Assembly: GCA_020629155.1 (NCBI GenBank)
Contig: JAHDDW010000008.1
Location: 62,001 to 126,000, forward strand
Length of the DNA stretch: 64,000 bases
Direction: 5' to 3'
From: Acidimicrobiales bacterium
GTDB lineage: Bacteria > Actinomycetota > Acidimicrobiia > Acidimicrobiales > SZUA-35
Part shown: positions 1-64,000 of the stretch, piece after piece
Layout of the letters: every line of letters begins with the position of its first letter
Numbering within the stretch: the first letter of the stretch is position 1
The notes under the pieces: generated by a model
Database searches by the model: none
What the model was told of the DNA's origin: nothing
Seen by the model: only the letters and a program-made list of their open reading frames with translations
Translations under genes and position numbers: made by a program

Positions 1-235
1 CAGCGATAGTGCCTCCGCCTTTAATTGAAAGGGTAGCTTCCATAAAATCAACAAGTTCTGAAAGTGGGAATCCAGGGATCATATAGACACCATGAATTCG
101 TCGTTCAAGTGTCCCTCGTGCTGCTAGCTGTCTTACATTTGCCGGGTTTACTCCAGCTTCTTTGATTTGTTCAATAGAAAAAAGGCCGTGCTGGTCGGCT
201 GCTATTTCTAAAGACTTACTAAATACCTTGTTCAT
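1..235 (-). CDS. AbiEi-type antitoxin / transcriptional regulator, 3' part beyond window
   Basis: Reading the minus strand from an ATG at 235 gives an open frame of 78 codons that runs off the left edge of the window. The peptide begins MNKVFSKSLEIAADQHGLFS and continues with the segment IEQIKEAGVNPANVRQLAAR and then GTLERRIHGVYMIPGFP, which is the winged-helix N-terminal pattern of AbiEi-type type IV antitoxins and related regulators. Such proteins repress their own promoter and counter an AbiEii nucleotidyltransferase toxin usually encoded directly downstream. That partner would lie left of position 1 and cannot be seen. A perfect 12-bp inverted repeat lies 20 nt upstream of the start. The family call is by motif recognition; a plain DUF559-type or other AbiEi_4 domain regulator without a toxin is the alternative. 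Confidence 0.72.
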   Translation of the reverse strand, partial: MNKVFSKSLEIAADQHGLFSIEQIKEAGVNPANVRQLAARGTLERRIHGVYMIPGFPLSELVDFMEATLSIKGGGTIA

Positions 236-254
236 GTTTATATGATATTAAATT

Positions 255-293
255 AATACCAAAAATGCAAATTTATGTTTTATTTTTGGTATT
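255..293. promoter_or_regulatory. 12-bp inverted repeat upstream of the AbiEi-like gene (candidate operator)
   Basis: AATACCAAAAAT at 255-266 is repeated as its exact reverse complement at 282-293, with a 15-nt AT-rich spacer. It lies between the helicase stop (311) and the AbiEi-like start (235), both on the minus strand. AbiEi proteins are known to bind inverted repeats in their own promoter, so an operator is the best reading. A terminator for the upstream helicase is possible, but the stem is AT-rich and lacks a clear U-run of its own. Confidence 0.6.
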
Positions 294-310
294 TATCGTA
301 TCTATATAGT

Positions 311-2233
311 TTATATGTCCCACATGTTGAGTAGAGCTTTTTGTGCCTCATGATCAGTGAATTGGTCGCGTAAATCTATAGGTGTTTTCGTTACATCTGG
401 CGTTGTTTTATCAATCACCTTGAAATGCTTTTTCACTGGAGACAAAAAACGTGATAGCTCGGAATATTCATATGGATTATGGACGCCAGCAGGTTGCACA
501 ACATAGCTTACCGTGAGTTGCTTGCGTGCTCGTGACAGGCCAACGTGTAACAACTGGCGTTCCTGATCAAGCTGGTGGGCTGAGATCGACAAACGGTGAG
601 GAATATTGCGATCACAACAGTGAATACTATGAACATAGTCCCACTGCTGGCCTTTTGCTGAATGTAATGTCGATAGTGTCAGTCGTTGGCTAGCATTTCG
701 GTCGCAGTTGCCGAAACGCATTGGGGCATCCAACGTGAACCTTGCAATAAAATCGTCTTGCGGCAACGCTGCGCCATCTGCGATGATACGACGCAAGTCT
801 GCGAGGCGAAGTTGCGCATCATTCGCGTAACGGGTAGGAAAAACGAGTGCGCAGAACTGAAGAGCATGATCGAGCACGTCGGCAAAGAGCCTACTTTTCT
901 CACACGCTAGCAAACTTTTTTGCAATGCATTCACCATCGCATCTGATGATCCGATGCTAGGAAGGTTCAGAAAACTTTTTGTTGGCTGCGCAAGTTTTTT
1001 GCCTAATCGAAGCCGCTTACAGGTTTCCTCAACTTGCTCGTCATCATCTAAAACAATAGACAGAGCTCGCCGCCACGCAAGCTGGTCGAATTGGTTAGCC
1101 ACAATCCGTAACAAGGCAAGAAAGTCTTTGAAATGAGAAAGCTCCAAATACCGGATGCCTCCATGCTTAATGAACGCCACATTCTGGCGAATAAGTTCGG
1201 TCTCCAAACCATCGATAAGATGCCCCGAACGGTATAAAACCGCTTGCTTGTCTAGGCTGACGCCGTTATTCGCAAGCTGTATAATCGATTTAAGGACAAG
1301 TTTGCTTTGCTGCTGCTCGTCTTGGCAGATAACAAGTTTCGGGCGATCTCGAACAGAAAAAATAGTTTGGTTAACAACAATATCAGGGTCCAAAACAGCC
1401 TCAGCAACTGCCTCTATAGCGGGAGTGCTGCGATGATTTGTTTCAAACACAATGCGCCGCGTCGAAGGCTTGGCTGCAAAATTCTTGATTGGGTTAGAAC
1501 CATAGTTGCCTTTAAACTGATAAATGTTTTGCGTTACATCGCCAGCAGCGGTCAGACTCGTTGCAGGACCGCACATCTTGTGCACTAACATATTTTCAAG
1601 TGGCGTACAGTTCTGGTATTCGTCAAGAAGAATATGATCGAAAAGATACGGCAACGCTTGACCAACAGGGTTGTCAAAAAGCGCAAGCCAGAGAATGAGT
1701 AAATCTTCATTATCGACGATACCCATTTCACGCTTCGTCATAGCGTATGAACTAAAAATCGTAGCCGCTTGTTTATGGCTGACCGTTTCATCAGGAAAGG
1801 TTTCAGCGACAACATCAGCAAGCGGCTTTTGACTGTATAAACAGAAAGAGTAGAGCTCATACAGCAGATCTTTAGGAATCTTACAACCTGATGGTCTGGC
1901 TTGGCTAAGCAGTTCTTTCGCCTCTGGAACGTCAATAATCGTAAAGGAATCAAGGCCGATAGCTGAGCCATAGAGCCGCAACAGTTTGGCAGCTACGAAA
2001 CAAAAAGAACCATGCCACTGCGCAACTGAACTAGCGGCAACCCTCGCAATACTAGCCTCTACGGCGTGATGAGATAACCCAAGATAGAGGACTCTCGACG
2101 GGTCGCCAGCGTGCGAAAGAAAAAGAAACCGCTCTTCTAACGCAGTTGTTTTTCCAGTACCTGGACTGCCTGTCAGCAGAAGTGAAATGTTAGGGTCTGT
2201 TGTCTGAAGTAGTGATTTATTTTGGCGGCTCAT
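311..2233 (-). CDS. UvrD/Rep-type superfamily 1 DNA helicase
   Basis: The 640-residue product has the SF1 helicase motif series: Walker A GSPGTGKTT at residues 22-30, Walker B LLDEYQ near 202-207, motif III GDVTQNIYQFKG near 232, then late motifs TLSTLHSAKG and LSRARKQL near the C-terminus. It is an ATP-dependent ssDNA-translocating or duplex-unwinding enzyme, expected to act in DNA repair or plasmid/phage interactions. It is shorter than housekeeping UvrD/PcrA (about 720-770 residues) and diverges in the middle, so it is more likely an accessory helicase than UvrD itself. A TATAAT -10 hexamer lies 30 nt upstream. It is followed on the same strand by the AbiEi-like gene after 75 nt, which suggests a defence or accessory setting but does not prove it. 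Confidence 0.85.
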   Translation of the reverse strand: MSRQNKSLLQTTDPNISLLLTGSPGTGKTTALEERFLFLSHAGDPSRVLYLGLSHHAVEASIARVAASSVAQWHGSFCFVAAKLLRLYGSAIGLDSFTIIDVPEAKELLSQARPSGCKIPKDLLYELYSFCLYSQKPLADVVAETFPDETVSHKQAATIFSSYAMTKREMGIVDNEDLLILWLALFDNPVGQALPYLFDHILLDEYQNCTPLENMLVHKMCGPATSLTAAGDVTQNIYQFKGNYGSNPIKNFAAKPSTRRIVFETNHRSTPAIEAVAEAVLDPDIVVNQTIFSVRDRPKLVICQDEQQQSKLVLKSIIQLANNGVSLDKQAVLYRSGHLIDGLETELIRQNVAFIKHGGIRYLELSHFKDFLALLRIVANQFDQLAWRRALSIVLDDDEQVEETCKRLRLGKKLAQPTKSFLNLPSIGSSDAMVNALQKSLLACEKSRLFADVLDHALQFCALVFPTRYANDAQLRLADLRRIIADGAALPQDDFIARFTLDAPMRFGNCDRNASQRLTLSTLHSAKGQQWDYVHSIHCCDRNIPHRLSISAHQLDQERQLLHVGLSRARKQLTVSYVVQPAGVHNPYEYSELSRFLSPVKKHFKVIDKTTPDVTKTPIDLRDQFTDHEAQKALLNMWDI

Positions 2234-2263
2234 TGTGTCAGAGCCTAATCGATAGGTGTGACA

Positions 2264-2269
2264 ATTATA
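2264..2269 (-). promoter_or_regulatory. -10 element of the helicase gene
   Basis: A perfect TATAAT on the minus strand lies 30 nt upstream of the helicase start at 2233. No convincing -35 is seen at 17 bp, so only the -10 is claimed. Confidence 0.4.
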
Positions 2270-2302
2270 GAGCAGTTGCCTGCAAGTCCAGTAGTCCTGT
2301 GG

Positions 2303-2767
2303 TTAGGAGTTAGCGAGCTCAGTTAACGCCTGATCTAACGTGTTCCAGCTGAGTGTGGCGCATTTTATTCGGACAGGAAATTTTACGACGCCTTTAAGTG
2401 CTTCAAGGTCGCCAAGTTTCATATCCTGGGGAGCTTGCAGCGTTTCGTCGGCTTCTAGCGAGTCGCCGTGCACTGCCATCATAGATTTAAACTGCTTAAT
2501 AAAAGCCGCTGTTTCTTCAACAGTTTTTCCTTTAACCGCAGCAGTCATCATCGATGCAGATGATTGCGAGATAGAACAGCCTTGCCCGCCAATCTTGATA
2601 TCTTCAACCTTGTCATCGACAACATGAAGATAAACAACAACTTCGTCGCCACATAGCGGATTAAACCCTTCACAACGATGCGCTGGTGGAGACAGCTCGC
2701 CTTTATTGCGAGGGTTTTTATAATGATCTAAAATTACTTCACGGTAAAGATCTTCTAATCCAGACAT
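2303..2767 (-). CDS. sufU: SufU-type Fe-S assembly / sulfur acceptor protein
   Basis: 154 residues of the NifU/IscU-like SufU family. The three zinc/sulfur-ligand cysteines are visible in PLCGDE (about residue 39), GGQGCSIS (about 64) and RIKCATLSW (about 133), with the longer insertion between the second and third cysteine that distinguishes SufU from IscU. SufU accepts persulfide sulfur from SufS by zinc-ligand exchange for SufBCD. The gene lies 30 nt downstream of sufS on the same strand and has a GAGGAG Shine-Dalgarno 10 nt before its ATG. A fragment of repeat family A lies in the spacer between the two genes. The order sufC-sufS-sufU is typical of Gram-positive bacteria. Confidence 0.95.
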   Translation of the reverse strand: MSGLEDLYREVILDHYKNPRNKGELSPPAHRCEGFNPLCGDEVVVYLHVVDDKVEDIKIGGQGCSISQSSASMMTAAVKGKTVEETAAFIKQFKSMMAVHGDSLEADETLQAPQDMKLGDLEALKGVVKFPVRIKCATLSWNTLDQALTELANS

Positions 2768-2784
2768 TTCGTTTTTCTCCTCAG

Positions 2785-2800
2785 TCTTTCCGCTCCGCTA
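2785..2800 (+). repeat. Fragment of repeat family A overlapping the sufS stop codon
   Basis: The 13-bp string TTTCCGCTCCGCT, the core of the repeats at 13955, 15553 and 60859, occurs here directly beside the sufS stop codon (minus strand stop at 2798-2800). The match is short, so shared origin is inferred rather than shown. Confidence 0.4.
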
Positions 2801-4030
2801 GAATGCAAAAAATTTCTTGGCTGCAAGCAGTGCTGCCGCCAAAGCATCAACATCATCATGGTCATTATAAAGATACAAGCTTGCTCGTGCCGTTGCAGCG
2901 ACGCCATAATGGCGCATCAAAGGTTTTGCACAATGATGTCCTGGTCGGACACAAACAGCGTGTTCATCGAGCATTTGGCTTATATCGTGAGCATGAACTT
3001 CACCGAGTTCTAAAGAAAGAACTCCGCCTCGTTGTGATGCATCGGTTGGGCCTGGAATCTTCAAGTCGTCTCCTACAACAGCAGGTAACGTTTCTAACGC
3101 ATAGGTCGTCAATTCAATTTCATGCTGGCGGATAGTGTCTAGTCCATGCGTGTTAAGATAGTCAATAGCGGCAGTTAAACCTGCGGCTTGTGCGATTGGC
3201 GGTGTGCCTGCCTCAAATTTAGCTGGACCTTTTGCAGCGCTATAACTTTCTTGTGTAACGTTAAGAATCATACCACCGCCGCCTAAGAAAGGTGACATCT
3301 CGTCAAGCAGCTGCTCTCTAGCCCATAACACACCAAGGCCAGAAGGGCCCAGCATTTTGTGTGGGCTGAAAACGAGAAAGTCGATGTCTACATCAACAAC
3401 GTTTGTTGGCAGATGGGGAACTGATTGACACCCATCAACTAAAATAAGTGCGCCGTGTTTATGCGCCGCTGCTGCAAGTTCACTTATAGGCGTGAGCGTA
3501 CCCAAAACGTTAGACATCGCTGTTATTGCCAACAGTTTTGCGCCAGTTAACAAGTCGTCAAGGTTGCTAAGGTCAAGCTGGCCAGATTCAGTTAAACCTA
3601 TCCAGCGCAGCTCAATGCCGCGTTCTTCTTGAAGCATTTGCCAGGGAACAATATTGGCGTGATGTTCAAGTAACGAAAGAACAACAACGTCGCCTTCCTG
3701 CAGATTCTGTTGCCCCCACGATCGAGCGACAAGGTTAATCGACTCGGTTGCGTTCTTCGTAAAAATAATCTCGTTGCTAGAAGCAGCACCTATGAAATCA
3801 GCTGTTTTGTTGCGAGCGTTTTCATAAAGATTTGTTGCCCTCACCGCAAGTTGATACACCCCACGGTGAACGTTTGCGTACTCATTTCGATAGACATCTG
3901 AGATAGCGTCAATTACCTGATTTGGGCGCTGTGACGATGCCGCCGAATCGAGAAAAACAAGCCGCTTACCGTTTTGTTCCTGATGGAGGATAGGAAAATC
4001 TTTACGGATCGCCGCAATATCTAAGGTCAT
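2798..4030 (-). CDS. sufS: SufS-type group II cysteine desulfurase
   Basis: 410 residues, the usual length for SufS, a PLP enzyme that converts L-cysteine to L-alanine and a protein-bound persulfide. The N-terminus (IRKDFPILHQ...NGKRLVFLDSAASSQ) is typical of the family; the PLP lysine is in FSPHKMLGPSGLG near residue 225 and the catalytic cysteine in RPGHHCAKPLM near residue 364. The start overlaps the sufC stop by 4 nt (ATGA-type), indicating translational coupling. It donates sulfur to SufU encoded immediately downstream. The C-terminus ends in a short Phe/Lys-rich tail next to a repeat fragment, which may have altered the last codons. Confidence 0.96.
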   Translation of the reverse strand: MTLDIAAIRKDFPILHQEQNGKRLVFLDSAASSQRPNQVIDAISDVYRNEYANVHRGVYQLAVRATNLYENARNKTADFIGAASSNEIIFTKNATESINLVARSWGQQNLQEGDVVVLSLLEHHANIVPWQMLQEERGIELRWIGLTESGQLDLSNLDDLLTGAKLLAITAMSNVLGTLTPISELAAAAHKHGALILVDGCQSVPHLPTNVVDVDIDFLVFSPHKMLGPSGLGVLWAREQLLDEMSPFLGGGGMILNVTQESYSAAKGPAKFEAGTPPIAQAAGLTAAIDYLNTHGLDTIRQHEIELTTYALETLPAVVGDDLKIPGPTDASQRGGVLSLELGEVHAHDISQMLDEHAVCVRPGHHCAKPLMRHYGVAATARASLYLYNDHDDVDALAAALLAAKKFFAF

Positions 4031-4785
4031 TTGAACCCCTCATAGCCTTTGGCTTCAAGTTCTTTCGCTAGTTCCATGCCGCCAGATGCAACGATTCGGC
4101 CGTCGACTAGAATATGAACGTGATCTGGTTGTAAATAGTTGAGAAGGCGCTGGTAATGCGTGATAGCGATAACACCTAGTTCGCTACGTTCTTCGCGGAC
4201 TTTTTGCACTCCCGTAGCTACTGTTTTAAGCGCATCGATATCAAGGCCAGAGTCAGTCTCGTCTAAGATGGCAAGCTTTGGCTCAAGCACTGCCATTTGC
4301 AGAATCTCGTTACGCTTCTTTTCGCCTCCAGAGAAACCTTCGTTAAGGTAGCGGTCTAAAAATGAGTTATCGATTCCGAGTTTTTCCATCCATTCCATAA
4401 GGGCAAGGCGTAGCTCAAGCACACTCATGTCGATGCCTTTGCGAGCTGATAAGGCTTGGCGTAGAAAGTTCAGAACAGAAACACCCGAGATGCTTTGAGG
4501 GTATTGAAACGCAAGAAAAATGCCTGCTTTGCCTCGGTCAGTGGTCGACCATTCGGCAACGCTTTCTTCATTAAACAACACATCGCCTGAAGTGATTTCA
4601 TAGCCTGGAGCCCCAAGTAGCGTGTTAGCGAGCGTCGATTTTCCTGAACCATTTGGGCCCATAATCGCATGCAGCTCTCCTGCTTCGACGGTGAGGTTGA
4701 CGCCTTTGAGAATAGGGACGGCTGGAACATCCTCGGCGACCGCCTGCGCATGGATGTTTTGTATTTCAAATAGGGTTGTTGCCAT
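4027..4785 (-). CDS. sufC: SufC Fe-S cluster assembly ATPase
   Basis: ABC-type ATPase of the SUF system, about 252 residues from the ATG at 4785 (an in-frame TTG at 4794 is less likely because a TAGACT -10 overlaps it). Walker A GPNGSGKST, the ABC signature SGGEKKR (the E/K-rich form typical of SufC) and Walker B LAILDETDSGLD are all present. SufC energises the SufBCD scaffold in the cytoplasm. The gene overlaps sufS by 4 nt. No sufB or sufD is adjacent: the next genes upstream are a small plus-strand membrane protein and an MFS transporter, so SufBD must be encoded elsewhere. The start is overlapped by a 15-bp palindrome, see the regulatory entry. Confidence 0.95.
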   Translation of the reverse strand: MATTLFEIQNIHAQAVAEDVPAVPILKGVNLTVEAGELHAIMGPNGSGKSTLANTLLGAPGYEITSGDVLFNEESVAEWSTTDRGKAGIFLAFQYPQSISGVSVLNFLRQALSARKGIDMSVLELRLALMEWMEKLGIDNSFLDRYLNEGFSGGEKKRNEILQMAVLEPKLAILDETDSGLDIDALKTVATGVQKVREERSELGVIAITHYQRLLNYLQPDHVHILVDGRIVASGGMELAKELEAKGYEGFK

Positions 4786-4799
4786 AGACTTCAAGTCTA
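4785..4799 (-). promoter_or_regulatory. Palindromic candidate operator and leaderless -10 of the sufCSU operon
   Basis: TAGACTT-C-AAGTCTA (plus strand) is a perfect 7-1-7 palindrome that begins at the first base of the sufC ATG and includes the minus-strand hexamer TAGACT (4799-4794), placed 8 nt before the ATG where a -10 of a leaderless or near-leaderless transcript is expected. A repressor dimer bound here would block initiation. Which regulator (SufR/RrF2 type is an obvious candidate for suf) is inference only. Confidence 0.45.
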
Positions 4800-4930
4800 A
4801 TGGTAAGAAACACCTAATTGTGCTGCCCCAGAAGGTTTACCAGTGCAGAAAATTCAAGCAAATGTTCCTTGTTGCGCTAAAGAAATCCAAGATATGCAAT
4901 AGCTTTATGAGTAGGCGAGAGGTGGGCTTG

Positions 4931-5143
4931 ATGGGCAGGTTTTTTATTTCGACATTGGCGCTCGGGTTGTGTGTGGCCTCGATGGCTGTCGGCGCGTGGC
5001 TTGTGACCTACGGCGTCACCGAAGGCGACCCAAAACTGGTACTTGGAGCATTTACGGGGTCAGTGATAATGGGTACCTACTATATGTTTTTGTTCTATTA
5101 TTCACGCGGCGTTCGTTTCTTCAACCCATGGGCCGAAGAGTAA
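4931..5143 (+). CDS. Small two-helix membrane protein, unknown function
   Basis: About 70 residues from the ATG at 4931, chosen because GAGAGGTGGG ends 4-5 nt upstream; an ATG at 4907 in the same frame is possible. The sequence contains two hydrophobic helices, roughly residues 3-28 (FISTLALGLCVASMAVGAWL) and 36-60 (LVLGAFTGSVIMGTYYMFLF), with a short polar loop containing TEGDPK and an aromatic C-terminus FFNPWAEE. No family is recognised. It is divergent from sufC and convergent with the MFS gene, so no operon partner suggests a role. Confidence 0.6.
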   Translation: MGRFFISTLALGLCVASMAVGAWLVTYGVTEGDPKLVLGAFTGSVIMGTYYMFLFYYSRGVRFFNPWAEE

Positions 5144-5154
5144 ACGAATTCGAT

Positions 5155-6363
5155 TTAATCAGACAATAGATAATTCCATTTTGTTTTTAATCGATACGCT
5201 ACGAAGTAGAAAACGATTGTGGTTATGAATCCGCCGTAAAGATATAAAAGATGATCTTCTAGCGTGAAAAGCGAAGTGAATAAAATTGAGATAAGGATAT
5301 AAGGCATATCTGAAAATAAAGTTACGGTCGAAATAGCGGTTGCTCTATATTCAGAATCCACATTCTTGTTTATAAGACTTACTCTATATGGGTTAATAAT
5401 TTCTTGGGCAGTGTAAACGAAGAAGAAAGAAACTGCCCCTAGTGCTAAATTATTTGTTAGAAGAACTATGCCGAATCCGAGCAGGTAAGCAGTAAGAAAA
5501 AGTAGCTCAAGTTTCTTGCCTAAGTATGTAGAAAGTTTTCCGAAGTTGTAACTGACAAATAAAGCTGGGATAAGAACTATGCCAATTAGATAGCCTAACG
5601 TTTCGCCGTCATAACCAAAATAGAGGCCAGTAGCTTGGCGTACTGCACCTTCGTACGACTTGGGGAGAACGGCAAAGAACATTACAGGCAATATGAAGGT
5701 CAGAAAAGGCTTTTTGAGTATAATAGAGAAACCAGAACGAATTACTTGTAAATATGATCCAGATTCTGCTTTAATTTCTGAACGAGATTTCTTGTTGGTC
5801 TCTGGCATGAAGCACAAGATGATTATCCCAAGTACGCTTGTAATAATCCATGCTAGATAGCTGAGCCATGGGTTGATGCTATAGAGTAACCCACTGCTGA
5901 TAAGCGAAAATATATAGGACGCTGTCGCTATCGAGTTGACACGCCCCAGAACAAGATCATAATGAGTTTCTTTTTTTATGCTTAGCAGATGTTCATACAA
6001 GTACGCTTCTTTTGAACCAGATAGCAGAGCGAAACCTAGAACCAGGATGATTTGCGCTACCAAAAACCCTAAGAAACTATGCCAAAACAGTACTAAGAAA
6101 CCTTGGACAATAAATGAAGTGAGTCCTGCGATTAAGGTAAATTTTTTGCCACAAAAGTCAGCTAAAGCTCCTGACGGAACTTCTAGAAAAATACCTACAA
6201 TTTTGGAAATGCCATCAATTAGAAACGCACTGCCTAAGGGAATGAAGATAGAAAAATAGAAGAGCCAGTTCGGTTGAATGAATCTGACGCCAAATGAGAA
6301 GCTTAAAAGATAATACAACCCAATTGTTCTGTCACCATATGTTGGAAACCGCTGGAACACCAT
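5155..6363 (-). CDS. MFS transporter
   Basis: About 402 residues from the ATG at 6363. A longer in-frame TTG start at 6393 was rejected because GATAGA/TAGAGT -10-like hexamers lie just before the ATG. The protein is highly hydrophobic with around 12 predicted membrane helices. The loop between helices 2 and 3 carries the MFS signature motif A pattern (PSGALADFCGKKFTLIAG). The substrate cannot be deduced. Codon use is visibly more AT-rich than in neighbouring housekeeping genes, shared with the adjacent asparaginase-like gene, which hints that this divergent pair was acquired together. Confidence 0.85.
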   Translation of the reverse strand: MVFQRFPTYGDRTIGLYYLLSFSFGVRFIQPNWLFYFSIFIPLGSAFLIDGISKIVGIFLEVPSGALADFCGKKFTLIAGLTSFIVQGFLVLFWHSFLGFLVAQIILVLGFALLSGSKEAYLYEHLLSIKKETHYDLVLGRVNSIATASYIFSLISSGLLYSINPWLSYLAWIITSVLGIIILCFMPETNKKSRSEIKAESGSYLQVIRSGFSIILKKPFLTFILPVMFFAVLPKSYEGAVRQATGLYFGYDGETLGYLIGIVLIPALFVSYNFGKLSTYLGKKLELLFLTAYLLGFGIVLLTNNLALGAVSFFFVYTAQEIINPYRVSLINKNVDSEYRATAISTVTLFSDMPYILISILFTSLFTLEDHLLYLYGGFITTIVFYFVAYRLKTKWNYLLSD

Positions 6364-6472
6364 GAACACTCTATCCAAAGTTTGTTGCGACAAGCAGAGT
6401 GTGCTCTTGTCGAAACGCTATAACAACATCGGACGCTATCCTGCTAGTAGCAGTTTCAGCAGATTGGGTGAT

Positions 6473-7603
6473 ATGGAAAAAATGAGAATTCTTCTACTAG
6501 CATGTGGTGGGACAATCGGGGCAGACAGTTCATACGAACTAGGAATAGCAGCGGTACATAAGGGCTCTGATTTTATTAATGAACTAGTCGATGTGTTCCC
6601 AGATCTAAAGTCGGGTAGTGATGACGGTACGCCAGGTTTTCTGGTCGATGATATCTTAGTGACAACGACTACCTGTAGCAGTGACTTAGGCGAGTCTACA
6701 TGGGTTGCGCTTTCTGAGTTAATCAAAAAACACTATGACGACTATGATGGTTTTCTTATTTCTCATGGTACAAATACACTGAGCTACACAGCAAGTGCCT
6801 TAAGTTTTGCCTTCCCAAATATTGGCAAACCAGTTGTTCTAACTGGGTCGCAGATGCCCTTTAAAGTTTCAGGATCAGATGCCTTAGCTAATCTTTCCAA
6901 CTCTTTACGAGTTCTAGGATTAGCACAAAACCAAAGTTATCTTGAGCGAGCAGCAGCTAGCAAATCTACTTTTAACGATTTTGCTGGTGTCTTCGTAGTA
7001 TTCGGATCGCAAATTATAGCTGGGACTCGAGTTAGAAAAATGTCTGAGTTGGCAATAGAAGGTTTCGCTTCCTACAACGCTGCGCCAGTCGGAGTATTGA
7101 GGTCAGATAAAATATTTATAGATTTTCGTGAGTATGATTTTTATAGAGAGTATTTAAATGGAACCGCTATAGCTAAGGCAGGAAAAGAATTAGTAGTAAA
7201 GAACAGCTTTGATGGTGATGTGCTTTCGATAGTTGCGCATCCTAATTCTAGCATTGATAAATTAACGCATATGCTTAATCAAAAGTTTGATGGAATATTA
7301 CTCCAAGGGTTCGGCGATGGCGAGATGCCAGAAGAGTATAACGATTTTTTGCAAACTGCTGCAGGGCTTGAAGTGCCAGTAATAGTTGGGTCTCAAGTAA
7401 CTAATGGAGTGAGCAGTTTAGTTTTATATCCAGGAAGCAAACGGGCATCTGTTCGAGGAGCAACCCCCGCTTGGGACATGAGTCTTGAATCGATATATAT
7501 AAAACTGAGATGGCTTATAGGGCAAAACTGTTCATACGAGGAGATTCATAATATTATGCCTAAAAGTCTGCGAGGCGAAATAAAACCGTCACATCTACTA
7601 TAG
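6473..7603 (+). CDS. Asparaginase/glutaminase-family protein with Asn at the usual substrate-binding Asp
   Basis: About 376 residues. The N-terminal nucleophile motif LLLACGGTIGADSS and the second block SHGTNTLSYTASALSFAF followed by KPVVLTGSQMP are diagnostic of the type I (cytoplasmic) L-asparaginase fold; the catalytic lysine is likely in GTRVRKMSE. In nearly all family members the second block reads HGTDT, where the Asp holds the substrate amino group; here the codon at that position is AAT (Asn). The enzyme may therefore be inactive on asparagine or use another substrate. The start at 6473 or 6482 was chosen over an in-frame ATG at 6362 because the family N-terminus begins at RILLLACGG and the longer start would overlap the divergent MFS gene. 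The GNAT gene follows after 4 nt. Confidence 0.85.
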   Translation: MEKMRILLLACGGTIGADSSYELGIAAVHKGSDFINELVDVFPDLKSGSDDGTPGFLVDDILVTTTTCSSDLGESTWVALSELIKKHYDDYDGFLISHGTNTLSYTASALSFAFPNIGKPVVLTGSQMPFKVSGSDALANLSNSLRVLGLAQNQSYLERAAASKSTFNDFAGVFVVFGSQIIAGTRVRKMSELAIEGFASYNAAPVGVLRSDKIFIDFREYDFYREYLNGTAIAKAGKELVVKNSFDGDVLSIVAHPNSSIDKLTHMLNQKFDGILLQGFGDGEMPEEYNDFLQTAAGLEVPVIVGSQVTNGVSSLVLYPGSKRASVRGATPAWDMSLESIYIKLRWLIGQNCSYEEIHNIMPKSLRGEIKPSHLL

Positions 7604-7607
7604 TAGC

Positions 7608-8645
7608 TTGCCTTTGACTGCAGTGATCGGTAATGTGAATAGCATAATCATTGAGTTAATCAAAGCTGAGTTTTTCAGTGAATGCGAAACGATAGAAGCA
7701 GTCATAGACCAAACGCCAGAAATTGATCGTTGGTGCTCATCGCCTGATTGGGTCATGGCAGTTCACGCTGGTTTCAGCGTTGATGATACACCTTTATTTC
7801 TTACAACGCCTGATCGCAGTGGCTACGCGGCACTAACACGTTTTCAAGATGGCGAAGGCCGAACTGTTATCGCTGGGCTAGAGCTTGCTTGGGGGTTTGC
7901 AGCACCGTTTGTTGCGAAAGATCCAGCAACATTTTTTGCGGCTATGGCAACGTATCTGGCGCAAGATGCAACGTGGGATGATCTGATTCTGACAGGGTTA
8001 CCTTATGCGACACACCCTAATTCTTACGTAGGGCATTTGCGCAAGGCATTTCTAGTGTTAGGTGATGCAAGGATGATCGAAGGGATCGATCGTCAAATAG
8101 TACATTTGGGCGATAGCGAGGATCGTTTCGAAAAGTGGTTTGCTCGGCGCTCAAGCTCATTTCGCCGCAATAGTCGCCGCTGCGAGCGCAAAGCCTCTGC
8201 TCATGGCATCAAAATTGAAGATGTTTCACAAAGCAACACTAATTTTGAGCGGATACTGCAGATAGAAAAGCAAAGCTGGAAAGGCCCCGATGATGAAGGG
8301 ATTACCGCACCAGAAATGCATGCCGTATATCGCTATTTGACAAAACAACTTGCAACGAAAGGCCGTCTATGTCTGCATATCGCTGTTCATGAAGGGCGAG
8401 ACTGCGGCTATATCCTAGGTGGTTTGCGCAATGGAATCTATCGTGGTTTGCAGCTTTCATACATCGAAGAAATGCGAGATTTTTCTATAGGGCATTTGTT
8501 GCAGCTGCATCAGCTTCGCGAACTTTCAGGCAGCGATAAATCAAAACAAGCGAATCGCTATGACATGGGAATGGACATTGCCTATAAACGGCGATGGGCT
8601 GACAAGAAAGAGAAAACCTTAATTCTAGGCGTTACAAGAGGCTAG
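7608..8645 (+). CDS. GNAT acetyltransferase, BioF2-like
   Basis: 345 residues with a TTG start directly after the asparaginase-like stop, so an operon is likely; GTG at 7623 is an alternative start and no Shine-Dalgarno distinguishes them. The middle segment RRSSSFRRNSRRCERKASAH followed by HLxxAVHEGRDCGYILGGLRNG and YDMGMDIAYKRRWAD resembles the GNAT_BioF2 domain (PF13480-like) found in FemAB-related and capsule/lipid N-acyltransferases. Function would be transfer of an acyl group to an amine of a cell-envelope metabolite, but neither donor nor acceptor can be named from the sequence. Confidence 0.65.
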   Translation: MPLTAVIGNVNSIIIELIKAEFFSECETIEAVIDQTPEIDRWCSSPDWVMAVHAGFSVDDTPLFLTTPDRSGYAALTRFQDGEGRTVIAGLELAWGFAAPFVAKDPATFFAAMATYLAQDATWDDLILTGLPYATHPNSYVGHLRKAFLVLGDARMIEGIDRQIVHLGDSEDRFEKWFARRSSSFRRNSRRCERKASAHGIKIEDVSQSNTNFERILQIEKQSWKGPDDEGITAPEMHAVYRYLTKQLATKGRLCLHIAVHEGRDCGYILGGLRNGIYRGLQLSYIEEMRDFSIGHLLQLHQLRELSGSDKSKQANRYDMGMDIAYKRRWADKKEKTLILGVTRG

Positions 8646-8663
8646 AAGTTAGAGAATTTCATA

Positions 8664-8723
8664 AGCGCTACTTGCCTACAAAATACTTTAAAGTTCGACA
8701 TACCCCTTGGAATAAATCATCTA
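8664..8723 (+). repeat. Interspersed repeat family C, copy 2
   Basis: A 60-bp segment from AGCGCTACTTG to TCATCTA matches, with about 85 percent identity by eye, the reverse complement of 14141-14199. It fills most of the gap between the GNAT gene and trpF and contains the AT-rich core CAAAATACTTTAAA. Confidence 0.7.
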
Positions 8724-8771
8724 GGTAAGCGATAACAAATTTTGGTGTAGAATCAGACGTTAGGAGTAAAA

Positions 8772-9386
8772 ATGTTTGTGAAAATTTGTGGCATAACGTC
8801 TATAGAAGATGCTCAGTATTGTGTTGATGCTGGCGTTGACGCTATCGGTCTTGTGTTTGCCGAGTCATCACGTAACGTTTCAGCAGCGCAAGCGAAAGAG
8901 ATAGTGTCGACTTTGCCAGAGAATGTTTTGTCGGTCGGTGTATTTCGAGGCCAGACGAAAGAAGAAATTGTTGATGTCGCTTCTCAATCGCAAGTCGGTT
9001 GTGTTCAGCTACATGGAGATGAGACGCTCCAAGACGCGTTATGGATAGCGGAGAAAATCCCAAAGGTAATAAAAGCGTTATCTTCTAGCGATTTGTTTAG
9101 TCAAACTCAGGAACGCACTGGCGTATCGCAGCTTGCAGAGTATAAGCGTTTTATGCTCATGATCGACGCGCCCAATCCAGGTGCTGGTGAACCGTTTGAT
9201 TGGACAGCTTTGCAAGATATCTCCACCGATTTTATTTTAGCTGGAGGGTTAACGCCACAAAATGTAGCGCAAGCTATCGAGATCGCATCGCCTTGGGGTG
9301 TTGATGTATCAACAGGTGTTGAACTATCGCCAGGTGTTAAAGATAAAGCAAAAATTAAGAGCTTTACTTCAGCTGCAAGAAGCTAA
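8772..9386 (+). CDS. trpF: Phosphoribosylanthranilate isomerase
   Basis: 204-residue TIM-barrel enzyme of tryptophan synthesis, converting N-(5-phosphoribosyl)anthranilate to CdRP. The catalytic cysteine is in VKICGIT (residue 6-7) and the catalytic aspartate in MLMIDAPNPGAG followed by PFDW; the phosphate-binding C-terminal loop is LAGGLTP...VDVSTGVE. A strong TAGGAG Shine-Dalgarno precedes the ATG, and a TAGAAT hexamer lies at 8748-8753. It is separated from trpB by about 5 kb of unrelated genes, so the trp genes here are not one operon. The 3' end overlaps the convergent HAD gene by 4 nt. Confidence 0.95.
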   Translation: MFVKICGITSIEDAQYCVDAGVDAIGLVFAESSRNVSAAQAKEIVSTLPENVLSVGVFRGQTKEEIVDVASQSQVGCVQLHGDETLQDALWIAEKIPKVIKALSSSDLFSQTQERTGVSQLAEYKRFMLMIDAPNPGAGEPFDWTALQDISTDFILAGGLTPQNVAQAIEIASPWGVDVSTGVELSPGVKDKAKIKSFTSAARS

Positions 9387-10141
9387 GCTGCATATTTTTT
9401 GATCACCTGTACCAAGCCATCATTTTCTAATGATCCAGCGATTTCGTCTGCTAACTCTTTGAGGTCATCGATGGCGTTGCCCATGGCTATTTTGTGGCCC
9501 ACAGCTTTGAAAAGCTCGATGTCGTTGGCGCTGTCGCCTATGCCAATAGTTTTTTCTTTGCTTATCTCGATCATGGCAAGAATCTCGGTGACGGCACGCT
9601 CTTTTGTCGCATCTATGTTGGTGATATGAATATCTGAACACGCTGGCGTCCACGACGGAACAATGATTGCCTTGAGCGATTCTATAGTGCTTATCGAGGC
9701 AACTATATCTGGGGCCTCATCTAGAGGCACTTTCAGAATATAAATTGAAGGAGTCTCATCAACGAGCGGCTTGTCTGACGCCTTGACTTTTTCGCCGCCT
9801 AGCTCATGAGCATAGATAATTTCATAAGGAACGTTTTGGCAGATAGCAAATAGTTGTTGAATCGTAGATCGGTGTATAGTCGACTGCCAGAGAATATTGC
9901 CGCTCTGTGGATCAATAACCTGCGCACCACCTGAAATAGCACAAGGCGTTTTTAGCTCTAGCGCCTGCAGAACTGGTAGCGCCGCGAGGACAGATCGACC
10001 AGTTGCAGCAAAAAGTGTTAGTGAAGATGTTGTCGCTACGGTATGTTTCAGCAGATCAGACGGGGTTGCTGCCAAGGCGCTTTCTATCGCAGTGCCGTCA
10101 AGATCAAATACTAGAGCATCATAAAAAGAATGAGAAGTCAC
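9383..10141 (-). CDS. HAD-superfamily (Cof-type) phosphatase
   Basis: 252 residues. Motif I is VFDLDGTAIE near residue 11, followed by the FAATGR motif II region, and motif IV GIGDSANDIELF near residue 200; the NDG(L) near the C-terminus is typical of Cof/type IIB HAD hydrolases. These enzymes dephosphorylate small phosphorylated metabolites (sugar phosphates, FMN, PLP). Specificity cannot be read from the sequence. It lies next to the glycan gene cluster and is divergent from the glucosidase, so a sugar phosphate is a reasonable guess only. Confidence 0.88.
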   Translation of the reverse strand: MTSHSFYDALVFDLDGTAIESALAATPSDLLKHTVATTSSLTLFAATGRSVLAALPVLQALELKTPCAISGGAQVIDPQSGNILWQSTIHRSTIQQLFAICQNVPYEIIYAHELGGEKVKASDKPLVDETPSIYILKVPLDEAPDIVASISTIESLKAIIVPSWTPACSDIHITNIDATKERAVTEILAMIEISKEKTIGIGDSANDIELFKAVGHKIAMGNAIDDLKELADEIAGSLENDGLVQVIKKYAA

Positions 10142-10275
10142 CCGTTCAGCCTGCCTCGCAACATCACATTTTACTACGTGTGAGCATATTTACAGGTGTG
10201 CTATGAGTCATTTAGCTGTCTAACTGGACAGACACACAGTGATACTCTGAGAAGATGGCTTCGGGAAGGTTTTTG

Positions 10276-11700
10276 ATGGAAAATAATGTGCATCTTTTGG
10301 ATGGAGAAACCATTGTCGCTATCGATTTAGTTGAGAATACCAGGCCAGCAAACTTTCTTGATCCTGTCGAAGCATTATGTCGTCTATGTGGGGTTTCAGA
10401 TCCAGCTAATATCGGCCGCAATGGCCCGATTAATGCGTCTGCTTCCTGTGAAACCTCAACAGATGAAGCACTAAAAAAATATGAAACATTATTTGGGCGT
10501 GATTCTCTTTATGCTGCGTTGATGCTAGCAGATGCATATCCTAATCTTCTACAAGCAACAGTTGTTCGTTTAGCCGAGTTGCAAGGCACCAGCTACCGAA
10601 TGTATGCCGAAGAAGAGCCTGGCCGTATCATCCACGAGCATCGCTTGGATGACGACGAAGTTGGGCAAGAAATAACACGAACTAGCGGATGGCTATGGCC
10701 TTATTACGGAGCAGTCGACTCGACGCCTGTGTTTGTGCTTGCCTGCCAGAAACTATATGAGCAAGACAAGAATGTATTATCAGAAATGGTTACTAAAGAA
10801 GATGGGACTGTTACTACGATCGAAGAAGCATGTGCGGCAGCGTTGCTTTGGACTATAAAAAAGTTAGAAACGTCAGATCTCTTTTTCATAGAAAGCGACC
10901 CACAGTTTGAAGGTTCTATAACTAATCAGACATGGAAAGATTCCCACGACTCGATGACGTTCGCAGACGGTGCGATGCCAGAGCTACCTTTGTCGTCTGT
11001 TGAGGTGCAAGGGTTTGCTTATGATGCAGTAAAGTTCGGTGCGAACTATTTTAGCGACACACAACTTGGCGACCGTTGCAAAGAAGCTACAAAGAAGCTA
11101 GGGGAGCAGTTCAAAAAGTATTATCTTCCTCCTGTTGCTTCTTCTCTGCCATGTGTCGCAATGGGAGTTGGCTATTGCGACAAGGGTGAAGTTGCCCCAC
11201 TATGGATTTCAGGTTCAAACATCGGCCATCTTTTACGAGGCGACCTTTTGAACGATATTGGGCGCAGCGATGTGAAAGAAAAGATTGTCGATGAATTATT
11301 TTCTGACAATCTACTGGGGGCAGCTGGCATACGAACGTTAGGGAAAAACGAAGTTCGCTATCGTCCAGGGGCATATCATTGCGGTCAAGTATGGCTGTGG
11401 GAAAGTGCTGTGTTTGCGTTGTACCTTGCAGACCTAGGTTATGTAGACAAGGCGCTGGCATTAAAAGCAAAAGTGCTTGAAGCTTGCGAAATTTTCGGTG
11501 GTTACCCAGAGTTTGCGCGTGGCGATGATGATGCTATTGCATTTAATACACATATCGTTGACATTGTCGATATTGATGGTAAGTCAAATCGTATAGAGCA
11601 GCCGCCACAACAAATCCAAGGTTGGACTGTTGCAGGCGTTGTCGCGTTGCAAGCTTCGGCTCAGCTTCGAGAAGATATTGTTCTGAAAGAAGCCTGTTAG
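10276..11700 (+). CDS. Amylo-alpha-1,6-glucosidase family glycoside hydrolase (glycogen-debranching-like)
   Basis: 474 residues starting at the ATG at 10276, supported by GGGAAGG 6 nt upstream (an in-frame ATG at 10255 has none). Family signatures of the (alpha/alpha)6-barrel debranching/GH-like domain are present: FGRDSLYAALML near residue 74, a GRIIHEHR segment, NQTWKDSHDSMTFADG near residue 220, and PGAYHCGQVWLWESAV near 370. The N-terminal non-catalytic domain of bacterial glycogen debranching enzymes is reduced. It likely hydrolyses alpha-glucosidic or alpha-mannosidic linkages of a storage or compatible-solute glycan. The gene converges with two GT4 genes, overlapping the nearer stop by 4 nt, which suggests a joint role in glycan turnover. 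Confidence 0.8.
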   Translation: MENNVHLLDGETIVAIDLVENTRPANFLDPVEALCRLCGVSDPANIGRNGPINASASCETSTDEALKKYETLFGRDSLYAALMLADAYPNLLQATVVRLAELQGTSYRMYAEEEPGRIIHEHRLDDDEVGQEITRTSGWLWPYYGAVDSTPVFVLACQKLYEQDKNVLSEMVTKEDGTVTTIEEACAAALLWTIKKLETSDLFFIESDPQFEGSITNQTWKDSHDSMTFADGAMPELPLSSVEVQGFAYDAVKFGANYFSDTQLGDRCKEATKKLGEQFKKYYLPPVASSLPCVAMGVGYCDKGEVAPLWISGSNIGHLLRGDLLNDIGRSDVKEKIVDELFSDNLLGAAGIRTLGKNEVRYRPGAYHCGQVWLWESAVFALYLADLGYVDKALALKAKVLEACEIFGGYPEFARGDDDAIAFNTHIVDIVDIDGKSNRIEQPPQQIQGWTVAGVVALQASAQLREDIVLKEAC

Positions 11701-12773
11701 CTCGTTACTTTATTGCTGCGTGAAATAGTAATCGCAGTTTTCTTCACTAGCGATGCTCGATATAGCTCAAGATATTGATCCGTCATATTTTTCATGGAAA
11801 AAGTTGTTTCGATTGCTTTTCGGCAATTTTCTCGTTCTATGAAGTCGATATTTTTGATAGCAGCAAGAAACTCATCTCTAGAATTGCACACGAAGCCTGT
11901 GGTTCCGTTATGTATAATTTCTGGCGCTGAACCTAGCGCAGAAGCGATAACAGGAGTCCCTGCGGCTAATGCTTCTATCATGACAAGTCCGAATGGTTCA
12001 GCCCAGGCAAATGGATTTAGCAATGCTTTCGCCCCTTGGAAAAGACGCTGCGTGTCCTCTCGTGAAAGCTCACCTAAGTAGACGATCTGGCTATCAAGCA
12101 GTGGCTTAACTTTTTCTTGAAAATATGCTTTCTCGATCGGTTCTGTGCATTTGGCGGCGATTTTTAGCGAAACACCTGTTTCTTTCGCTAGCTCGCATGC
12201 AGTATGAATTCCTTTATCAGGTGACATTCTACCAACACATGCAAAATAGTCGCCATCGCCAGAACCAACCAAAAAGTCAGCCGGGTCAAGCCCATGATGG
12301 ATAGTTTTTGCTAGGGGAAGTAACGAGGAAACTTGGCTCGCATGGTTTTCAGAAATCGTGACTATTTTGCCGCCACGGTTGCTTATTTTCTGCCACAGAT
12401 AAAGATTCTGCGGCAGGAAAGGATCATGCACGGTTGCTATAAGCGGAGGCGAAGTGTGCGGCTGCCATGTTAAAGGCCCAGCAATAGTATGGTCATGGAT
12501 CACATCGCAGTCTGCGAACTGTTCGTAGGCAGAGGTAAGGTGATGTAATGCGTGGCGCATCTCTGTTATCGCAAGATTTGATTTGAACCCTCTAGCTTTT
12601 TCAAAAATGTATTGTGTAGGGACAGTACACGTGCTGTCGCCTGTGGCAAACAGCATGACATCATGTCCCTGTTGCGTAAGTCCACGACAAAGAATATCAA
12701 TAACAAGTTCTGTTCCGCCATATGCTAGCGGCGGCACAGCAACCCATGGTGGTGCTACCATTCCGATTTTCAT
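11697..12773 (-). CDS. GT4 family glycosyltransferase, copy 1
   Basis: 358-residue GT-B glycosyltransferase. The N-terminus MKIGMVAPPWVAVPPLAYGG carries the glycine-rich acceptor-side loop, and the C-terminal nucleotide-sugar site is LNPFAWAEPFGLVMIEALA, with the E-x7-E pattern typical of GT4 retaining enzymes. It has a GGAGG Shine-Dalgarno 4 nt before the ATG. It lies 38 nt downstream of a close paralogue and was very probably produced by tandem duplication. Donor and acceptor are not deducible. It is convergent with the glucosidase gene. Confidence 0.87.
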   Translation of the reverse strand: MKIGMVAPPWVAVPPLAYGGTELVIDILCRGLTQQGHDVMLFATGDSTCTVPTQYIFEKARGFKSNLAITEMRHALHHLTSAYEQFADCDVIHDHTIAGPLTWQPHTSPPLIATVHDPFLPQNLYLWQKISNRGGKIVTISENHASQVSSLLPLAKTIHHGLDPADFLVGSGDGDYFACVGRMSPDKGIHTACELAKETGVSLKIAAKCTEPIEKAYFQEKVKPLLDSQIVYLGELSREDTQRLFQGAKALLNPFAWAEPFGLVMIEALAAGTPVIASALGSAPEIIHNGTTGFVCNSRDEFLAAIKNIDFIERENCRKAIETTFSMKNMTDQYLELYRASLVKKTAITISRSNKVTS

Positions 12774-12811
12774 GTAACCTCCGAGTAGTCACGTAGACAC
12801 CTCGGATTTCT

Positions 12812-13900
12812 TTACTTCAGCGTCCTTTTAGTTAAAGAAGCTTTAGAAAGCGTTTTTATTGTCTGAGGTGTTCGGTTCATCTCGATACTAGCCTGTTCAT
12901 AGACAGCAAGGTGTTTTGCTGTCATATTAGCGACAGAGAAAACCGTTTCGATTTCGTTTCGGCACTGCCCACGATCGATCTGATCTATGTTGTTGATGGC
13001 AGTTAGAAACTCTTCTTTGCTTTTGCAGATGTAACCTGTTTTGCCTTCGGTTACGATTTCTGGTACTGAGCCGCAGCGAGAGGCGATAACTGGTGTGCCG
13101 ACCGCAAAAGCTTCAGTCATGACTAGACCAAAAGGTTCTGCCCATGCGATTGGATTAAGTAGAGCTTTGGCTTCGCGCAGGAATTGTTGTGTGTCTGCTT
13201 TGTTGAGTTCGCCTAGATATTCAATATCCTTGCTGAGAAGTGGGCGAATTGCTTGTTCGAAGAACTCTTTTTCGAATGGTTCTCGTGATTTTGCAGCGAT
13301 TTTTAGTGGAACGCCTGCTTCTTTTGCTAGCTCACAAGCGGTATGGATTCCTTTTTCAGGCACAGTACGTCCAAGCGAAGCGAAATAGCCGCCGTTGCCT
13401 GCACCCACCGTGAAATCGTCTGGGTTTAAACCATGATGAATAACCTGGTCTATTTTAATGCCAGGCGTTGCTTGGCTGGCCTGATTGCGTGAGATTGCGA
13501 TAATACTGACATTGCGCTTTGAGAGTTGCTCCCAAAATTCCATAGTGTCTTGTTGGAACGGGCCGTGATTTGTTGTCACAACGGGAGGCATTCTGTCAGA
13601 TCGCCAAGAAAGTGGTCCGATCATTGTATGATCGTGGATTACGTCATAGTCAGCAAACGCCTCATATGCTGCGAATACATGACGCATTTCAAATAGGGCG
13701 CCGTTTGCTACAAAATCGACTGCTTTGTCAAAATAACTTTGCATTGGAACAGGGCATTTGCTGTCACCGCTAGCGAATAATGTTACTTCATGACCTGCAT
13801 CGAGAAGCCCCCTACATAGAAGATCTATCATTAACTCTGTCCCACCGTAAGCTACTGGCGGTACTGGCACCCAAGGTGGGGCGATCATTCCAATCTTCAC
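12812..13900 (-). CDS. GT4 family glycosyltransferase, copy 2
   Basis: 362 residues, GTG start with AAGGAG 5 nt upstream. It shares long stretches with the downstream gene, for example MKIGMIAPPWVPVPPVAYGG at the N-terminus, GPFQQDTMEFW versus DPFLPQNLYLW in the middle, and LNPIAWAEPFGLVMTEAFA at the donor site. First gene of the two-gene minus-strand operon. The two copies have diverged more in the acceptor half than in the donor half, which would fit sequential addition of the same sugar to different acceptors; this is inference. Confidence 0.87.
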   Translation of the reverse strand: MKIGMIAPPWVPVPPVAYGGTELMIDLLCRGLLDAGHEVTLFASGDSKCPVPMQSYFDKAVDFVANGALFEMRHVFAAYEAFADYDVIHDHTMIGPLSWRSDRMPPVVTTNHGPFQQDTMEFWEQLSKRNVSIIAISRNQASQATPGIKIDQVIHHGLNPDDFTVGAGNGGYFASLGRTVPEKGIHTACELAKEAGVPLKIAAKSREPFEKEFFEQAIRPLLSKDIEYLGELNKADTQQFLREAKALLNPIAWAEPFGLVMTEAFAVGTPVIASRCGSVPEIVTEGKTGYICKSKEEFLTAINNIDQIDRGQCRNEIETVFSVANMTAKHLAVYEQASIEMNRTPQTIKTLSKASLTKRTLK

Positions 13901-13954
13901 GATTTCTCCTTACAATATCTGTGTAAAGACCAATCGGCGGCACCTAACAACTCT

Positions 13955-14100
13955 TAAGGGCATCTCTACTAATTGTAGATGCCCTCGGCATTTCCGCTTC
14001 GCTCTGAGCGTTAGCACGCAGCTTTTAGCGGTTTTTGGATAAAGCGATTCAGCGGAGAAGCAATCACTAGAAATAGCCCTAAGTAATTAGACCTAGAAGA
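13955..14100 (+). repeat. Interspersed repeat family A, copy 1 (long form)
   Basis: Starts with an imperfect hairpin GGGCATCT...AGATGCCC (13958-13985), continues with the core ATTTCCGCTTCGCT, GCGTT, CAGCTTTTAGCGG, and an AT-rich tail. The same order of elements recurs at 60859-61005 (long form); shorter forms are at 15553 and, reversed, at 40074-40131. It lies between the divergent GT4 operon and trpB. Confidence 0.7.
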
Positions 14101-14140
14101 TCTCCGAAGTTTAACGTAGCCAGATGAGGTACAAGAACTG

Positions 14141-14199
14141 TAGATGATTGATTCCAAGGCTATGTTGAATTTTAAAGTATTTTGCACCCAAATAGCGCT
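14141..14199 (-). repeat. Interspersed repeat family C, copy 1
   Basis: The reverse complement of this segment matches 8664-8723 with one gap and about eight substitutions over 60 bp. Here it directly adjoins a family B copy, whereas copy 2 at 8664 stands alone. Confidence 0.7.
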
Positions 14200-14203
14200 A
14201 TCG

Positions 14204-14290
14204 TTTTTGCTCTCTTTTGATTCCAGGGTGGTCATTTCCGAGAAATCGGGGATCTTGTCCAGCAGAGATTCCCACTTTCGTAGCAATGAC
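14204..14290 (-). repeat. Interspersed repeat family B, copy 1
   Basis: 87 bp whose reverse complement is close to 90 percent identical by eye to 28888-28974. Shared elements are CGAAAGTGGGAATCTCTGCT, GATCCCCGATTTCTCGG and GAATCAA followed by GAGAGCAAAAA. In this copy the right arm of the internal hairpin has decayed (GGGGAT changed to GGAAAT). It resembles the widespread bacterial REP-like sequences built around GAAAGCGGGAATC. Confidence 0.8.
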
Positions 14291-14303
14291 GACCCCAATA
14301 GGC

Positions 14304-14331
14304 TTGGCTCAGTTGCGTCCGCTGTTAGAAT
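14304..14331 (+). promoter_or_regulatory. trpB promoter
   Basis: TTGGCT at 14304-14309, 16-bp spacer, TAGAAT at 14326-14331. The expected transcription start lies within a few bases of the trpB ATG at 14341, so the mRNA would be leaderless or nearly so; no Shine-Dalgarno is present. Confidence 0.5.
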
Positions 14332-14340
14332 GATGCACAT

Positions 14341-15552
14341 ATGACAATTACAAACTCATCTTCTGTTATGGGCGACCCTGATACTTCTGGTCGTTTTGGG
14401 CAATTTGGCGGGCGTTATGTTCCTGAGACATTAATGCCAGCGTGTTTAGAACTTGAACAGGCATTTAAAAATGCGTGGGCTGACCCTTCCTTTGTGAAAG
14501 AGTTTCATGAGTTACTTAATGGCTACGGCGGTCGACCTTCGCCCGTGACCGAGTGTCATCGTCTTTCTGAACAGCTTGGTGTGCGTATTCTTCTTAAGCG
14601 TGAAGATCTTAACCATACAGGCAGCCATAAAATCAATAACGTTATGGGGCAAACCTTGTTGGCGAAACGCATGGGTAAAACCCGTATTGTGGCAGAAACA
14701 GGGGCAGGTCAACATGGTGTCGCTACAGCAACTGCTGCAGCGTTTTTCGGTCAAGAATGTGTTGTCTATATGGGCGAGGTTGATATAGAACGACAGAAGC
14801 TGAACGTGTTTCGGATGGAGCTTCTAGGCGCCGAGGTTCGGCCTGCGTTATCTGGCAGTCGTACGCTGAAAGATGCGGTGAACGAGGCTATGCGTGATTG
14901 GGTAAGCACGGTCGAGTCTACGTTCTATTGTCTTGGGTCGGTCATGGGCCCTCATCCATATCCTTGGATGGTGCGAGAATTTCACCGTGTGATCGGCAAC
15001 GAAGCAAACGCGCAATGCAAAGAGCTGCTCGGTGGCGACGTTCCAGATGTCGTTGTTGCTTGCGTCGGTGGAGGCTCGAATGCGGCTGGCATTTTCTCTG
15101 GGTTCGCCGATACCGATGCCGAACTTGTCGGCGTTGAACCTGCTGGGGGAGCGGCCGTTGGCTCTGGCATCCCTGGCGTTGTGCACGGGTCGAAGTCGTA
15201 TCTGATGCAAGACGAAGCAGGGCAAGTGCAAGAAGCACATAGCGTTTCGGCAGGCCTAGATTATCCTGGTGTTGGACCAGAACATGCACACTTGGCAGAT
15301 ATCGGTCGTGCTCGTTATGAAGCAGTGAACGACACGCAAGTGCTCGAAGCATTTGAGATGTTGGCACGCACTGAGGGGATTATCCCAGCGTTAGAGCCTG
15401 CACATGGGTTGGCGTGGATTATCGCAGCAGCAAAAGAGTTAGCAGGCAAAACGGTGTTGCTAAACATGAGCGGTCGCGGCGACAAAGACGTGGCACAAGT
15501 ACAGGCCATTAAAGCAGGCGACCCAGTTGCACTAAAAACGATGAGGCCATAG
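14341..15552 (+). CDS. trpB: Tryptophan synthase beta chain
   Basis: 403 residues; PLP-dependent subunit that condenses indole with L-serine. Motifs: [17 protein letters not shown] at the N-terminus, the PLP lysine in HTGSHKINN near residue 96, the phosphate-binding loop [10 protein letters not shown] near residue 240, and the C-terminal [10 protein letters not shown]. It pairs with TrpA encoded 120 nt downstream on the same strand; the gap is partly occupied by a family A repeat. trpC and trpE are not in the window. Its promoter context indicates a leaderless transcript. Confidence 0.97.
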
Positions 15553-15615
15553 GGGAGCTCCCCCTGTATTTCCGCTCCGCTCGGGACGTTGGCACACAGC
15601 TTTTTATCTGTGCCT
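15553..15615 (+). repeat. Interspersed repeat family A, copy 2 (short form)
   Basis: Begins directly after the trpB stop with the palindrome GGGGAGCTCCCC, followed by the family core ATTTCCGCTCCGCTCGG, then GTTGGCACACAGCTTTTTA. The palindrome is in the place of the GGGCATCT hairpin of copies 1 and 3. It could act as a processing or attenuation hairpin between trpB and trpA. Confidence 0.65.
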
Positions 15616-15672
15616 CACCGAGTATTCTGAATACCACAATCCAGCAGTATTAAAGACAAGAGATTTATAACT

Positions 15673-16479
15673 ATGACAACTACTGATACGACGCAAACCT
15701 ATGGCACGCTAGAGACGCATCTTCGATCGCGTCGTGACGCTGGTCAAAAACTGCTGTTGCCTTATATCACTGGCGGCTTCCCAGCAGAGGAGTGGACGCA
15801 ACTTATTGACGGCAGCGCTCATGCTGGCGCTGATGCGTTGGAGATAGGCCTGCCGTTTAGTGACCCTGTGATGGACGGGCCGACAATACAAGAGTCATCA
15901 ACGCTTGCGCTCTCGCAAGGCGCGACGCCACAGTCGATCCTTGATCAGGTTGCTATGGCAAAACCTGGTATTCCTCTTATCGCAATGACCTATTACAATA
16001 TTTGTTTCCGCATGGGGCATCGTCGTTTTGCCAATGCGTTAAAAACAGCGGGTGTTTCGGCAGCGATTTTGCCTGATCTGTCGCTCGAAGAAATGGCACC
16101 ATGGCGAGAGTCAGCTGCGAGTGAAAAGGTTGAAACAGTAATGCTGGCCGCTCCTACCTCTGGCGATGCTAGGCTGCAAAAAATTGTTGAAGCGGCAAGC
16201 GGTTTCGTGTATGGCGTTGGTCTTGTCGGCATCACTGGCGAGCGTCAAGAACTAGCAGAAAGTGCGTTAACTATTGCAAAACGATTGAAAGCTATTACCG
16301 ATAAGCCTGTGCTGATAGGTGTTGGTGTCTCAAACCCACAGCAAGCTCGCGAAGTGTGCGAAGTCGCCGACGGCGTTATCGTCGGATCGGCAGTAATCCG
16401 CCGCTTGCTCGACGGCGGTTCAGTCGAAAAAGCTATCGACTTTATCGGTGAGCTTCGTAACGGTCTCGATAAAGGTTGA
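15673..16479 (+). CDS. trpA: Tryptophan synthase alpha chain
   Basis: 268-residue TIM barrel that cleaves indole-3-glycerol phosphate to indole, channelled to TrpB. The catalytic glutamate is in ALEIGLPFSDPVMDGPTIQ near residue 55 and the catalytic Asp region in AAILPDLSLEE near residue 133; the phosphate-binding loop is GVGVSNPQQ and GVIVGSAVI. The stop is 8 nt from the stop of the convergent TPR gene. Confidence 0.96.
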   Translation: MTTTDTTQTYGTLETHLRSRRDAGQKLLLPYITGGFPAEEWTQLIDGSAHAGADALEIGLPFSDPVMDGPTIQESSTLALSQGATPQSILDQVAMAKPGIPLIAMTYYNICFRMGHRRFANALKTAGVSAAILPDLSLEEMAPWRESAASEKVETVMLAAPTSGDARLQKIVEAASGFVYGVGLVGITGERQELAESALTIAKRLKAITDKPVLIGVGVSNPQQAREVCEVADGVIVGSAVIRRLLDGGSVEKAIDFIGELRNGLDKG

Positions 16480-16487
16480 GATAAGCA

Positions 16488-17924
16488 TTACATCCAAGAA
16501 AGGCTATGTTTAACCCTATCGATAAAGCCAAAGGGTTTCCCTAGATTTCTTTTCTCAGTCTCAGCCATTGCTCTGTCCAACTTTTTGGCTTTTCTGATTT
16601 GGCCTGTTTTTAAATATGCCACAGCTAAGGAATCCCTGGCATCAGAAGTAAAGTGGTTATCTGCCCCGAAAACTTCGGTTGCATCCTCCACTGCTTTTTC
16701 TCCAACATCGATAGCAGCGTCATATTGATCGCCTCGCTGATAATATCGCAACAACAATATTTTTTGAGTAACCGTTTCTGGATGCTTAGGGCCACGAATT
16801 TCAATAAAACTTGTCAGGGTTTTTTCTTGAAGCGATGCCGCATTACTGTACTGGCCCGCTGCTTCATAGCACTGTGCTAGCCTTACCTTGGCAAGTAATG
16901 TATCAGCGTGTTCTAAGCCCTTGGTTTCTATTGTGTCTTCAATTGCTTGTTCCAGAAGAGCTATTGCTTCGTCATGTTCATGTGCCTCAAGGTGGAATTC
17001 GGCAAGTTCTACTCGGACTGCTAGCGTTTCTGAATGGTTTTCTCCGAGCGTTTTGATACGCTCGTCAAGCACTTGTTTAAGCAAAGCAAAGGCTAGAACA
17101 TTTTTTTGTGCTTGCATATATGAGCGAGCTAGTTGCATCCGACCAATAATTGCTTCTTCATGTCTTAGGCCATGAGTATTAACACTGACCTGTAGTTCTT
17201 TCTCCCGGATCTTGATAGCTTCATCATGTTTACCCGCTTGGTCGTATAACGAGACTAGTCTGCTTCGAGCTTTGCTTGTTAAATTATTGGTGTATCCATA
17301 TTTCTGTGTGTAGATTTCAACGAGTTCTTCAGCAAGACTTAGCGCATCTTTTCTATTTCCTACTTTATTGTGCGCATCGATCATGCTGTCTTTCGTTGAC
17401 AGAACGCTGAAATGGGTCGGTCCGAAATGTTCAGTGCGGCTTAAAAGAATTTTTTTGAGGATCTCGATAGCGTATATCGATGGTCCAGAGTAAAGATATG
17501 CCCCTGCAAGGTTAGTCATGGCCATCAGAGTATAGGGATGGGACGGGCCAAGGAGGTCGCTAAGATCTTGAGCTACTTTCTCGCCTAGCTTGACGGAGTC
17601 GACATATCGGTTTAACGAAAAGTAGTGTAAGACAAGATTAAATCTTGCATAGTGCGTTTGTGGGTGGTTATCACCTAGTATGTTTATACTATCGGCAACT
17701 AATTGTTGACTGTCAAGCAGCACTTCCTCTGCAAGGTCCTTCAGATAACAAAAAATTAAATATTCACATCTATATTTTATTGTGTCTGGATGTAGGTTTC
17801 CTAGAAGTTTTACGGAGTCTTGCACTACTTGTTTGCCGATCAAAAAGGCCTCATCTTCTTGATTGTCTAATATATATAGTGAAGTAAGGTTTGATTTTTT
17901 TTTCGATTGTATCTGCATGCTCAC
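16488..17924 (-). CDS. Tetratricopeptide-repeat protein, main part (frameshifted from the upstream ORF)
   Basis: 478 residues made almost entirely of about ten 42-residue kinesin-light-chain-type TPR units, each with the pattern A-x-x-L-x-E-K...LG-x-x-H-P-x-T, for example LLGNLHPDTIKYRCEYL and LGENHSETLAVRVELAEF. Such scaffolds mediate protein-protein contacts; no catalytic domain is visible. A GTG at 17924 could serve as start, but the first eight codons (MSMQIQSKKK) are the out-of-frame reading of a conserved repeat. Joining this frame to the upstream ORF across a run of nine A restores a perfect TPR unit, so both ORFs were once, or still are, one gene of about 620 residues. Confidence 0.75.
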   Translation of the reverse strand: MSMQIQSKKKSNLTSLYILDNQEDEAFLIGKQVVQDSVKLLGNLHPDTIKYRCEYLIFCYLKDLAEEVLLDSQQLVADSINILGDNHPQTHYARFNLVLHYFSLNRYVDSVKLGEKVAQDLSDLLGPSHPYTLMAMTNLAGAYLYSGPSIYAIEILKKILLSRTEHFGPTHFSVLSTKDSMIDAHNKVGNRKDALSLAEELVEIYTQKYGYTNNLTSKARSRLVSLYDQAGKHDEAIKIREKELQVSVNTHGLRHEEAIIGRMQLARSYMQAQKNVLAFALLKQVLDERIKTLGENHSETLAVRVELAEFHLEAHEHDEAIALLEQAIEDTIETKGLEHADTLLAKVRLAQCYEAAGQYSNAASLQEKTLTSFIEIRGPKHPETVTQKILLLRYYQRGDQYDAAIDVGEKAVEDATEVFGADNHFTSDARDSLAVAYLKTGQIRKAKKLDRAMAETEKRNLGKPFGFIDRVKHSLSWM

Positions 17925-18333
17925 GGCCGACTAATGAAATGCTTTCTTCGACAATAGCTTTTCCAATATCGACGGCTGTGTTCGTTTGTTCTGAATAAGC
18001 GTATGCTTGAAGTAAGGCAGTTTCTAGCGCGCGAAAAATAACCAGTTCGTCTATTCCAGCTAGCCTGTTGAAGAAAGACTGGCTCGTCTCTTCTAGCAGA
18101 GAAAGCTGTCGTGAAGGGTTTTCTGCCTTGGCCCAAAATTCGTCAGATCTGAATAATGATGCAATGTCATTTTCCGTGAGACTACTTTCTAGAATGATTG
18201 TGTGTGCTGTAAATAACCAGATGACGTATTGTCTAAATTTATTCTGGTCAGCGCTAAGCAACGCATTGTTAGTATCTTTACTGAGAATCGTGTAAGCCCT
18301 GGTAGAGAAGCTGTCTAAGTTTGCAGATTTCAT
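17851..18333 (-). CDS. N-terminal part of the TPR protein, separated by a homopolymer frameshift
   Basis: 160 residues. The N-terminal about 110 residues are helical without a recognised family; the end contains the start of a TPR unit, AVDIGKAIVEESISLVGREHADTIEKK, after which the frame leaves the repeat pattern (IKPYFTIYIRQSRR) and stops. Skipping one A of the A9 run (17895-17903 on the minus strand) continues into SNLTSLYILDNQEDEAF of the next ORF, which is the expected continuation. Start ATG at 18333 has AAGG upstream. It is either a pseudogene, a sequencing/assembly error, or a gene expressed through slippage. Confidence 0.65.
   Translation of the reverse strand: MKSANLDSFSTRAYTILSKDTNNALLSADQNKFRQYVIWLFTAHTIILESSLTENDIASLFRSDEFWAKAENPSRQLSLLEETSQSFFNRLAGIDELVIFRALETALLQAYAYSEQTNTAVDIGKAIVEESISLVGREHADTIEKKIKPYFTIYIRQSRR
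17895..17903 (-). other. A9 slippage site / frameshift point in the TPR gene
   Basis: Nine consecutive A on the coding (minus) strand at the junction of the two TPR reading frames. Removing one A gives the codons for HADTIEKKSNLT, uniting both frames. Confidence 0.7.
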
Positions 18334-18445
18334 CTATAATACCTTGCAGCGATAATCGAAAGCAATGAAACTAAAGCAATTCGGCCATGTAATGAAGACA
18401 TAAATTATGAATCGGCTTGATTTCTTTAGGTCTTAAACCATTTAG

Positions 18446-20179
<1,734 letters not shown>

Positions 20180-20224
20180 CTAGCGATAGTAATTTAAACG
20201 GTCTTTTTACTGGTAATGAAGAAA

Positions 20225-20252
20225 CCCCGACGCGCCAAACTAGGCGGCCGGG
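20225..20252 (-). terminator. Attenuator-type hairpin in the leuA leader
   Basis: On the minus strand CCCGGCCGCC is followed by TAGTTT and GGCGCGTCGGG, forming a GC-rich stem with one bulge, then GTTTCTTCATT. The stop codon of the 14-residue leader peptide lies in the loop, the geometry expected when ribosome position controls folding. The trailing U-tract is modest. Confidence 0.6.
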
Positions 20253-20284
20253 TATTGAAGTCGCAGTGAATCTAGAAAAGACAT
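20240..20284 (-). CDS. leuL: Leader peptide of leuA (attenuation)
   Basis: A 14-codon ORF on the minus strand, MSFLDSLRLQYPAA, then TAG. GAGG lies 5 nt before the ATG. Three of 14 codons are leucine (CTA, CTG, CTT, including the uncommon CTA), and the stop codon falls inside the loop of a strong GC hairpin that precedes leuA by about 115 nt. Leucine-rich leaders in front of leuA are known in Actinobacteria and Proteobacteria; stalling at Leu codons when leucyl-tRNA is scarce would alter hairpin formation. Peptide length, Leu content and position support the call; the competing anti-terminator fold was not worked out. Confidence 0.6.
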   Translation of the reverse strand: MSFLDSLRLQYPAA

Positions 20285-20401
20285 TAACCTCACTGTAGCT
20301 CTTTCGCTTAGAAACAGTGCAAATTCTTATAAGGAAATTCGTGCAACCCTAGATGAGCGCAGAGAAGCCATACGAAAAGTCTTGAGGATTATCAAGATAT
20401 C

Positions 20402-20638
20402 CTAGGAATTTCCGCTTGCTGCTAAGTTTCGTGTGAAATCAGATAATGCAGCAAGCACATCAGGATCGGGGTCTATCTTTGGTTGTGCTAGGCTTTTTTT
20501 AATATCAACATAAACTGATGATTCATACTGACAGTCAGCACAGGAGTCAAGGTGTTTAGCGACTTTTTTCGCTGTTCTCTCATCTACCTCGCCATCAAGA
20601 TATGCCTGCATAACAACCATTACCTGTGCGCATGACAT
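20402..20638 (-). CDS. ZAS-type zinc-binding anti-sigma factor (RsrA-like)
   Basis: About 78 residues from ATG 20638; alternative GTG starts at 20671/20674 would overlap the sigma gene. The protein reads MSCAQVMVVMQAYLDGEVDE and then HLDSCADC, i.e. an N-terminal Cys plus the H-x3-C-x2-C motif of zinc anti-sigma (ZAS) domains. It binds the sigma factor encoded immediately upstream; in RsrA, oxidation of these cysteines releases zinc and sigma. The short C-terminal part (VLAALSDFTRNLAASGNS) lacks a membrane helix, so it is a soluble anti-sigma. Gene pair order sigma - anti-sigma is standard. Confidence 0.88.
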   Translation of the reverse strand: MSCAQVMVVMQAYLDGEVDERTAKKVAKHLDSCADCQYESSVYVDIKKSLAQPKIDPDPDVLAALSDFTRNLAASGNS

Positions 20639-20654
20639 TTGTCTTCTGAATAGA

Positions 20655-21227
20655 TTAATCAATGTGATCACCACCTTGTGAAATAGTGTCTTCAACTTGT
20701 TTCTCTTTTAAAACTTCGCGTATCTGTTTGCGGGCCCTGTGAAGTCGACTCATCACTGTGCCAACAGGGACACCTAATTTCGCTGCAGTTTCTTTATAGG
20801 AGAAAGAATTCAAATCAACTAAATCGATAACATTACGGAAATTCTCAGGCAAGGTTTCGTATGCCTCAGTGACTTCTGCACTAAATAGTGGGTCAACAAC
20901 AATAGTTTCTGGCGTTTGTGTATCTGAGAACTCTTGCGAGCGTTCAAAAGTTTTCTCGGGGTCATCAAGCAGGTCAGGTTTTTTCTTTCTGGCCCTATTA
21001 ATATTTGTATTGCGCATGATGGTCAGTAGCCAGGCGCGCGGGTAACGGCCGTCAAAACGATCTAAGGCCTTATAGGCTTTGAGAAGTGTTTCTTGCACTA
21101 AATCTTCAGCTTCTGACTTTGATCTAGTGTAGAGCCAGGCTGTGCGATACATAATTTCTAGCTCAGGAAGAACGAGCTTCTCAAACTTAGTTTCGGTATC
21201 GGTTTGTTGATCCATTAGTAACACCAT
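20655..21227 (-). CDS. ECF sigma factor, SigR/SigH-like
   Basis: 190 residues with sigma-70 region 2 (MYRTAWLYTRSKSEAEDLVQ and RAWLLTIMRNTNINRARKKK, residues about 25-80) and region 4 (LPENFRNVIDLVDLNSFSYK and LGVPVGTVMSRLHRARKQI, residues about 125-172). Together with the ZAS anti-sigma directly downstream it fits the ECF12 group, which controls responses to thiol-oxidative stress. Start could also be ATG 21215 (MDQQTD). A promoter exactly matching the SigR consensus lies 10-35 nt upstream, so the operon is probably autoregulated. Confidence 0.92.
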   Translation of the reverse strand: MVLLMDQQTDTETKFEKLVLPELEIMYRTAWLYTRSKSEAEDLVQETLLKAYKALDRFDGRYPRAWLLTIMRNTNINRARKKKPDLLDDPEKTFERSQEFSDTQTPETIVVDPLFSAEVTEAYETLPENFRNVIDLVDLNSFSYKETAAKLGVPVGTVMSRLHRARKQIREVLKEKQVEDTISQGGDHID

Positions 21228-21236
21228 TGCTTAAAA

Positions 21237-21262
21237 AACACCTAAATAACAACCTACATTCC
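21237..21262 (-). promoter_or_regulatory. Candidate SigR-type promoter of the sigma/anti-sigma operon
   Basis: On the minus strand GGAAT (21262-21258) and GTT (21239-21237) are separated by exactly 18 nt, the consensus recalled for Streptomyces SigR promoters. The GTT ends 9 nt before the first ATG, so the mRNA would start at or near the start codon. Confidence 0.6.
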
Positions 21263-21421
21263 AAAAAAACACTAAAAAAGCTAGTGAATGGCGTGGGAAA
21301 GCGTTTTCTCTTGCTAGTCTCAGCCAAGGAAAGAAGCTATTACTCGGCTTTTCTAGCTAGGTGAGACGAAAGTCTACTTGCATGTGGGGCGGCCGAGGTA
21401 GCATAGACAAGGAGTTAAAAT

Positions 21422-21703
21422 ATGAACAAGACAGAACTAATCGATGCAATAGCTGACGGAATTGGCGTGAGCAAAAAAAATGCTGGCGATGTTCTTGATG
21501 AATTCGTGACCATTGTTAAAAACAATGTTAGCAAAGGTGAAAAAACAACAATTCAAGGTTTTGTTTCTTTTGAACAGGTTGATCGCAAAGAGCGCAAAGG
21601 TTTCAATCCACAGACAAAAGAGCCAATCGTTATTCCTGCATCTAAGGCTGTTAAAGTTACTGCTTTGTCTAAACTTAAAGAAGCTGGAAAAGAGTCAAAG
21701 TAA
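21422..21703 (+). CDS. hupB: HU-type DNA-binding protein
   Basis: 93 residues, the full HU fold without the long Lys/Ala-rich C-terminal tail found in mycobacterial HupB. MNKTELIDAIADGIGVSKKNA is the dimerisation helix, VSFEQVDRKERKGFNPQT is the beta-arm that embraces the DNA minor groove with the conserved R-x-G-x-NP motif. AAGGAG lies 7 nt before the ATG. It is a single-gene transcript closed by a perfect intrinsic terminator. Confidence 0.96.
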   Translation: MNKTELIDAIADGIGVSKKNAGDVLDEFVTIVKNNVSKGEKTTIQGFVSFEQVDRKERKGFNPQTKEPIVIPASKAVKVTALSKLKEAGKESK

Positions 21704-21712
21704 ACAGATTAC

Positions 21713-21754
21713 AAAAGACGACTTAGAATTTGTTTCTAAGTCGTCTTTTTTCAT
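21713..21754 (+). terminator. Intrinsic terminator after the HU gene
   Basis: AAAAGACGACTTAGAA (21713-21728) pairs perfectly over 16 bp with 21734-21749, with a 5-nt loop, and is followed by T-rich sequence. The A-rich 5' side means it can work in both directions. Confidence 0.92.
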
Positions 21755-21802
21755 TTTTGTGTTTCTATGCTTGTTCGTCATGAACACACAAAGTAGCGAA
21801 CG

Positions 21803-22231
21803 ATGACCGCATTCCCAAAACCAGCTGATTTGATCCCTCATAGAGCGCCATTCTTGCTTCTAGACGAGATAACTGCATTAGAACCTGGTGAAAAAATTCA
21901 AGCAACATGGCGTTTAACAGGTGAAGAAGACTTTTTCGCTGGCCATTTCCCAGGTCGCCCAACACTGCCTGGTGTTCTCATGGTTGAATCTTTAGCTCAA
22001 GCTGGTGCATGTAGTGTGCTATCAGTGCCTGAATTTGCCGATAAACTTCCGTTGTTCGGCGGCGCTGACAAGATTAAGTTTCGTCGTCAGGTCGTGCCAG
22101 GTGAAACGTTGACGCTTACTGTTGAAATGTTGAGCCTTCGAGGCCGCGCAGGCAAAGGCATAGGCAAAGCACACGTAGGAACCGAACTAGCCTGTCAAGC
22201 AGAGATACTGTTTATCTTGGTAGATTCGTAG
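21803..22231 (+). CDS. fabZ: 3-hydroxyacyl-[ACP] dehydratase FabZ
   Basis: 142-residue hot-dog-fold dehydratase of type II fatty acid synthesis. The opening PHRAPFLLLDEI is the FabZ N-terminal signature and the catalytic His/Glu pair lies in AGHFPGRPTLPGVLMVESLAQ (His near residue 50, Glu near 64). It removes water from (3R)-hydroxyacyl-ACP. Most Gram-positive actinobacteria that use FAS I lack fabZ, so its presence fits an actinobacterium with a type II system. No other fab genes are nearby. Confidence 0.94.
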   Translation: MTAFPKPADLIPHRAPFLLLDEITALEPGEKIQATWRLTGEEDFFAGHFPGRPTLPGVLMVESLAQAGACSVLSVPEFADKLPLFGGADKIKFRRQVVPGETLTLTVEMLSLRGRAGKGIGKAHVGTELACQAEILFILVDS

Positions 22232-22251
22232 AGCGGATTAATCCTCAATTT

Positions 22252-22713
22252 ATGATTGATGAATTTCAGAATATCTTAGCGACAAATTCATATGCGACGA
22301 TTTCAACTGTGGATGCAACTGGGTTACCTTGGGCCGCACCCGTCTGGTATGTCTATGAAAATAAAACACTCTATTGGTGGTCTTCTCAAAGCTCTCAACA
22401 TTCACTTAATATCGCTTTGAACGGTTCTGTTTATGTAACGATTTTTGACTCCACCCTCCCAGAAGGGAAGGGGTTAGGGGCATATTGTCGTGCGGAAGCT
22501 AGCGAGATTCAACAAAATAGACTCGAAGAAATTTGCAAGTTATACAATGCCACGACACAAGTATTTAAGCTGAACAAGGCTAACTGTTCTGGCGAAGCTC
22601 CAACCCGTTTATATCAAGCAACTATAAAAAAGGCCTGGATTAACAGTGAAAGTATAGTCAATAACCAGTATGTAGATTCAAGGGTTGAAATTCAACTAGA
22701 TCGCAATTCCTAA
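22252..22713 (+). CDS. Pyridoxamine 5'-phosphate oxidase-like flavin/F420-fold protein
   Basis: 153 residues with the split beta-barrel pattern of PNPOx-like proteins: ATNSYATISTVDATGLPWAA followed by PVWYVYENKTLYWWSS, where the conserved G-x-P and the W/S-rich strand line the flavin or F420 phosphate site. It probably binds FMN or F420 and reduces or shields a small molecule. Substrate is not deducible. The gene sits 20 nt after fabZ and its last codons overlap the convergent DUF1801 gene by 18 nt. Confidence 0.75.
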   Translation: MIDEFQNILATNSYATISTVDATGLPWAAPVWYVYENKTLYWWSSQSSQHSLNIALNGSVYVTIFDSTLPEGKGLGAYCRAEASEIQQNRLEEICKLYNATTQVFKLNKANCSGEAPTRLYQATIKKAWINSESIVNNQYVDSRVEIQLDRNS

Positions 22714-23118
22714 GTTTTCTTGAGTTTTTACTTTGTGGTAAATCAAGGCAGCTTTGATGCATTGTTTAAGTTCGTCTTCTGGAATTTGCTGGTCGAAAGT
22801 AAACCTAATAGCTCGGTTGTTTTCATAGTCGAATAGTGGGCCAAAAACCTGCTTGAATGTAGAGACTAGTTTGCTTGTGCACTTAAAATATGTGGAATAT
22901 ATTTCTGGCGTTTTCTCTTTCCAATCGATCCTGATTGTGCTTCCATGTTTGGAAAGAAAACTTGGTTCGCCCCATTTCAGTGTTTCTTCCAGTTCTTCTA
23001 GCTCAAGCTCTTTAGCTGATTCGATTATAAGCCGATGGACATTTTTGATTTTAGGGCGAACGTTCTCTGGATACTTCGAATAAATATTTTCGAGTCGAGG
23101 GTCGGTTTCTAATCGCAT
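22696..23118 (-). CDS. DUF1801-like protein
   Basis: About 140 residues from ATG 23118 (MRLETDPRLENIYSKYPENV); the in-frame ATG at 23154 would add 12 residues of poor quality. The pattern YPENVRPKIKNVHRLIIESA, then LKWGEPSFLSKHGSTIRIDW, is that of DUF1801/YdhG-like proteins, in which the W-G-x-P segment is conserved. Function in the family is unknown, possibly small-molecule or iron-related. Convergent with the PNPOx-like gene. Confidence 0.75.
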   Translation of the reverse strand: MRLETDPRLENIYSKYPENVRPKIKNVHRLIIESAKELELEELEETLKWGEPSFLSKHGSTIRIDWKEKTPEIYSTYFKCTSKLVSTFKQVFGPLFDYENNRAIRFTFDQQIPEDELKQCIKAALIYHKVKTQENLGIAI

Positions 23119-23210
23119 GATGTAAGAATATCTCCTGAATTGGTGTCTTGCCATCGCAGGCCAAGCGGTCTATCTGCATTCGATAGTTTGTCTGCTATGG
23201 TGCATTGAGG

Positions 23211-24590
23211 ATGAATGAACTGTCACTACAGAGGCGCATACAGCGAGTAGGGATACGCCTCCAAGCTCGTTTGGAAGCTGGTATTGGCGACCGGTGGATT
23301 CCAATGGTGCTAAGTGCTGCATTGGCTTCTGTCGTCGGAAGTTTGGCGGTCGCTCAATTCGAAAGCCTTGCTTCTGGTCGTGAACTTGCACATCTTAAGC
23401 AGTCGATTTGGCTTATTCAACAAGGGATGTATCAAGACGCAACAGTGGTTGAAGGCAATATTGTTGAAACAAGTGGTTCGTTGCTTGTTTACCCGCTGGC
23501 TTTATTGGCTTCGGTATTTGAAGTGGAACAGATGCTGCTGACAATGCAAGCTGTTGCTATTGGCGTCACGGTGCTTCCGCTATGGGGCGTTGCGCGTCAA
23601 GTAGTAGACTTGCGCATTGGTGCTTCAACTGCGTTATTGCTCGCGTATGTTCTAAACCCTATAACACATCAGTTGGCTATAGAAGATTTTCATCTTGAAG
23701 TATTGGCTATCCCAGCTTTTGTTGCAATGGTGTATTTCGGCGCACGAAAAAAATGGCTTTTTTATTGGATTTGTATCGCCTGGATTTTACTTTGTCGAGC
23801 TGATTTAGGTTTAGCCGTTGCTCTATGGGGTTTCTTGCTTCTGGGTGATGGCGTCCGAAAAAGAGGCTTCTGGACTATGAGTATCGGGTTTGGATGGTCG
23901 CTCGGTTTCTTGCTTATTCTCAAACCACTCCTAGGTCAAGAGTTAGTTTTAACTTGGGGTAATTTGTTTGCTGAAGAAAACTTTGCTTTGGCTGTTGCGT
24001 TGCTCGCTCCGTTACTTTTTTTGTCGCTTATTTCGTTTCGTCATCTCTTGCCAGCCTTGCCGTTAGCTATTCTTTATGTTGTCGCAAGCGACGATAGCGC
24101 CTATTACGATCCAACCGTTTTGCTTTTGCCGTTTGTGTTTATTGCAGCTGCGTATGCTATGAACCGTTTAGGTTATATCGGCGTCGATTCTGTCTTCCTT
24201 GATGCGAGACTGCTGCTTGCATTGGTTACTGCTGCTCTATTCTTCTATATAGATTCATCTATAGCTTCACCGTATGCTAGACCTTGGGAATGGCGCACTC
24301 TTGATGAAACTGATAAGTCAGTGCTGCAAGCTATAGATAGTCTTGAAGACGATACGAACATTTGGGCAACAACGTCTGCTCTTGTGCCACTTGCTGATCG
24401 TGAAAATCTCGCCATTTTGGACGAACCTATTCTTTTCTATCCCGAGTCAGCACAAGCGATTATAATCGTAGAACGAGATATTGCTCCAAGAACTGAAGAA
24501 GAGAAACAGATCTATGATCAGCGGCTAGATCCCTTAGGATTTAGGATTGCATATGCTGCTGAAGATGTAAAACTATATCGACGTGATTAA
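23211..24590 (+). CDS. DUF2079 polytopic membrane protein
   Basis: About 459 residues with around 10-11 hydrophobic helices. The segments REL(A)HLKQSIWLIQQGMYQ and AIEDFHLEVLAIPAFVAMVY match the conserved DUF2079 blocks (…D…Q..W…; DFHPE). The fold resembles GT-C glycosyltransferases, suggesting transfer of a sugar from a polyprenyl donor on the outer face of the membrane; that is inference. It lacks a clear Shine-Dalgarno. The phosphatidyltransferase follows after 26 nt on the same strand. Confidence 0.8.
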   Translation: MNELSLQRRIQRVGIRLQARLEAGIGDRWIPMVLSAALASVVGSLAVAQFESLASGRELAHLKQSIWLIQQGMYQDATVVEGNIVETSGSLLVYPLALLASVFEVEQMLLTMQAVAIGVTVLPLWGVARQVVDLRIGASTALLLAYVLNPITHQLAIEDFHLEVLAIPAFVAMVYFGARKKWLFYWICIAWILLCRADLGLAVALWGFLLLGDGVRKRGFWTMSIGFGWSLGFLLILKPLLGQELVLTWGNLFAEENFALAVALLAPLLFLSLISFRHLLPALPLAILYVVASDDSAYYDPTVLLLPFVFIAAAYAMNRLGYIGVDSVFLDARLLLALVTAALFFYIDSSIASPYARPWEWRTLDETDKSVLQAIDSLEDDTNIWATTSALVPLADRENLAILDEPILFYPESAQAIIIVERDIAPRTEEEKQIYDQRLDPLGFRIAYAAEDVKLYRRD

Positions 24591-24616
24591 GGGCAGACTA
24601 AGATAACCTTAAACGT

Positions 24617-25186
24617 GTGGCTGAATCTCAAGAAAAGTATTTTACTTGGCCTAATTTCATAACAACGATACGGCTGTTTTGCATACCTTTTTTTCTGTAT
24701 CTTCTCTTCGTTAAAGAAGATGCGGGTAGCGCAGCATGGCTATTGGCCGCATTAGGCTCTACTGACTGGGTTGACGGTTATATTGCGCGTCGGTTTGACT
24801 CTGTAAGCGACTTCGGGGCTTTATATGACCCTTCTGTAGATAGATTGCTGTTTATTGTTGCTGCTCCTGCGCTTTTGCTGGTAGACGCAATGCCTCTTGC
24901 AATAGGAATAGCAGCCATCTGTCGTGAGCTGAGTATGGTTTGTGCAGCTTTCTACCTGTACCTGCGACGTGCTGAGAAATTTCCAGTTACGTGGTCAGGA
25001 AAAACAGGCACTTTTCTTTTAATGTTTGCATTCCCGATGTTTCTTGGTGCCAGCAGCGATCTTTCATATGCATCTTTTCTCGCTATAGCCGCCTGGTTTT
25101 TTGCCATCCCAGGTCTTGTATATAGTTTCTATTCATTATTCTTTGAATATGTTCCTGCTGCTAAACGTTCCTTAGAACAAGTGTAA
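24617..25186 (+). CDS. CDP-alcohol phosphatidyltransferase family protein (PgsA-like)
   Basis: 189 residues, GTG start. The catalytic motif D-x2-D-G-x2-A-R-x8-G-x3-D-x3-D is complete in STDWVDGYIARRFDSVSDFG followed by ALYDPSVD (residues about 54-80); about five further membrane helices follow. The enzyme swaps CMP of a CDP-alcohol for a hydroxyl acceptor at the membrane; phosphatidylglycerophosphate synthase and cardiolipin synthase are the likeliest roles. N-terminal FTWPNFITTIRLFCIPFFLY is typical of PgsA. Confidence 0.87.
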   Translation: MAESQEKYFTWPNFITTIRLFCIPFFLYLLFVKEDAGSAAWLLAALGSTDWVDGYIARRFDSVSDFGALYDPSVDRLLFIVAAPALLLVDAMPLAIGIAAICRELSMVCAAFYLYLRRAEKFPVTWSGKTGTFLLMFAFPMFLGASSDLSYASFLAIAAWFFAIPGLVYSFYSLFFEYVPAAKRSLEQV

Positions 25187-25256
25187 GAAGCAGATGTGAC
25201 TTATTTTTTTGTTTGAAACAGCAAGAATTGTGAAATTAGCGGTAGCGTAAATCATC

Positions 25257-25640
25257 ATGGAAACACCTTCAGAGCTAAAATATTCTAAAGATCACGAATG
25301 GGTTCGTGTCGAAGATGATGGAAAACTTAGAATAGGGATAACTGATTTCGCTCAGGATGCTCTTGGCGACATAGTGTATGTCGCTTTGCCCACAGTCGAG
25401 GCGGTTGTTAGTGCGGGCGATTCTGTTAGCGAAGTTGAATCAACAAAATCAATTTCAGATATCTATGCTCCAGCAGCTGGGAAAATTGTTTCTGTTAACA
25501 CTGACTTGGTTGACACGCCTGAGGCGTTAAACACCGATCCTTACGGCGACGGCTGGATTATGCTGATTGAACCAGACGCTTCTTTCGTCGCTGATAATTT
25601 ATTAGATGCGCAAGCCTATGTTGCGCTAATGGAGGTTTAA
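25257..25640 (+). CDS. gcvH: Glycine cleavage system H protein
   Basis: 127 residues; the lipoyl lysine lies in EVESTKSISDIYAPAAG near residue 63, preceded by the family opener YSKDHEWVRVE. It shuttles the aminomethyl group between the P, T and L proteins. gcvP and gcvT are not adjacent. The gene heads a short same-strand run with the FHA protein (2 nt gap) and the bifunctional nuclease (9 nt gap), a context conserved in actinobacteria. Confidence 0.96.
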   Translation: METPSELKYSKDHEWVRVEDDGKLRIGITDFAQDALGDIVYVALPTVEAVVSAGDSVSEVESTKSISDIYAPAAGKIVSVNTDLVDTPEALNTDPYGDGWIMLIEPDASFVADNLLDAQAYVALMEV

Positions 25641-25642
25641 CC

Positions 25643-26104
25643 ATGTCATGTCCTTCTTGCGGTTATGAAAATCCTTTAGGTGCACGGTTCTGTAGTTCTT
25701 GTGGTACTCCTTTAGAAGAGCGTGTTCCAACGCACGATGTTACTGCAGCCTATGTGCCTGCTATCGATGATGATGAGAGCGACCATGGTGAAGAGCTACC
25801 TACTGGAACAACGGGAGTGTTCGTTGTTCGTAAAGGTCCTAAGCGTGGCACCAGAATCGCGTTAGATAACGACGAAGTGTCGATTGGTCGTCATCCTGAT
25901 AGCGACATTTTCTTAGACGATGTTACGGTCTCTAGACATCATGCAACAGTTCGCAGAGCTGGCACAACCCATGAAGTAACCGACGGGGGAAGCATGAACG
26001 GAACTTATATTAATAAGCAGCGTCTAGATTCTGCGGTGTTACGTGATGGCGATGTGGTGCAGATTGGCAAGTTTAAGCTTGTTTATCTTGCTGTAGGTGA
26101 CTAG
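25643..26104 (+). CDS. FHA-domain protein with N-terminal zinc ribbon (GarA-like)
   Basis: 153 residues. Residues 3-23 form a CPSCGYENPLGARFCSSCG zinc ribbon, then a linker with acidic residues and a TGTTGVFVV segment, then an FHA domain (about 65-150) with the phosphothreonine-binding residues in SIGRHPDSDIFLDDVTVSRH and GSMNGTYINKQRL. It is arranged like GarA/OdhI, which regulate 2-oxoglutarate and glutamate metabolism after Ser/Thr kinase phosphorylation, but GarA lacks a zinc ribbon. Position next to gcvH is like that of mycobacterial garA. Confidence 0.88.
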   Translation: MSCPSCGYENPLGARFCSSCGTPLEERVPTHDVTAAYVPAIDDDESDHGEELPTGTTGVFVVRKGPKRGTRIALDNDEVSIGRHPDSDIFLDDVTVSRHHATVRRAGTTHEVTDGGSMNGTYINKQRLDSAVLRDGDVVQIGKFKLVYLAVGD

Positions 26105-26113
26105 TTTATATCT

Positions 26114-26614
26114 ATGGCTATAGAGCTTGAATTGCTAGGGGTTAAAGTCAAAATGCCATCGAGTGCGCCTGTGCTTGTTTTGCGTGAGCGTGTAGGTTCT
26201 CGTCGGCTCTTGCCGATCTATATTGGTGGTCCCGAAGCTCATTCAATAGATTTCGCTCTTTCTGGCACAAAGATCTCTCGCCCGCTTACACATGATCTAT
26301 TGTTAAATGTTATTTCTGATCTTGGTTTTAGGCTTCAACAGGTTGAAGTGACAGAGCTTCGAGAGGGCACGTTCTATGCAGATCTGGTCGTAGTAAAAGA
26401 AACGGGTGAGGTAACTCGCATTTCAGCTCGACCTTCTGACGCTATTGCAGTGGCGTGTCGCTTGCAATGCCCAATATTTGTTGACGAAGCTGTTCTTGAC
26501 GAGGCTGGTCTTATCGAAGAAGAACCAGGTGAAGGTACAGACGAAGAAGATATGGTTCAGGAGCTTCGCAAGTTCCTAGATGAAGTGAACCCTGAAGATT
26601 TTCTTCCTGATTAA
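26114..26614 (+). CDS. Bifunctional nuclease family protein (DUF151)
   Basis: 166 residues. The core LELLGVKVKMPSSAPVLVLR, LLPIYIGGPEAHSIDFALSG and ARPSDAIAVACRLQCPIFV is the DUF151 / BFN domain, named from a plant enzyme with RNase and DNase activity; bacterial function is largely unknown. The C-terminus is acidic (EEPGEGTDEEDMVQELRKFL). It is the third gene of the gcvH-FHA-BFN run seen in many actinobacteria. Confidence 0.9.
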   Translation: MAIELELLGVKVKMPSSAPVLVLRERVGSRRLLPIYIGGPEAHSIDFALSGTKISRPLTHDLLLNVISDLGFRLQQVEVTELREGTFYADLVVVKETGEVTRISARPSDAIAVACRLQCPIFVDEAVLDEAGLIEEEPGEGTDEEDMVQELRKFLDEVNPEDFLPD

Positions 26615-26648
26615 AGCGGTGTCCCTTCAGAAAAGGCTAGATACTGCT

Positions 26649-26654
26649 TAGAAT
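26649..26654 (+). promoter_or_regulatory. -10 element of recG (leaderless)
   Basis: TAGAAT ends 6 nt before the ATG at 26661, so transcription should begin at or next to the start codon; there is no Shine-Dalgarno. Confidence 0.45.
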
Positions 26655-26660
26655 TGTGTG

Positions 26661-28835
26661 ATGGCTTCTCCGATTGATATAACAGAGCTCAAAAATATTT
26701 CTGTTGCGAAACTTAAAGGCGTAGGGGAGAAGCGATATAAGAAACTTGCTGAGATCGAAATTCGTGATCTATACGATTTGCTTACTTATTATCCGCGCCG
26801 TTATCTAGATCGTACAAAAGAGGCAGCAATTGCTGATCTTCTAGAAGGTGAAGAAGCCAGTATTTTTGTGACTGTCGACAATACAACAAGTCGGCGAGTG
26901 CGTGGCGGTAAAGTCATGGTCACCACCACAGTAAGTGACGATACTGGGTCGATGAAGCTGACGTTTTTCAACCAGCGCTGGCGTGAGCGCCAACTTAGCG
27001 AAGGCACGCAAGCCATTATCTATGGCAAATTAAGCATGTATCGTGGGCAGCGTCAAATGACAAACCCTGTTGTTGATTTGATCGGTACCCAAACAGGCAA
27101 AATAATCCCTGTGTACCCACAGTCTCAAAAAGCAAATCTACACAGCTCCAACATTTCTGAATGGGTCGCCGAAACGATGCGTCGTGTTCTGCCGCCTAAA
27201 GGGCGAGGGTTGCTTGACCCTCTTCCAGAGAATATCAAGGTCGAATACAAGCTGATTTCTCGCCAAAAAGCGTTGCAAGGTATTCATCAGCCAGAGAATA
27301 TGGGTCATGTTTCTACTGCTCGTAAACGTTTAGTTTTTGACGAGCTATTTCGGATGCAGCTTGCGTTGGTGCTTCGTAAAAGGGCGATAGAGCGAACCGA
27401 AGTTGGTGCAGCCCACAGCGTTGAAGGCCCGCTACAACAGAAGTTTCAAGCTGCGTTGCCGTTTGATTTAACAAAAGCACAAGCAAAAGCTATTGGCCAG
27501 ATCAATAGTGATCTAGCCCGTTCGGTGCCGATGCATCGTCTTTTGCAAGGCGATGTTGGAGCAGGTAAAACGCTGGTGGCTGTCGCCGCGATGTTAGCGG
27601 CAGTCGATGGCGGACATCAAGCTGCGCTAATGGCTCCAACTGAAGTACTTGCTGAGCAGCATTTTGCTGGTATTAAAAAACTGCTTGCCGATTTGACGGT
27701 TGAGGACGAAGGCTCACTTTTTGCTTCACGTCCTTTAAAAGTTGAACTGTTAAGTAATCGTGTGTCAACAGCTGAACGTAAAAGAATACTGAGTCAGCTG
27801 TTAACTGGCGATATCGATATAGCTGTCGGCACTCATGCACTGATTCAAGAAAATGTGATGTTCGCTTCGCTTGGCGTGGCAGTAATTGATGAGCAGCATC
27901 GTTTTGGTGTTGAACAGCGATCGGCGCTACGTGAACGATCATATGCCCAGGTTTCACCCGATGTCCTTGTGATGACCGCAACGCCCATACCACGAACAGC
28001 TGCGATGACAGTATATGGAGATCTTGATATCTCCACTCTTGACGAATTACCGCCAGGGCGAACCCCTATTGTGACAAGGTGGGTGAAAGCCTCAGGCACA
28101 TTAGATCAACCTGAAGAGCTAGTCGTCTCTGAAGATTTGTCGTCGATGTGGGAAGAAATCAGAGGCGAAGTTGAAAAAGGTCGTCAGATCTATATCGTTT
28201 GTCCACTTATCGACGAGTCAGAAAAGCTTGAAGTGGCTTCTGCTGAAGCGACCTTTGAGCGCTTGGCAGCTGTTGAACTTGAAGGTCTAAAACTTGGGCT
28301 ACTGCATGGTCGTTTAAAGCCAGAAGCTAAAGATGAAGTGATGAATCAGTTTCGAGCGCAATCGCTTGATGTTTTAGTGGCGACAACCGTTATCGAAGTT
28401 GGCGTTGACGTGCCGAATGCAACGGTCATGGTGATTCTAGACGCTGATCGATTCGGCATTGCGCAGCTTCATCAACTTCGAGGTCGTGTCGGACGTGGAA
28501 CGCATGCGTCACAATGTTGGCTTGTTGGTGATGCTACAACCGAAGATGGGCAGGCTCGTTTGCAGGCACTAGTCGATAGTACCGACGGTTTTGAACTCGC
28601 AGAAGTCGATCTTGATCTGCGTGGTGAAGGAACAATCTTGGGAGAGCGGCAAAAAGGCCGTAATGACCTTAAATTAGCGTCGCTGCGTCGTGATCGAAAC
28701 GTTGTTATACAAGCACGAAATTGTGCAATAGCTGTGGTCGATGCTGATCCGCAACTTGCATCGCATCAAGAGCTTGCAGTTGAACTGGCCCTTTTCCTAG
28801 AAGAGGGCGATGCCGAGTTTTTGCTAAAAAGCTAA
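26661..28835 (+). CDS. recG: ATP-dependent DNA helicase RecG
   Basis: 724 residues. The N-terminal wedge/OB domain (about 1-190) is followed by SF2 motifs: Walker A LLQGDVGAGKTLVA near 300, Walker B VIDEQHRFGVEQR near 415, motif III VMTATPIPRT, and motif VI QLRGRVGRGTHASQCWLV. RecG regresses stalled forks and processes branched DNA. The ATG at 26661 is chosen over the GTG at 26658 because of the -10 spacing. It is not followed by rsmD/coaD as in mycobacteria. Confidence 0.96.
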   Translation: MASPIDITELKNISVAKLKGVGEKRYKKLAEIEIRDLYDLLTYYPRRYLDRTKEAAIADLLEGEEASIFVTVDNTTSRRVRGGKVMVTTTVSDDTGSMKLTFFNQRWRERQLSEGTQAIIYGKLSMYRGQRQMTNPVVDLIGTQTGKIIPVYPQSQKANLHSSNISEWVAETMRRVLPPKGRGLLDPLPENIKVEYKLISRQKALQGIHQPENMGHVSTARKRLVFDELFRMQLALVLRKRAIERTEVGAAHSVEGPLQQKFQAALPFDLTKAQAKAIGQINSDLARSVPMHRLLQGDVGAGKTLVAVAAMLAAVDGGHQAALMAPTEVLAEQHFAGIKKLLADLTVEDEGSLFASRPLKVELLSNRVSTAERKRILSQLLTGDIDIAVGTHALIQENVMFASLGVAVIDEQHRFGVEQRSALRERSYAQVSPDVLVMTATPIPRTAAMTVYGDLDISTLDELPPGRTPIVTRWVKASGTLDQPEELVVSEDLSSMWEEIRGEVEKGRQIYIVCPLIDESEKLEVASAEATFERLAAVELEGLKLGLLHGRLKPEAKDEVMNQFRAQSLDVLVATTVIEVGVDVPNATVMVILDADRFGIAQLHQLRGRVGRGTHASQCWLVGDATTEDGQARLQALVDSTDGFELAEVDLDLRGEGTILGERQKGRNDLKLASLRRDRNVVIQARNCAIAVVDADPQLASHQELAVELALFLEEGDAEFLLKS

Positions 28836-28887
28836 CCAACATAGAATATAGGATAACTAGATGGTTGATTTCAAGCTGATTCAGGTT

Positions 28888-28974
28888 GTCATTGTCACGA
28901 AAGTGGGAATCTCTGCTGACAAGATCCCCGATTTCTCGGGGATGACTATCTTGGAATCAAGAGAGAGCAAAAAT
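28888..28974 (+). repeat. Interspersed repeat family B, copy 2
   Basis: 87 bp in the recG-ompA gap. Contains the hairpin ATCCCCGA-TTTC-TCGGGGAT (intact 8-bp stem) and CACGAAAGTGGGAATC. It matches the reverse complement of 14204-14290 closely. It ends in a run of A followed by short ATAG(A/G)TAG units. The rest of the 250-nt gap shows a TATAGT at 29049-29054 and nothing else recognised. Confidence 0.82.
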
Positions 28975-29086
28975 AGATAGCTAGATAGGTAGATATTCCA
29001 ACTGTGCTTAAATTATGTTGTCTGTGAAACTTTTTGCTTAAACGTAGCTATAGTTGGATCATTCTTGACCGACAAAGGTGTGGCTA

Positions 29087-30445
29087 GTGAGCGAGTTTGA
29101 CGATTTCGACGAAATAGAACAATGGCAAGGCGAAGAAGACTCTTTGGAAGAGTTCGAAATTGCTATGGAAGAGCCTGTCGAGCAGAAAAGTCGGCTTCCT
29201 TATGAATGGATAGCGCTCGGTGTTGTCGGCGTTTTGGCTGTCGGTTCTGCTATAGGCCTTGGCTACTACCTTGGCAGCTCAGACGATGATGCGAGTGTTT
29301 CAGAATCTAATCAGCAAGCTGCTTCTCAATCGGAAGAAACGCCACAAAACGTTTCAGACTCAGCTACTAGTGAAACATCTGTTTCAACTAATCGTGTAGA
29401 CCCAGCTGCTCCAAGCGTTTATACAGTCAACGAGTTTAATAATGGCGATAGCCCAGCTGCTATCGACAACAAATTAGCTGAGTCAAAAGTCGCGAAAGAT
29501 GGACAAGCGTGGATCGTCGTTAACCAAATAGACTTCGAGATGAAATTAACTGGTCAGGTTACATCCGCTGAAACAAAAGAGGCTCTAGGGAAAGCAGCAC
29601 AACAATATTTTGCTTCTTCAGTAGTAAACGAAGTAACAGTTAATGCCGAACTTGGTGAAGCTCCGTGGATCGCTAAAACACCAGAACTTTTACCGTATGT
29701 CCCGTTTAGTTTAGCTGACGGCACGATGGGGCTTGGCGCTGATGGGATGTATCTAGATGGCGATGTTGGCGATCAAGAAGGTCTTGAAAGGTTCAACGCG
29801 GCGATTAGTGCAACAGAGATACCTGTTGTAGAGAATAAAGTTGCGGTCCAAAATTTTGAGCGTCCTTTGATAGAAATTGCTATGAAAGATAGAGTTTTAA
29901 CTATCGGTGGGGCTATGCCTTCTCAGCGTGCAATAGACAAGATTGAAGAAGGTGCTAAAGAAGTTTTCGGCGAAAATGTTACAGTCGAAATGGAAATCGA
30001 TCCTAATAGAAATGCTACGTACCCTATAGCAATTATGGGAAATATTCTGAGCGTATTTAAGCCATTAGAAAATGAAGAATTTGCACTTGGTTTAAATAAC
30101 AATAATTTTTATACAGAAGTGGACGACGGTATCGCATTCGAACCTGCTTCTTCTGAATTGAACGAAACAGGCTCTGCTTTCTTAACAGGGTTTGCTGTGC
30201 TGTTGACCCCTCTTGAGGTGAAAGTTAATTTGCAAGGGCATACCGACAACGTAGGCGATGAAGAATTTAACAAAACGTTAGGTGAGCAGCGAGCTCAAAA
30301 AGTAGCTGATTTTCTTGTAAGTAAAGGTTTGCCTGAATCTAAAATAGGTACGATCGAGGGCATTGGCGAAAGCGATCCTATTGAACCCAATGACACCGCA
30401 GAAGGTCGGGCGAAGAATCGTCGAGTGTCTGTTCGGGTTAGGTAA
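29087..30445 (+). CDS. Membrane-anchored OmpA/MotB-family C-terminal domain protein
   Basis: About 452 residues from GTG 29087, chosen because AAAGGTG lies 6 nt upstream (a GTG at 29078 is within that site). The order is an acidic cytoplasmic N-terminus (about 45 residues), one membrane helix (WIALGVVGVLAVGSAIGLGY), a Ser/Glu/Gln-rich linker, two BON-like segments (about 140-310), and a C-terminal OmpA-like peptidoglycan-binding domain with LQGHTDNVGDEEFNKTLGEQ and AKNRRVSVRVR. It tethers the membrane to the wall in a Gram-positive-type envelope. Partner is unknown; it is similar in layout to mycobacterial ArfA (OmpATb). Confidence 0.87.
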   Translation: MSEFDDFDEIEQWQGEEDSLEEFEIAMEEPVEQKSRLPYEWIALGVVGVLAVGSAIGLGYYLGSSDDDASVSESNQQAASQSEETPQNVSDSATSETSVSTNRVDPAAPSVYTVNEFNNGDSPAAIDNKLAESKVAKDGQAWIVVNQIDFEMKLTGQVTSAETKEALGKAAQQYFASSVVNEVTVNAELGEAPWIAKTPELLPYVPFSLADGTMGLGADGMYLDGDVGDQEGLERFNAAISATEIPVVENKVAVQNFERPLIEIAMKDRVLTIGGAMPSQRAIDKIEEGAKEVFGENVTVEMEIDPNRNATYPIAIMGNILSVFKPLENEEFALGLNNNNFYTEVDDGIAFEPASSELNETGSAFLTGFAVLLTPLEVKVNLQGHTDNVGDEEFNKTLGEQRAQKVADFLVSKGLPESKIGTIEGIGESDPIEPNDTAEGRAKNRRVSVRVR

Positions 30446-30558
30446 AGCATACGTTCGCCTTTCGTATGTGTAAAGATATGGCTGATGAATTGCTGGACTA
30501 TGTTCTATTCTGGTGTTCTTTGTCGATAGTCTAGGGAACGTCTGTGAGGAGAACGTTA

Positions 30559-31758
30559 ATGCTTGAAAAACTTGATCTTTTGCCACCTGATCCTATCCTG
30601 GGTTTAAGCGCAGAATTTAAAGAAGATGCAAGGCCTTTTAAGGTTAATTTAGGCGTTGGAGTCTATAAAAATGATGCTGGGGTGACACCTATCTTTGATG
30701 CTGTCAAACAAGCAGAAAAAGCGCTACTTGAGAAGCAAACAACGAAAGCGTATATCGGGCAAGCTGGCGATCCTCAATTTCTCGAAGGTATTACAGAACT
30801 TCTTCTTGGTGAAGAATTAAAAGAATCTTTAGCTGGTCGTGTTTCTGCAGCAATGACACCTGGAGGTTCTGGGGCTCTGCGAATGCTTGCTGGCATGATA
30901 GTTAAAACAGGCGCAAACCCAACTGTTTGGGTGAGTGACCCTACATGGGGTAATCATTTTCCTTTGCTTGAAAGTGCTGGTTTGCAACTGAAAAAATATC
31001 CGTATTACAGCTTCGAAACCGGTGTCGTCGATTTCGAGGCGATGCTTGCGGCTTTGCAACAGGTTGCTGCTGGCGATATTGTTTTGTTGCATGGCTGCTG
31101 TCATAACCCTACAGGCGCTGATTTGTCGGTTGAGCAGTGGAATCAGATTATAGCTTTAGCGAAAGAAAAGCGATTTGTTCCATTTATCGATACCGCATAT
31201 CAAGGTTTTAGCGAATCGCTTGACGCTGACGCTTATGGCCTGCGTGTAGCTGCTGCAGAATTGCCAGAGGTTCTTGTTGCAAGTTCTTGTTCTAAGAATT
31301 TTGGTGTTTATCGCGAACGTGCTGGCATGGTTCTTGTTATCGGTGCTGACGAAGCAAAGTCGAAAGCAGCGCTCAGCCATATTCTCGTAACTGCTAGACG
31401 GACCTATAGCATGTCGTCCTATCATGGCCCAGCTATTGTTGGCGAAGTACTTAACACTCCTGCACTCAAAACACTTTGGGAGCAAGAATTAGCTGAGGCT
31501 CGTACAAGGATCAACGGGTTGCGCACGGATTTGGCTGCCAAGCTTAATAAAGGGCAAAGTAAAAAAGATTTCAGCTTTATCGATGGAAATAGTGGGATGT
31601 TCTCGTTTCTTGGTCTTTCAGCTGATCAGGCGCAAACTTTGCGTCGAGAACATGCTGTCTATATTCTAAATAGTTCTCGTATCAATATTGCAGGTCTTTC
31701 GTCTGAGAACCTTGATCAAGTAGTTGAAGCGATAAGTAAAGTTATCAATAAAGTTTGA
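30559..31758 (+). CDS. Class I aminotransferase, aspartate/aromatic type (AspC/TyrB)
   Basis: 399 residues from ATG 30559 (GAGGAG 7 nt upstream; the GTG at 30544 is rejected). MLEKLDLLPPDPILGLS and VNLGVGVYKNDAGVTPIF are the AspC/TyrB opener, HGCCHNPTGADLSVEQW the substrate-binding loop, and SCSKNFGVYRERAG carries the PLP lysine. It interconverts aspartate or aromatic amino acids with their 2-oxo acids. This subgroup (Ialpha-type of E. coli/eukaryotes) is less common in actinobacteria than Igamma/Ibeta forms, so horizontal acquisition is possible. Confidence 0.93.
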   Translation: MLEKLDLLPPDPILGLSAEFKEDARPFKVNLGVGVYKNDAGVTPIFDAVKQAEKALLEKQTTKAYIGQAGDPQFLEGITELLLGEELKESLAGRVSAAMTPGGSGALRMLAGMIVKTGANPTVWVSDPTWGNHFPLLESAGLQLKKYPYYSFETGVVDFEAMLAALQQVAAGDIVLLHGCCHNPTGADLSVEQWNQIIALAKEKRFVPFIDTAYQGFSESLDADAYGLRVAAAELPEVLVASSCSKNFGVYRERAGMVLVIGADEAKSKAALSHILVTARRTYSMSSYHGPAIVGEVLNTPALKTLWEQELAEARTRINGLRTDLAAKLNKGQSKKDFSFIDGNSGMFSFLGLSADQAQTLRREHAVYILNSSRINIAGLSSENLDQVVEAISKVINKV

Positions 31759-31815
31759 CTCTTTCTCATCTTGTCTTGATGCGATTGTCATAAGGGTGAC
31801 TAAAATGGCGAACTA

Positions 31816-32985
31816 ATGGCAAGCATATTCGACAATGTCGATTCGATAATCTCGGATCTTTGCAGAAAAAGTGAACAAACTTCGCAATGTCTGAATTGGG
31901 GAGAACGCAATTTTACCGAACCGCTTGGAGTGTATCTTTCTTCAATCGCTGAATCGGCAGCGTTGCACGAAAGAGGCCAGGCTATTCTCTTAAAGAATGT
32001 CGAAAGGTTATTGACAAACCGTCTTCTTTTACAGCGGAGCGTTGAAACATCGCCGCTTCTTGAGAAAATAGAAAGTCCAGTATTTATTGTTGGTATGCCA
32101 AGAACTGGATCGACGTTGCTGCATAACCTTCTAGCTTGCGACAGTGAAACTCGTACATTGAAATATTATGAAGGGTTACGCCCGGTTCCTTTAGACGCAG
32201 AAACTTCGAAAGAAGCTAGAGTGAAAGCGGCTGCACGACAAATCAAGATTCTGAATCGTACAGTTCCAGGCTTCGCAGCTATACATGCTGTTACAGCCGA
32301 TGGTCCTGAGGAATGCCAAACAGTATTGGAAAACTCTTTTGTCGATTCTATTTTTGAAGTTCGTGCGAACATTCCTACCTACTCGCGATGGCTCGAAAAA
32401 AATGAGAACACGGTTTGTTACTACGAAGAGTTTCGTGAGATCTTACAAATTCTAGGAACCAATGGGAAGGACCGATGGGTGTGTAAATCGCCTCGCCACA
32501 TGATGTGTCTAGAAAGCCTAGTTCACGTTTTTCCAGACGCAAAAATAATTTGGACACACAGAAACCCTCTTCATGTTTTGCCATCAATTTCTAGTTTCTC
32601 AGAAGTAATTCAGCGTGTAGGCTCTGATCAGGTTGACCCAGTTGCACTAGGTCAGTTCTGGTTGAATCGACTTGCCAAAGGGATAGAAAAGGCCAAAAAG
32701 TTTAGAGCTACAGATGATCCTGCGCGCTATATCGATGTGCAATATAGCGAACTAGTAGCGGACCCAAAAAAGACTGTCAAAGAAATTTATGCACAGTTTA
32801 AGATTTCATATCCTGTTGATCTCACTAGGGCGATGACAAAGTGGCTTGCCGAAAATCCAAAAAATAAGCACGGAAAACACGCCTACACCTTAGAGCACTA
32901 TGGACTCAGCGCAGAGCAGATACATGAGCGGCTAGCGTTTATCTCAGATGATGAGCGAAGTATCTATTTAGATGACAGAGGTTGA
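31816..32985 (+). CDS. PAPS-dependent sulfotransferase family protein
   Basis: 389 residues. The 5'-phosphosulfate-binding motif is PVFIVGMPRTGSTLLHNLLA near residue 92 and the 3'-phosphate region IIWTHRNPLHVLPSISSF near residue 250. It matches the sulfotransferase_3 type common in marine and mycobacterial genomes, acting on lipids or hydroxylated small molecules. TAAAAT lies 9 nt before the ATG. It is followed by a DUF1254/1214 gene only 1 nt after its stop, indicating a two-gene operon. Confidence 0.87.
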   Translation: MASIFDNVDSIISDLCRKSEQTSQCLNWGERNFTEPLGVYLSSIAESAALHERGQAILLKNVERLLTNRLLLQRSVETSPLLEKIESPVFIVGMPRTGSTLLHNLLACDSETRTLKYYEGLRPVPLDAETSKEARVKAAARQIKILNRTVPGFAAIHAVTADGPEECQTVLENSFVDSIFEVRANIPTYSRWLEKNENTVCYYEEFREILQILGTNGKDRWVCKSPRHMMCLESLVHVFPDAKIIWTHRNPLHVLPSISSFSEVIQRVGSDQVDPVALGQFWLNRLAKGIEKAKKFRATDDPARYIDVQYSELVADPKKTVKEIYAQFKISYPVDLTRAMTKWLAENPKNKHGKHAYTLEHYGLSAEQIHERLAFISDDERSIYLDDRG

Positions 32986-32986
32986 G

Positions 32987-33925
32987 ATGACAAACGAATC
33001 GCTACTTGTGACGCAAGAGAACTTTGCAAAAGTGGAAACAGCGCGTATGTTCAGACGTTTAGCCAAAATGCCTTTGAACGTTGTGTACCATCGACGCGAA
33101 GCCACAAAAATCAGTCAACAAAATGTTATTAGGATGAATAGAGACACGCTATATAGTCGTGCTCTCATAGATCTGAGCGAAGGCGCCACGGTGCACGTGC
33201 CAGACGCTAAAGGTCGCTATATGACGGTCGCAATCATAAATGAAGACCACTATGTCTATCGTGTGATTTCCGAAGCTGGTACGTATAGCCTTAGAAGCGA
33301 AGAAGTAGGCTCAACGTATGCTTTAGTAATTATCCGTTTCTTTTTCGACCCCAGAGACGCAAATGACCTAGCTGAGGTTCATGTTCTACAAGATCAGCTG
33401 CAAATTGAAGCGGAAACTGCTCAACCTTATGAGCCCCTTTCTTACGACACTGTAAGTTACAAAGCTTTACATAGAGAGGCAACTGCGCTTGGAGAAACGA
33501 TTTATGACACTGTGGGAATGTTTGGCGCAAAGCAAGATGTAGACCCATTGCGCCACTTCGTAGGCGCAGCAGTTGGTTGGGGAGGGCTTCCTTCAAATGA
33601 AGCCTTCTATGTTTTTGATGCGCATTCGAGAAAAGCTGTTGCCCATAGCATAGATCTACGTGGTGCGCCTGTAGATGCATTTTGGTCGATCACTATTTAC
33701 AACGAGTCAGGGTTTTTGCGAGAGAACGCTGAGAATTCCTACAGCTTAAATAGTGTAACAACAGACCCGACAGCTCCGATATATCTTGCAGATAATAACG
33801 AAGCAGGTTACAAAAACTATCTTCATATTTTTGACCGATGGAACTATGTCTTGCGTTTCTACCGTCCGCGCCCTGAAATACTTGACGGAACATGGCAGCC
33901 GCCAGAGATGCAGCAGGTTAGCTAG
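32987..33925 (+). CDS. DUF1254/DUF1214-type protein
   Basis: About 312 residues from ATG 32987 (GAGG 5 nt upstream, inside the sulfotransferase stop region). The N-terminal half (VIRMNRDTLYSRALIDLSEG, MTVAIINEDHYVYRVI) is DUF1254-like and the C-terminal half (LRGAPVDAFWSITIYNESGF, NYLHIFDRWNYVLRFYRPR) is DUF1214. Fused DUF1254-DUF1214 proteins are widespread, usually exported, and of unknown function; this one has no signal peptide. Coupling with a sulfotransferase suggests a role on the same substrate, but that is inference. Confidence 0.85.
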   Translation: MTNESLLVTQENFAKVETARMFRRLAKMPLNVVYHRREATKISQQNVIRMNRDTLYSRALIDLSEGATVHVPDAKGRYMTVAIINEDHYVYRVISEAGTYSLRSEEVGSTYALVIIRFFFDPRDANDLAEVHVLQDQLQIEAETAQPYEPLSYDTVSYKALHREATALGETIYDTVGMFGAKQDVDPLRHFVGAAVGWGGLPSNEAFYVFDAHSRKAVAHSIDLRGAPVDAFWSITIYNESGFLRENAENSYSLNSVTTDPTAPIYLADNNEAGYKNYLHIFDRWNYVLRFYRPRPEILDGTWQPPEMQQVS

Positions 33926-33952
33926 CGCTTTACCTAAAACAGTTTGATTTTG

Positions 33953-35221
33953 TTACATCAACGGTTGAAGAACTTCTGGTATAGCGATGGTACCATCGGG
34001 TTGCTGATAATTTTCGATGATCGCAATGAGCGTCCTGTCGGCAATTGCAGTTGCATCGTTGGTGTATGCTACCTTTTTATTTCCATCAGCATCTTTGTAT
34101 TTAGTTTGCAGCCCCCGTGCCTGGTAGTCACCCATCAAATCGGCAGAGTGCGTTTCGCGATATTTTTGTTGCCCTGGCATCCAAGTTTCAATATCGACGC
34201 CGCGTTGATTCGGGCCACCCATATCGAATGTGCATTTCAAAACTACCTGGTAGGGGAGGCCAAGTTGGGCCATCAAATATTCTTGCACCGCAATCATAAA
34301 TTCGTGTTCAGCCCGTGAGGTTTCTTCATCGGTGAAAGATTCCATCTCTAGCTTATTGAATTGGTGCACACGCAATATTCCTCTTGTGTCGGCACCAGCA
34401 GAGCCTACTTCACGGCGAAATGCTGGTGAGTAGCCAACGAAACGTATTGGCAGCTGCTCATGCTCTAACGTTTCGCCTTTGTAATAGGCACAAAGTGAAT
34501 GTTCTGCTGAACCGATAAGCCACAAATCGTCGTCTGCCAGTTTAAAGGTAACATCATTAGGTTTGAGACGGCCAGTTGCTTTATATGCTTCGGTACGCAT
34601 CATTACTGGAGGTAACATCGCGGTGAATGGCTTCGGGTCGATGTCTAGCCCAGCGTCACTGATAATGCCAGCAATCACTTCAGGGTCGCTCAGCTGTTGC
34701 ATCCCCCAGTACATAAGCGCCATTTCAAGTTTGGCTACCAGGCCTTGGATGAAAGCAAACCGTGCGCCACTAATGCGGGCGGCTCGTTCTTGATCAATAT
34801 AATTTGTTAACTCCCAATGAGGTTTAGGTTCAAAATCGAAGTTTGGTTTCGTGCCGCACTGGCGAAGAACTTGGTTGTCGTCTTCACTAGACCCAACAGG
34901 GGTGTCGTGCGAAGGCACATTTGGGATTTCATAGAGCAGCTTGCTATAGGTTTCGTTTATGGATGCAAGTTCTGCTTCAACTGTTGCGATTTGTTCTTTA
35001 AGCTCTTTGCCTTTAGCGATTTGTTCCTCGCTAGGGCGGCCCTGTTTCATAGACTTAGCGTGTTCGTTACGTTGCTGGCGAAGAGTGTCAGCTTGTGCGA
35101 TCTGCGACCTTCGTTTATCGTCGAGGGAAACAAGTTCAGCGATCGAAACGCTTGATCCTTTGTCAGTGGCTGCTTTTTGCACTAGCTCTTGATTTTCTCG
35201 AATAAATTGAATGTCCAACAT
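33953..35221 (-). CDS. serS: Seryl-tRNA synthetase
   Basis: About 422 residues starting at ATG 35221 (MLDIQFIRENQELVQ); the frame extends to 35287 but the extra residues do not fit the family. N-terminal coiled-coil arm (about 28-105) for tRNA-Ser binding, then class II motifs 2 (GYSPAFRREVGSAGADTRGI) and 3 (AIADRTLIAIIENYQQPDGT). TATACT lies 8 nt before the ATG, no Shine-Dalgarno. Motif 1 region is ALMYWGMQQLSDPE, less typical, as in the subgroup with a short motif 1. Single gene. Confidence 0.95.
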   Translation of the reverse strand: MLDIQFIRENQELVQKAATDKGSSVSIAELVSLDDKRRSQIAQADTLRQQRNEHAKSMKQGRPSEEQIAKGKELKEQIATVEAELASINETYSKLLYEIPNVPSHDTPVGSSEDDNQVLRQCGTKPNFDFEPKPHWELTNYIDQERAARISGARFAFIQGLVAKLEMALMYWGMQQLSDPEVIAGIISDAGLDIDPKPFTAMLPPVMMRTEAYKATGRLKPNDVTFKLADDDLWLIGSAEHSLCAYYKGETLEHEQLPIRFVGYSPAFRREVGSAGADTRGILRVHQFNKLEMESFTDEETSRAEHEFMIAVQEYLMAQLGLPYQVVLKCTFDMGGPNQRGVDIETWMPGQQKYRETHSADLMGDYQARGLQTKYKDADGNKKVAYTNDATAIADRTLIAIIENYQQPDGTIAIPEVLQPLM

Positions 35222-35381
35222 AGAGCTTGAGTATAGCCGCCTTGGTAAGAACGCATCTCTTATTTGAAGTGCAAACTTGACTAACAATTTGGCAAACTGC
35301 CATAGTTATTTGGAGGTTAGATCAAATAGCGTGAGTAACATTAAACTGTGAAGTCAGCCTTGTCTACTCTGGAGTTACTAC

Positions 35382-35945
35382 ATGGATGCTAAAATTTGTT
35401 TACTAGGTTTGGTTTGTCTGAGCTTCTTTGCAGCAGGATGTGGCGGAGATTCTGAAACAGACGAACCAGTCATGCAACAAGAAGCAGAGAGCACAACGAC
35501 GACAGTCTCCAATGAGCTGTTGAGAAAAAACGCAAACTTGGGAGTAACAACAGCAATAGCGAAACTCGATATAGCCAGTGTGAAAGCTACAAATGTTATT
35601 GCAGAACTTCCGTTGGAAGAAACAATCGAACCTGTAGAAGAAAGTTATCTTGTGTTTGAGTTAGATTTTTCATCAGAAGATGGATCTACAAGAAACTATT
35701 TAAAGTCAGAGATGCAGCTACAATTCGCTGAGCAATCTAGCATCTTGACGCCTGAGTATCTTTTCCTAGATGGAGAAAGTGTTGAGAGTTTTGCAGTTGG
35801 ACAAGAAACTACGAGTGTCAAGGCGGTTTATCTAACTTCCACTCTTCTCGATAACCTTGATGACACCAAATTTATTATGGACAACCAAGACTTTGTTGTC
35901 GAAAATAGTGCTGGTGCTGCGTTTAACGAACTTGTCTTGGGTTAA
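35382..35945 (+). CDS. Secreted lipoprotein, unknown function
   Basis: 187 residues with a signal peptide and lipobox (ICLLGLVCLSFFAAGC, lipidated Cys at residue 20), then a Glu/Thr-rich linker with TTTT, then a beta-rich globular domain (about 50-187, e.g. SYLVFELDFSSEDGSTRNYL) resembling DUF4352-type immunoglobulin-like lipoproteins, though no family is certain. GGAG lies 7 nt before the ATG. It acts at the outer face of the membrane. Confidence 0.75.
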   Translation: MDAKICLLGLVCLSFFAAGCGGDSETDEPVMQQEAESTTTTVSNELLRKNANLGVTTAIAKLDIASVKATNVIAELPLEETIEPVEESYLVFELDFSSEDGSTRNYLKSEMQLQFAEQSSILTPEYLFLDGESVESFAVGQETTSVKAVYLTSTLLDNLDDTKFIMDNQDFVVENSAGAAFNELVLG

Positions 35946-36116
35946 ATTTGGGTGACGTGTCACGCTATTGCGAAGCGTGAATTTGTCAGAAGATATTGTC
36001 CAAAGTCGGGCAGGCCGAAAGTCAATCAAACAAACTGCAGTAGCCCTAAATTTCTAAGAAGTAGGAAGAAGTGTACAAAACCGCAAACTGGGTAATGTTT
36101 GTTCTAGAGTGGCTAC

Positions 36117-37550
36117 ATGATTTCTGTACGTGTAGCACCTTCCGTTCCATCTTCTGTCACCGCTATCGACCGCCCTGTCTTTAGTGATAAGCTTGCAGCC
36201 TTGCCTGCAAAGCTGCAAAGCCTCGCTGCATTGCAAGGGTTCGATGGCAAGGAAGGACAAACACTTGTCGTCACAGCTGGCAATGGTCAGTCTATTGAAG
36301 TGCTTGTTGGGCTCGGTGCGAAAGACAAACTAACAGTCAACAGCTTCCGCCTTGGCGCTGCTGCTTACTCTAAAGTTGTTGCGAAACATGAAAATGTGGC
36401 TACAAACCTTTTCAAGGCAAAATCGCGGCTGAATGCTGAGAAAGTGCTTGCAGCTATCGTTGAAGGTGTGCAGCTTGCTCGCTACGAATTTTGGGCACAT
36501 AAAAGCGAAGCATCAAAAAGCGTTGCAACGAAGGTTGCGGTAGTTACCAGCTATGACAGTGCAAAAAAAGTTGTGAAGCGTGCAACAAAAATTGTTGAAG
36601 CAGTAAACCTCGCTCGTGACCTTGGCAACGAGCCAGGTGGCACGCTTTTGCCTGTCGAGTTTGTGAAACGAGCGGAAGCTGTTGCTGAAGCAAATGATTT
36701 GAAAGTAACTGTATGGGATCAAAAACGTATTGTAAAAGAGAAACTTGGTGGGCTTCTAGCGGTGAATCAGGGGTCAGAACATGAGGCTCGGTTCCTGACT
36801 CTTGCCTATAAGCCTGCGAAACCTGTCGCGTCAATAGCTCTGGTCGGCAAAGGTATAACCTTTGACTCGGGTGGTTTATCAATCAAATCTTCGCAAGGCA
36901 TGATGACGATGAAAATCGATATGGGTGGGGGAGCAGCTGTGCTTGCAGCGATGTCTGCACTTAAAGCTGTAGATGCTCCTGTGGCTGTGACAGGCTACAT
37001 TCCATTAACCGATAATATGACAGGTGGTGCTGCTATTCGTCCTGGCGATGTTTTCATCGCACGCAATGGTAAAAGCGTTGAAGTGTTAAACACCGATGCA
37101 GAAGGTCGTCTGGTGATGGCTGATGCTCTATCGATTGCTGCTGAAACAAAACCTGATGCTATTATCGATGTGGCAACGTTAACAGGTGCGTCGGCTGTTG
37201 CTGTTGGGGGCAAGTTCGTTGCGGTAATGGGCAGCGCACAAGATGTTGTCGATCGTATCTTGTCCGCTGGTGATGATGTCGACGAAAATATGTGGCAGCT
37301 TCCGTTGCCGAAAGAATATCGTAGCGAACTCGACTCGCCTGTCGCAGACCTTAAAAACATAGGCTCAGGTCGGTATGCTGGTGCCAGCGTTGCAGGGTTA
37401 TTTCTGCAAGAATTTACTGATGGGCTGCCATGGGCACATCTTGACTTAGGGTTAGCAGCCTTTAGCGAGTCGGCTTCACCATTGGGGCCTAAAGGTGCCA
37501 CAGGTCTGGCAGTGCGAACGATTATAGAAACGCTCGCGTCTTGGAAATAA
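36117..37550 (+). CDS. pepA: Leucyl aminopeptidase, M17 family
   Basis: 477 residues. The C-terminal catalytic domain has the two-metal motifs GKGITFDSGGLSIKSS and the M17 signature NTDAEGRLVMADAL, and the N-terminal Rossmann-like domain spans about 1-170. It removes N-terminal amino acids from peptides in the cytoplasm. TAGAGT lies 6 nt before the ATG and there is no Shine-Dalgarno, so the mRNA is probably leaderless. Confidence 0.95.
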   Translation: MISVRVAPSVPSSVTAIDRPVFSDKLAALPAKLQSLAALQGFDGKEGQTLVVTAGNGQSIEVLVGLGAKDKLTVNSFRLGAAAYSKVVAKHENVATNLFKAKSRLNAEKVLAAIVEGVQLARYEFWAHKSEASKSVATKVAVVTSYDSAKKVVKRATKIVEAVNLARDLGNEPGGTLLPVEFVKRAEAVAEANDLKVTVWDQKRIVKEKLGGLLAVNQGSEHEARFLTLAYKPAKPVASIALVGKGITFDSGGLSIKSSQGMMTMKIDMGGGAAVLAAMSALKAVDAPVAVTGYIPLTDNMTGGAAIRPGDVFIARNGKSVEVLNTDAEGRLVMADALSIAAETKPDAIIDVATLTGASAVAVGGKFVAVMGSAQDVVDRILSAGDDVDENMWQLPLPKEYRSELDSPVADLKNIGSGRYAGASVAGLFLQEFTDGLPWAHLDLGLAAFSESASPLGPKGATGLAVRTIIETLASWK

Positions 37551-37638
37551 TTTGAATAGATAAAACAGAAAAACAGTCGGGAAAGGATTAAAAGCGATCA
37601 CGCTTAACAAGTGAGGTTAGCTCTTCTAAGCCACGGTT

Positions 37639-38265
37639 CTATCTGGCTTTATGTTCTTGTATAGTCGCAACTAGGTTATCTTTGTTCGTACTGATAAGTC
37701 CTTTAGCTCCTGCTTCGACTGCTTGTGCCATTTCGCGTAGTTGAACAAGATTAGAAACGAATACCTCAACAGAGAACTTTTTATACAGTGCTATGGTGCC
37801 TTTGGTGCATACTTGTTTGGGGAGGACGGCATAAGGTATTCGTTGTTTGTGTAGTGCGTTGGCATGTTTTTCCCCACAAACCTTATCGCCAGCAAGGTGC
37901 ATTGCGGGTAAAGGGCTTGCTGCAAAAATTGTGCATAGTTGCAGAGAAGACGATGCTAGCCAGATTGTTTGTGGCCCAGGCTTTAATTCGGTCGCAAGCA
38001 GCTCAGCTAGTTTGCTGTCTTCTGTCGCCAATAGCAAAGGGTGTTCTATCGCAAGCTCCTTTAAACTTGTAAGTGAAACAGCAGTAGTGTCTGTTTCTCG
38101 TAGAGAAAAGCGGCTGAGAATCGAAGCAGTACTGCTTCGGTGAAGATGCGGCTGCCCATCAGAACCAGTGACAAGATCAAGATGTAATCCAACGCCGTTG
38201 CCGAAGCTAGGCACATTTGCTTGAACCTTGAAGAAGCCAACTATCTTGTTGTTGAGAGGAGCCAT
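37639..38265 (-). CDS. Degenerate glycerophosphodiester phosphodiesterase-like protein
   Basis: 208 residues. HLDLVTGSDGQPHLHR aligns with the E-x-D…DG.PV..HD segment of GDPD enzymes and the C-terminal SVEVFVSNLVQLREMAQAVE plus GAKGLISTNKDNL with their last barrel strand. The N-terminal His-Arg-Gly of active GDPD is absent and the E-x-D is H-L-D, so metal binding and catalysis are probably lost. It may be a paralogue turned into a binding protein or a gene in decay. Similar length to true GDPDs minus about 30 residues. Confidence 0.55.
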   Translation of the reverse strand: MAPLNNKIVGFFKVQANVPSFGNGVGLHLDLVTGSDGQPHLHRSSTASILSRFSLRETDTTAVSLTSLKELAIEHPLLLATEDSKLAELLATELKPGPQTIWLASSSLQLCTIFAASPLPAMHLAGDKVCGEKHANALHKQRIPYAVLPKQVCTKGTIALYKKFSVEVFVSNLVQLREMAQAVEAGAKGLISTNKDNLVATIQEHKAR

Positions 38266-38427
38266 AGAGTAATTTTAGAGTCTTTAGGGGGTGTTAGGTT
38301 CGTGGGCGTCTTGTGAGGGGTGTTGGCAGACATTAATATTCTACTCAGTAACGCTTAAGAGATGCGACGAACTTGCCGATTCTATTCGGGTGATAAAGAA
38401 CGCAGAAATTCGGGGTTGGAGAATCTA

Positions 38428-38763
38428 GTGGCTACAATTCGTGCAAGCTGTCCAGACTGCGGTGATGTTGAACTCACCACGAAGGACGTAAACGTCAGAG
38501 TATGCGAAGACGATAATTCAGGAACGTACACCTTTAGGTGTCCATACTGTGCGATGACCGTCTTGAAATCAGCTGAGAATCGTACGATTGATTTGTTGAT
38601 AGCTTCTGGCGTAACCTTCACGAAATGGCGTCTTCCAGCTGAGCTTCATGAGTTGCATATCGGCGAACCGATAAACCATGATGACTTGCTTGATTTTCAT
38701 AATCTCATAAATGATGAATTTAAGCTTCAGGAAATAATTTCTGAGCTAGCTGATCTGCGATAA
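38428..38763 (+). CDS. Actinobacterial zinc-ribbon protein, unknown function
   Basis: About 111 residues from GTG 38428 (GGAG 6 nt upstream); a more upstream ATG at 38362 has no Shine-Dalgarno. Residues 1-45 form a zinc ribbon (CPDCGDVELTTKDVNVRVCE and FRCPYCAMTV), followed by a helical tail with acidic residues. It is of a type that is conserved near tat genes in actinobacteria, function unknown. tatA/B starts 34 nt downstream. Confidence 0.65.
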   Translation: MATIRASCPDCGDVELTTKDVNVRVCEDDNSGTYTFRCPYCAMTVLKSAENRTIDLLIASGVTFTKWRLPAELHELHIGEPINHDDLLDFHNLINDEFKLQEIISELADLR

Positions 38764-38797
38764 GTGTTTCGGCTAGTAGGCCCGATAGCCTAGAACT

Positions 38798-39298
38798 GTG
38801 TTTAACATTGGCCCTCCAGAGTTGCTTGTTATTTTGGTGCTTGCTTTGGTGTTCGTTGGGCCAGAGCAGCTTCCTGGGATTATTCGCAAGTCGGCTAAAA
38901 CTTTTGCAGAAATAAAAAAGGTTTCGACGTCTTTACGGACTGAATTTGTAGAAACACTTGAAGCAGAAACAAAAGATATTAAAGAAGCGTTCAGCGATAC
39001 GCCACTTTCATTTCCCGATAGCGGCGACCCTAAGGCGGTTTCGCCAACTTTTTCTGAAGAAGATAAAGCCATTATGGCTAAGGCGGACGCTGCTGTACTA
39101 GCTAATGAACAGAATGCAGAAGAGGCTGTCAAGGTTCCTCATGTCGATGAGCAAACGAAGACTGGTCAAGAAAAAGATGAGATAGAAGCAAGTTCTTCGG
39201 TCGAGCCCTCAGAAGAAGTTGCAGAAGAAAAAATAGACAGCGGCGAAGAAATAGTAGAACCAGTGATTGATACTGCGGAGCTGGATCAGTCGCCATGA
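38798..39298 (+). CDS. tatB: TatA/TatB-family twin-arginine translocase subunit
   Basis: 166 residues, GTG start. One N-terminal membrane helix MFNIGPPELLVILVLALVFV with the conserved GPEQLP turn and an amphipathic helix IIRKSAKTFAEIKK, then a long acidic tail. The length and the MF.IG opener favour TatB, although TatA in some actinobacteria is as long, so A versus B is not settled. The stop overlaps the tatC start by 4 nt; the translocon exports folded proteins. Confidence 0.88.
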   Translation: MFNIGPPELLVILVLALVFVGPEQLPGIIRKSAKTFAEIKKVSTSLRTEFVETLEAETKDIKEAFSDTPLSFPDSGDPKAVSPTFSEEDKAIMAKADAAVLANEQNAEEAVKVPHVDEQTKTGQEKDEIEASSSVEPSEEVAEEKIDSGEEIVEPVIDTAELDQSP

Positions 39299-40086
39299 AG
39301 TTACAAATTAAGAAAAAATCTAGAACGCAGAACCCTAAAGAGCCGATGACCCTTGTCGGCCATTTGAATGAGCTTCGGAAACGGCTTATGTGGTGCATAG
39401 GGTCGGTTGTCGTCGGGATTATTATTGTTTGGATATTTTTCGATCCAATATTTGCTGTGTTGGAAAGCCCTTATTGCCAATACGCCGAAGATAGAGGGCG
39501 AGAATGTAAGTTTCTTGTTTCAGATATTTTAGAAGAATTCAACGTGAAGTTAAGCATTTCTGGCTATGGCGGTCTGATACTGGCAATGCCTATGGTTCTG
39601 TATCAAATCGGAAGGTTTGTGATGCCTGCGTTGTATCCGAAAGAGCGCAGAACGTTGCTGCCTTTTGTCGGCGTCGGCGTCGTTTTTTTCGGTACTGGCG
39701 TGGTTGGTGCCTATTATCTGATGCCTGCTGCATTTGAGATTCTTTTAAACATCGGGCCAGACAGTTTTGAAGAGTTTCTTAGCGGCAAACGCTATCTAGA
39801 CTTTTTTATCAAAATGAGTCTTGCGTTTGGATTTGCTGCCGAGTTTCCTCTTGTGCTTGTCTTTCTGCAAAAAGTGGGTGTGATCTCAACTGAAACGTTG
39901 CGAAAAAATCGCCGTATTGCTGTGGTGCTGGTTTTTATTCTTGGTGCTGTAATCACGCCGACAGGCGATCCGCTCATTCTTTGCGCGCTAGCTATTCCTA
40001 TGTATATCCTTTATGAGGTGTCGATTATTATCGGGGCACGATTTAAATCTCAACGTGACCGCATAGCTCAAACAGAGAACCGCTAA
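39295..40086 (+). CDS. tatC: Sec-independent translocase subunit TatC
   Basis: 263 residues, six membrane helices. PMTLVGHLNELRKRLMWCIG is the conserved N-terminal H-L-x-E-L-R-x-R-L motif that binds the twin-arginine signal; FGFAAEFPLVLVFLQKVGV is the family helix 4-5 region. It is translationally coupled to tatA/B. The last codons (ENR and stop) fall in a family A repeat, so the C-terminal tail was probably rewritten by repeat insertion. The repeat hairpin may also end the transcript before helY. Confidence 0.96.
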   Translation: MKLQIKKKSRTQNPKEPMTLVGHLNELRKRLMWCIGSVVVGIIIVWIFFDPIFAVLESPYCQYAEDRGRECKFLVSDILEEFNVKLSISGYGGLILAMPMVLYQIGRFVMPALYPKERRTLLPFVGVGVVFFGTGVVGAYYLMPAAFEILLNIGPDSFEEFLSGKRYLDFFIKMSLAFGFAAEFPLVLVFLQKVGVISTETLRKNRRIAVVLVFILGAVITPTGDPLILCALAIPMYILYEVSIIIGARFKSQRDRIAQTENR

Positions 40087-40131
40087 AAGCTGGGTGTTAA
40101 CGCGCCGAGCGCAGCGGAGATTTGTTGCACT
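40074..40131 (-). repeat. Interspersed repeat family A, copy 4 (reverse orientation, overlaps the tatC stop)
   Basis: The reverse complement reads CTCCGCTGCGCTCGG, GCGTTAACACCCAGC, TTTTAGCGGTTCTC, matching copy 1 (TTCCGCTTCGCTC, GCGTTAGCACGCAGC, TTTTAGCGGTTTTT). The tatC stop codon is inside the repeat. Confidence 0.7.
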
Positions 40132-40194
40132 TTATACTTAAATCTCGTCATCCTCTTGCTGACGGGGAAATTCAATAAACAGCTATAGCCTTAC

Positions 40195-42828
40195 ATGATG
40201 GCAGAGAGTATGCGAAAATCTTTTTTGGCGGGTCTTTCATTCGCTCCTGATACCTTTCAGGTTGAAGCGTTTGACGCTTTTGACGATGACCAAAACGTGA
40301 TTGTTGCTGCGCCGACCGGGGCAGGCAAAACACTTGTAGCAAACTACGCAATCAGCGCAGTGTTGCGTCGCGGCGCCAGAATTTTTTATACCACGCCTAT
40401 CAAAGCGCTATCTAATCAGAAATACCATGACCTTGGTGGCGACTATGGCTATGAAAACGTTGGGCTGCTCACAGGCGACACGTCTATCAACAAAAGCGCG
40501 CCGATTATTGTTATGACAACTGAAGTGTTGCGTAACATGCTCTACGAAAACGATCCACTTGCGAATCTGCAAGCAGTCGTGCTCGACGAAGTGCACTACC
40601 TGCAAGATGCCTATCGCGGGTCGGTGTGGGAAGAGGTTATTATTCACTTGCCGAAGCGCATCAAGCTGGTGTGTCTTTCAGCCACAGTTTCTAACGCTGA
40701 TGAGTTGCGTGAATGGATAGAAACTGTTCGCGGTGAAACAACGCTTGTCGTCGAGCATACACGTCCTGTGCAGCTTAAAAGTTTTTATATGGTCGCCGAA
40801 CGTGGTTCAAAAAAAACGCAGATGACCGATGTGCTGCGAGGCTCGAAACCTCATCCTGAGGGGTTCCAGTTTGACACGCAGTTCACGAAGCGGTCCCGTT
40901 CTTCTAAAGGGCGATCGAAACGTAAGCGGCGTTGGACGACACCGAGACGGCTTGACGCGCTTTTTATGTTGAAGCGTAAAGAGCTGCTGCCTGCTATCCA
41001 TTTCATTTTCTCACGTGCCGCTTGTGACGAGGCTGCCTTGTCGGTGGCAAGGTCAGGCGTCACGCTAATTAGCGATGACCAGTGCGCAATGATTGATCAG
41101 GTTATTGCCGAAAAAATCCAAGGTTTTTCAAAAGAAGATCTAGCTGTCTTGCGGTTTGAAGAGTTCCGCTCGATTCTCTATGCTGGGGCGGCTGCTCATC
41201 ACGCTGGGATGGTGCCGTTATTCAAAGAAATTGTCGAGTCTTGTTTCATTAAAGGGCTGCTCAAAATAGTGTATGCAACAGAAACTCTTGCGCTGGGTGT
41301 CAACATGCCTGCACGTGCGGTGGTGCTTGACAAAGTAACGAAATATAACGGCGAAGGTCACGATTTCCTAACTCCTGCACAGTTTGCACAGCTCACTGGC
41401 CGTGCTGGCAGGCGTGGCATCGACACGAAAGGCAGCGCTGTTATTCTATGGTCGCCATTTGTCACCTTTAAGCAGGTGGCAGGTTTAGCAGCGAGTAAAG
41501 ATTTTGTGCTGTCGTCGTCATTTAGACCCGACTATAACATGGCCGCTAACTTTGTCCGCCGCTACGAGCCGCAGCAGGCAAAAGCGCTGTTAAACATGTC
41601 ATTCGCACAGTTTCGGGCAGATGCAGGCGTTGTGCATAGCGAGCAGAAAATCGAACAGTTAGACAAAAAATTAGATCGCGCCGAGTCAAAGATTGTTGAA
41701 AAGCATGGTGCCCTTGAAGAAACGTTGAGCCGTTACGAAAATGGTGGGGTCAAACAAGCATCTGTTGAAGATATTTCTTTTGCGCTTAGTCAATGTGTGC
41801 CAGGCGAGGTCTACCATCTCACGACAGCGAAAGAAGAAAAGGTAGCTGTCGCTGTTGCGGTCTATAGCCGCAAAGGTGGACGTATTAAAGCAAAATTTGT
41901 TGATGTCGACGGGCAAATTGAAGAGCTAGCGCCCACTGATCTTTTCACGACGCCTCGTAGCATCGCAACGATTACTTTACCTGAGCCGTATTTGCCCAAT
42001 AGCGTTATTTTTGCTGGCGAAGTGGGGGAGCGGTTAGCAAAAGTCCATTTCGGGTCACTGCATGCTGGTGCGACAAAAAGCGTTCAACGTCAAAAAATGT
42101 CGGCTGAAGATCGCAAAGAGATTTCTCGTTACATAAAAATAAAGTCTGAGAAGGCTGCGTTACTGGCTCGTAGCGCGAAAGATTCTAACTCGTTGGCCGC
42201 ACAGTTAGAGAGGGTCGTCGACGTGTTGCGTGAATATGGGTGTGTGCAGGAGTGGGAGCTTTCGTCAAAAGGTGAACGGGTCGCTCGCCTCTACCATGAG
42301 TCTGATCTTCTCATTGTGCAGTGTCTAGAAAAAGGCGTGTTTGATGGTTTAAACCCCGCTGAGCTTGCTGCTGTTGCCTCGATTTTCTGTTTTGAAGATC
42401 GCCGACATGATGAAGAATATGAACCCTGGTTTCCTTCACCAGCAGTGAAGAAACAGTTCCATACTGCGCAGCAGATGCAACGGCAGCTTAACCGGGTCGA
42501 GCAGAGAAACAATCTTAAAACCACAAAAGAAGTTGACGCTGGTTTCGTGGCGTTAGCCCATGGTTGGGCAGCAGGTGGCGATTTGGACGAAGTGCTTGCA
42601 AGCGAAGATATTAAAGCAGGCGATTTTGTTCGAGTGACAAAGCAGCTGATTGATTTGGTGAAACAGATTGCAAGCCTTGCTTCTGACCGCCAAACAGCTC
42701 GCGCTGCCCGATCGGCTGCCGATAAGTTATATCGTGGGCTCGTGGCCATGTCAGGAACTACTGAAGTAACTGGCGAAACACATGACAACGAAGACGCTAG
42801 CGATGCGGTCGAAGATGACGATTCGTAA
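40195..42828 (+). CDS. helY: HelY-type Ski2/Mtr4-like RNA helicase
   Basis: 877 residues. Motif I APTGAGKTLVANYAISA (about 40), motif II DEVHYLQDAYRG (DEVH), motif III SATVSN, motif VI QLTGRAGRRGIDTKGSA; C-terminal DSHCT domain from about 700. The central region carries a basic KRSRSSKGRSKRKRRW stretch. The family unwinds RNA in rRNA or mRNA processing; HelY next to tatAC is conserved in mycobacteria and relatives. TATAGC lies 5 nt before ATG 40195. Two adjacent ATGs, the second at 40198. Confidence 0.94.
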   Translation: MMAESMRKSFLAGLSFAPDTFQVEAFDAFDDDQNVIVAAPTGAGKTLVANYAISAVLRRGARIFYTTPIKALSNQKYHDLGGDYGYENVGLLTGDTSINKSAPIIVMTTEVLRNMLYENDPLANLQAVVLDEVHYLQDAYRGSVWEEVIIHLPKRIKLVCLSATVSNADELREWIETVRGETTLVVEHTRPVQLKSFYMVAERGSKKTQMTDVLRGSKPHPEGFQFDTQFTKRSRSSKGRSKRKRRWTTPRRLDALFMLKRKELLPAIHFIFSRAACDEAALSVARSGVTLISDDQCAMIDQVIAEKIQGFSKEDLAVLRFEEFRSILYAGAAAHHAGMVPLFKEIVESCFIKGLLKIVYATETLALGVNMPARAVVLDKVTKYNGEGHDFLTPAQFAQLTGRAGRRGIDTKGSAVILWSPFVTFKQVAGLAASKDFVLSSSFRPDYNMAANFVRRYEPQQAKALLNMSFAQFRADAGVVHSEQKIEQLDKKLDRAESKIVEKHGALEETLSRYENGGVKQASVEDISFALSQCVPGEVYHLTTAKEEKVAVAVAVYSRKGGRIKAKFVDVDGQIEELAPTDLFTTPRSIATITLPEPYLPNSVIFAGEVGERLAKVHFGSLHAGATKSVQRQKMSAEDRKEISRYIKIKSEKAALLARSAKDSNSLAAQLERVVDVLREYGCVQEWELSSKGERVARLYHESDLLIVQCLEKGVFDGLNPAELAAVASIFCFEDRRHDEEYEPWFPSPAVKKQFHTAQQMQRQLNRVEQRNNLKTTKEVDAGFVALAHGWAAGGDLDEVLASEDIKAGDFVRVTKQLIDLVKQIASLASDRQTARAARSAADKLYRGLVAMSGTTEVTGETHDNEDASDAVEDDDS

Positions 42829-43417
42829 AGGTGAACCGTGGGGCGAGCAGTATGACACCGATAGCGTATCTGAACCAATTGAGCGCTTCGGAACCTTGCA
42901 CAAGCTAGCGATCGCTGCCTATGAGTATTATTTGCAAGGCAAAACTTTGCGTGCACAGGCCTTCGGCGATGTGTTAACACCATTTGGCTCATTGTCAGAG
43001 GGGAACAAGGTTGGCCTCTATCCTGTCGATTTGGGTTTGTTCGTTGGCGACGATGGCGAGTCGATGCCTTTTGTCGCTCATGCTGTCGCAAAACAGCGCC
43101 TTTGGTCTGGTGAGTTCACAGCCATAATGAACACTGGCTGGCATGGCGTTATGAACCTCACACCGAAAGCGCATCTCAACGACGGTTTGCTTGATGTTTT
43201 GCAAGGGTCGTTGCCGCTACGTCAGCGACTGCAAGCAAAAAAACGCGCCCAAAGTGGCACGCATCTTCCGCACCCTTCACTGCAATATAAACGCTGCAAA
43301 GAAACATCCATAGCGCTGAAGAAAACCACTACGGTGTATCTAGACAATGAACAAGTGGGTAGGTTCTCAAGCATAGGTGTTCGTGTGATCCCTGACACAT
43401 TACTGTTGGTCGTGTAA
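42815..43417 (+). CDS. Stand-alone diacylglycerol-kinase-type C-terminal domain protein
   Basis: About 200 residues from ATG 42815, overlapping helY by 14 nt, so translation is coupled. The segment LTPKAHLNDGLLDVLQGSLP followed by HPSLQYKRCKETSIALKK and YLDNEQVG matches the C-terminal domain of YegS/DgkB-type lipid kinases (…P.A.LDDGLLDV…; V.+DGE..G). The catalytic N-terminal domain with the GGDGT motif is missing and not nearby. Not a fragment left by a frameshift: upstream sequence is helY. It may be a lipid-binding or regulatory derivative. Confidence 0.6.
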   Translation: MTIRKGEPWGEQYDTDSVSEPIERFGTLHKLAIAAYEYYLQGKTLRAQAFGDVLTPFGSLSEGNKVGLYPVDLGLFVGDDGESMPFVAHAVAKQRLWSGEFTAIMNTGWHGVMNLTPKAHLNDGLLDVLQGSLPLRQRLQAKKRAQSGTHLPHPSLQYKRCKETSIALKKTTTVYLDNEQVGRFSSIGVRVIPDTLLLVV

Positions 43418-43463
43418 AAAGTGTTTGTTGTGTAGTGCTTGAATGCAGCAGGAAAATAATTGA

Positions 43464-43507
43464 CTTGACTAGCTTGGTCAAGATGTCATGTGAGTATGGG
43501 CTATAGT
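43464..43507 (+). promoter_or_regulatory. Operator and -10 region of the Phd/YefM antitoxin gene
   Basis: CTTGAC-N7-GTCAAG (43464-43482) is a perfect 6-bp inverted repeat, and TATAGT (43502-43507) lies 4 nt before the GTG at 43512. Phd/YefM antitoxins repress their own promoters through such palindromes. Confidence 0.5.
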
Positions 43508-43511
43508 AAAC

Positions 43512-43727
43512 GTGTATGAAGCAAAGGGTCAGTTGTCGGCACTTATTGACAAAGCTGCTAGCGGCGAGGAAACAATATTGACGAAGTCGGGTAAGCCCAT
43601 GGCTCGCTTAATTCCATTTAAGAAAAAAACAACGAGGAAGCCTGGAAGGTTGAAAGGAAAGATAGTCATCAGCGATGACTTTGATGAAACTCCTGAATGG
43701 CTAATTAAATCTTTCGAGGGAGAATAG
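43512..43727 (+). CDS. Phd/YefM-family antitoxin
   Basis: 71 residues from GTG. MYEAKGQLSALIDKAASGEE followed by TLTKSGKPMARLIPFK is the Phd/YefM fold core. The family normally opens with a further M-x-x-VNVYEAK stretch; the upstream in-frame codons here spell AIVNVYEAK but lack ATG (an ATA is at 43503), so either GTG 43512 is the start or a start codon has been lost. C-terminal EETPEWLIKSFEGE-type tail is the toxin-binding arm. Its partner toxin gene, 3 nt downstream, is interrupted by a stop. Confidence 0.82.
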   Translation: MYEAKGQLSALIDKAASGEETILTKSGKPMARLIPFKKKTTRKPGRLKGKIVISDDFDETPEWLIKSFEGE

Positions 43728-43730
43728 TGC

Positions 43731-44102
43731 ATGGCCTATCTTTTAGATACTCATGCATTGCTTTGATGGTCTAACGGCAGTTCATTGTCTGAAGAGGCAG
43801 TTGAAATGATCTCAGATGCATCGAATCTTGTGTATGCTAGCGTAGCTTCTGTGTGTGAAATCAGTAGCAAGTCCTCGATCGGAAAGTTGCAAGTTGACGG
43901 CGATCTGTTTTCTATTATTGATGAAGACTTTGAAAGGCTGACGATGAGCTTTGAAGACGCCAAATTTGTGGAGACTTTGCCCCAAATACACAAAGATCCG
44001 TTCGACAGGATGCTTGTTGCTCAAGCAGTGAACCATAAGTTAAAAATCATAACAAGAGATAGTCGTTTGTTTGAATATAAAGTCGGTGTAGTCAAGGCTT
44101 GA
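43731..44102 (+). pseudogene. PIN-domain toxin (VapC-like), interrupted by an in-frame TGA
   Basis: ATG at 43731 gives MAYLLDTHALL, then TGA at 43764-43766, then WSNGSSLSEEAVEMIS and the rest of a PIN toxin to 44102 in the same frame. In the family this position is Trp (LLDTHALLWWL), so TGG to TGA is the obvious change. Downstream retains the acidic residues (E in ASVCEISSK, D in HKDPFDRMLVAQA, D in ITRDSRLF). It is a PIN RNase of a Phd/YefM-type pair that has been inactivated while its antitoxin survived. TGA recoding is not supported, since other genes here use TGA as stop. Internal starts after the TGA would lack the first catalytic Asp. Confidence 0.85.
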
Positions 44103-44290
44103 GAGAGTCGGCTCGAAACTTGTTTGACACGATGGTATTTAGATTTTCCATTGGCATCATCTGGGTTTTGACTGTGTCACAATATAGGGATTCAGCCGCT
44201 GCGGACAATGAATAAAGTACTTGCATCCAAAAAACATTCAGATGCTAGTGCTTTCAGACGCTTTGATGTTTATTGTGTAGTCTGGTACTG

Positions 44291-44677
44291 CTAGACGCTA
44301 ATCACCTTGATATCTGTATGAGAAACGGCTGTTAGATCTGCTATGTCTTTGGGGTCGCCTGTCACGATGACAGGGCTATCTTGTTGTCCAGCTAGAGCCA
44401 CCACGATAGCGTCAACAGGCGAGGTGGATACTGCTCGTTTAGTGGCAGTTCGTAAGAAAGCTGCTTCTCGTGCGGTCAGCTCAGTTATTGTTTCGATTGT
44501 GCATGTTCTAAGTAGCTTATTTTCGTGAAAATCTCGTCGATGATCTCCTGTTAATGACTCGGTCAGAACAGCTGCTGGAACAAGTGCTGGCCAATGCCCT
44601 CGTTTGAGTAATACAGAAAGTTTTGCTCTGTCTTGCGCTAGAGCGGATACGCCGCCGCTATCTAAGATAAGTGTCAT
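44291..44677 (-). CDS. vapC: VapC-type PIN-domain toxin
   Basis: 128 residues with the full set of PIN acidic residues: Asp6 in MTLILDSGG, Glu40 in AVLTESLTGD, Asp89 in TSPVDAIVVALA and Asp108 in IVTGDPKDI. It would cleave RNA (tRNA or rRNA for most VapCs) when released. Start overlaps the antitoxin stop by 4 nt. Intact, in contrast to the PIN gene 190 nt away. Confidence 0.87.
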   Translation of the reverse strand: MTLILDSGGVSALAQDRAKLSVLLKRGHWPALVPAAVLTESLTGDHRRDFHENKLLRTCTIETITELTAREAAFLRTATKRAVSTSPVDAIVVALAGQQDSPVIVTGDPKDIADLTAVSHTDIKVISV

Positions 44678-44916
44678 GCAATTTGGGGGGAGGTATCTAG
44701 TTGGTCAGCCCATTGTGAAGCTTCGTCCATCTCTTGTTGTGAGAGGGGGCCATGTTGTTGGTCTAGTTCTTCAAGATATTTTTGGAGTGCAAGAGTTTTT
44801 GCCTTTTCTTCTAATTTTTTTTTCAGGGCAGCAGAAGCGACGCCCGACATATTTAAGCCTGCTGATTTGGCTTGAGTAACCAAATCTTTCGGTATTGTAA
44901 GACTAACCTTAACCAT
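44674..44916 (-). CDS. vapB: VapB/CopG-like antitoxin
   Basis: About 80 residues from ATG 44916 (MVKVSLTIPKDLVTQAKSAG), a start placed by a TATACT -10 6 nt upstream and by the palindrome that spans it; the frame continues to 44952 but those residues lack a family match. The N-terminal beta-strand plus helix is a ribbon-helix-helix DNA-binding domain and the C-terminal half (ALQKYLEELDQQHGPLSQQE) is the toxin-binding arm. It neutralises VapC and autorepresses the operon. Confidence 0.85.
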   Translation of the reverse strand: MVKVSLTIPKDLVTQAKSAGLNMSGVASAALKKKLEEKAKTLALQKYLEELDQQHGPLSQQEMDEASQWADQLDTSPQIA

Positions 44917-44935
44917 GCGTATAGTATACGCATGG
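44913..44935 (-). promoter_or_regulatory. 23-bp palindromic operator/promoter of the vapBC operon
   Basis: CCATGCGTATA-G-TATACGCATGG is a perfect 11-1-11 palindrome on both strands. It contains the minus-strand -10 TATACT (44928-44923) and the vapB ATG (44916-44914), so VapBC binding would cover both promoter and start; the mRNA is leaderless. Confidence 0.8.
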
Positions 44936-45041
44936 CGTGGCAGTAGTGTCAATGTGCGATCCGTGAATAAAAACAGAGATTCTATCTAATTTTAGGTTGT
45001 GCTTTCTCTGCTTCTCGATACAGTTACCATCTGCAATTAAG

Positions 45042-45054
45042 AATGATTCTCATT
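45042..45054. promoter_or_regulatory. Fur-superfamily (Zur/Fur-like) operator
   Basis: AATGA-TTC-TCATT is a perfect 5-3-5 palindrome inside TTAAGAATGATTCTCATTTT, closely resembling actinobacterial Zur and bacterial Fur boxes. It lies 14 nt before the ATG of the small ORF at 45069, where it would overlap the transcription start region. The downstream gene encodes a His-rich protein, which favours zinc. Zur versus Fur cannot be settled by sequence alone. Confidence 0.55.
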
Positions 45055-45068
45055 TTGGGAGATAGGTA

Positions 45069-45221
45069 ATGGTCGGCGTTATTAACAAGGGAGTAACTGA
45101 TTACGAGATCGGAGTTGTTCTAGATCGTTGGTTAAAGGGCAATTCTCCATCTGATGGGCGAGAACTTGACAAAATTTTTAGAAGTCATAGCGGGTTGCTC
45201 GCATCCCAGATGGATTCGTAA
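45069..45221 (+). CDS. Small ORF, possibly the N-terminal part of the His-rich protein (frameshifted)
   Basis: 50 residues from an ATG with GGGAG and AGG upstream: MVGVINKGVTDYEIGVVLDR and then WLKGNSPSDGRELDKIFRSHSG. It ends in SQMDS and stop. In the other frame, from about 45191, the sequence reads VARIPDGFVKQFLDNRK and runs into the large ORF at 45230; this resembles ASMPGEFLKQF inside that protein. So the true gene may run from 45069 with one base missing or a -1 shift around 45191. No slippery heptamer is evident. As an independent 50-residue gene it has no known family. Confidence 0.5.
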   Translation: MVGVINKGVTDYEIGVVLDRWLKGNSPSDGRELDKIFRSHSGLLASQMDS

Positions 45222-45229
45222 AACAGTTT

Positions 45230-47197
45230 TTGGATAATCGTAAGGTTTCATCTACGTATCGGCTCTCAATAGGAGAGCCGCAAGAGCAGTATAAAAAATT
45301 CGTTGGCAATATGCTTGTCTGTTTGGGATCAATCTTGGCAGCTGATAGTCAAGGCACAGATCACCGTGTTGCAGCGATGCAACAGTCAGTAACTCAGTTG
45401 TTAAAAAGAACAAACTGGGATGATCCACGCCTGACAAAAACGTATGCATCTTTTCTGGCTTCTATGCCTGGTGAGTTTCTCAAACAATTTGGATCGAGCG
45501 TGCATAAGGCTCATAAGTCAAGGGAGATGAATCCGCTGCTACTGCAAACCATGCAGCAATTGAATAGTGAGAAGGGCCAGGCAATCATCGATGGTTTGGG
45601 TTCTGATCCTCGTATCACATTCATTGACTCGCAGAGAGAAGACGCTCACGCAGGCTGTTGCGATACGCCTGACCCTGCTAAAGATCGTAAAGCATATAGA
45701 ACAGATTTGGCAATTAACGCATCACAAACTCTTGCAGACGGAGGTCTTGCCTGGAAGACAGATTCTAAACTTGCAGAGGCCAATGCGATACACGAAGGAT
45801 TAGATACATCAGGTTCATTCTCGTCCATACTACCTTCACTTGCACCTTGGATAACAAAAAGATGGCCGTCTATCCATGCCAAAACGAAGAAAATTTTTGC
45901 AAACCCTAGAACAGATGCTTTTATTGGATTTTCACAGGGAGCGACGCTTGCTGGTGGCCTTTGGGGGACATTTCTTTTTTCAGACACTATGCCGTCGGTT
46001 CTAATGGCTGGACTTCGGGCGACCTTATGTGTTTCGGCTTTCACATTAGCCACAAACATTTGGCGCAAAAAAGCTTTATCGAAAGCTGCCACGTCGCACA
46101 ATAAAAGAGGGTCGATGCTCCATGCCTGGTTTGACATTGGCGGGTCACTCGCAACGCCAGTGCCATATATCGCAGCATTCTTCTCGTCTGCCTCAAATGC
46201 GGCAGTCGTCGAGCAAGGTTTATCTGGAGCAATGGCAGTTGCTGGTACATACTTTGGATATAAATTTATGCGCCCAGCGCTTGCTACGCTTCGAAGGAGT
46301 AGGCCTCCAAAAATAAAAAGATCAGACTCTAAAAAAGTCGCCTTTCTAATCAGACGATACTTAGCAGATTCAGATACGAATGTGGAAGCGAAAGTGTCAA
46401 AAGTCCGATTGTCAGTCGAATCGATTAATGAAGCCAAGATTCATGTGGGATTACCTGCCAGTTTTTTTACTCTTCCCGAGAAGGAGAGAGAAAATATTTG
46501 TTTGGATATCCTTGTGTTGCTGTCGAAGAACTTCCCATTAAAGCAGCAGTTGTCTTTGTCAGTAAGCGCTAAAGACGACAATGTGGCATATCTATATGAT
46601 TATTCTCCACCTCACCAGCATGATCATAGCCATCATCATGAAGAGGTGACTTCGTGTTCTCTTAGTCATGAAGGAGGCGATCACTATGATGAGGCCCATG
46701 AAGGGTGTAGTCAGCACAACCCGCCTAAAGGCAGAGAAACCTGTTCTTCAGGCTTCAATCGGGCTCCTCATAAGGATGTCAAATCGATTTCACCAAGCCG
46801 ATTACAAGAGGTGCGGCATGCCTTCGTTGTGCGCTCTGTAAATGAGCAGCCTATATCAGAGAAACAAGTTGCCGGTATAAAAGAAGCGCTTCGTGAAGGG
46901 TATATATGGGAAGCTGACAGTAATTCGGTTGTGTTCAAGTCTCCACTAGGTAATTCCCCAACTCGGTTTAGTAACAGAAATAGACATGAAACAATTTCTG
47001 ATTTGGAAGTGCGGGCATTAGTCGAGTCGCAAGTTTCAGGTCTTGGGTTTGGTTCAAGTGGATCTACAACTGGTGAAGTTCCCTTCTCGAAAAAATCTCC
47101 AGCAGCCCGAGTTGTAGACCAACAAGATGTAGGAAGACCTTTCAGCCCTCCAATTTCGGAAAAACCAGCGCAACCAAAAACTCTTGCCTCTGTTTGA
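45230..47197 (+). CDS. His-rich membrane protein of unknown family behind a Fur/Zur-type box
   Basis: 655 residues (TTG start as read; a longer form from 45069 is possible). Layout: cytoplasmic-looking helical N-terminus (about 1-230) with AHAGCCDTPD near 140; hydrophobic region (about 232-345) with 3-4 membrane helices (GATLAGGLWGTFLFSDTMPS, GSLATPVPYIAAFFSS, GLSGAMAVAGTYFGYKFM); a charged segment (about 350-455); a His-rich stretch (about 460-500) with HQHDHSHHHEE and further His and Cys residues; and a Ser/Pro-rich C-terminus. The His-rich stretch and the operator suggest zinc or other divalent metal handling. No transporter family is recognised. It may form an operon with the small ORF; the ThyX-like gene follows. 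Confidence 0.65.
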   Translation: MDNRKVSSTYRLSIGEPQEQYKKFVGNMLVCLGSILAADSQGTDHRVAAMQQSVTQLLKRTNWDDPRLTKTYASFLASMPGEFLKQFGSSVHKAHKSREMNPLLLQTMQQLNSEKGQAIIDGLGSDPRITFIDSQREDAHAGCCDTPDPAKDRKAYRTDLAINASQTLADGGLAWKTDSKLAEANAIHEGLDTSGSFSSILPSLAPWITKRWPSIHAKTKKIFANPRTDAFIGFSQGATLAGGLWGTFLFSDTMPSVLMAGLRATLCVSAFTLATNIWRKKALSKAATSHNKRGSMLHAWFDIGGSLATPVPYIAAFFSSASNAAVVEQGLSGAMAVAGTYFGYKFMRPALATLRRSRPPKIKRSDSKKVAFLIRRYLADSDTNVEAKVSKVRLSVESINEAKIHVGLPASFFTLPEKERENICLDILVLLSKNFPLKQQLSLSVSAKDDNVAYLYDYSPPHQHDHSHHHEEVTSCSLSHEGGDHYDEAHEGCSQHNPPKGRETCSSGFNRAPHKDVKSISPSRLQEVRHAFVVRSVNEQPISEKQVAGIKEALREGYIWEADSNSVVFKSPLGNSPTRFSNRNRHETISDLEVRALVESQVSGLGFGSSGSTTGEVPFSKKSPAARVVDQQDVGRPFSPPISEKPAQPKTLASV

Positions 47198-47285
47198 GCT
47201 AGCCAAAAACAACGCAAAACAACAAAATACAAGCAACTTTTTGGTATCCGCCATTTTGGGCATTTATCAGCCTAGGCTTTTAGGG

Positions 47286-48899
47286 GTGAGTACCTATTTA
47301 GTTGAAGAATTTACCGCTGATGAGCAAGACATTTTGCGTCGCTATTTTACTAACTTGGATCAGCCTGTGTTTGCGTTAGTGAATTTGCCTGAGGTTGTGA
47401 AAGGCGCGTTGTTTGCACGCTATTCTCGAACGCAGAAAAGCCTACGCCGTTTGTTTCTTGACGAGTTTGTCGGTGAGCTAGATATCAGCGGTGACGTTTC
47501 GCTTGATGCTTCAGTTGGTTTGAAACGTGCCGAAGAGCTCTATGACAAAGTCTTTTTTGAATATGGTGATGATTCTGTGGCACAGCTTGGTGGCGTCCAC
47601 CTGGCATGTGAACAGGCATCAAATTTGTTAACCAAAATTTTAGAATGGGGTCGTCTTGCGTCCTATCTTGAACAATCAACACGCTATATCGCCTATGACT
47701 CTCGGCCTGCTGGTCGTTATCGATATTATCGAGATCCGCAGCTGCTCGCTTCTCCGTTAGGCACTCGTTATATAGGCGATATGGATCGCATTTTTGACTC
47801 GTATTCTTCTCTTGCTAAGCAGGCAATTGACTATGTGAAAAAGACGACGCCAAAAGCCGATGGTGTAAGCGACTTTGTGTATCGCATGGCGGTGAAAGCG
47901 AAAGGTCTAGACGCTGTTCGAGGCCTTCTGCCAGCTGCAACACAATCGAACGTAGGGATCTATGGCTCGGGGCAAAGCTATGAGCAGTTGCTGCTGCGTA
48001 TGCAGGCCGACCCATTGCCTGAAGCCAGGCACTATGGTCAGCTTATACTCACAGAGCTGCGCAAAGTTATTCCTTCATTTGTTCGACGTGTCGATCTTAA
48101 AGACCGAGGCATTGTCACTAGCAAGTATTTCGAAGCGAATCGATCAGCTACGGCAGCACTGTACGATGAACTTGTCGGCCATAGCGCCGAGCCTGACACC
48201 GAAGAAAGTGTGCAGCTTATCGATTTTGACCCAGATGCTGAGATAAAGCTTGTTGCATCTATTCTTTATAGCCATTCAAATCGGAGCGAAGCAGAGCTTG
48301 AAAAAATAGCGGCGCAAATGTCGATAGAAGACAGGACAAGAGTAATAACGTCGTATGTGGGGGAGCGGTCGAACCGTCGTCATCGCCCAGGGCGAGCTTT
48401 TGAACGGCCATATTATCGCTTCGATGTGCTAGCAGATTATGGTGCATTTAGAGACCTTCAGCGTCATCGCATGTTGACCTTAGAATGGCAAAAACTCAAT
48501 CCATCGCACGGTTTTGTGCGGCCAGAACTTGTTGACGAGGCTGGGCTACGTGAACCGTTTGACGAGGCTGTGGGTCGTTCTAGAGAGCTGCACGACTTGC
48601 TGGTCGACGAGTTTCCTACACAAGCATCATATGCGGTTTCTATGGCGTACAAGGTTCGTTTCAATTTCTATCTTAACGCACGCTCAGCTATGCACACCTT
48701 GGAGCTTCGTAGTGCGCCACAGGGCCACCCAGCGTATCGGCGTGTTGCCCAGCAGATGCATACGCTTATCGCTTCTCAGGCGGGCCACAAGGCTATAGCG
48801 GCAGCGATGAGCTATGTAAACCATAACTCGGAGCTAGATTTAGAACGGCTTGATGCTGAAAGCCGTGCTGAGGCGAAGCGAGAAGCAGCCACTAAGTAA
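47286..48899 (+). CDS. Double-domain ThyX-like (FAD-dependent thymidylate synthase family) protein
   Basis: About 537 residues from GTG 47286 (MSTYLVEEFTADEQ); TAGGCT lies 7 nt before it. The N-terminal half contains EWGRLASYLEQSTRYIAYDS and the C-terminal half FRDLQRHRMLTLEWQKLN plus RFNFYLNARSAMHTLELRSA, each a diverged copy of the ThyX domain. The canonical motif RHRxxSxNExSxRY is split or altered in both copies (QSTRY in the first, RHRMLTLEWQ in the second). ThyX makes dTMP from dUMP with FAD and methylene-tetrahydrofolate. Two-domain forms of this length exist in several phyla, but whether this one makes dTMP is open. No thyA was seen in the window. Confidence 0.78.
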   Translation: MSTYLVEEFTADEQDILRRYFTNLDQPVFALVNLPEVVKGALFARYSRTQKSLRRLFLDEFVGELDISGDVSLDASVGLKRAEELYDKVFFEYGDDSVAQLGGVHLACEQASNLLTKILEWGRLASYLEQSTRYIAYDSRPAGRYRYYRDPQLLASPLGTRYIGDMDRIFDSYSSLAKQAIDYVKKTTPKADGVSDFVYRMAVKAKGLDAVRGLLPAATQSNVGIYGSGQSYEQLLLRMQADPLPEARHYGQLILTELRKVIPSFVRRVDLKDRGIVTSKYFEANRSATAALYDELVGHSAEPDTEESVQLIDFDPDAEIKLVASILYSHSNRSEAELEKIAAQMSIEDRTRVITSYVGERSNRRHRPGRAFERPYYRFDVLADYGAFRDLQRHRMLTLEWQKLNPSHGFVRPELVDEAGLREPFDEAVGRSRELHDLLVDEFPTQASYAVSMAYKVRFNFYLNARSAMHTLELRSAPQGHPAYRRVAQQMHTLIASQAGHKAIAAAMSYVNHNSELDLERLDAESRAEAKREAATK

Positions 48900-49148
48900 T
48901 TGCACACCAGATTTTAGCCTGGTGGCTGCAACGGAACCTTGTCTGTTCTTATGAAAAGACGTTCAAGCTAGAGATTCTATAAAATTATTTAAATTGACCT
49001 TGTTAAATGTCGTTAAGGGCATTAGAAATAACGGTAGTAGTTTAGGTTTGAAATTTTATTTCGAATCTGAAGATAGTTTGAGTCAAATGCCATTGGCTTG
49101 GCTATAGTCCTGATGTCGTATTTATGTAAACAAAATGAGGCGTAACAC

Positions 49149-49616
49149 ATGAGTGATGATCTGGAAACAGAAGAAGAGAACGGTCTTGAAGAAGATTTGC
49201 TAGAAGATCCTGATGAAGATCTCCTTGAAGATCTTGAAGACCTTGATGAACTTACTTCTGATATAGAAGATGATGATCTTGAAGACGATTTTGATGAAGA
49301 TGAAGAAGACATCAGTTCGGCGAAGCCTGCTAGCTCTAAAACAGGTGATGACGATGACGACGAAGAAGACGAAGAAGAGCTTGAGGCTGACCTAGACGCG
49401 ATATTGCGTGACCGTATTGCAAGCTCAGAAGATGACGACGAAGAAGACGAAGACAGTGCTAAAAGCACCTCTAAACCAGTTGTTACTACTGGCGGTTTTC
49501 CTTGTCCTAGCTGTTTCCTGTCAATAAATCGTTCAATCGCCGAATTAGAGAAAGATCCTTATTGTCCCAATTGTGGCGATTATGTCGAGGTTTCTGCCTT
49601 GCTTGTTAAAAGCTGA
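49149..49616 (+). CDS. Acidic protein with DUF4193-like C-terminal zinc ribbon
   Basis: 155 residues. Residues 1-105 are dominated by Asp/Glu (runs such as DDDDDEEDEEELEADLDAIL); residues 115-150 form a zinc ribbon GGFPCPSCFLSINRS followed by CPNCGDYVEV. This matches the pattern of DUF4193, a small family restricted to actinobacteria. GAGG precedes ATG by 8 nt. Function unknown; a nucleic-acid mimic or RNA polymerase-associated role has been proposed for similar acidic zinc-ribbon proteins, which remains inference. Confidence 0.82.
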   Translation: MSDDLETEEENGLEEDLLEDPDEDLLEDLEDLDELTSDIEDDDLEDDFDEDEEDISSAKPASSKTGDDDDDEEDEEELEADLDAILRDRIASSEDDDEEDEDSAKSTSKPVVTTGGFPCPSCFLSINRSIAELEKDPYCPNCGDYVEVSALLVKS

Positions 49617-49756
49617 GTTTGCTGTTCTCGCTACAGAAATGCTTGCCCCACCCAGATTGTGAAAGCTGGGTTAGGTCTTGGAAAGAGCGGTTCCGGCTTT
49701 AGCAACTTTGATTTACGACGATAGAGTCTTAGATACGTACCTTATAGGATGGTCTT

Positions 49757-50302
49757 ATGGCTAAAGAAGATAAGAGTCAAAATACGACGGCAGAAATGTT
49801 CACAGAACTATTTCTGTATGCCCCGATAGGACTTCTTTATGAATATAAAGACTCGATGCCTGAGCTGATTAAGCGTGGCAAAAGTCAGGTCCAACTTACA
49901 AAGTTGCTAGGTCAGATGGCTGCCAATAAAGCTAAAGGTGAAGCGAAATCATCTGCCGAGTCTGTTCTATCAGATACAGCGTCGTTCCTTCGTACAGTAG
50001 CAAGCCGACTTGAATCTCTAGATCATGCAAGCTGTTGCGAGTCACCATGTGGCGAAACTGCTACAACAGCCGATAAAGCTAAAAGCACAGTGCAAGATGA
50101 TGCTGCTGCTTCAAGTAAAACTTCGGAACAAGAAACAACCTCATTGCCTATTGACGGCTATGACACGCTTGCTGCAAGAGAAATCATACAACGTCTTTCT
50201 TCGCTGCAAACTGATGAGTTGTCGCAAATCCTGCAGCATGAAAAATCAAACAAGGCACGTAAAACTGTGCTTGCCGAAATTGATCGGCTGTTAGCTTTGT
50301 GA
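49757..50302 (+). CDS. Actinobacterial lipid-droplet-associated-like protein
   Basis: 181 residues. The N-terminal amphipathic helices (TAEMFTELFLYAPIGLLYEY) are followed by a low-complexity linker with a CCESPC cluster, and a conserved C-terminal motif LPIDGYDTLAAREIIQRLSS followed by ELSQILQHEKSNKARKTVLAEI. This C-terminal pattern (YD.L.A..V..L..L…L..V..YE…R.TVL..I) is shared with mycobacterial lipid-droplet-associated proteins. TATAGG 8 nt before the ATG suggests leaderless transcription. It is translationally coupled (4-nt overlap) to the GNAT gene. Confidence 0.6.
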   Translation: MAKEDKSQNTTAEMFTELFLYAPIGLLYEYKDSMPELIKRGKSQVQLTKLLGQMAANKAKGEAKSSAESVLSDTASFLRTVASRLESLDHASCCESPCGETATTADKAKSTVQDDAAASSKTSEQETTSLPIDGYDTLAAREIIQRLSSLQTDELSQILQHEKSNKARKTVLAEIDRLLAL

Positions 50303-50769
50303 GCTCCTACGAAGATGCGCGTTTAGCTGTTCCAAATGATATAAAAACAATTGAATTACTGTTGTTGGAACACCGGCACAACATAGCAGGGTCACGCGGA
50401 GCCGATTTCTATCATTTGAAAGACGCACCACTTTTGACTAGCGCGACACTCAGCGCTGTCCTTAAAGACCCTGCGAAAGTGATTGTTGCTGGGACATACG
50501 ACGATATCGTTTTTGGTTTTGCCCTGTGTGAAATTTCGCATCTGCTTGATGGTTCCAAGTGTGCCACGTTGACTCACTTTCTAGTAGATCCAGAAGCACG
50601 TAAAGTCGGGATCGCTGCTGCGATGATGCATTTCCTCATAGAACAAGTGAAAGAAAAAGGCTGCACAAAGATAGATTCTATTGCACTTCCAGGCGATCGT
50701 TCAACAAAAAACTTTTTTGAATCATTCGGTTTAAAAGCCAGACTGCTTATTGTTCATAAAGAACTGTAA
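50299..50769 (+). CDS. GNAT family N-acetyltransferase
   Basis: 156 residues, GTG start overlapping the previous stop. The acetyl-CoA pyrophosphate loop is VDPEARKVGIAAAMMHFLIE (R/Q-x-x-G-x-x-A variant) near residue 100, followed by the family C-terminal strand DSIALPGDRSTKNFFESFGL. It transfers an acetyl group to an amine of an unknown substrate. It is followed by the bidirectional hairpin terminator. Confidence 0.85.
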   Translation: MSSYEDARLAVPNDIKTIELLLLEHRHNIAGSRGADFYHLKDAPLLTSATLSAVLKDPAKVIVAGTYDDIVFGFALCEISHLLDGSKCATLTHFLVDPEARKVGIAAAMMHFLIEQVKEKGCTKIDSIALPGDRSTKNFFESFGLKARLLIVHKEL

Positions 50770-50834
50770 CTCTTACTATCGCTTTATTCGTGCTGCACTA
50801 TCAGATCTGTGAATGGTGAGCATTCGTAAAAAAG

Positions 50835-50874
50835 GAAAGTTAGAGCACAAGTATTGTGTTGTGCTCTAACTTTC
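50835..50874 (-). terminator. Intrinsic hairpin between convergent genes
   Basis: GAAAGTTAGAGCACAA (50835-50850) pairs perfectly over 16 bp with 50859-50874 across an 8-nt loop. On the minus strand the stem is followed by CCTTTTTTTACG, a proper U-run, so it terminates the minus-strand gene at 50907; on the plus strand it is followed by CAAAAAG and is less effective. Confidence 0.9.
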
Positions 50875-50906
50875 AAAAAGTTGTTAATTTAGTTGCGCAG
50901 CAGAAG

Positions 50907-52451
50907 TTATGTAGCTGAAGAAGGCTCAGTAATGAAGCCATACTCTGAACCTGTATCAGCAGATGGCTCAACTGACTCTTTATCAGCTGTATCCGCTTCT
51001 TGCGTAGAAGTAGCTGGCTCGCTCGTAGAGTCAGCAGGTTTTTCAGAAGCGGCAGACGTTGCTTCGACGTTGCTTTTTGTTTCGCTACCTTCAGATGTTT
51101 GTTCTGCATCTACTGCTGGTTGAGGGTCTTCTTTCGCTTCAGGTTTGCTAGCAGTTTTTGTCGCCTCAGGCTTTGCAGCTGGTCCAGACACAGGTTTTTG
51201 TGTCTGGATCGCTTCACCTTTATTTTCTGGTTTTGAAGCTGCTTTGTTCTCAGGTTTCTTATCGCCAGCTTTTTTAGCAGCGGTTGGTTTTTTCTGTGAG
51301 CGTTTTTTTCGGTCTGGGCGCATGCGCCTTTTCTCGCTCTTAGGAACAGAAGCTGGGTCGATACCAAAGAGCGCTGCAATTTCTGGAATCTTGTCAGAAA
51401 GCCTACGCACTGTGGCAATAAGTTCTGCATTAGGTTCAGCAGGCAAAGAAGTAGGTTTGACAGCTGTGCGCACTGGTGAGAATGCTAGCGCGTCAAGCAC
51501 TGTACTCCATCTGCTTTGTGTTGTTTCAGCTGTTAAACCTTCAACCGATTGATTAACAAGTTGAGTAGCTAATTCAGCAGGAAGAGGGGAACCAGCGCGA
51601 ACAGGGCGAGAGCTAATACGCAGCGCCGCAACGGTTCGGCCTTCGCTAAGGCATGTTTCAAGGTCTTTAACCCAAGCAGCATGGTCAGACTCGATTCTGT
51701 TGTCAAGAACTGTTTTAAGTTCATCTGCTAGCTTTTTTGACTCGTCATCGCGAGCTATATTTGCACCGCTAACAACAACAGGGCGTAAATCTTTCAAATC
51801 AATTTCAGAAGAAATAGCCATAGCAGCATCAGCTTTGTCTCGCCATTCAGCAAGACGAGCTTTCTGCACGTATTTCTCGGCGATATCTAGCAACGGTGCT
51901 GGGTCTACTTCTGGCTTACCGTCTTTTTTGGCTGCTTCATTCTGCTTTTTAATAGCATCGCGAACACCAGGGATGCCGTCTTTCATTACCTGTTCGATAA
52001 TTGGCTTGTGCTCTGGTGCAGCTTCATTTAGCAAAGCGTCTCTATGTAGACGTTTTGGTCGAAGACGTTTCGGCCTTGGCTTGCTTTCTGCTCGGCTTTT
52101 AGGCTTGTTGGAAGAACGGTCAGAGCCTTTGCGGCGACCGCCAGAACGATCGTTACGGTCTCTCTTGCTTTTCTTAAGTTTCGTCGTGACTTTCTCGTCA
52201 TCACGAAGCGGACGCACTTTCATCTCTAAAAGGTCAGCTCGGCCTTTTTTAGCTTTTGGAGCAAAAACTTCAGTCAGCTCAATACCATCAAGGTGGAATT
52301 CAGCTTCAGCTTTCACCACGTCGCCAACTTTGGCACCCTCGTAGAGAAGCGATGTTTCGACCTCCCCTTTGGGTTGACGTGCGCCGGCTGCGCGCCACGT
52401 CCATGTGGTTTCTTTCGTACTTGTTAATTCTATATCGATTCGGCGACTCAT
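50907..52451 (-). CDS. Large charged protein with basic and low-complexity regions, unknown function
   Basis: 514 residues. Residues 1-75 read like a TRAM/OB-type beta domain (VETSLLYEGAKVGDVVKAEA); 90-140 is Arg/Lys-rich (KKSKRDRNDRSGGRRKGSDR and RPKRLRPKRLHRD); 140-370 is a helical domain (WRDKADAAMAISSEIDLKDL) with a conserved-looking core; 370-514 is a Lys/Pro then Ser/Glu/Ala-rich tail. The basic segment and the TRAM-like start suggest RNA or DNA binding. It does not match a family I can name with certainty and is probably restricted to this bacterial group. Transcription ends at the hairpin 50835-50874. Confidence 0.65.
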   Translation of the reverse strand: MSRRIDIELTSTKETTWTWRAAGARQPKGEVETSLLYEGAKVGDVVKAEAEFHLDGIELTEVFAPKAKKGRADLLEMKVRPLRDDEKVTTKLKKSKRDRNDRSGGRRKGSDRSSNKPKSRAESKPRPKRLRPKRLHRDALLNEAAPEHKPIIEQVMKDGIPGVRDAIKKQNEAAKKDGKPEVDPAPLLDIAEKYVQKARLAEWRDKADAAMAISSEIDLKDLRPVVVSGANIARDDESKKLADELKTVLDNRIESDHAAWVKDLETCLSEGRTVAALRISSRPVRAGSPLPAELATQLVNQSVEGLTAETTQSRWSTVLDALAFSPVRTAVKPTSLPAEPNAELIATVRRLSDKIPEIAALFGIDPASVPKSEKRRMRPDRKKRSQKKPTAAKKAGDKKPENKAASKPENKGEAIQTQKPVSGPAAKPEATKTASKPEAKEDPQPAVDAEQTSEGSETKSNVEATSAASEKPADSTSEPATSTQEADTADKESVEPSADTGSEYGFITEPSSAT

Positions 52452-52537
52452 TAGCTGACCTTATAACTGGATATTTGTAGTTGCCGCTTGTGCGACCTAC
52501 ATATCTTAATAGATATTAGGTCTTATTGGGCACCGAT

Positions 52538-53320
52538 TTACGAATTGGGCAAGAATTCCACCTCATAGAGGGTGTCCCATTTTTTGCCTGTAATCCAAAA
52601 CGTCCCAGTTTGCTCATTGTAAGCGATGCCGTTGAGTACTTTTTCAGGGCTTTTTTTATGGCGAGCTACAAGCTCGCTTACATCGACAACGTCGAGTACT
52701 TGCCCAGTCGTGGAGTCTATCTTAACAATAGTTGACGATTCAAAAATATTTGCCCAAACAAAGCCGTTTACACATTCAAGTTCATTCAGCTTGGATAAAG
52801 ATTTTCCGTCTAAAGTAACCTCTAATGATCGTGAAACTTTAAATGTGTCACGTTCATGAAAATAAAGCTGATCAGAACCGTCGCTGCGGATAAGATAGCG
52901 ATGTTCGTCGTAACATAACCCCCAGCCTTCGCCTTCATAAGAAAGAACGGTTGTCGGTCCTTTCAGATCCGAACCCAAAAGTGGCTGGATGAAAACCTTT
53001 TCTGATTTCCATGTAAGTTGATATATCTTGTTTTCAGCTACGGTAATGCCTTCAGCAAAATATGTCGTATCTCGATCTATTTTTTGTAGCGTTTCGCCTG
53101 TTGTTTCGTCTACTTTCCGTAAAGAAGATTGGCCATAGAGTCCAGTGCTTTCGTAGAGATCAGACTCATAGAATTCAAGGCCTTGAGTGTAAGCAGTTTC
53201 ATCGTGAGGATATTCTTTGATGACTTCGGCGTGTAGTTGTTGTGCTTCGGGGGGAGATGTTTCAGAACTGCGAGCTGGGAACAGAAAGAAAAACAAGAAC
53301 AACAGAAAAAGGGATTTCAT
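52538..53320 (-). CDS. Glutaminyl-peptide cyclotransferase (glutamine cyclotransferase)
   Basis: About 260 residues from ATG 53320 (MKSLFLLFLFFFLFPARS is the signal peptide); a longer frame to 53353 is unlikely. Five-bladed propeller family: YPHDETAYTQGLEFYESDLY then ESTGLYGQSSLRKVD, YFAEGITVAENKIYQLTWK, YEGEGWGLCYDEHRYLIRSD, ELECVNGFVWANIFESSTIV. It converts N-terminal Gln of exported peptides to pyroglutamate. This is the plant/bacterial-type enzyme, exported across the membrane. Confidence 0.92.
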   Translation of the reverse strand: MKSLFLLFLFFFLFPARSSETSPPEAQQLHAEVIKEYPHDETAYTQGLEFYESDLYESTGLYGQSSLRKVDETTGETLQKIDRDTTYFAEGITVAENKIYQLTWKSEKVFIQPLLGSDLKGPTTVLSYEGEGWGLCYDEHRYLIRSDGSDQLYFHERDTFKVSRSLEVTLDGKSLSKLNELECVNGFVWANIFESSTIVKIDSTTGQVLDVVDVSELVARHKKSPEKVLNGIAYNEQTGTFWITGKKWDTLYEVEFLPNS

Positions 53321-53383
53321 AAAATGTGAATGCTTCTTGCATAAGTGCTGCATGACTAGCCTTAGTTGCCGATCTATACTAGT

Positions 53384-54673
53384 GTGCCCGTTATCGATAA
53401 AAAAACTTTTGTACTAGACACGTCCGTTTTGTTGAGCATACCTGAATCGTTAGCCTCTTTTGGGTCTAACGATGTGGTGCTGCCTGTTGTGGTTCTTATA
53501 GAGCTTGAGGCGAAACGAAGCCATCCCGATTTAGGGTGGGCTGCTCGTACTGCTCTTCGTCAGCTTGAAAAGATTCGGGTTGAAAGCGGCGATTTAACAG
53601 CGCCATACCCTATAAACGCTGACGGTGGTACGGTGCGTGTCGAGCTTAACCACAACAGCGATGTGCTTGTGCCAGAAGCACTTCGAGGTGAAACAAACAA
53701 CGATCACCGTATCTTGATGGTCGCATTAAACCTTCAAGCCGAAGGTCGCGATGTTGTGTTGGTTACAAAAGATTTGCCACTGCGATTAAGGGCAGGCATT
53801 GTTGGACTTGAAGCTGAAGAATACCACCATCAAGTTGATTCAGATTTAGAGTGGAATGGGTTCGTTACTCGTAGCGTCACAGGTGCTGTGATCGACGAGC
53901 TTTATAGTTCTGATGCTAGTGATTTAGCAGAAATTCAAGGGCTGCCTGTTAATACAGGTATTGTATTTGAAAGTTCTGGACAGTCAGCGCTTGCGCGAGT
54001 CCATAGCGATGGCAAGGCGCACCTTGTGGCCGATAAACATGTGTTTGGCGTTACAGGTAGAAACGCTCAGCAACGTCTTGCCTTAGACATGTTGCGAGAC
54101 GAATCGATAGGAATTGTCAGCATCGGTGGGCCAGCAGGCACAGGCAAGTCTGTTCTGGCGCTGGCAGCTGGTTTGGAAGCCGTTCTAGAAGCGAAATCGC
54201 ACCGTAAAATAATGATTTTTCGACCGCTTTATGCAGTTGGCGGCCAAGAACTTGGTTTCTTGCCAGGGAGTGAAGATGAAAAAATGCGCCCGTGGACTGA
54301 TGCGGTAACAGATGCGCTTGAAGCTATAGCAAACCCAAGTGCAATTGAAGAGATCAAGCGACAAGGTCTGATCGAGGTCTCTCCGCTTACGTATATAAGA
54401 GGTCGAACGTTAAGCGATGTCTTTGTTATTATCGACGAGGCGCAAAACCTTGAGCGTCAAGTACTTCTGACTGCTTTGAGTCGCTTAGGTGTTGGCAGTA
54501 GGGTAGTGATGACGCATGACATTGCGCAGCGAGATAACTTGCGCGTAGGCCGTCGTGATGGTATTGCTTCTGTTATTGCTAGTTTACGGAACCAGCCACT
54601 TTTTTCTCATATAACACTAGATAAAAGCGAACGTAGCCCAATCGCAGATCTGGTCAGCCGAGCATTAGACTAG
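53384..54673 (+). CDS. PIN-PhoH fusion protein (PhoH2 type)
   Basis: About 430 residues from GTG 53384. The N-terminal PIN RNase domain (about 1-140) has Asp in FVLDTSVLLSIPES and further acidic residues in VVLVTKDLPLRLRAGIV; the C-terminal PhoH ATPase domain (from about 220) has Walker A SIGGPAGTGKSVLALAAGLE and Walker B VFVIIDEAQNLERQ. PhoH2 proteins are RNA helicase/RNases. A TATACT lies just before the start. The coding sequence runs opposite to the cyclotransferase gene, 60 nt apart. Confidence 0.9.
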   Translation: MPVIDKKTFVLDTSVLLSIPESLASFGSNDVVLPVVVLIELEAKRSHPDLGWAARTALRQLEKIRVESGDLTAPYPINADGGTVRVELNHNSDVLVPEALRGETNNDHRILMVALNLQAEGRDVVLVTKDLPLRLRAGIVGLEAEEYHHQVDSDLEWNGFVTRSVTGAVIDELYSSDASDLAEIQGLPVNTGIVFESSGQSALARVHSDGKAHLVADKHVFGVTGRNAQQRLALDMLRDESIGIVSIGGPAGTGKSVLALAAGLEAVLEAKSHRKIMIFRPLYAVGGQELGFLPGSEDEKMRPWTDAVTDALEAIANPSAIEEIKRQGLIEVSPLTYIRGRTLSDVFVIIDEAQNLERQVLLTALSRLGVGSRVVMTHDIAQRDNLRVGRRDGIASVIASLRNQPLFSHITLDKSERSPIADLVSRALD

Positions 54674-54815
54674 CTGCCACGACTCATGGCCTTATAGTGA
54701 AAATAAGAGTATTTTGTAGTTTTTGTATCCGTAAAGAGGCAGGGTAATTTGCCCTTTTCGTTGCAGAAGCGTCGAGCGCTGATACGTTTAAGGGGTCTCA
54801 GTTGATAGGTGAACA

Positions 54816-57353
54816 ATGATTATTGATGATTTTGACCATATTAGTGAACAAATCCGCCAGATAGCACGGATTCCCAACCTTATAGTCGCATGCGATTATG
54901 ATGGGACGCTGGCTCCGAATGGCGAAAATCCGGGTGAAGCCAAACCCAATCGTGATGCTGTTGCAGCAATGCGTTCGTTAGCTAATCAAGCGAATACACA
55001 TGTTGCAGTTATTTCTGGCAGAAGTCTGCGAGATCTTGCTGCGATGTCTCGGCTTCCCGAAGAAATTCGCCTTATTGGAAGCCATGGTGGGGAAGTCGAT
55101 CTTGGATTTGTTAAGGAACTTCCTGCGGATCTGAGATCCACGAAAGATACGATTATTAGTTCCTTCGATAAGGTCAGTCAAGAAACTGGTGCGGTTTTAG
55201 AACGTAAACCAACAGGTGCTGTTCTTCATTTCATTTCTGTTGAAGATGCCGTTCGTCAGGCAGCTGAGAATAAACTTCTTGAAGAGTTCAAATCGTTAGA
55301 CGATATTCACGTTCGTCGTGGAAAGAGAATCTTTGAAGTTTCTGTTGTTGACACAAACAAAGGTGTAGCGCTAGAAGACTTGCGTAAGCAGCTCGCAGCC
55401 TCAGCTGTCTTGTTTATCGGTGATGACTTAACTGATGAAGATGCTTTTGCTACGTTAATTGGTCCCGATCTAGGTATTAAAGTTGGCGATGGTGAAACAA
55501 AAGCGCAATGTCGTGTTTCAGACACCACTGAGGTTGCTAAAGTTCTTGCTCTTTTAAGCGAAGCTCGCGCTGAATGGCTTAAAGGCGCATCGTTGGTTCC
55601 GATTGAAGACCATTCTATGCTTTCAGACTTGCGAACGGCTGCAATTGTTTCGCCCGCCGCACGAATCACATGGTTCTGTGCGCCACGTGCTGATTCAGCT
55701 TCAATATTTTCAGAGCTTCTCGGCGGCCCATCAGCTGGTCATTTCGCTATTGAAGATGCAGATGGTAATGGTCCTACCTCGCAGCGGTACCTTGAGAACA
55801 CAATGATTTTGCGTTCAGACTTCTCTACGTTTAATGTCATCGACTATCTTGATTCTTCAAGTGGTCGCACCCGACGGCTTGCAGGTCGTTCTGATTTGAT
55901 CCGTGTCATTGAGGGGACAGGTAAAGCGCAGATAAGTTTTGCGCCTCGGCTAGATTTTGGTCGTGTTCCTACCTATTTCGAAATCAAAGAGCACGGTCTT
56001 GTCGTTAAAGGAACTTCTGAATTGATCGTGATGCGATCAGGTTCGGTGCAATGGGAGATCATCAAAGATGGTATGCATGAGAGTGCCATTGCTACTGTTG
56101 ATCTATCAGAAGGTCCAGTAACGCTCGAAATGCGAATAGGCACTGGGACAACTCGTCCTAGTTCGAAGTTAGAAACAGAGCGAAGAGAAGGCACAGATCA
56201 TTACTGGTCTAACTGGGCAGCAAAGTTAGAGCTTCCACAGCTGCGCAGCGATCTTGTTAATAGAAGTGCACTGGTTCTTAAAGGTCTTTGTCACGGGCCA
56301 ACAGGTGCTATTCTTGCCGCTGCTACGACAAGTCTTCCAGAAACTATTGGGGGTATCCGAAACTGGGACTATAGATATTGTTGGTTACGCGATGCAGCCT
56401 TAACAGCAACATCGCTTACTAATCTTGGTTCACATGCTGAGGCTATGGCATATCTCGACTGGGTCTTGCGGATCCTTGAAGACAAAGATGATCCAGAGCG
56501 TTTGTCTCCGCTTTATAATGTTAACGGCCGTCACTTGCCGCCCGAGGCTGAAATAACGCAGCTGCCTGGTTATGGTAGCAGTCGCCCTGTGCGCGTTGGA
56601 AACGCAGCTGACGGACAAGTCCAGTTGGATGTATTTGGTCCGATCGTTGATCTTATCTATGTTTTAGCAGAGCGCGGCGAGGCATTATCTTCAGGTCATT
56701 GGAAGCTTGTCGAAGCTATGGTTCTAGCTGTTTCTCGCCGATGGCATGAGCCTGATCATGGCATTTGGGAAATTCGTAAACCTCCTCGTCATCATGTATA
56801 TTCAAAGGTTATGTGTTGGGTGACGGTAGACCGTGCAATTTCAATTGCCGAGAACTTCACTGATGATCAACCACAAGAATGGGTTGAGCTTCGTGACCAA
56901 ATTGCTGAAGACATCTTGACCAATGGATGGAACGACAATGTGCAGTCATTCACTGCTGCTTATGACGGTGAAGATCTAGACTCCTCAGTGCTTGCTGTCG
57001 GTTTGTGGGGGCTTATCGAACCTAAAGATCCACGTTTTGTCGCCACTGTTGAAGCTGTTGAGAAAAAACTCCGCGTTGATTCTACCGTGTACCGTTATTT
57101 TGAAGATGATGGTTTGCCAGGTAAAGAAGGTGGCTTTAACCTTATGACGTCTTGGTTGATAGACTCGTTAGCTATGATTGGTCGTATAGAAGATGCAAAG
57201 TCGCTTTTTGAAGACTATTGCAGTCTTGTTGGGGCTACTGGCATTATGGCAGAAGAGTACGACCCTGATGAAGACCGTGCACTAGGAAATATGCCGCAAG
57301 CATATTCTCATCTTGGGCTTATAAACAATGCGTTGAGACTAGATAACGTGTAA
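54816..57353 (+). CDS. Bifunctional trehalose-6-phosphate phosphatase / GH15 family protein
   Basis: 845 residues. Residues 1-245 are a HAD-fold trehalose phosphatase (ACDYDGTLAPNGENPGEAKP and LIGSHGGEVDL, FIGDDLTDEDAFATL). Residues 260-845 are a GH15-type (glucoamylase/trehalase) domain with GIRNWDYRYCWLRDAALTAT and CSLVGATGIMAEEYDP. A fusion of OtsB-type phosphatase with GH15 has been annotated in Acidimicrobiia and relatives. The first half dephosphorylates trehalose 6-phosphate; the second could hydrolyse trehalose or an alpha-glucan. No otsA is adjacent. AGGTGAAC precedes the ATG. Confidence 0.92.
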   Translation: MIIDDFDHISEQIRQIARIPNLIVACDYDGTLAPNGENPGEAKPNRDAVAAMRSLANQANTHVAVISGRSLRDLAAMSRLPEEIRLIGSHGGEVDLGFVKELPADLRSTKDTIISSFDKVSQETGAVLERKPTGAVLHFISVEDAVRQAAENKLLEEFKSLDDIHVRRGKRIFEVSVVDTNKGVALEDLRKQLAASAVLFIGDDLTDEDAFATLIGPDLGIKVGDGETKAQCRVSDTTEVAKVLALLSEARAEWLKGASLVPIEDHSMLSDLRTAAIVSPAARITWFCAPRADSASIFSELLGGPSAGHFAIEDADGNGPTSQRYLENTMILRSDFSTFNVIDYLDSSSGRTRRLAGRSDLIRVIEGTGKAQISFAPRLDFGRVPTYFEIKEHGLVVKGTSELIVMRSGSVQWEIIKDGMHESAIATVDLSEGPVTLEMRIGTGTTRPSSKLETERREGTDHYWSNWAAKLELPQLRSDLVNRSALVLKGLCHGPTGAILAAATTSLPETIGGIRNWDYRYCWLRDAALTATSLTNLGSHAEAMAYLDWVLRILEDKDDPERLSPLYNVNGRHLPPEAEITQLPGYGSSRPVRVGNAADGQVQLDVFGPIVDLIYVLAERGEALSSGHWKLVEAMVLAVSRRWHEPDHGIWEIRKPPRHHVYSKVMCWVTVDRAISIAENFTDDQPQEWVELRDQIAEDILTNGWNDNVQSFTAAYDGEDLDSSVLAVGLWGLIEPKDPRFVATVEAVEKKLRVDSTVYRYFEDDGLPGKEGGFNLMTSWLIDSLAMIGRIEDAKSLFEDYCSLVGATGIMAEEYDPDEDRALGNMPQAYSHLGLINNALRLDNV

Positions 57354-57415
57354 TTTTCTGGGAGAGACGACGTCGGTTATTTGTCGACACTACCACGAGC
57401 TGAAAATTTCAAGCC

Positions 57416-58795
57416 TTAGATGGGTTGATAAAGTGGGCGACGTCGATCTTCGAAATCAGGTTGAGGCGGGGTGGTCGTTGGTTGACCGCCTTGCTGTGCA
57501 ACCTCTTCGGGAGCAGACTGGATTTCTTGCTCTTGCTCTTGTTGCGCTGTGGTATGTACAAAATATAGGTCAGCGATGCGATGGATTGTGCGTTTATCCA
57601 TAACTACTTCTGAATGGTCGTATTCGCATATTGTTCGGGCAAGTTGACAGAAGTCAACAGCAATGTACGGGCGAAGTTCGTTAAGGTGGTTGCGGGTGAT
57701 ATCTATAAGAAGCTGTGAAGCTTCTGGGGCCATCTCAATATTTTCTCGTTTGGCGGCTTTGATAAGTATCCATTCGAAAACTGTTTTGCTGCAAGGGCCA
57801 ACATAGACTTTATTTTTTAATCGTCTGAGAAACGCTTCGTCGCCAAGTCGATGTGGTTCTAAGTTAGTCGAAAACACAAGTTTCAATTCAAACGGCACCG
57901 AAATTTTATTGCCTGTTTTAGGTTTCAAAAAGTCGATCCCACGAGTTAAGGGCACAATCCAACGGTTCAAAATCGCATCTGGAGAAAATGTTTGACGTCC
58001 GAAGTCATCGATAACAAGGATGCCGTTATTGGCAAGCATCTGTATCGGAGCAGTATTTATACCAGAAATAGAGTCGTACTGGAGTTCAAGCATCGGAAGT
58101 GTAAGCTCTCCACCCACAAGAAGCAGTGGCCGTTCGCAGACAACAAAGCGAGGGTCTAGATTAGTTGGCTGGTCGGTTGTTGCTGTATGCAACGCTGGGT
58201 CATAGACCGATATGATTTGTCCATCTGTTTCAACATATCGTGGAATCAAAATATGGTCTTGATAGATATTTCCAAGCTGCTCAGCGATGCTAGTTTTCCC
58301 TGTACCTGGAGGGCCATAAAGAAAAATAGCGCCGTCGCCAATGAAAGCTGGCCCAACTTGGTCAAGTAATGAGTCCTCTGTGACAAGGTCTGCAAAAGCT
58401 GTTTTAACCGACTCGCGAGTGATGTGTACATCAGCTTTTTGTAATTCAACTATAAGCTGATATTGCGACAGCGTGATAGGAATCTCGCCGACATGCTTTG
58501 AATATTTCATACGCTCGGCTGTGACGGCGTATCCGCGTTCAGTGAGCGTCACAAGGTAGTCGCGTCCCTCAAGGCCTTGATATTCTAAAAGCTTCTTCTC
58601 CCGAAGGTTCTCGGCGATCTTGTTTCCGACTGGTGAGGCTATCGCCAAGCTTTGAGCGATGGTTGTGATCGTTGCAGAACGAAGATTAAATAATCTTCGC
58701 ATGAAATAATCTTCCACTAGGCCTGGCGAAACGCCTAATCCTTCTATTGTTGTAGGAGCTTTTAAGCTTTCAAAGTCTTCTGAGGTTATTCCCAT
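57416..58795 (-). CDS. AAA-type ATPase with C-terminal Gln/Pro-rich tail
   Basis: 459 residues. An N-terminal winged-helix-like segment (about 1-100) precedes the ATPase: Walker A LYGPPGTGKTS near residue 160, Walker B GILVIDDFGRQ near residue 260, a sensor-1 region FELKLVFSTNLEP and an arginine-rich LRRLKNKVY. The C-terminus is Gln/Glu/Pro-rich (QQEQEQEIQSAPEEVAQQGG). This type of ATPase is found beside Flp/Tad pilus genes in actinobacteria, but no such genes are next to it here. GATACT 6 nt before the ATG indicates a leaderless transcript. A 24-bp inverted repeat lies 67 nt upstream. Confidence 0.82.
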   Translation of the reverse strand: MGITSEDFESLKAPTTIEGLGVSPGLVEDYFMRRLFNLRSATITTIAQSLAIASPVGNKIAENLREKKLLEYQGLEGRDYLVTLTERGYAVTAERMKYSKHVGEIPITLSQYQLIVELQKADVHITRESVKTAFADLVTEDSLLDQVGPAFIGDGAIFLYGPPGTGKTSIAEQLGNIYQDHILIPRYVETDGQIISVYDPALHTATTDQPTNLDPRFVVCERPLLLVGGELTLPMLELQYDSISGINTAPIQMLANNGILVIDDFGRQTFSPDAILNRWIVPLTRGIDFLKPKTGNKISVPFELKLVFSTNLEPHRLGDEAFLRRLKNKVYVGPCSKTVFEWILIKAAKRENIEMAPEASQLLIDITRNHLNELRPYIAVDFCQLARTICEYDHSEVVMDKRTIHRIADLYFVHTTAQQEQEQEIQSAPEEVAQQGGQPTTTPPQPDFEDRRRPLYQPI

Positions 58796-58861
58796 GAAAT
58801 AAGTATCGACACGATTAGGGAAGACCTTATAGGCGATGTCATTTATTGCGCCTCAATAACG

Positions 58862-58885
58862 TCTGTGAGGTCAGACCGTCACAGA
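58862..58885 (-). promoter_or_regulatory. Inverted repeat upstream of the AAA ATPase gene
   Basis: TCTGTGA (58862-58868) and TCACAGA (58879-58885) are a perfect 7-bp inverted pair enclosing GGTCAGACCG, itself a near-palindrome. It lies 67 nt upstream of the AAA gene start in a 150-nt gap with no ORF. An operator is likelier than a terminator, as there is no U-run. Confidence 0.4.
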
Positions 58886-58945
58886 AACACGAAGCTTCTT
58901 GCAGTTTTTGATTCAAAAACCCGGTTAAAGAACAATTGCGGTTTG

Positions 58946-59107
58946 CTAGACGTAATCTGAAACCATAGGCCATATGACCAAGGCTATGACAGCAACGATG
59001 CCAGCGAGCATAGCAAGTTTCACAAGTTTCTTAATTAAGCTGAATACAACCATTACCACAGCAAAACCTGCGAGTAGAACGGGCCAGTTTTCTATAATCC
59101 AATCCAT
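58946..59107 (-). CDS. Small single-helix membrane protein, unknown function
   Basis: About 53 residues from ATG 59107 (MDWIIENWPVLLAGFAVVMV), with TATACT 6 nt upstream and no Shine-Dalgarno, so the mRNA is leaderless. Two hydrophobic stretches (WPVLLAGFAVVMVVFSLI, LAMLAGIVAVIALVIWPMV) are joined by KKLVK. No family recognised. Confidence 0.6.
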   Translation of the reverse strand: MDWIIENWPVLLAGFAVVMVVFSLIKKLVKLAMLAGIVAVIALVIWPMVSDYV

Positions 59108-59158
59108 CTGGCAAGTATAGCTTCTATTCACTTTTTAAAGCAGTAAGACAGTGGAAGG

Positions 59159-59521
59159 TTATCGCATTGCCACAGAAACAAGAAACACGATACATAAAGC
59201 AACAATAGTGAGAAGCAGAAGCAGTTTTTTCTTATCGTTTTCTGTTTGTATCTCGTAATAAAACATCGTGAGCGTAAAATATATGAGTATCACCGCACCG
59301 AAGAAGCCAACCCAGTCGGTAGCTCCAGCAAAAAAAGAGGCTGTTAGGACACCTAACGCAGCAAAAACCTTTACTCCAGCAACTACAGAAAAAAGTTTTT
59401 GTGATGCCTTGCATTGTCTTCGTATTTTTTCAGTTGGATCTTTCTTTAGAAACATAAGTAAACCGCTGGAAAGAAAAATGCTTGCAACGATCATGCCAAC
59501 TATAATTGATACTATTTGCAT
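59159..59521 (-). CDS. DoxX-like four-helix membrane protein
   Basis: About 120 residues from ATG 59521 (MQIVSIIVGMIVASIFLSSG), GAGG 7 nt upstream; ATG 59581 is less suited. Four hydrophobic segments and the cytoplasmic loop LKKDPTEKIRRQCKASQKLF are DoxX-like. Related proteins serve in quinol or thiol oxidation, unproved here. It is in the same direction as the small membrane gene. Confidence 0.6.
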   Translation of the reverse strand: MQIVSIIVGMIVASIFLSSGLLMFLKKDPTEKIRRQCKASQKLFSVVAGVKVFAALGVLTASFFAGATDWVGFFGAVILIYFTLTMFYYEIQTENDKKKLLLLLTIVALCIVFLVSVAMR

Positions 59522-59743
59522 GGGTGCCTCTTCGAAAAGTAGTCGTGTAGCTTGTCTTGGTTCATGGAGAGCGGAGTTCACAAGAAAACCAATTGAGTAG
59601 CCTTTGGTAGTCTACTGTAGGTATCTGTTAATACATCGTTGCTGTAAAAAGTAGTTGTTTGTTTGAACAAAATGTCAACGTGGTATTACTCCTTTTGTGG
59701 CTCGCTGGTAGGCTGCGTTGTAATGTTGTTTAAAGAGGACAAG

Positions 59744-60787
59744 ATGAAAGAGGGCGGCGCTCCGCGGATCCTTATTTCTCGATCCGAAGATTTGCCTCTC
59801 TGGGATGATCTAGCAGAAAGGCTTGAATATTGGGGGTATCGTGTCGAGCTAAACTATTTAAACGATTGGCTTAAAGCAGACCCCGAAACCTATGACGTGA
59901 AACGCCCCTTGCTCGGTGTAGACATGGTGATTTTGACTGCGAAGTTGCAGGATTTTCAACTAGCTGCTGAAGCAAAACAGGAGCTTGCTGAAACGTATTT
60001 GTATACAGCAGGTCGATTGCAAGGCCATCTCGGCGCTGAAAACCTTGTTTTTTTGACGGAAGAGGGTGTTGGCCCTCTCGCAGACGATGAGAACATTAAA
60101 GAAGTTTTTTTCAAGCAAAATATGGTGGCTCCCGCTGCTGAGAAGCTATTGGGTATAGCTGAAGCGACGCTTTCGCATACTATCCCGATTCGTTATCGAC
60201 AGAAGTCTTTTCGAGAGCAATTAAGAGAAATGGAATTTCTTATTCCTGCGGTGCTGCTGACGCTCCCAATTTTGTTCTTAACCGCCATAGCGTTGTTAGC
60301 GGTTTTGGCAGGTAACGGAGCTCAGGTCGAATCAGCTTCGGTGTCATCATCTTCAACGTCGTTGCCAGAACCTAAAGCGCCGATTGTGACAGCGCCATCT
60401 TCGACAGTTTTTCAGTTCGTGACATCACAGCCAACACCTCAGGTATCATTTCCAGCAGTTTGCAGTTTCAAGACCAGCAAAAACCAGCTATTGCCGACGC
60501 GGCAAAATTGTAGTTCTGGCAGTATCGCATTAGAAGGTTTCACTGGCCCTTGGCATAATTTGGTGGAGGCGCTTTGGGTCGACCCTGGAGTTGAACTTGT
60601 TGTTATATACGAATCTGGAAGGCAAGATAGGTTCGTCGGTGACCCTCTTGTCACGACCCCTCCTCTTGTTAACCTTCCAGAAGCAGCTTTCGGGATTGAA
60701 GAACTTGTCTTCTCATTCACAGCTCCTGGGCAGCGAGCGTTCTTGAAAAGTACCTCTGATCAACAAGTGAAGTTCACCTTTTCATAG
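59744..60787 (+). CDS. TIR-like domain membrane protein with extracellular domain
   Basis: About 347 residues from ATG 59744 (GAGG 5 nt upstream); the frame is open to 59663 but without a Shine-Dalgarno. Residues 7-160 look like a TIR-like nucleotide-binding domain: PRILISRSEDLPLWDDLAER, a strand DMVILTAKLQ, and QELAETYLYTAGRLQGHLGA where a Glu occupies the place of the catalytic Glu of TIR-like (PF10137-type) proteins. A membrane helix follows (IPAVLLTLPILFLTAIALLA, about 182-206), then a Ser/Thr/Pro linker and a beta-rich domain with one Cys pair (VCSFKTSKN...QNCSSG). It could sense a signal outside and act on a nucleotide inside. TIR assignment is by pattern only. Confidence 0.55.
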   Translation: MKEGGAPRILISRSEDLPLWDDLAERLEYWGYRVELNYLNDWLKADPETYDVKRPLLGVDMVILTAKLQDFQLAAEAKQELAETYLYTAGRLQGHLGAENLVFLTEEGVGPLADDENIKEVFFKQNMVAPAAEKLLGIAEATLSHTIPIRYRQKSFREQLREMEFLIPAVLLTLPILFLTAIALLAVLAGNGAQVESASVSSSSTSLPEPKAPIVTAPSSTVFQFVTSQPTPQVSFPAVCSFKTSKNQLLPTRQNCSSGSIALEGFTGPWHNLVEALWVDPGVELVVIYESGRQDRFVGDPLVTTPPLVNLPEAAFGIEELVFSFTAPGQRAFLKSTSDQQVKFTFS

Positions 60788-60858
60788 AAATATCCTTCAA
60801 ATAGCCCACATCTCATGCAGCATTGCGTCCTTGTAGTTTTTAGCCTAGCGAAAGGTAC

Positions 60859-61005
60859 ATAAGGGCCATCTTTGTTTAGTGTAGATACCCTCGGTATTTC
60901 CGCTCCGCTTGGGGCGTTTCCACTCAGATTTTAGCGGTTCTCTGGTAAATCGATTTGATGCAAAACGAATAAATCAAGAGATAGCTATAAGAATAGGAAT
61001 GTAGT
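60859..61005 (+). repeat. Interspersed repeat family A, copy 3 (long form)
   Basis: Contains GGGCCATCT...AGATACCC, then GGTATTTCCGCTCCGCT, GGGGCGTTTCCACTCAGA, TTTTAGCGGTTCTC and an AT-rich tail GATAGCTATAAGAATAGGAA, element for element like copy 1. It fills most of the gap between the TIR-like gene and yajC. Confidence 0.7.
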
Positions 61006-61074
61006 TTGCAACTTGTCTCAAGCAGTGTTAAATCCCTGGTAAGGCGCTAGGGTTTGGTGCTGGAGGTTTTAGTA

Positions 61075-61359
61075 ATGGAAAATGTAGCGCAGTTCTTTCC
61101 CTTTATTCTTTTGTTTGGTGTTTTGCTGTTGATGATCGTGCCCCAGCAGCGCAAAGCAAAACAGCACAGAGAACTTTTAGCAGCACTTGGTGAGGGTGAC
61201 GAAGTTATTTTAAACTCTGGAATCTACGGATTTGTTTCTTCATTAGACGAAGGTGTGCTATGGCTTGAGGTAGCTGAGGGTGTTGAGTTTAAAGTGTCAA
61301 AAGCCTCTGTTGCAACTGTTATTCAAGAAGAACAACCTGACAACCCAATAACAGAATAG
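61075..61359 (+). CDS. yajC: Preprotein translocase subunit YajC
   Basis: 94 residues from ATG 61075 (GGAGG 8 nt upstream; a GTG at 61054 is inferior). One membrane helix FFPFILLFGVLLLMIVPQQR followed by the conserved cytoplasmic part EGDEVILNSGIYGFVSSLDE. It associates with SecDF. First gene of yajC-secD-secF, with 11 nt to secD. Confidence 0.93.
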   Translation: MENVAQFFPFILLFGVLLLMIVPQQRKAKQHRELLAALGEGDEVILNSGIYGFVSSLDEGVLWLEVAEGVEFKVSKASVATVIQEEQPDNPITE

Positions 61360-61370
61360 AGTAGAAGACT

Positions 61371-63128
61371 ATGCCTAGAGGTCAAATTTTTTCTGCACTG
61401 TTTGTTGTGTTAGCAGCTTTCGGTGGTCTTATCTATACGGTTGCTAGTGGTAACGAGCCATTGTTAGGTCTCGATTTACAAGGTGGGGTTTCAGTTGTTC
61501 TCGAACCAATTGAAGAAGCAACCGATGATCAGCTAAATGAAAGTGTCAATGTTGTTCGTGGGCGGGTTGACCAAGTCGGGGTTGCATCACCAGAAATTTC
61601 TCGTCAAGGTAACAATATTGTTGTAGAACTACCAGGTCTTGTCAAAGATCAGCAAGAAACAATTGATAAGTTAGATCAGACAGCAGAACTGCGTTATCGC
61701 CCAGTCCTTGGGGTATTGCCCCAGTTGCTGGTAGACACTGCTTTACCTGTTCCAGGTGAAACACCCCCAGTCTCTGGTTCTGATACAACAGTAGATGGCA
61801 CAGCAACAACCGAGAATGAAGAAGTAACAACAACAGCTTCTGAGACCTCTGTTGAACAAGACGAACCTCAAATAACAGAAAATTCTCGCGAAGCTGCTGT
61901 TGTCCCTGTTGCGTTCCAAACAGAGACAACAATCGAACCGCAAGACGTAGCTGAAAGCGTTACGCCTTCTGCAACAGCAACTGGTGAAGAAACATCGGAA
62001 ACACCAGAAACAACACTGCTGGACCCATCGCTGATTGACCCATCAACGCAACCAGATTTGTCGGAACTTCTTGGTGGGCAAGCACCGCTCGATCCAAATT
62101 GTCCACAAGAAATCACAGCGCCAGAAAAAGATAGTGCTGAAGAGTACGTTGTGCTGCTCGACGAGGATGGCATGCCCACCTGTCTAGGGCCAACACTTTT
62201 GTTTGGCGACGCCTTAGAAACAGCTGGAGTAAGTTCAGCTATAAATACATCGCCCTTCAGCGGAGAGCTTGAAACTATCTGGTTTGTGAATCCAGAGTTT
62301 AAAGAAGGAGCAGAGGGTATCGATCTTTTTAACTCTGCTGCTGCTTTATGTTTTACTAGAGCCCCACAATGTCCGACAAGTCGTCTTGCGATGGTGCTTG
62401 ATCATCGAATAATTTCTGCTCCTAATACCAATAGCGCAAGTTTCGCCCGCAATGCAATCCAAATTTCTGGCAATTTCACTGAAGAATCAGCAAGAGATTT
62501 AGCACAGTCGTTACGTTTCGGGGCGTTGCCAGTAGAGCTTGAAAAACAAGAAAGCCGTACTGTTTCTGCAACTGTCGGTAAAGATGTGCTTCGTGCTGGT
62601 TTGATTGCTGGTCTCGTTGGTTTAGGAATCGTCGCGCTTTACTTGCTGTACTACTATCGATTTGCTGGTATTGTCGCTATTTCTGGGATCGTTCTTTCAG
62701 CGATGCTTCTATGGACGATTATCGCCTTTCTTGGCGAGCAGATAAACCTATCATTGACGCTCGCTGGTGTAGTGGGTTTGATTGTTTCGATAGGTGTATC
62801 AGCTGACTCAAACATTGTCTATTTCGAAAATGTTAAAGACGCTTTCCGCACAGGTCGCAAAGTCGGCACATCTGTCGAACGTGCATATCAATCTTCGATC
62901 GGCACTATTTTAAAAGCTGACGTTGTAAGTCTGATAGCGGCAGTTCTACTTTATTATCTAACTGTTGGTGCCGTGAAAAACTTTGCTTTCTATCTGGGCT
63001 TAGCGACATTGCTTGACTTGTTTATCTCTTGGTTCTTTATGCGTCCAGCATTGCGTTCCTTGGCGAGCCTTCCACTTGTAAAAAAATCACCGAAATGGTT
63101 GGGAATGCCTAGAAGGAGCGAATCATGA
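61371..63128 (+). CDS. secD: Protein-export membrane protein SecD
   Basis: 585 residues. LLGLDLQGGVSVVLEP (residues about 30-45) is the SecD signature; helix 4-5 region LAGVVGLIVSIGVSADSNIV and the conserved ENVKDAFRTG follow the periplasmic domain. Between P1 head elements there is a Thr/Glu/Pro-rich insert of about 130 residues (about 120-245), low-complexity, typical of high variability among actinobacteria. The protein uses proton motive force to pull substrates out of SecYEG. It overlaps secF by 4 nt. Confidence 0.95.
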   Translation: MPRGQIFSALFVVLAAFGGLIYTVASGNEPLLGLDLQGGVSVVLEPIEEATDDQLNESVNVVRGRVDQVGVASPEISRQGNNIVVELPGLVKDQQETIDKLDQTAELRYRPVLGVLPQLLVDTALPVPGETPPVSGSDTTVDGTATTENEEVTTTASETSVEQDEPQITENSREAAVVPVAFQTETTIEPQDVAESVTPSATATGEETSETPETTLLDPSLIDPSTQPDLSELLGGQAPLDPNCPQEITAPEKDSAEEYVVLLDEDGMPTCLGPTLLFGDALETAGVSSAINTSPFSGELETIWFVNPEFKEGAEGIDLFNSAAALCFTRAPQCPTSRLAMVLDHRIISAPNTNSASFARNAIQISGNFTEESARDLAQSLRFGALPVELEKQESRTVSATVGKDVLRAGLIAGLVGLGIVALYLLYYYRFAGIVAISGIVLSAMLLWTIIAFLGEQINLSLTLAGVVGLIVSIGVSADSNIVYFENVKDAFRTGRKVGTSVERAYQSSIGTILKADVVSLIAAVLLYYLTVGAVKNFAFYLGLATLLDLFISWFFMRPALRSLASLPLVKKSPKWLGMPRRSES

Positions 63129-64000
63129 ATGAATCTACCAGCCAAGTGGATCAGGGGATAAATTTCTTGCCTAAATGGCGTGTCTCGCTGCTAGTCTCTG
63201 GACTTTTGTTAGTTATTGCGCTGGCATTATTGACATTTCGTTGGCTCAATCTAAGTGTTGACTTCGAAGGCGGTGGTGTTTGGGAAGCACCAACAAGCCA
63301 GGAGATAGCTGTCTCTGAAGCAAGAGATGCGTTGCCTGCTGAAGTAGCTGACGCGCAGGTGCAGGAAGTGTCAGATGCATCTGGCAAACAACTAGCAATT
63401 AAGGTTCAAGCCGGTAGCGATTCACTGGCATATAGCGAACAGATTCGACAGTCGCTTGCTGAGCTTACTGGTGCATCGATTGACGACGTTAAAACTGAGG
63501 AAGTAGGTCCAACATGGGGCGAAAAAATTACTTCGCAAGCAGTGCGTGCATTGCTGCTTTTCTTCGTTGCTGTGGCTGTCTATCTGTCGGTAACACTTGA
63601 ATGGCGGATGGCTATTGGTGCGCTCGTAGCAGTAGTGCATGATTTAGTTTTAACTGCTGGAGTATATTCTTTAACTGGGCTTGAGGTGACACCAGCGACG
63701 GTTGTTGCACTGCTAACTATTCTTGGTTATTCGTTATATGACACCGTGGTGGTGTATGACAAAGTGAAAGAAAATCAGGTTGACCAGTCATTACTTGGGC
63801 TAGATAATAGCGGGCTTATCAATCACTCGATGAACCAAGTATTGATGCGATCCATAAACACAACGATTACAACAGTCATCCCTGTTCTCTCAATGTTGCT
63901 TGTCGGAACGTTCTTTATCCGAGCAGAGAGCTTGACAAGTTTCGCTTTAGCATTATTTATCGGCCTTCTTCTCGGTACGTACTCGTCAATATTTGTAGCA
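63125..64000 (+). CDS. secF: Protein-export membrane protein SecF (3' end beyond window)
   Basis: ATG 63125 lies in the ATGA overlap with the secD stop. 292 codons are present without a stop to the window edge; family length is about 300-400. LSVDFEGGGVWEAP is the SecF opener, WGEKITSQAVRALLLFFVAV the second helix, ILGYSLYDTVVVYDKVKENQ the conserved D-x-V-V-x-D/Y motif region, and NQVLMRSINTTITTVIPVLS the next. Partner of SecD. Confidence 0.95.
   Translation, partial: MNESTSQVDQGINFLPKWRVSLLVSGLLLVIALALLTFRWLNLSVDFEGGGVWEAPTSQEIAVSEARDALPAEVADAQVQEVSDASGKQLAIKVQAGSDSLAYSEQIRQSLAELTGASIDDVKTEEVGPTWGEKITSQAVRALLLFFVAVAVYLSVTLEWRMAIGALVAVVHDLVLTAGVYSLTGLEVTPATVVALLTILGYSLYDTVVVYDKVKENQVDQSLLGLDNSGLINHSMNQVLMRSINTTITTVIPVLSMLLVGTFFIRAESLTSFALALFIGLLLGTYSSIFVA

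Follow-up and report, generated by a model that had tools for sequence, protein, structure and literature searches.

A probable Zur-repressed, very diverged zinc protein of the CDF type in a lineage-specific insert of an Acidimicrobiales genome

A 64,000-nucleotide stretch of DNA (the window) from an Acidimicrobiales (Actinomycetota) assembly of 3.17 Mb and 59 contigs carries, directly downstream of a Zur box, what is probably a single Zur-repressed and frameshifted gene for a very diverged zinc CDF of the HxxxD/HxxxD type, made when zinc is scarce in order to move or hold the metal. Such a gene would run from the ATG at 45069 to the stop at 47197 across a single −1 frameshift, real or mis-assembled. 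In its product, about 200 helical N-terminal residues would be followed by a CDF core, an abbab domain in the cytosol, a tail rich in His and Cys and a C-terminal extension. CDFs usually export, and a starvation regulon is not where one would look for them; a CDF relative repressed by Zur comes as a surprise, since cells do not normally make exporters at zinc scarcity. The features on which the analysis rests are the following.

43418–47285, strand not assigned: lineage-specific insert between the dagK-like and ThyX-like genes, holding two toxin-antitoxin pairs and the gene of interest
45038–45052, forward strand: Zur box TAAGAATGATTCTCA, 21.8 bits by a position weight matrix (PWM) of zur/znu-locus boxes
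45069–45221, forward strand: 50-codon ORF whose ATG lies 16 nt past the Zur box; likely N-terminus, cut by a frameshift at about 45192–45194
45191–47197, forward strand: main open frame, 668 codons from 45191 and 655 residues from the TTG at 45230; probably CDF-derived, with N- and C-terminal extensions
45683–46342, forward strand: CDF-like membrane core, residues 165–384, TM1–TM6 equivalents (from the CDF of locus L110 and an HMM of HxxxD CDFs)
45791–45805, forward strand: TM2-type zinc motif H201-E-G-L-D205 (HxxxD), aligned with the six best-scoring CDFs
46121–46135, forward strand: TM5-type zinc motif H311-A-W-F-D315 (HxxxD), aligned with the same six CDFs
46313–46615, forward strand: predicted abbab (alpha-beta-beta-alpha-beta) domain directly past TM6, residues 375–475, pLDDT up to 80 per 10-residue block
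46613–46717, forward strand: His/Cys-rich segment HQHDHSHHHEEVTSCSLSHEGGDHYDEAHEGCSQH, residues 475–509, directly past the abbab domain, read from the sequence
46718–47194, forward strand: C-terminal extension, residues 510–668, no family match

The split gene and its genomic setting

The 50-codon and 655-residue ORFs described in an earlier, sequence-only reading are present, at 45069–45221 and 45230–47197 (TTG start); most likely they belong to one gene, interrupted by a single −1 frameshift at GGG 45192–45194. A codon-usage score derived from the genes of the window prefers frame 0 until about 45190 and frame 2 from there on; given this switch, a single frameshifted gene is the best reading of the two ORFs. 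Reading one G twice in the overlap of the ORFs lets HSG run unbroken into VARIPDGFVKQF. The interval bounded by the stops of frame 2 (45188) and frame 0 (45219) showed no canonical slippery heptamer; an indel or an assembly error is therefore preferred over programmed frameshifting, which is disfavoured, and the shift may be biological or possibly an error of assembly. Coding potential per codon (0.093) falls at the low edge of the known genes of the window, for which the minimum is 0.092 and the median 0.188. The antisense ORF at 45646–46437 had no family match and was taken as a shadow ORF.

The dagK-thyX gap spans 3.87 kb in the window vs about 20–120 bp in 17 family members, and the gene order tatA-tatC-helicase-dagK-thyX is retained in relatives. 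The insert consists of the Zur-box gene and two toxin-antitoxin pairs, Phd/PIN and, on the opposite strand, CcdA/PIN; judged by this comparison of gene order, the Zur-box gene is, together with the insert, a lineage-specific acquisition. A search for orthologues, which the sequence-only reading had proposed, returned none by tblastn in 36 genomes of the same family or in about 800 phylum genomes (order and phylum samples), and the plasmids and phages searched, together with peptide scans of viral and genome contigs, likewise yielded no orthologue. Other weak tblastn matches proved, when read out, to be unrelated proteins or stop-ridden frames, one pair resembling a Tad-type membrane protein, and three phosphoglycerate-kinase-like matches to residues 28–145 came from related genomes, amounting to one correlated chance match with no Pfam support.

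Within the insert, 43512–44102 encodes a Phd/YefM-like antitoxin (E 8e-7, slightly below its cut-off) followed by a PIN-domain toxin, and 44291–44952, on the reverse strand, encodes a CcdA-type antitoxin whose partner is a PIN-domain protein, without CcdB. A strong promoter-like site, TTGACA-18-TATACT, overlaps the start of the CcdA-type antitoxin and is divergent from the Zur-box gene. On the downstream side, 47286–48899 encodes a long ThyX-type protein (about 537 residues, two Thy1 stretches) that is conserved at 60–74% identity in 40 of the 41 genomes searched; its GTG at 47286 agrees with relatives, and the listed start at 47184 is too early. About 6 kb separates dagK from thyX at locus L049 (G038:C1:2288000-2304000), which belongs to a different family of the order, and insertions may therefore recur at this junction. 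L128, a record titled as a Bifidobacterium breve MAG, also encodes a ThyX of Acidimicrobiales type (66% identity), and that bin is probably mislabelled. Adjoining ThyX in the window and, as a conserved neighbour, in many relatives is a very acidic protein (49149–49616) with D/E runs and a C-terminal four-cysteine zinc-ribbon-like motif, CPSC...CPNC, for which Pfam gave no match. Farther away, 29078–30445 encodes an OmpA-domain protein with a BON-like stretch, here in an actinobacterial genome; an Rfam search of the window returned no match.

The Zur box and its counterparts at the znu genes

The palindrome that the sequence-only reading placed before the 50-codon ORF and called Fur/Zur-type is real. 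By sequence comparison it is a Zur box, with equivalents at znuA and znuC/znuB of the same genome and the same box at the znuA of relatives. The genome encodes one Fur-family protein, on contig C58, in a cluster ordered znuA-zur-znuC-znuB by Pfam assignment, and since this sole Fur-family gene is flanked by znuA, znuC and znuB, we take the regulator to be Zur. The box TAAGAATGATTCTCA has one mismatch to the consensus TGAnAATnATTnTCA and is the sole site in the window with one mismatch or fewer. Across the whole genome 18 such sites were counted vs 5 for a reversed control pattern; two of the 18 belong to the znu cluster, one before znuA and one between znuC and znuB, and most others fall within coding genes. 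A PWM was derived from the zur/znu-locus boxes of this genome and its relatives; the window box was left out of it, but a box of identical sequence from G043 was included. With this PWM the window box equals the znuC/znuB box at 21.8 bits, followed by the znuA box at 19.5 and the next site at 16.3, so that these three are the top-scoring members of the 18. The next best site in the window reached 13.8 bits, and 6 Mb of random sequence held no site at 21.8 bits. Among relatives, the znuA box of the same-genus genome G001, TGAGAATGATTCTCA, is the exact consensus, and that of G043 is the exact reverse complement of the window box.

The distance from box to start codon is 16 nt at the window gene and 18 nt at the genome's own znuA, and GGGAG stands at 45057–45061, between the box and the ATG; the ribosome-binding site is intact. 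Placement of the box over the start, as at znuA, predicts repression by zinc-loaded Zur and hence induction at zinc scarcity. Zinc-loaded Zur, bound to a box that overlaps the promoter/start region, would then repress the gene together with znuABC, and the protein would be made as zinc falls.

The CDF-like core and the flanking domains

The view of the sequence-only reading that no known metal transporter family fits proved wrong, as the core aligns colinearly over TM1–TM6 with zinc CDFs of the HxxxD/HxxxD type. A blind tblastn search of 396 phylum genomes gave one weak match (E 0.0053, residues 166–377) to what was found to be a genuine CDF, at L110; against this protein, residues 165–384 gave a BLASTP E of 7e-6 and a Smith-Waterman score of 95, with shuffled sequences at 37.7 ± 5.1 and a maximum of 60. 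Because the L110 CDF had been picked as the best match, the relationship was retested with CDFs fetched solely by Pfam domain, of which two in about 30 reached z values of 9.5–10.4; non-CDF ORFs not fetched through the orphan stayed at or below about 6, and some non-CDF proteins fetched through it reached up to 11. The six best-scoring CDFs shared one register, with their TM2 HxxxD motif on H201/D205 and their TM5 HxxxD motif on H311/D315. An HMM of motif-selected HxxxD CDFs, with L110 excluded, gave 12.5 bits over residues 167–378, above all non-CDF controls (best 10.5), and none of 5000 block shuffles scored as high, the core reaching 14.2 vs a shuffle maximum of 8.8.

General family profiles were less discriminating. 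An HMM of all CDFs scored the protein no better than some TatC proteins, separation being obtained solely with the HxxxD subset, and hhalign with a general CDF alignment was not significant (P 0.22). The sole whole-protein match in NCBIfam was the CDF superfamily TIGR01297 (E 0.03–0.13), at 11.5–13.5 bits vs a curated cut-off of 82 bits, and Pfam Cation_efflux (PF01545, cut-off 26.6 bits) gave no match; searches of PHROGs and PADLOC produced nothing useful. The general CDF HMM cannot separate the protein from TatC, and identity to known CDFs is about 23% at best; we judge residues 165–384 to be a very diverged CDF of the HxxxD/HxxxD zinc subfamily, a relationship that in our judgement is real and very distant.

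The six CDFs have 37 invariant columns, and the protein agrees with them at 13, which cover the four site-A ligands as well as Trp258, Asn289 and Ser319. The other 24 are lost; losses include the invariant Gly before TM3 (Ala237 here), the TM6 Asp and the His ligands of the C-terminal domain. The CDF signature that ends in the invariant Gly before TM3 (PMC1868760) is absent, E196 and N198 also breaking its pattern. The several membrane helices read earlier from the sequence are weak by hydropathy, with only one segment above 1.2 on the Kyte-Doolittle scale over 19 residues and four marginal segments at about 1.0–1.6, and the TM1 and TM2 equivalents are barely hydrophobic. Homology to a six-helix family supports such helices.

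Past TM6, the predicted abbab domain superposes (VIA Z) on YiiP 5vrf at 6.7, CzrB 3byp at 6.2 and MamB 6qfj at 5.8, values tied with those of unrelated KH-like folds, and the metal-binding His positions of CDF C-terminal domains are replaced in it. Both sequence clusters singled out in the earlier reading were located, in the numbering of the 655-residue ORF: the CC pair at residues 143–144 and the dense His segment HQHDHSHHHEE at residues 462–472. In most zinc CDFs, His-rich stretches occur at the termini or in the TM4–TM5 loop (PMC1868760). The full-length model has a mean pLDDT of 42, with the membrane part at low confidence, and Foldseek searches with both models gave no match at E ≤0.001. 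A tetrahedral site formed by H201, D205, H311 and D315, together with the His/Cys-rich tail, would bind zinc and move or hold it; the likeliest roles may be to ration zinc to extracytoplasmic sites or to guard against a zinc surge after de-repressed uptake.

Competing explanations and relation to known systems

The main rival, which we consider unlikely, is that the gene is a laterally acquired CDF in decay, which has lost helices, is now frameshifted and is held in place by the flanking toxin-antitoxin pairs. The single frameshift, the low coding score, the loss of 24 of the 37 invariant columns and of TM1/TM2 hydrophobicity, and the absence of the gene from all relatives examined are what such decay would leave. 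Against this, a frame of about 667 codons has stayed open at a divergence that puts identity to known CDFs at about 23%, the box and the ribosome-binding site are intact, and the frameshift is possibly an assembly error; moreover, the metal ligands are kept four out of four vs 13 of 37 for the invariant columns, a selectivity with a chance of about 0.01 by a hypergeometric estimate. That the protein is not a CDF at all, being instead an orphan unrelated to known families or a relative of the serine hydrolase FSH1 with a chance similarity to CDFs, seems highly improbable. FSH1 is the best Pfam match (E 0.0007–0.006, below the cut-off; 0.006 for the whole protein), the general CDF HMM lies at background, and the model is of low confidence in the membrane part, but the FSH1 match covers only 55 residues around GFSQGA (profile positions 99–152 of 211) in a region predicted to be helical, lacks the rest of the triad and has no strand predicted before the elbow, so we rejected it as a hydrolase. 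The CDF alignment, by contrast, extends over 210–220 residues in one register, includes the four ligands and scores beyond shuffles and control ORFs.

The regulation could also be read the other way, with Zur activating the gene at high zinc, as for Streptomyces coelicolor zitB, and the protein serving as an ordinary-purpose zinc exporter. Actinobacteria do have Zur-activated CDF exporters (PMC5472717; PMC6103462 regulon table) and the core is that of a CDF, yet the geometry makes this improbable: the zitB box lies 8 nt upstream of the −35 element, with transcription starting 50 nt before the start codon (PMC5472717), whereas in the window 16 nt separate the box from the ATG, much as at znuA, so that no promoter serving this start could be located downstream of the box. 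A Zur site with two mismatches or fewer is absent from both ordinary CDF genes of the genome, and likewise from 31 CDF loci in relatives and in the genome itself. The reading as a Zur-repressed, very diverged zinc CDF stands as the best explanation. In a more specific form, put forward tentatively, the protein would be derived from a CDF and serve in zinc starvation, under Zur repression shared with znuABC: the transport site would be kept, a large His/Cys-rich tail would have replaced the regulatory C-terminal His ligands, and zinc would be taken up, mobilised or rationed instead of being detoxified.

With zinc CDF exporters of the ZitB/CzcD type (HxxxD in TM2 and TM5; PF01545, TIGR01297) the protein shares a colinear TM1–TM6 core, the four site-A ligands, an Asn in TM4, a predicted abbab domain past TM6 and a His-rich terminal segment (PMC1868760). 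It departs from them in its identity of about 23%, in the loss of the signature, the invariant Gly, the TM6 Asp and the C-terminal-domain His ligands, and in its weakly hydrophobic TM1 and TM2, large N- and C-terminal additions and Zur-type repression geometry. The gene resembles zitB (PMC5472717) in being an actinobacterial CDF gene that carries a Zur box; unlike the activated zitB, whose box stands upstream of the −35, it has its box over the start region, as in znuA. For an exporter fold induced under scarcity, a eukaryotic counterpart may be Saccharomyces cerevisiae Zrg17, a non-canonical CDF of the ZRG17/MSC2-type pair that rises under zinc deficiency (PMC5864093, PMC1868760). The likeness is one of description: both are diverged CDFs, expressed under zinc deficiency in yeast and predicted to be so here, whereas the ZRG17/MSC2 system is eukaryotic and organellar and the HxxxD pattern, absent from Zrg17-like sequences, is kept in the window protein.

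A narrow search of the open-access literature found no description of a Zur-repressed bacterial CDF; in the papers examined, bacterial CDFs with a link to Zur are activated at high zinc. A Zur regulon that includes a diverged CDF is not categorically new; what would be new is to find repression-type box placement, a kept metal site, large additions and the loss of the signature together. The gene poses the question of what role a transporter with the metal site of an exporter would have in a zinc-starved cell. If the proposed reading is true, the CDF fold would be reusable for zinc scarcity, and very diverged CDFs would be hiding among orphan genes that family profiles miss.
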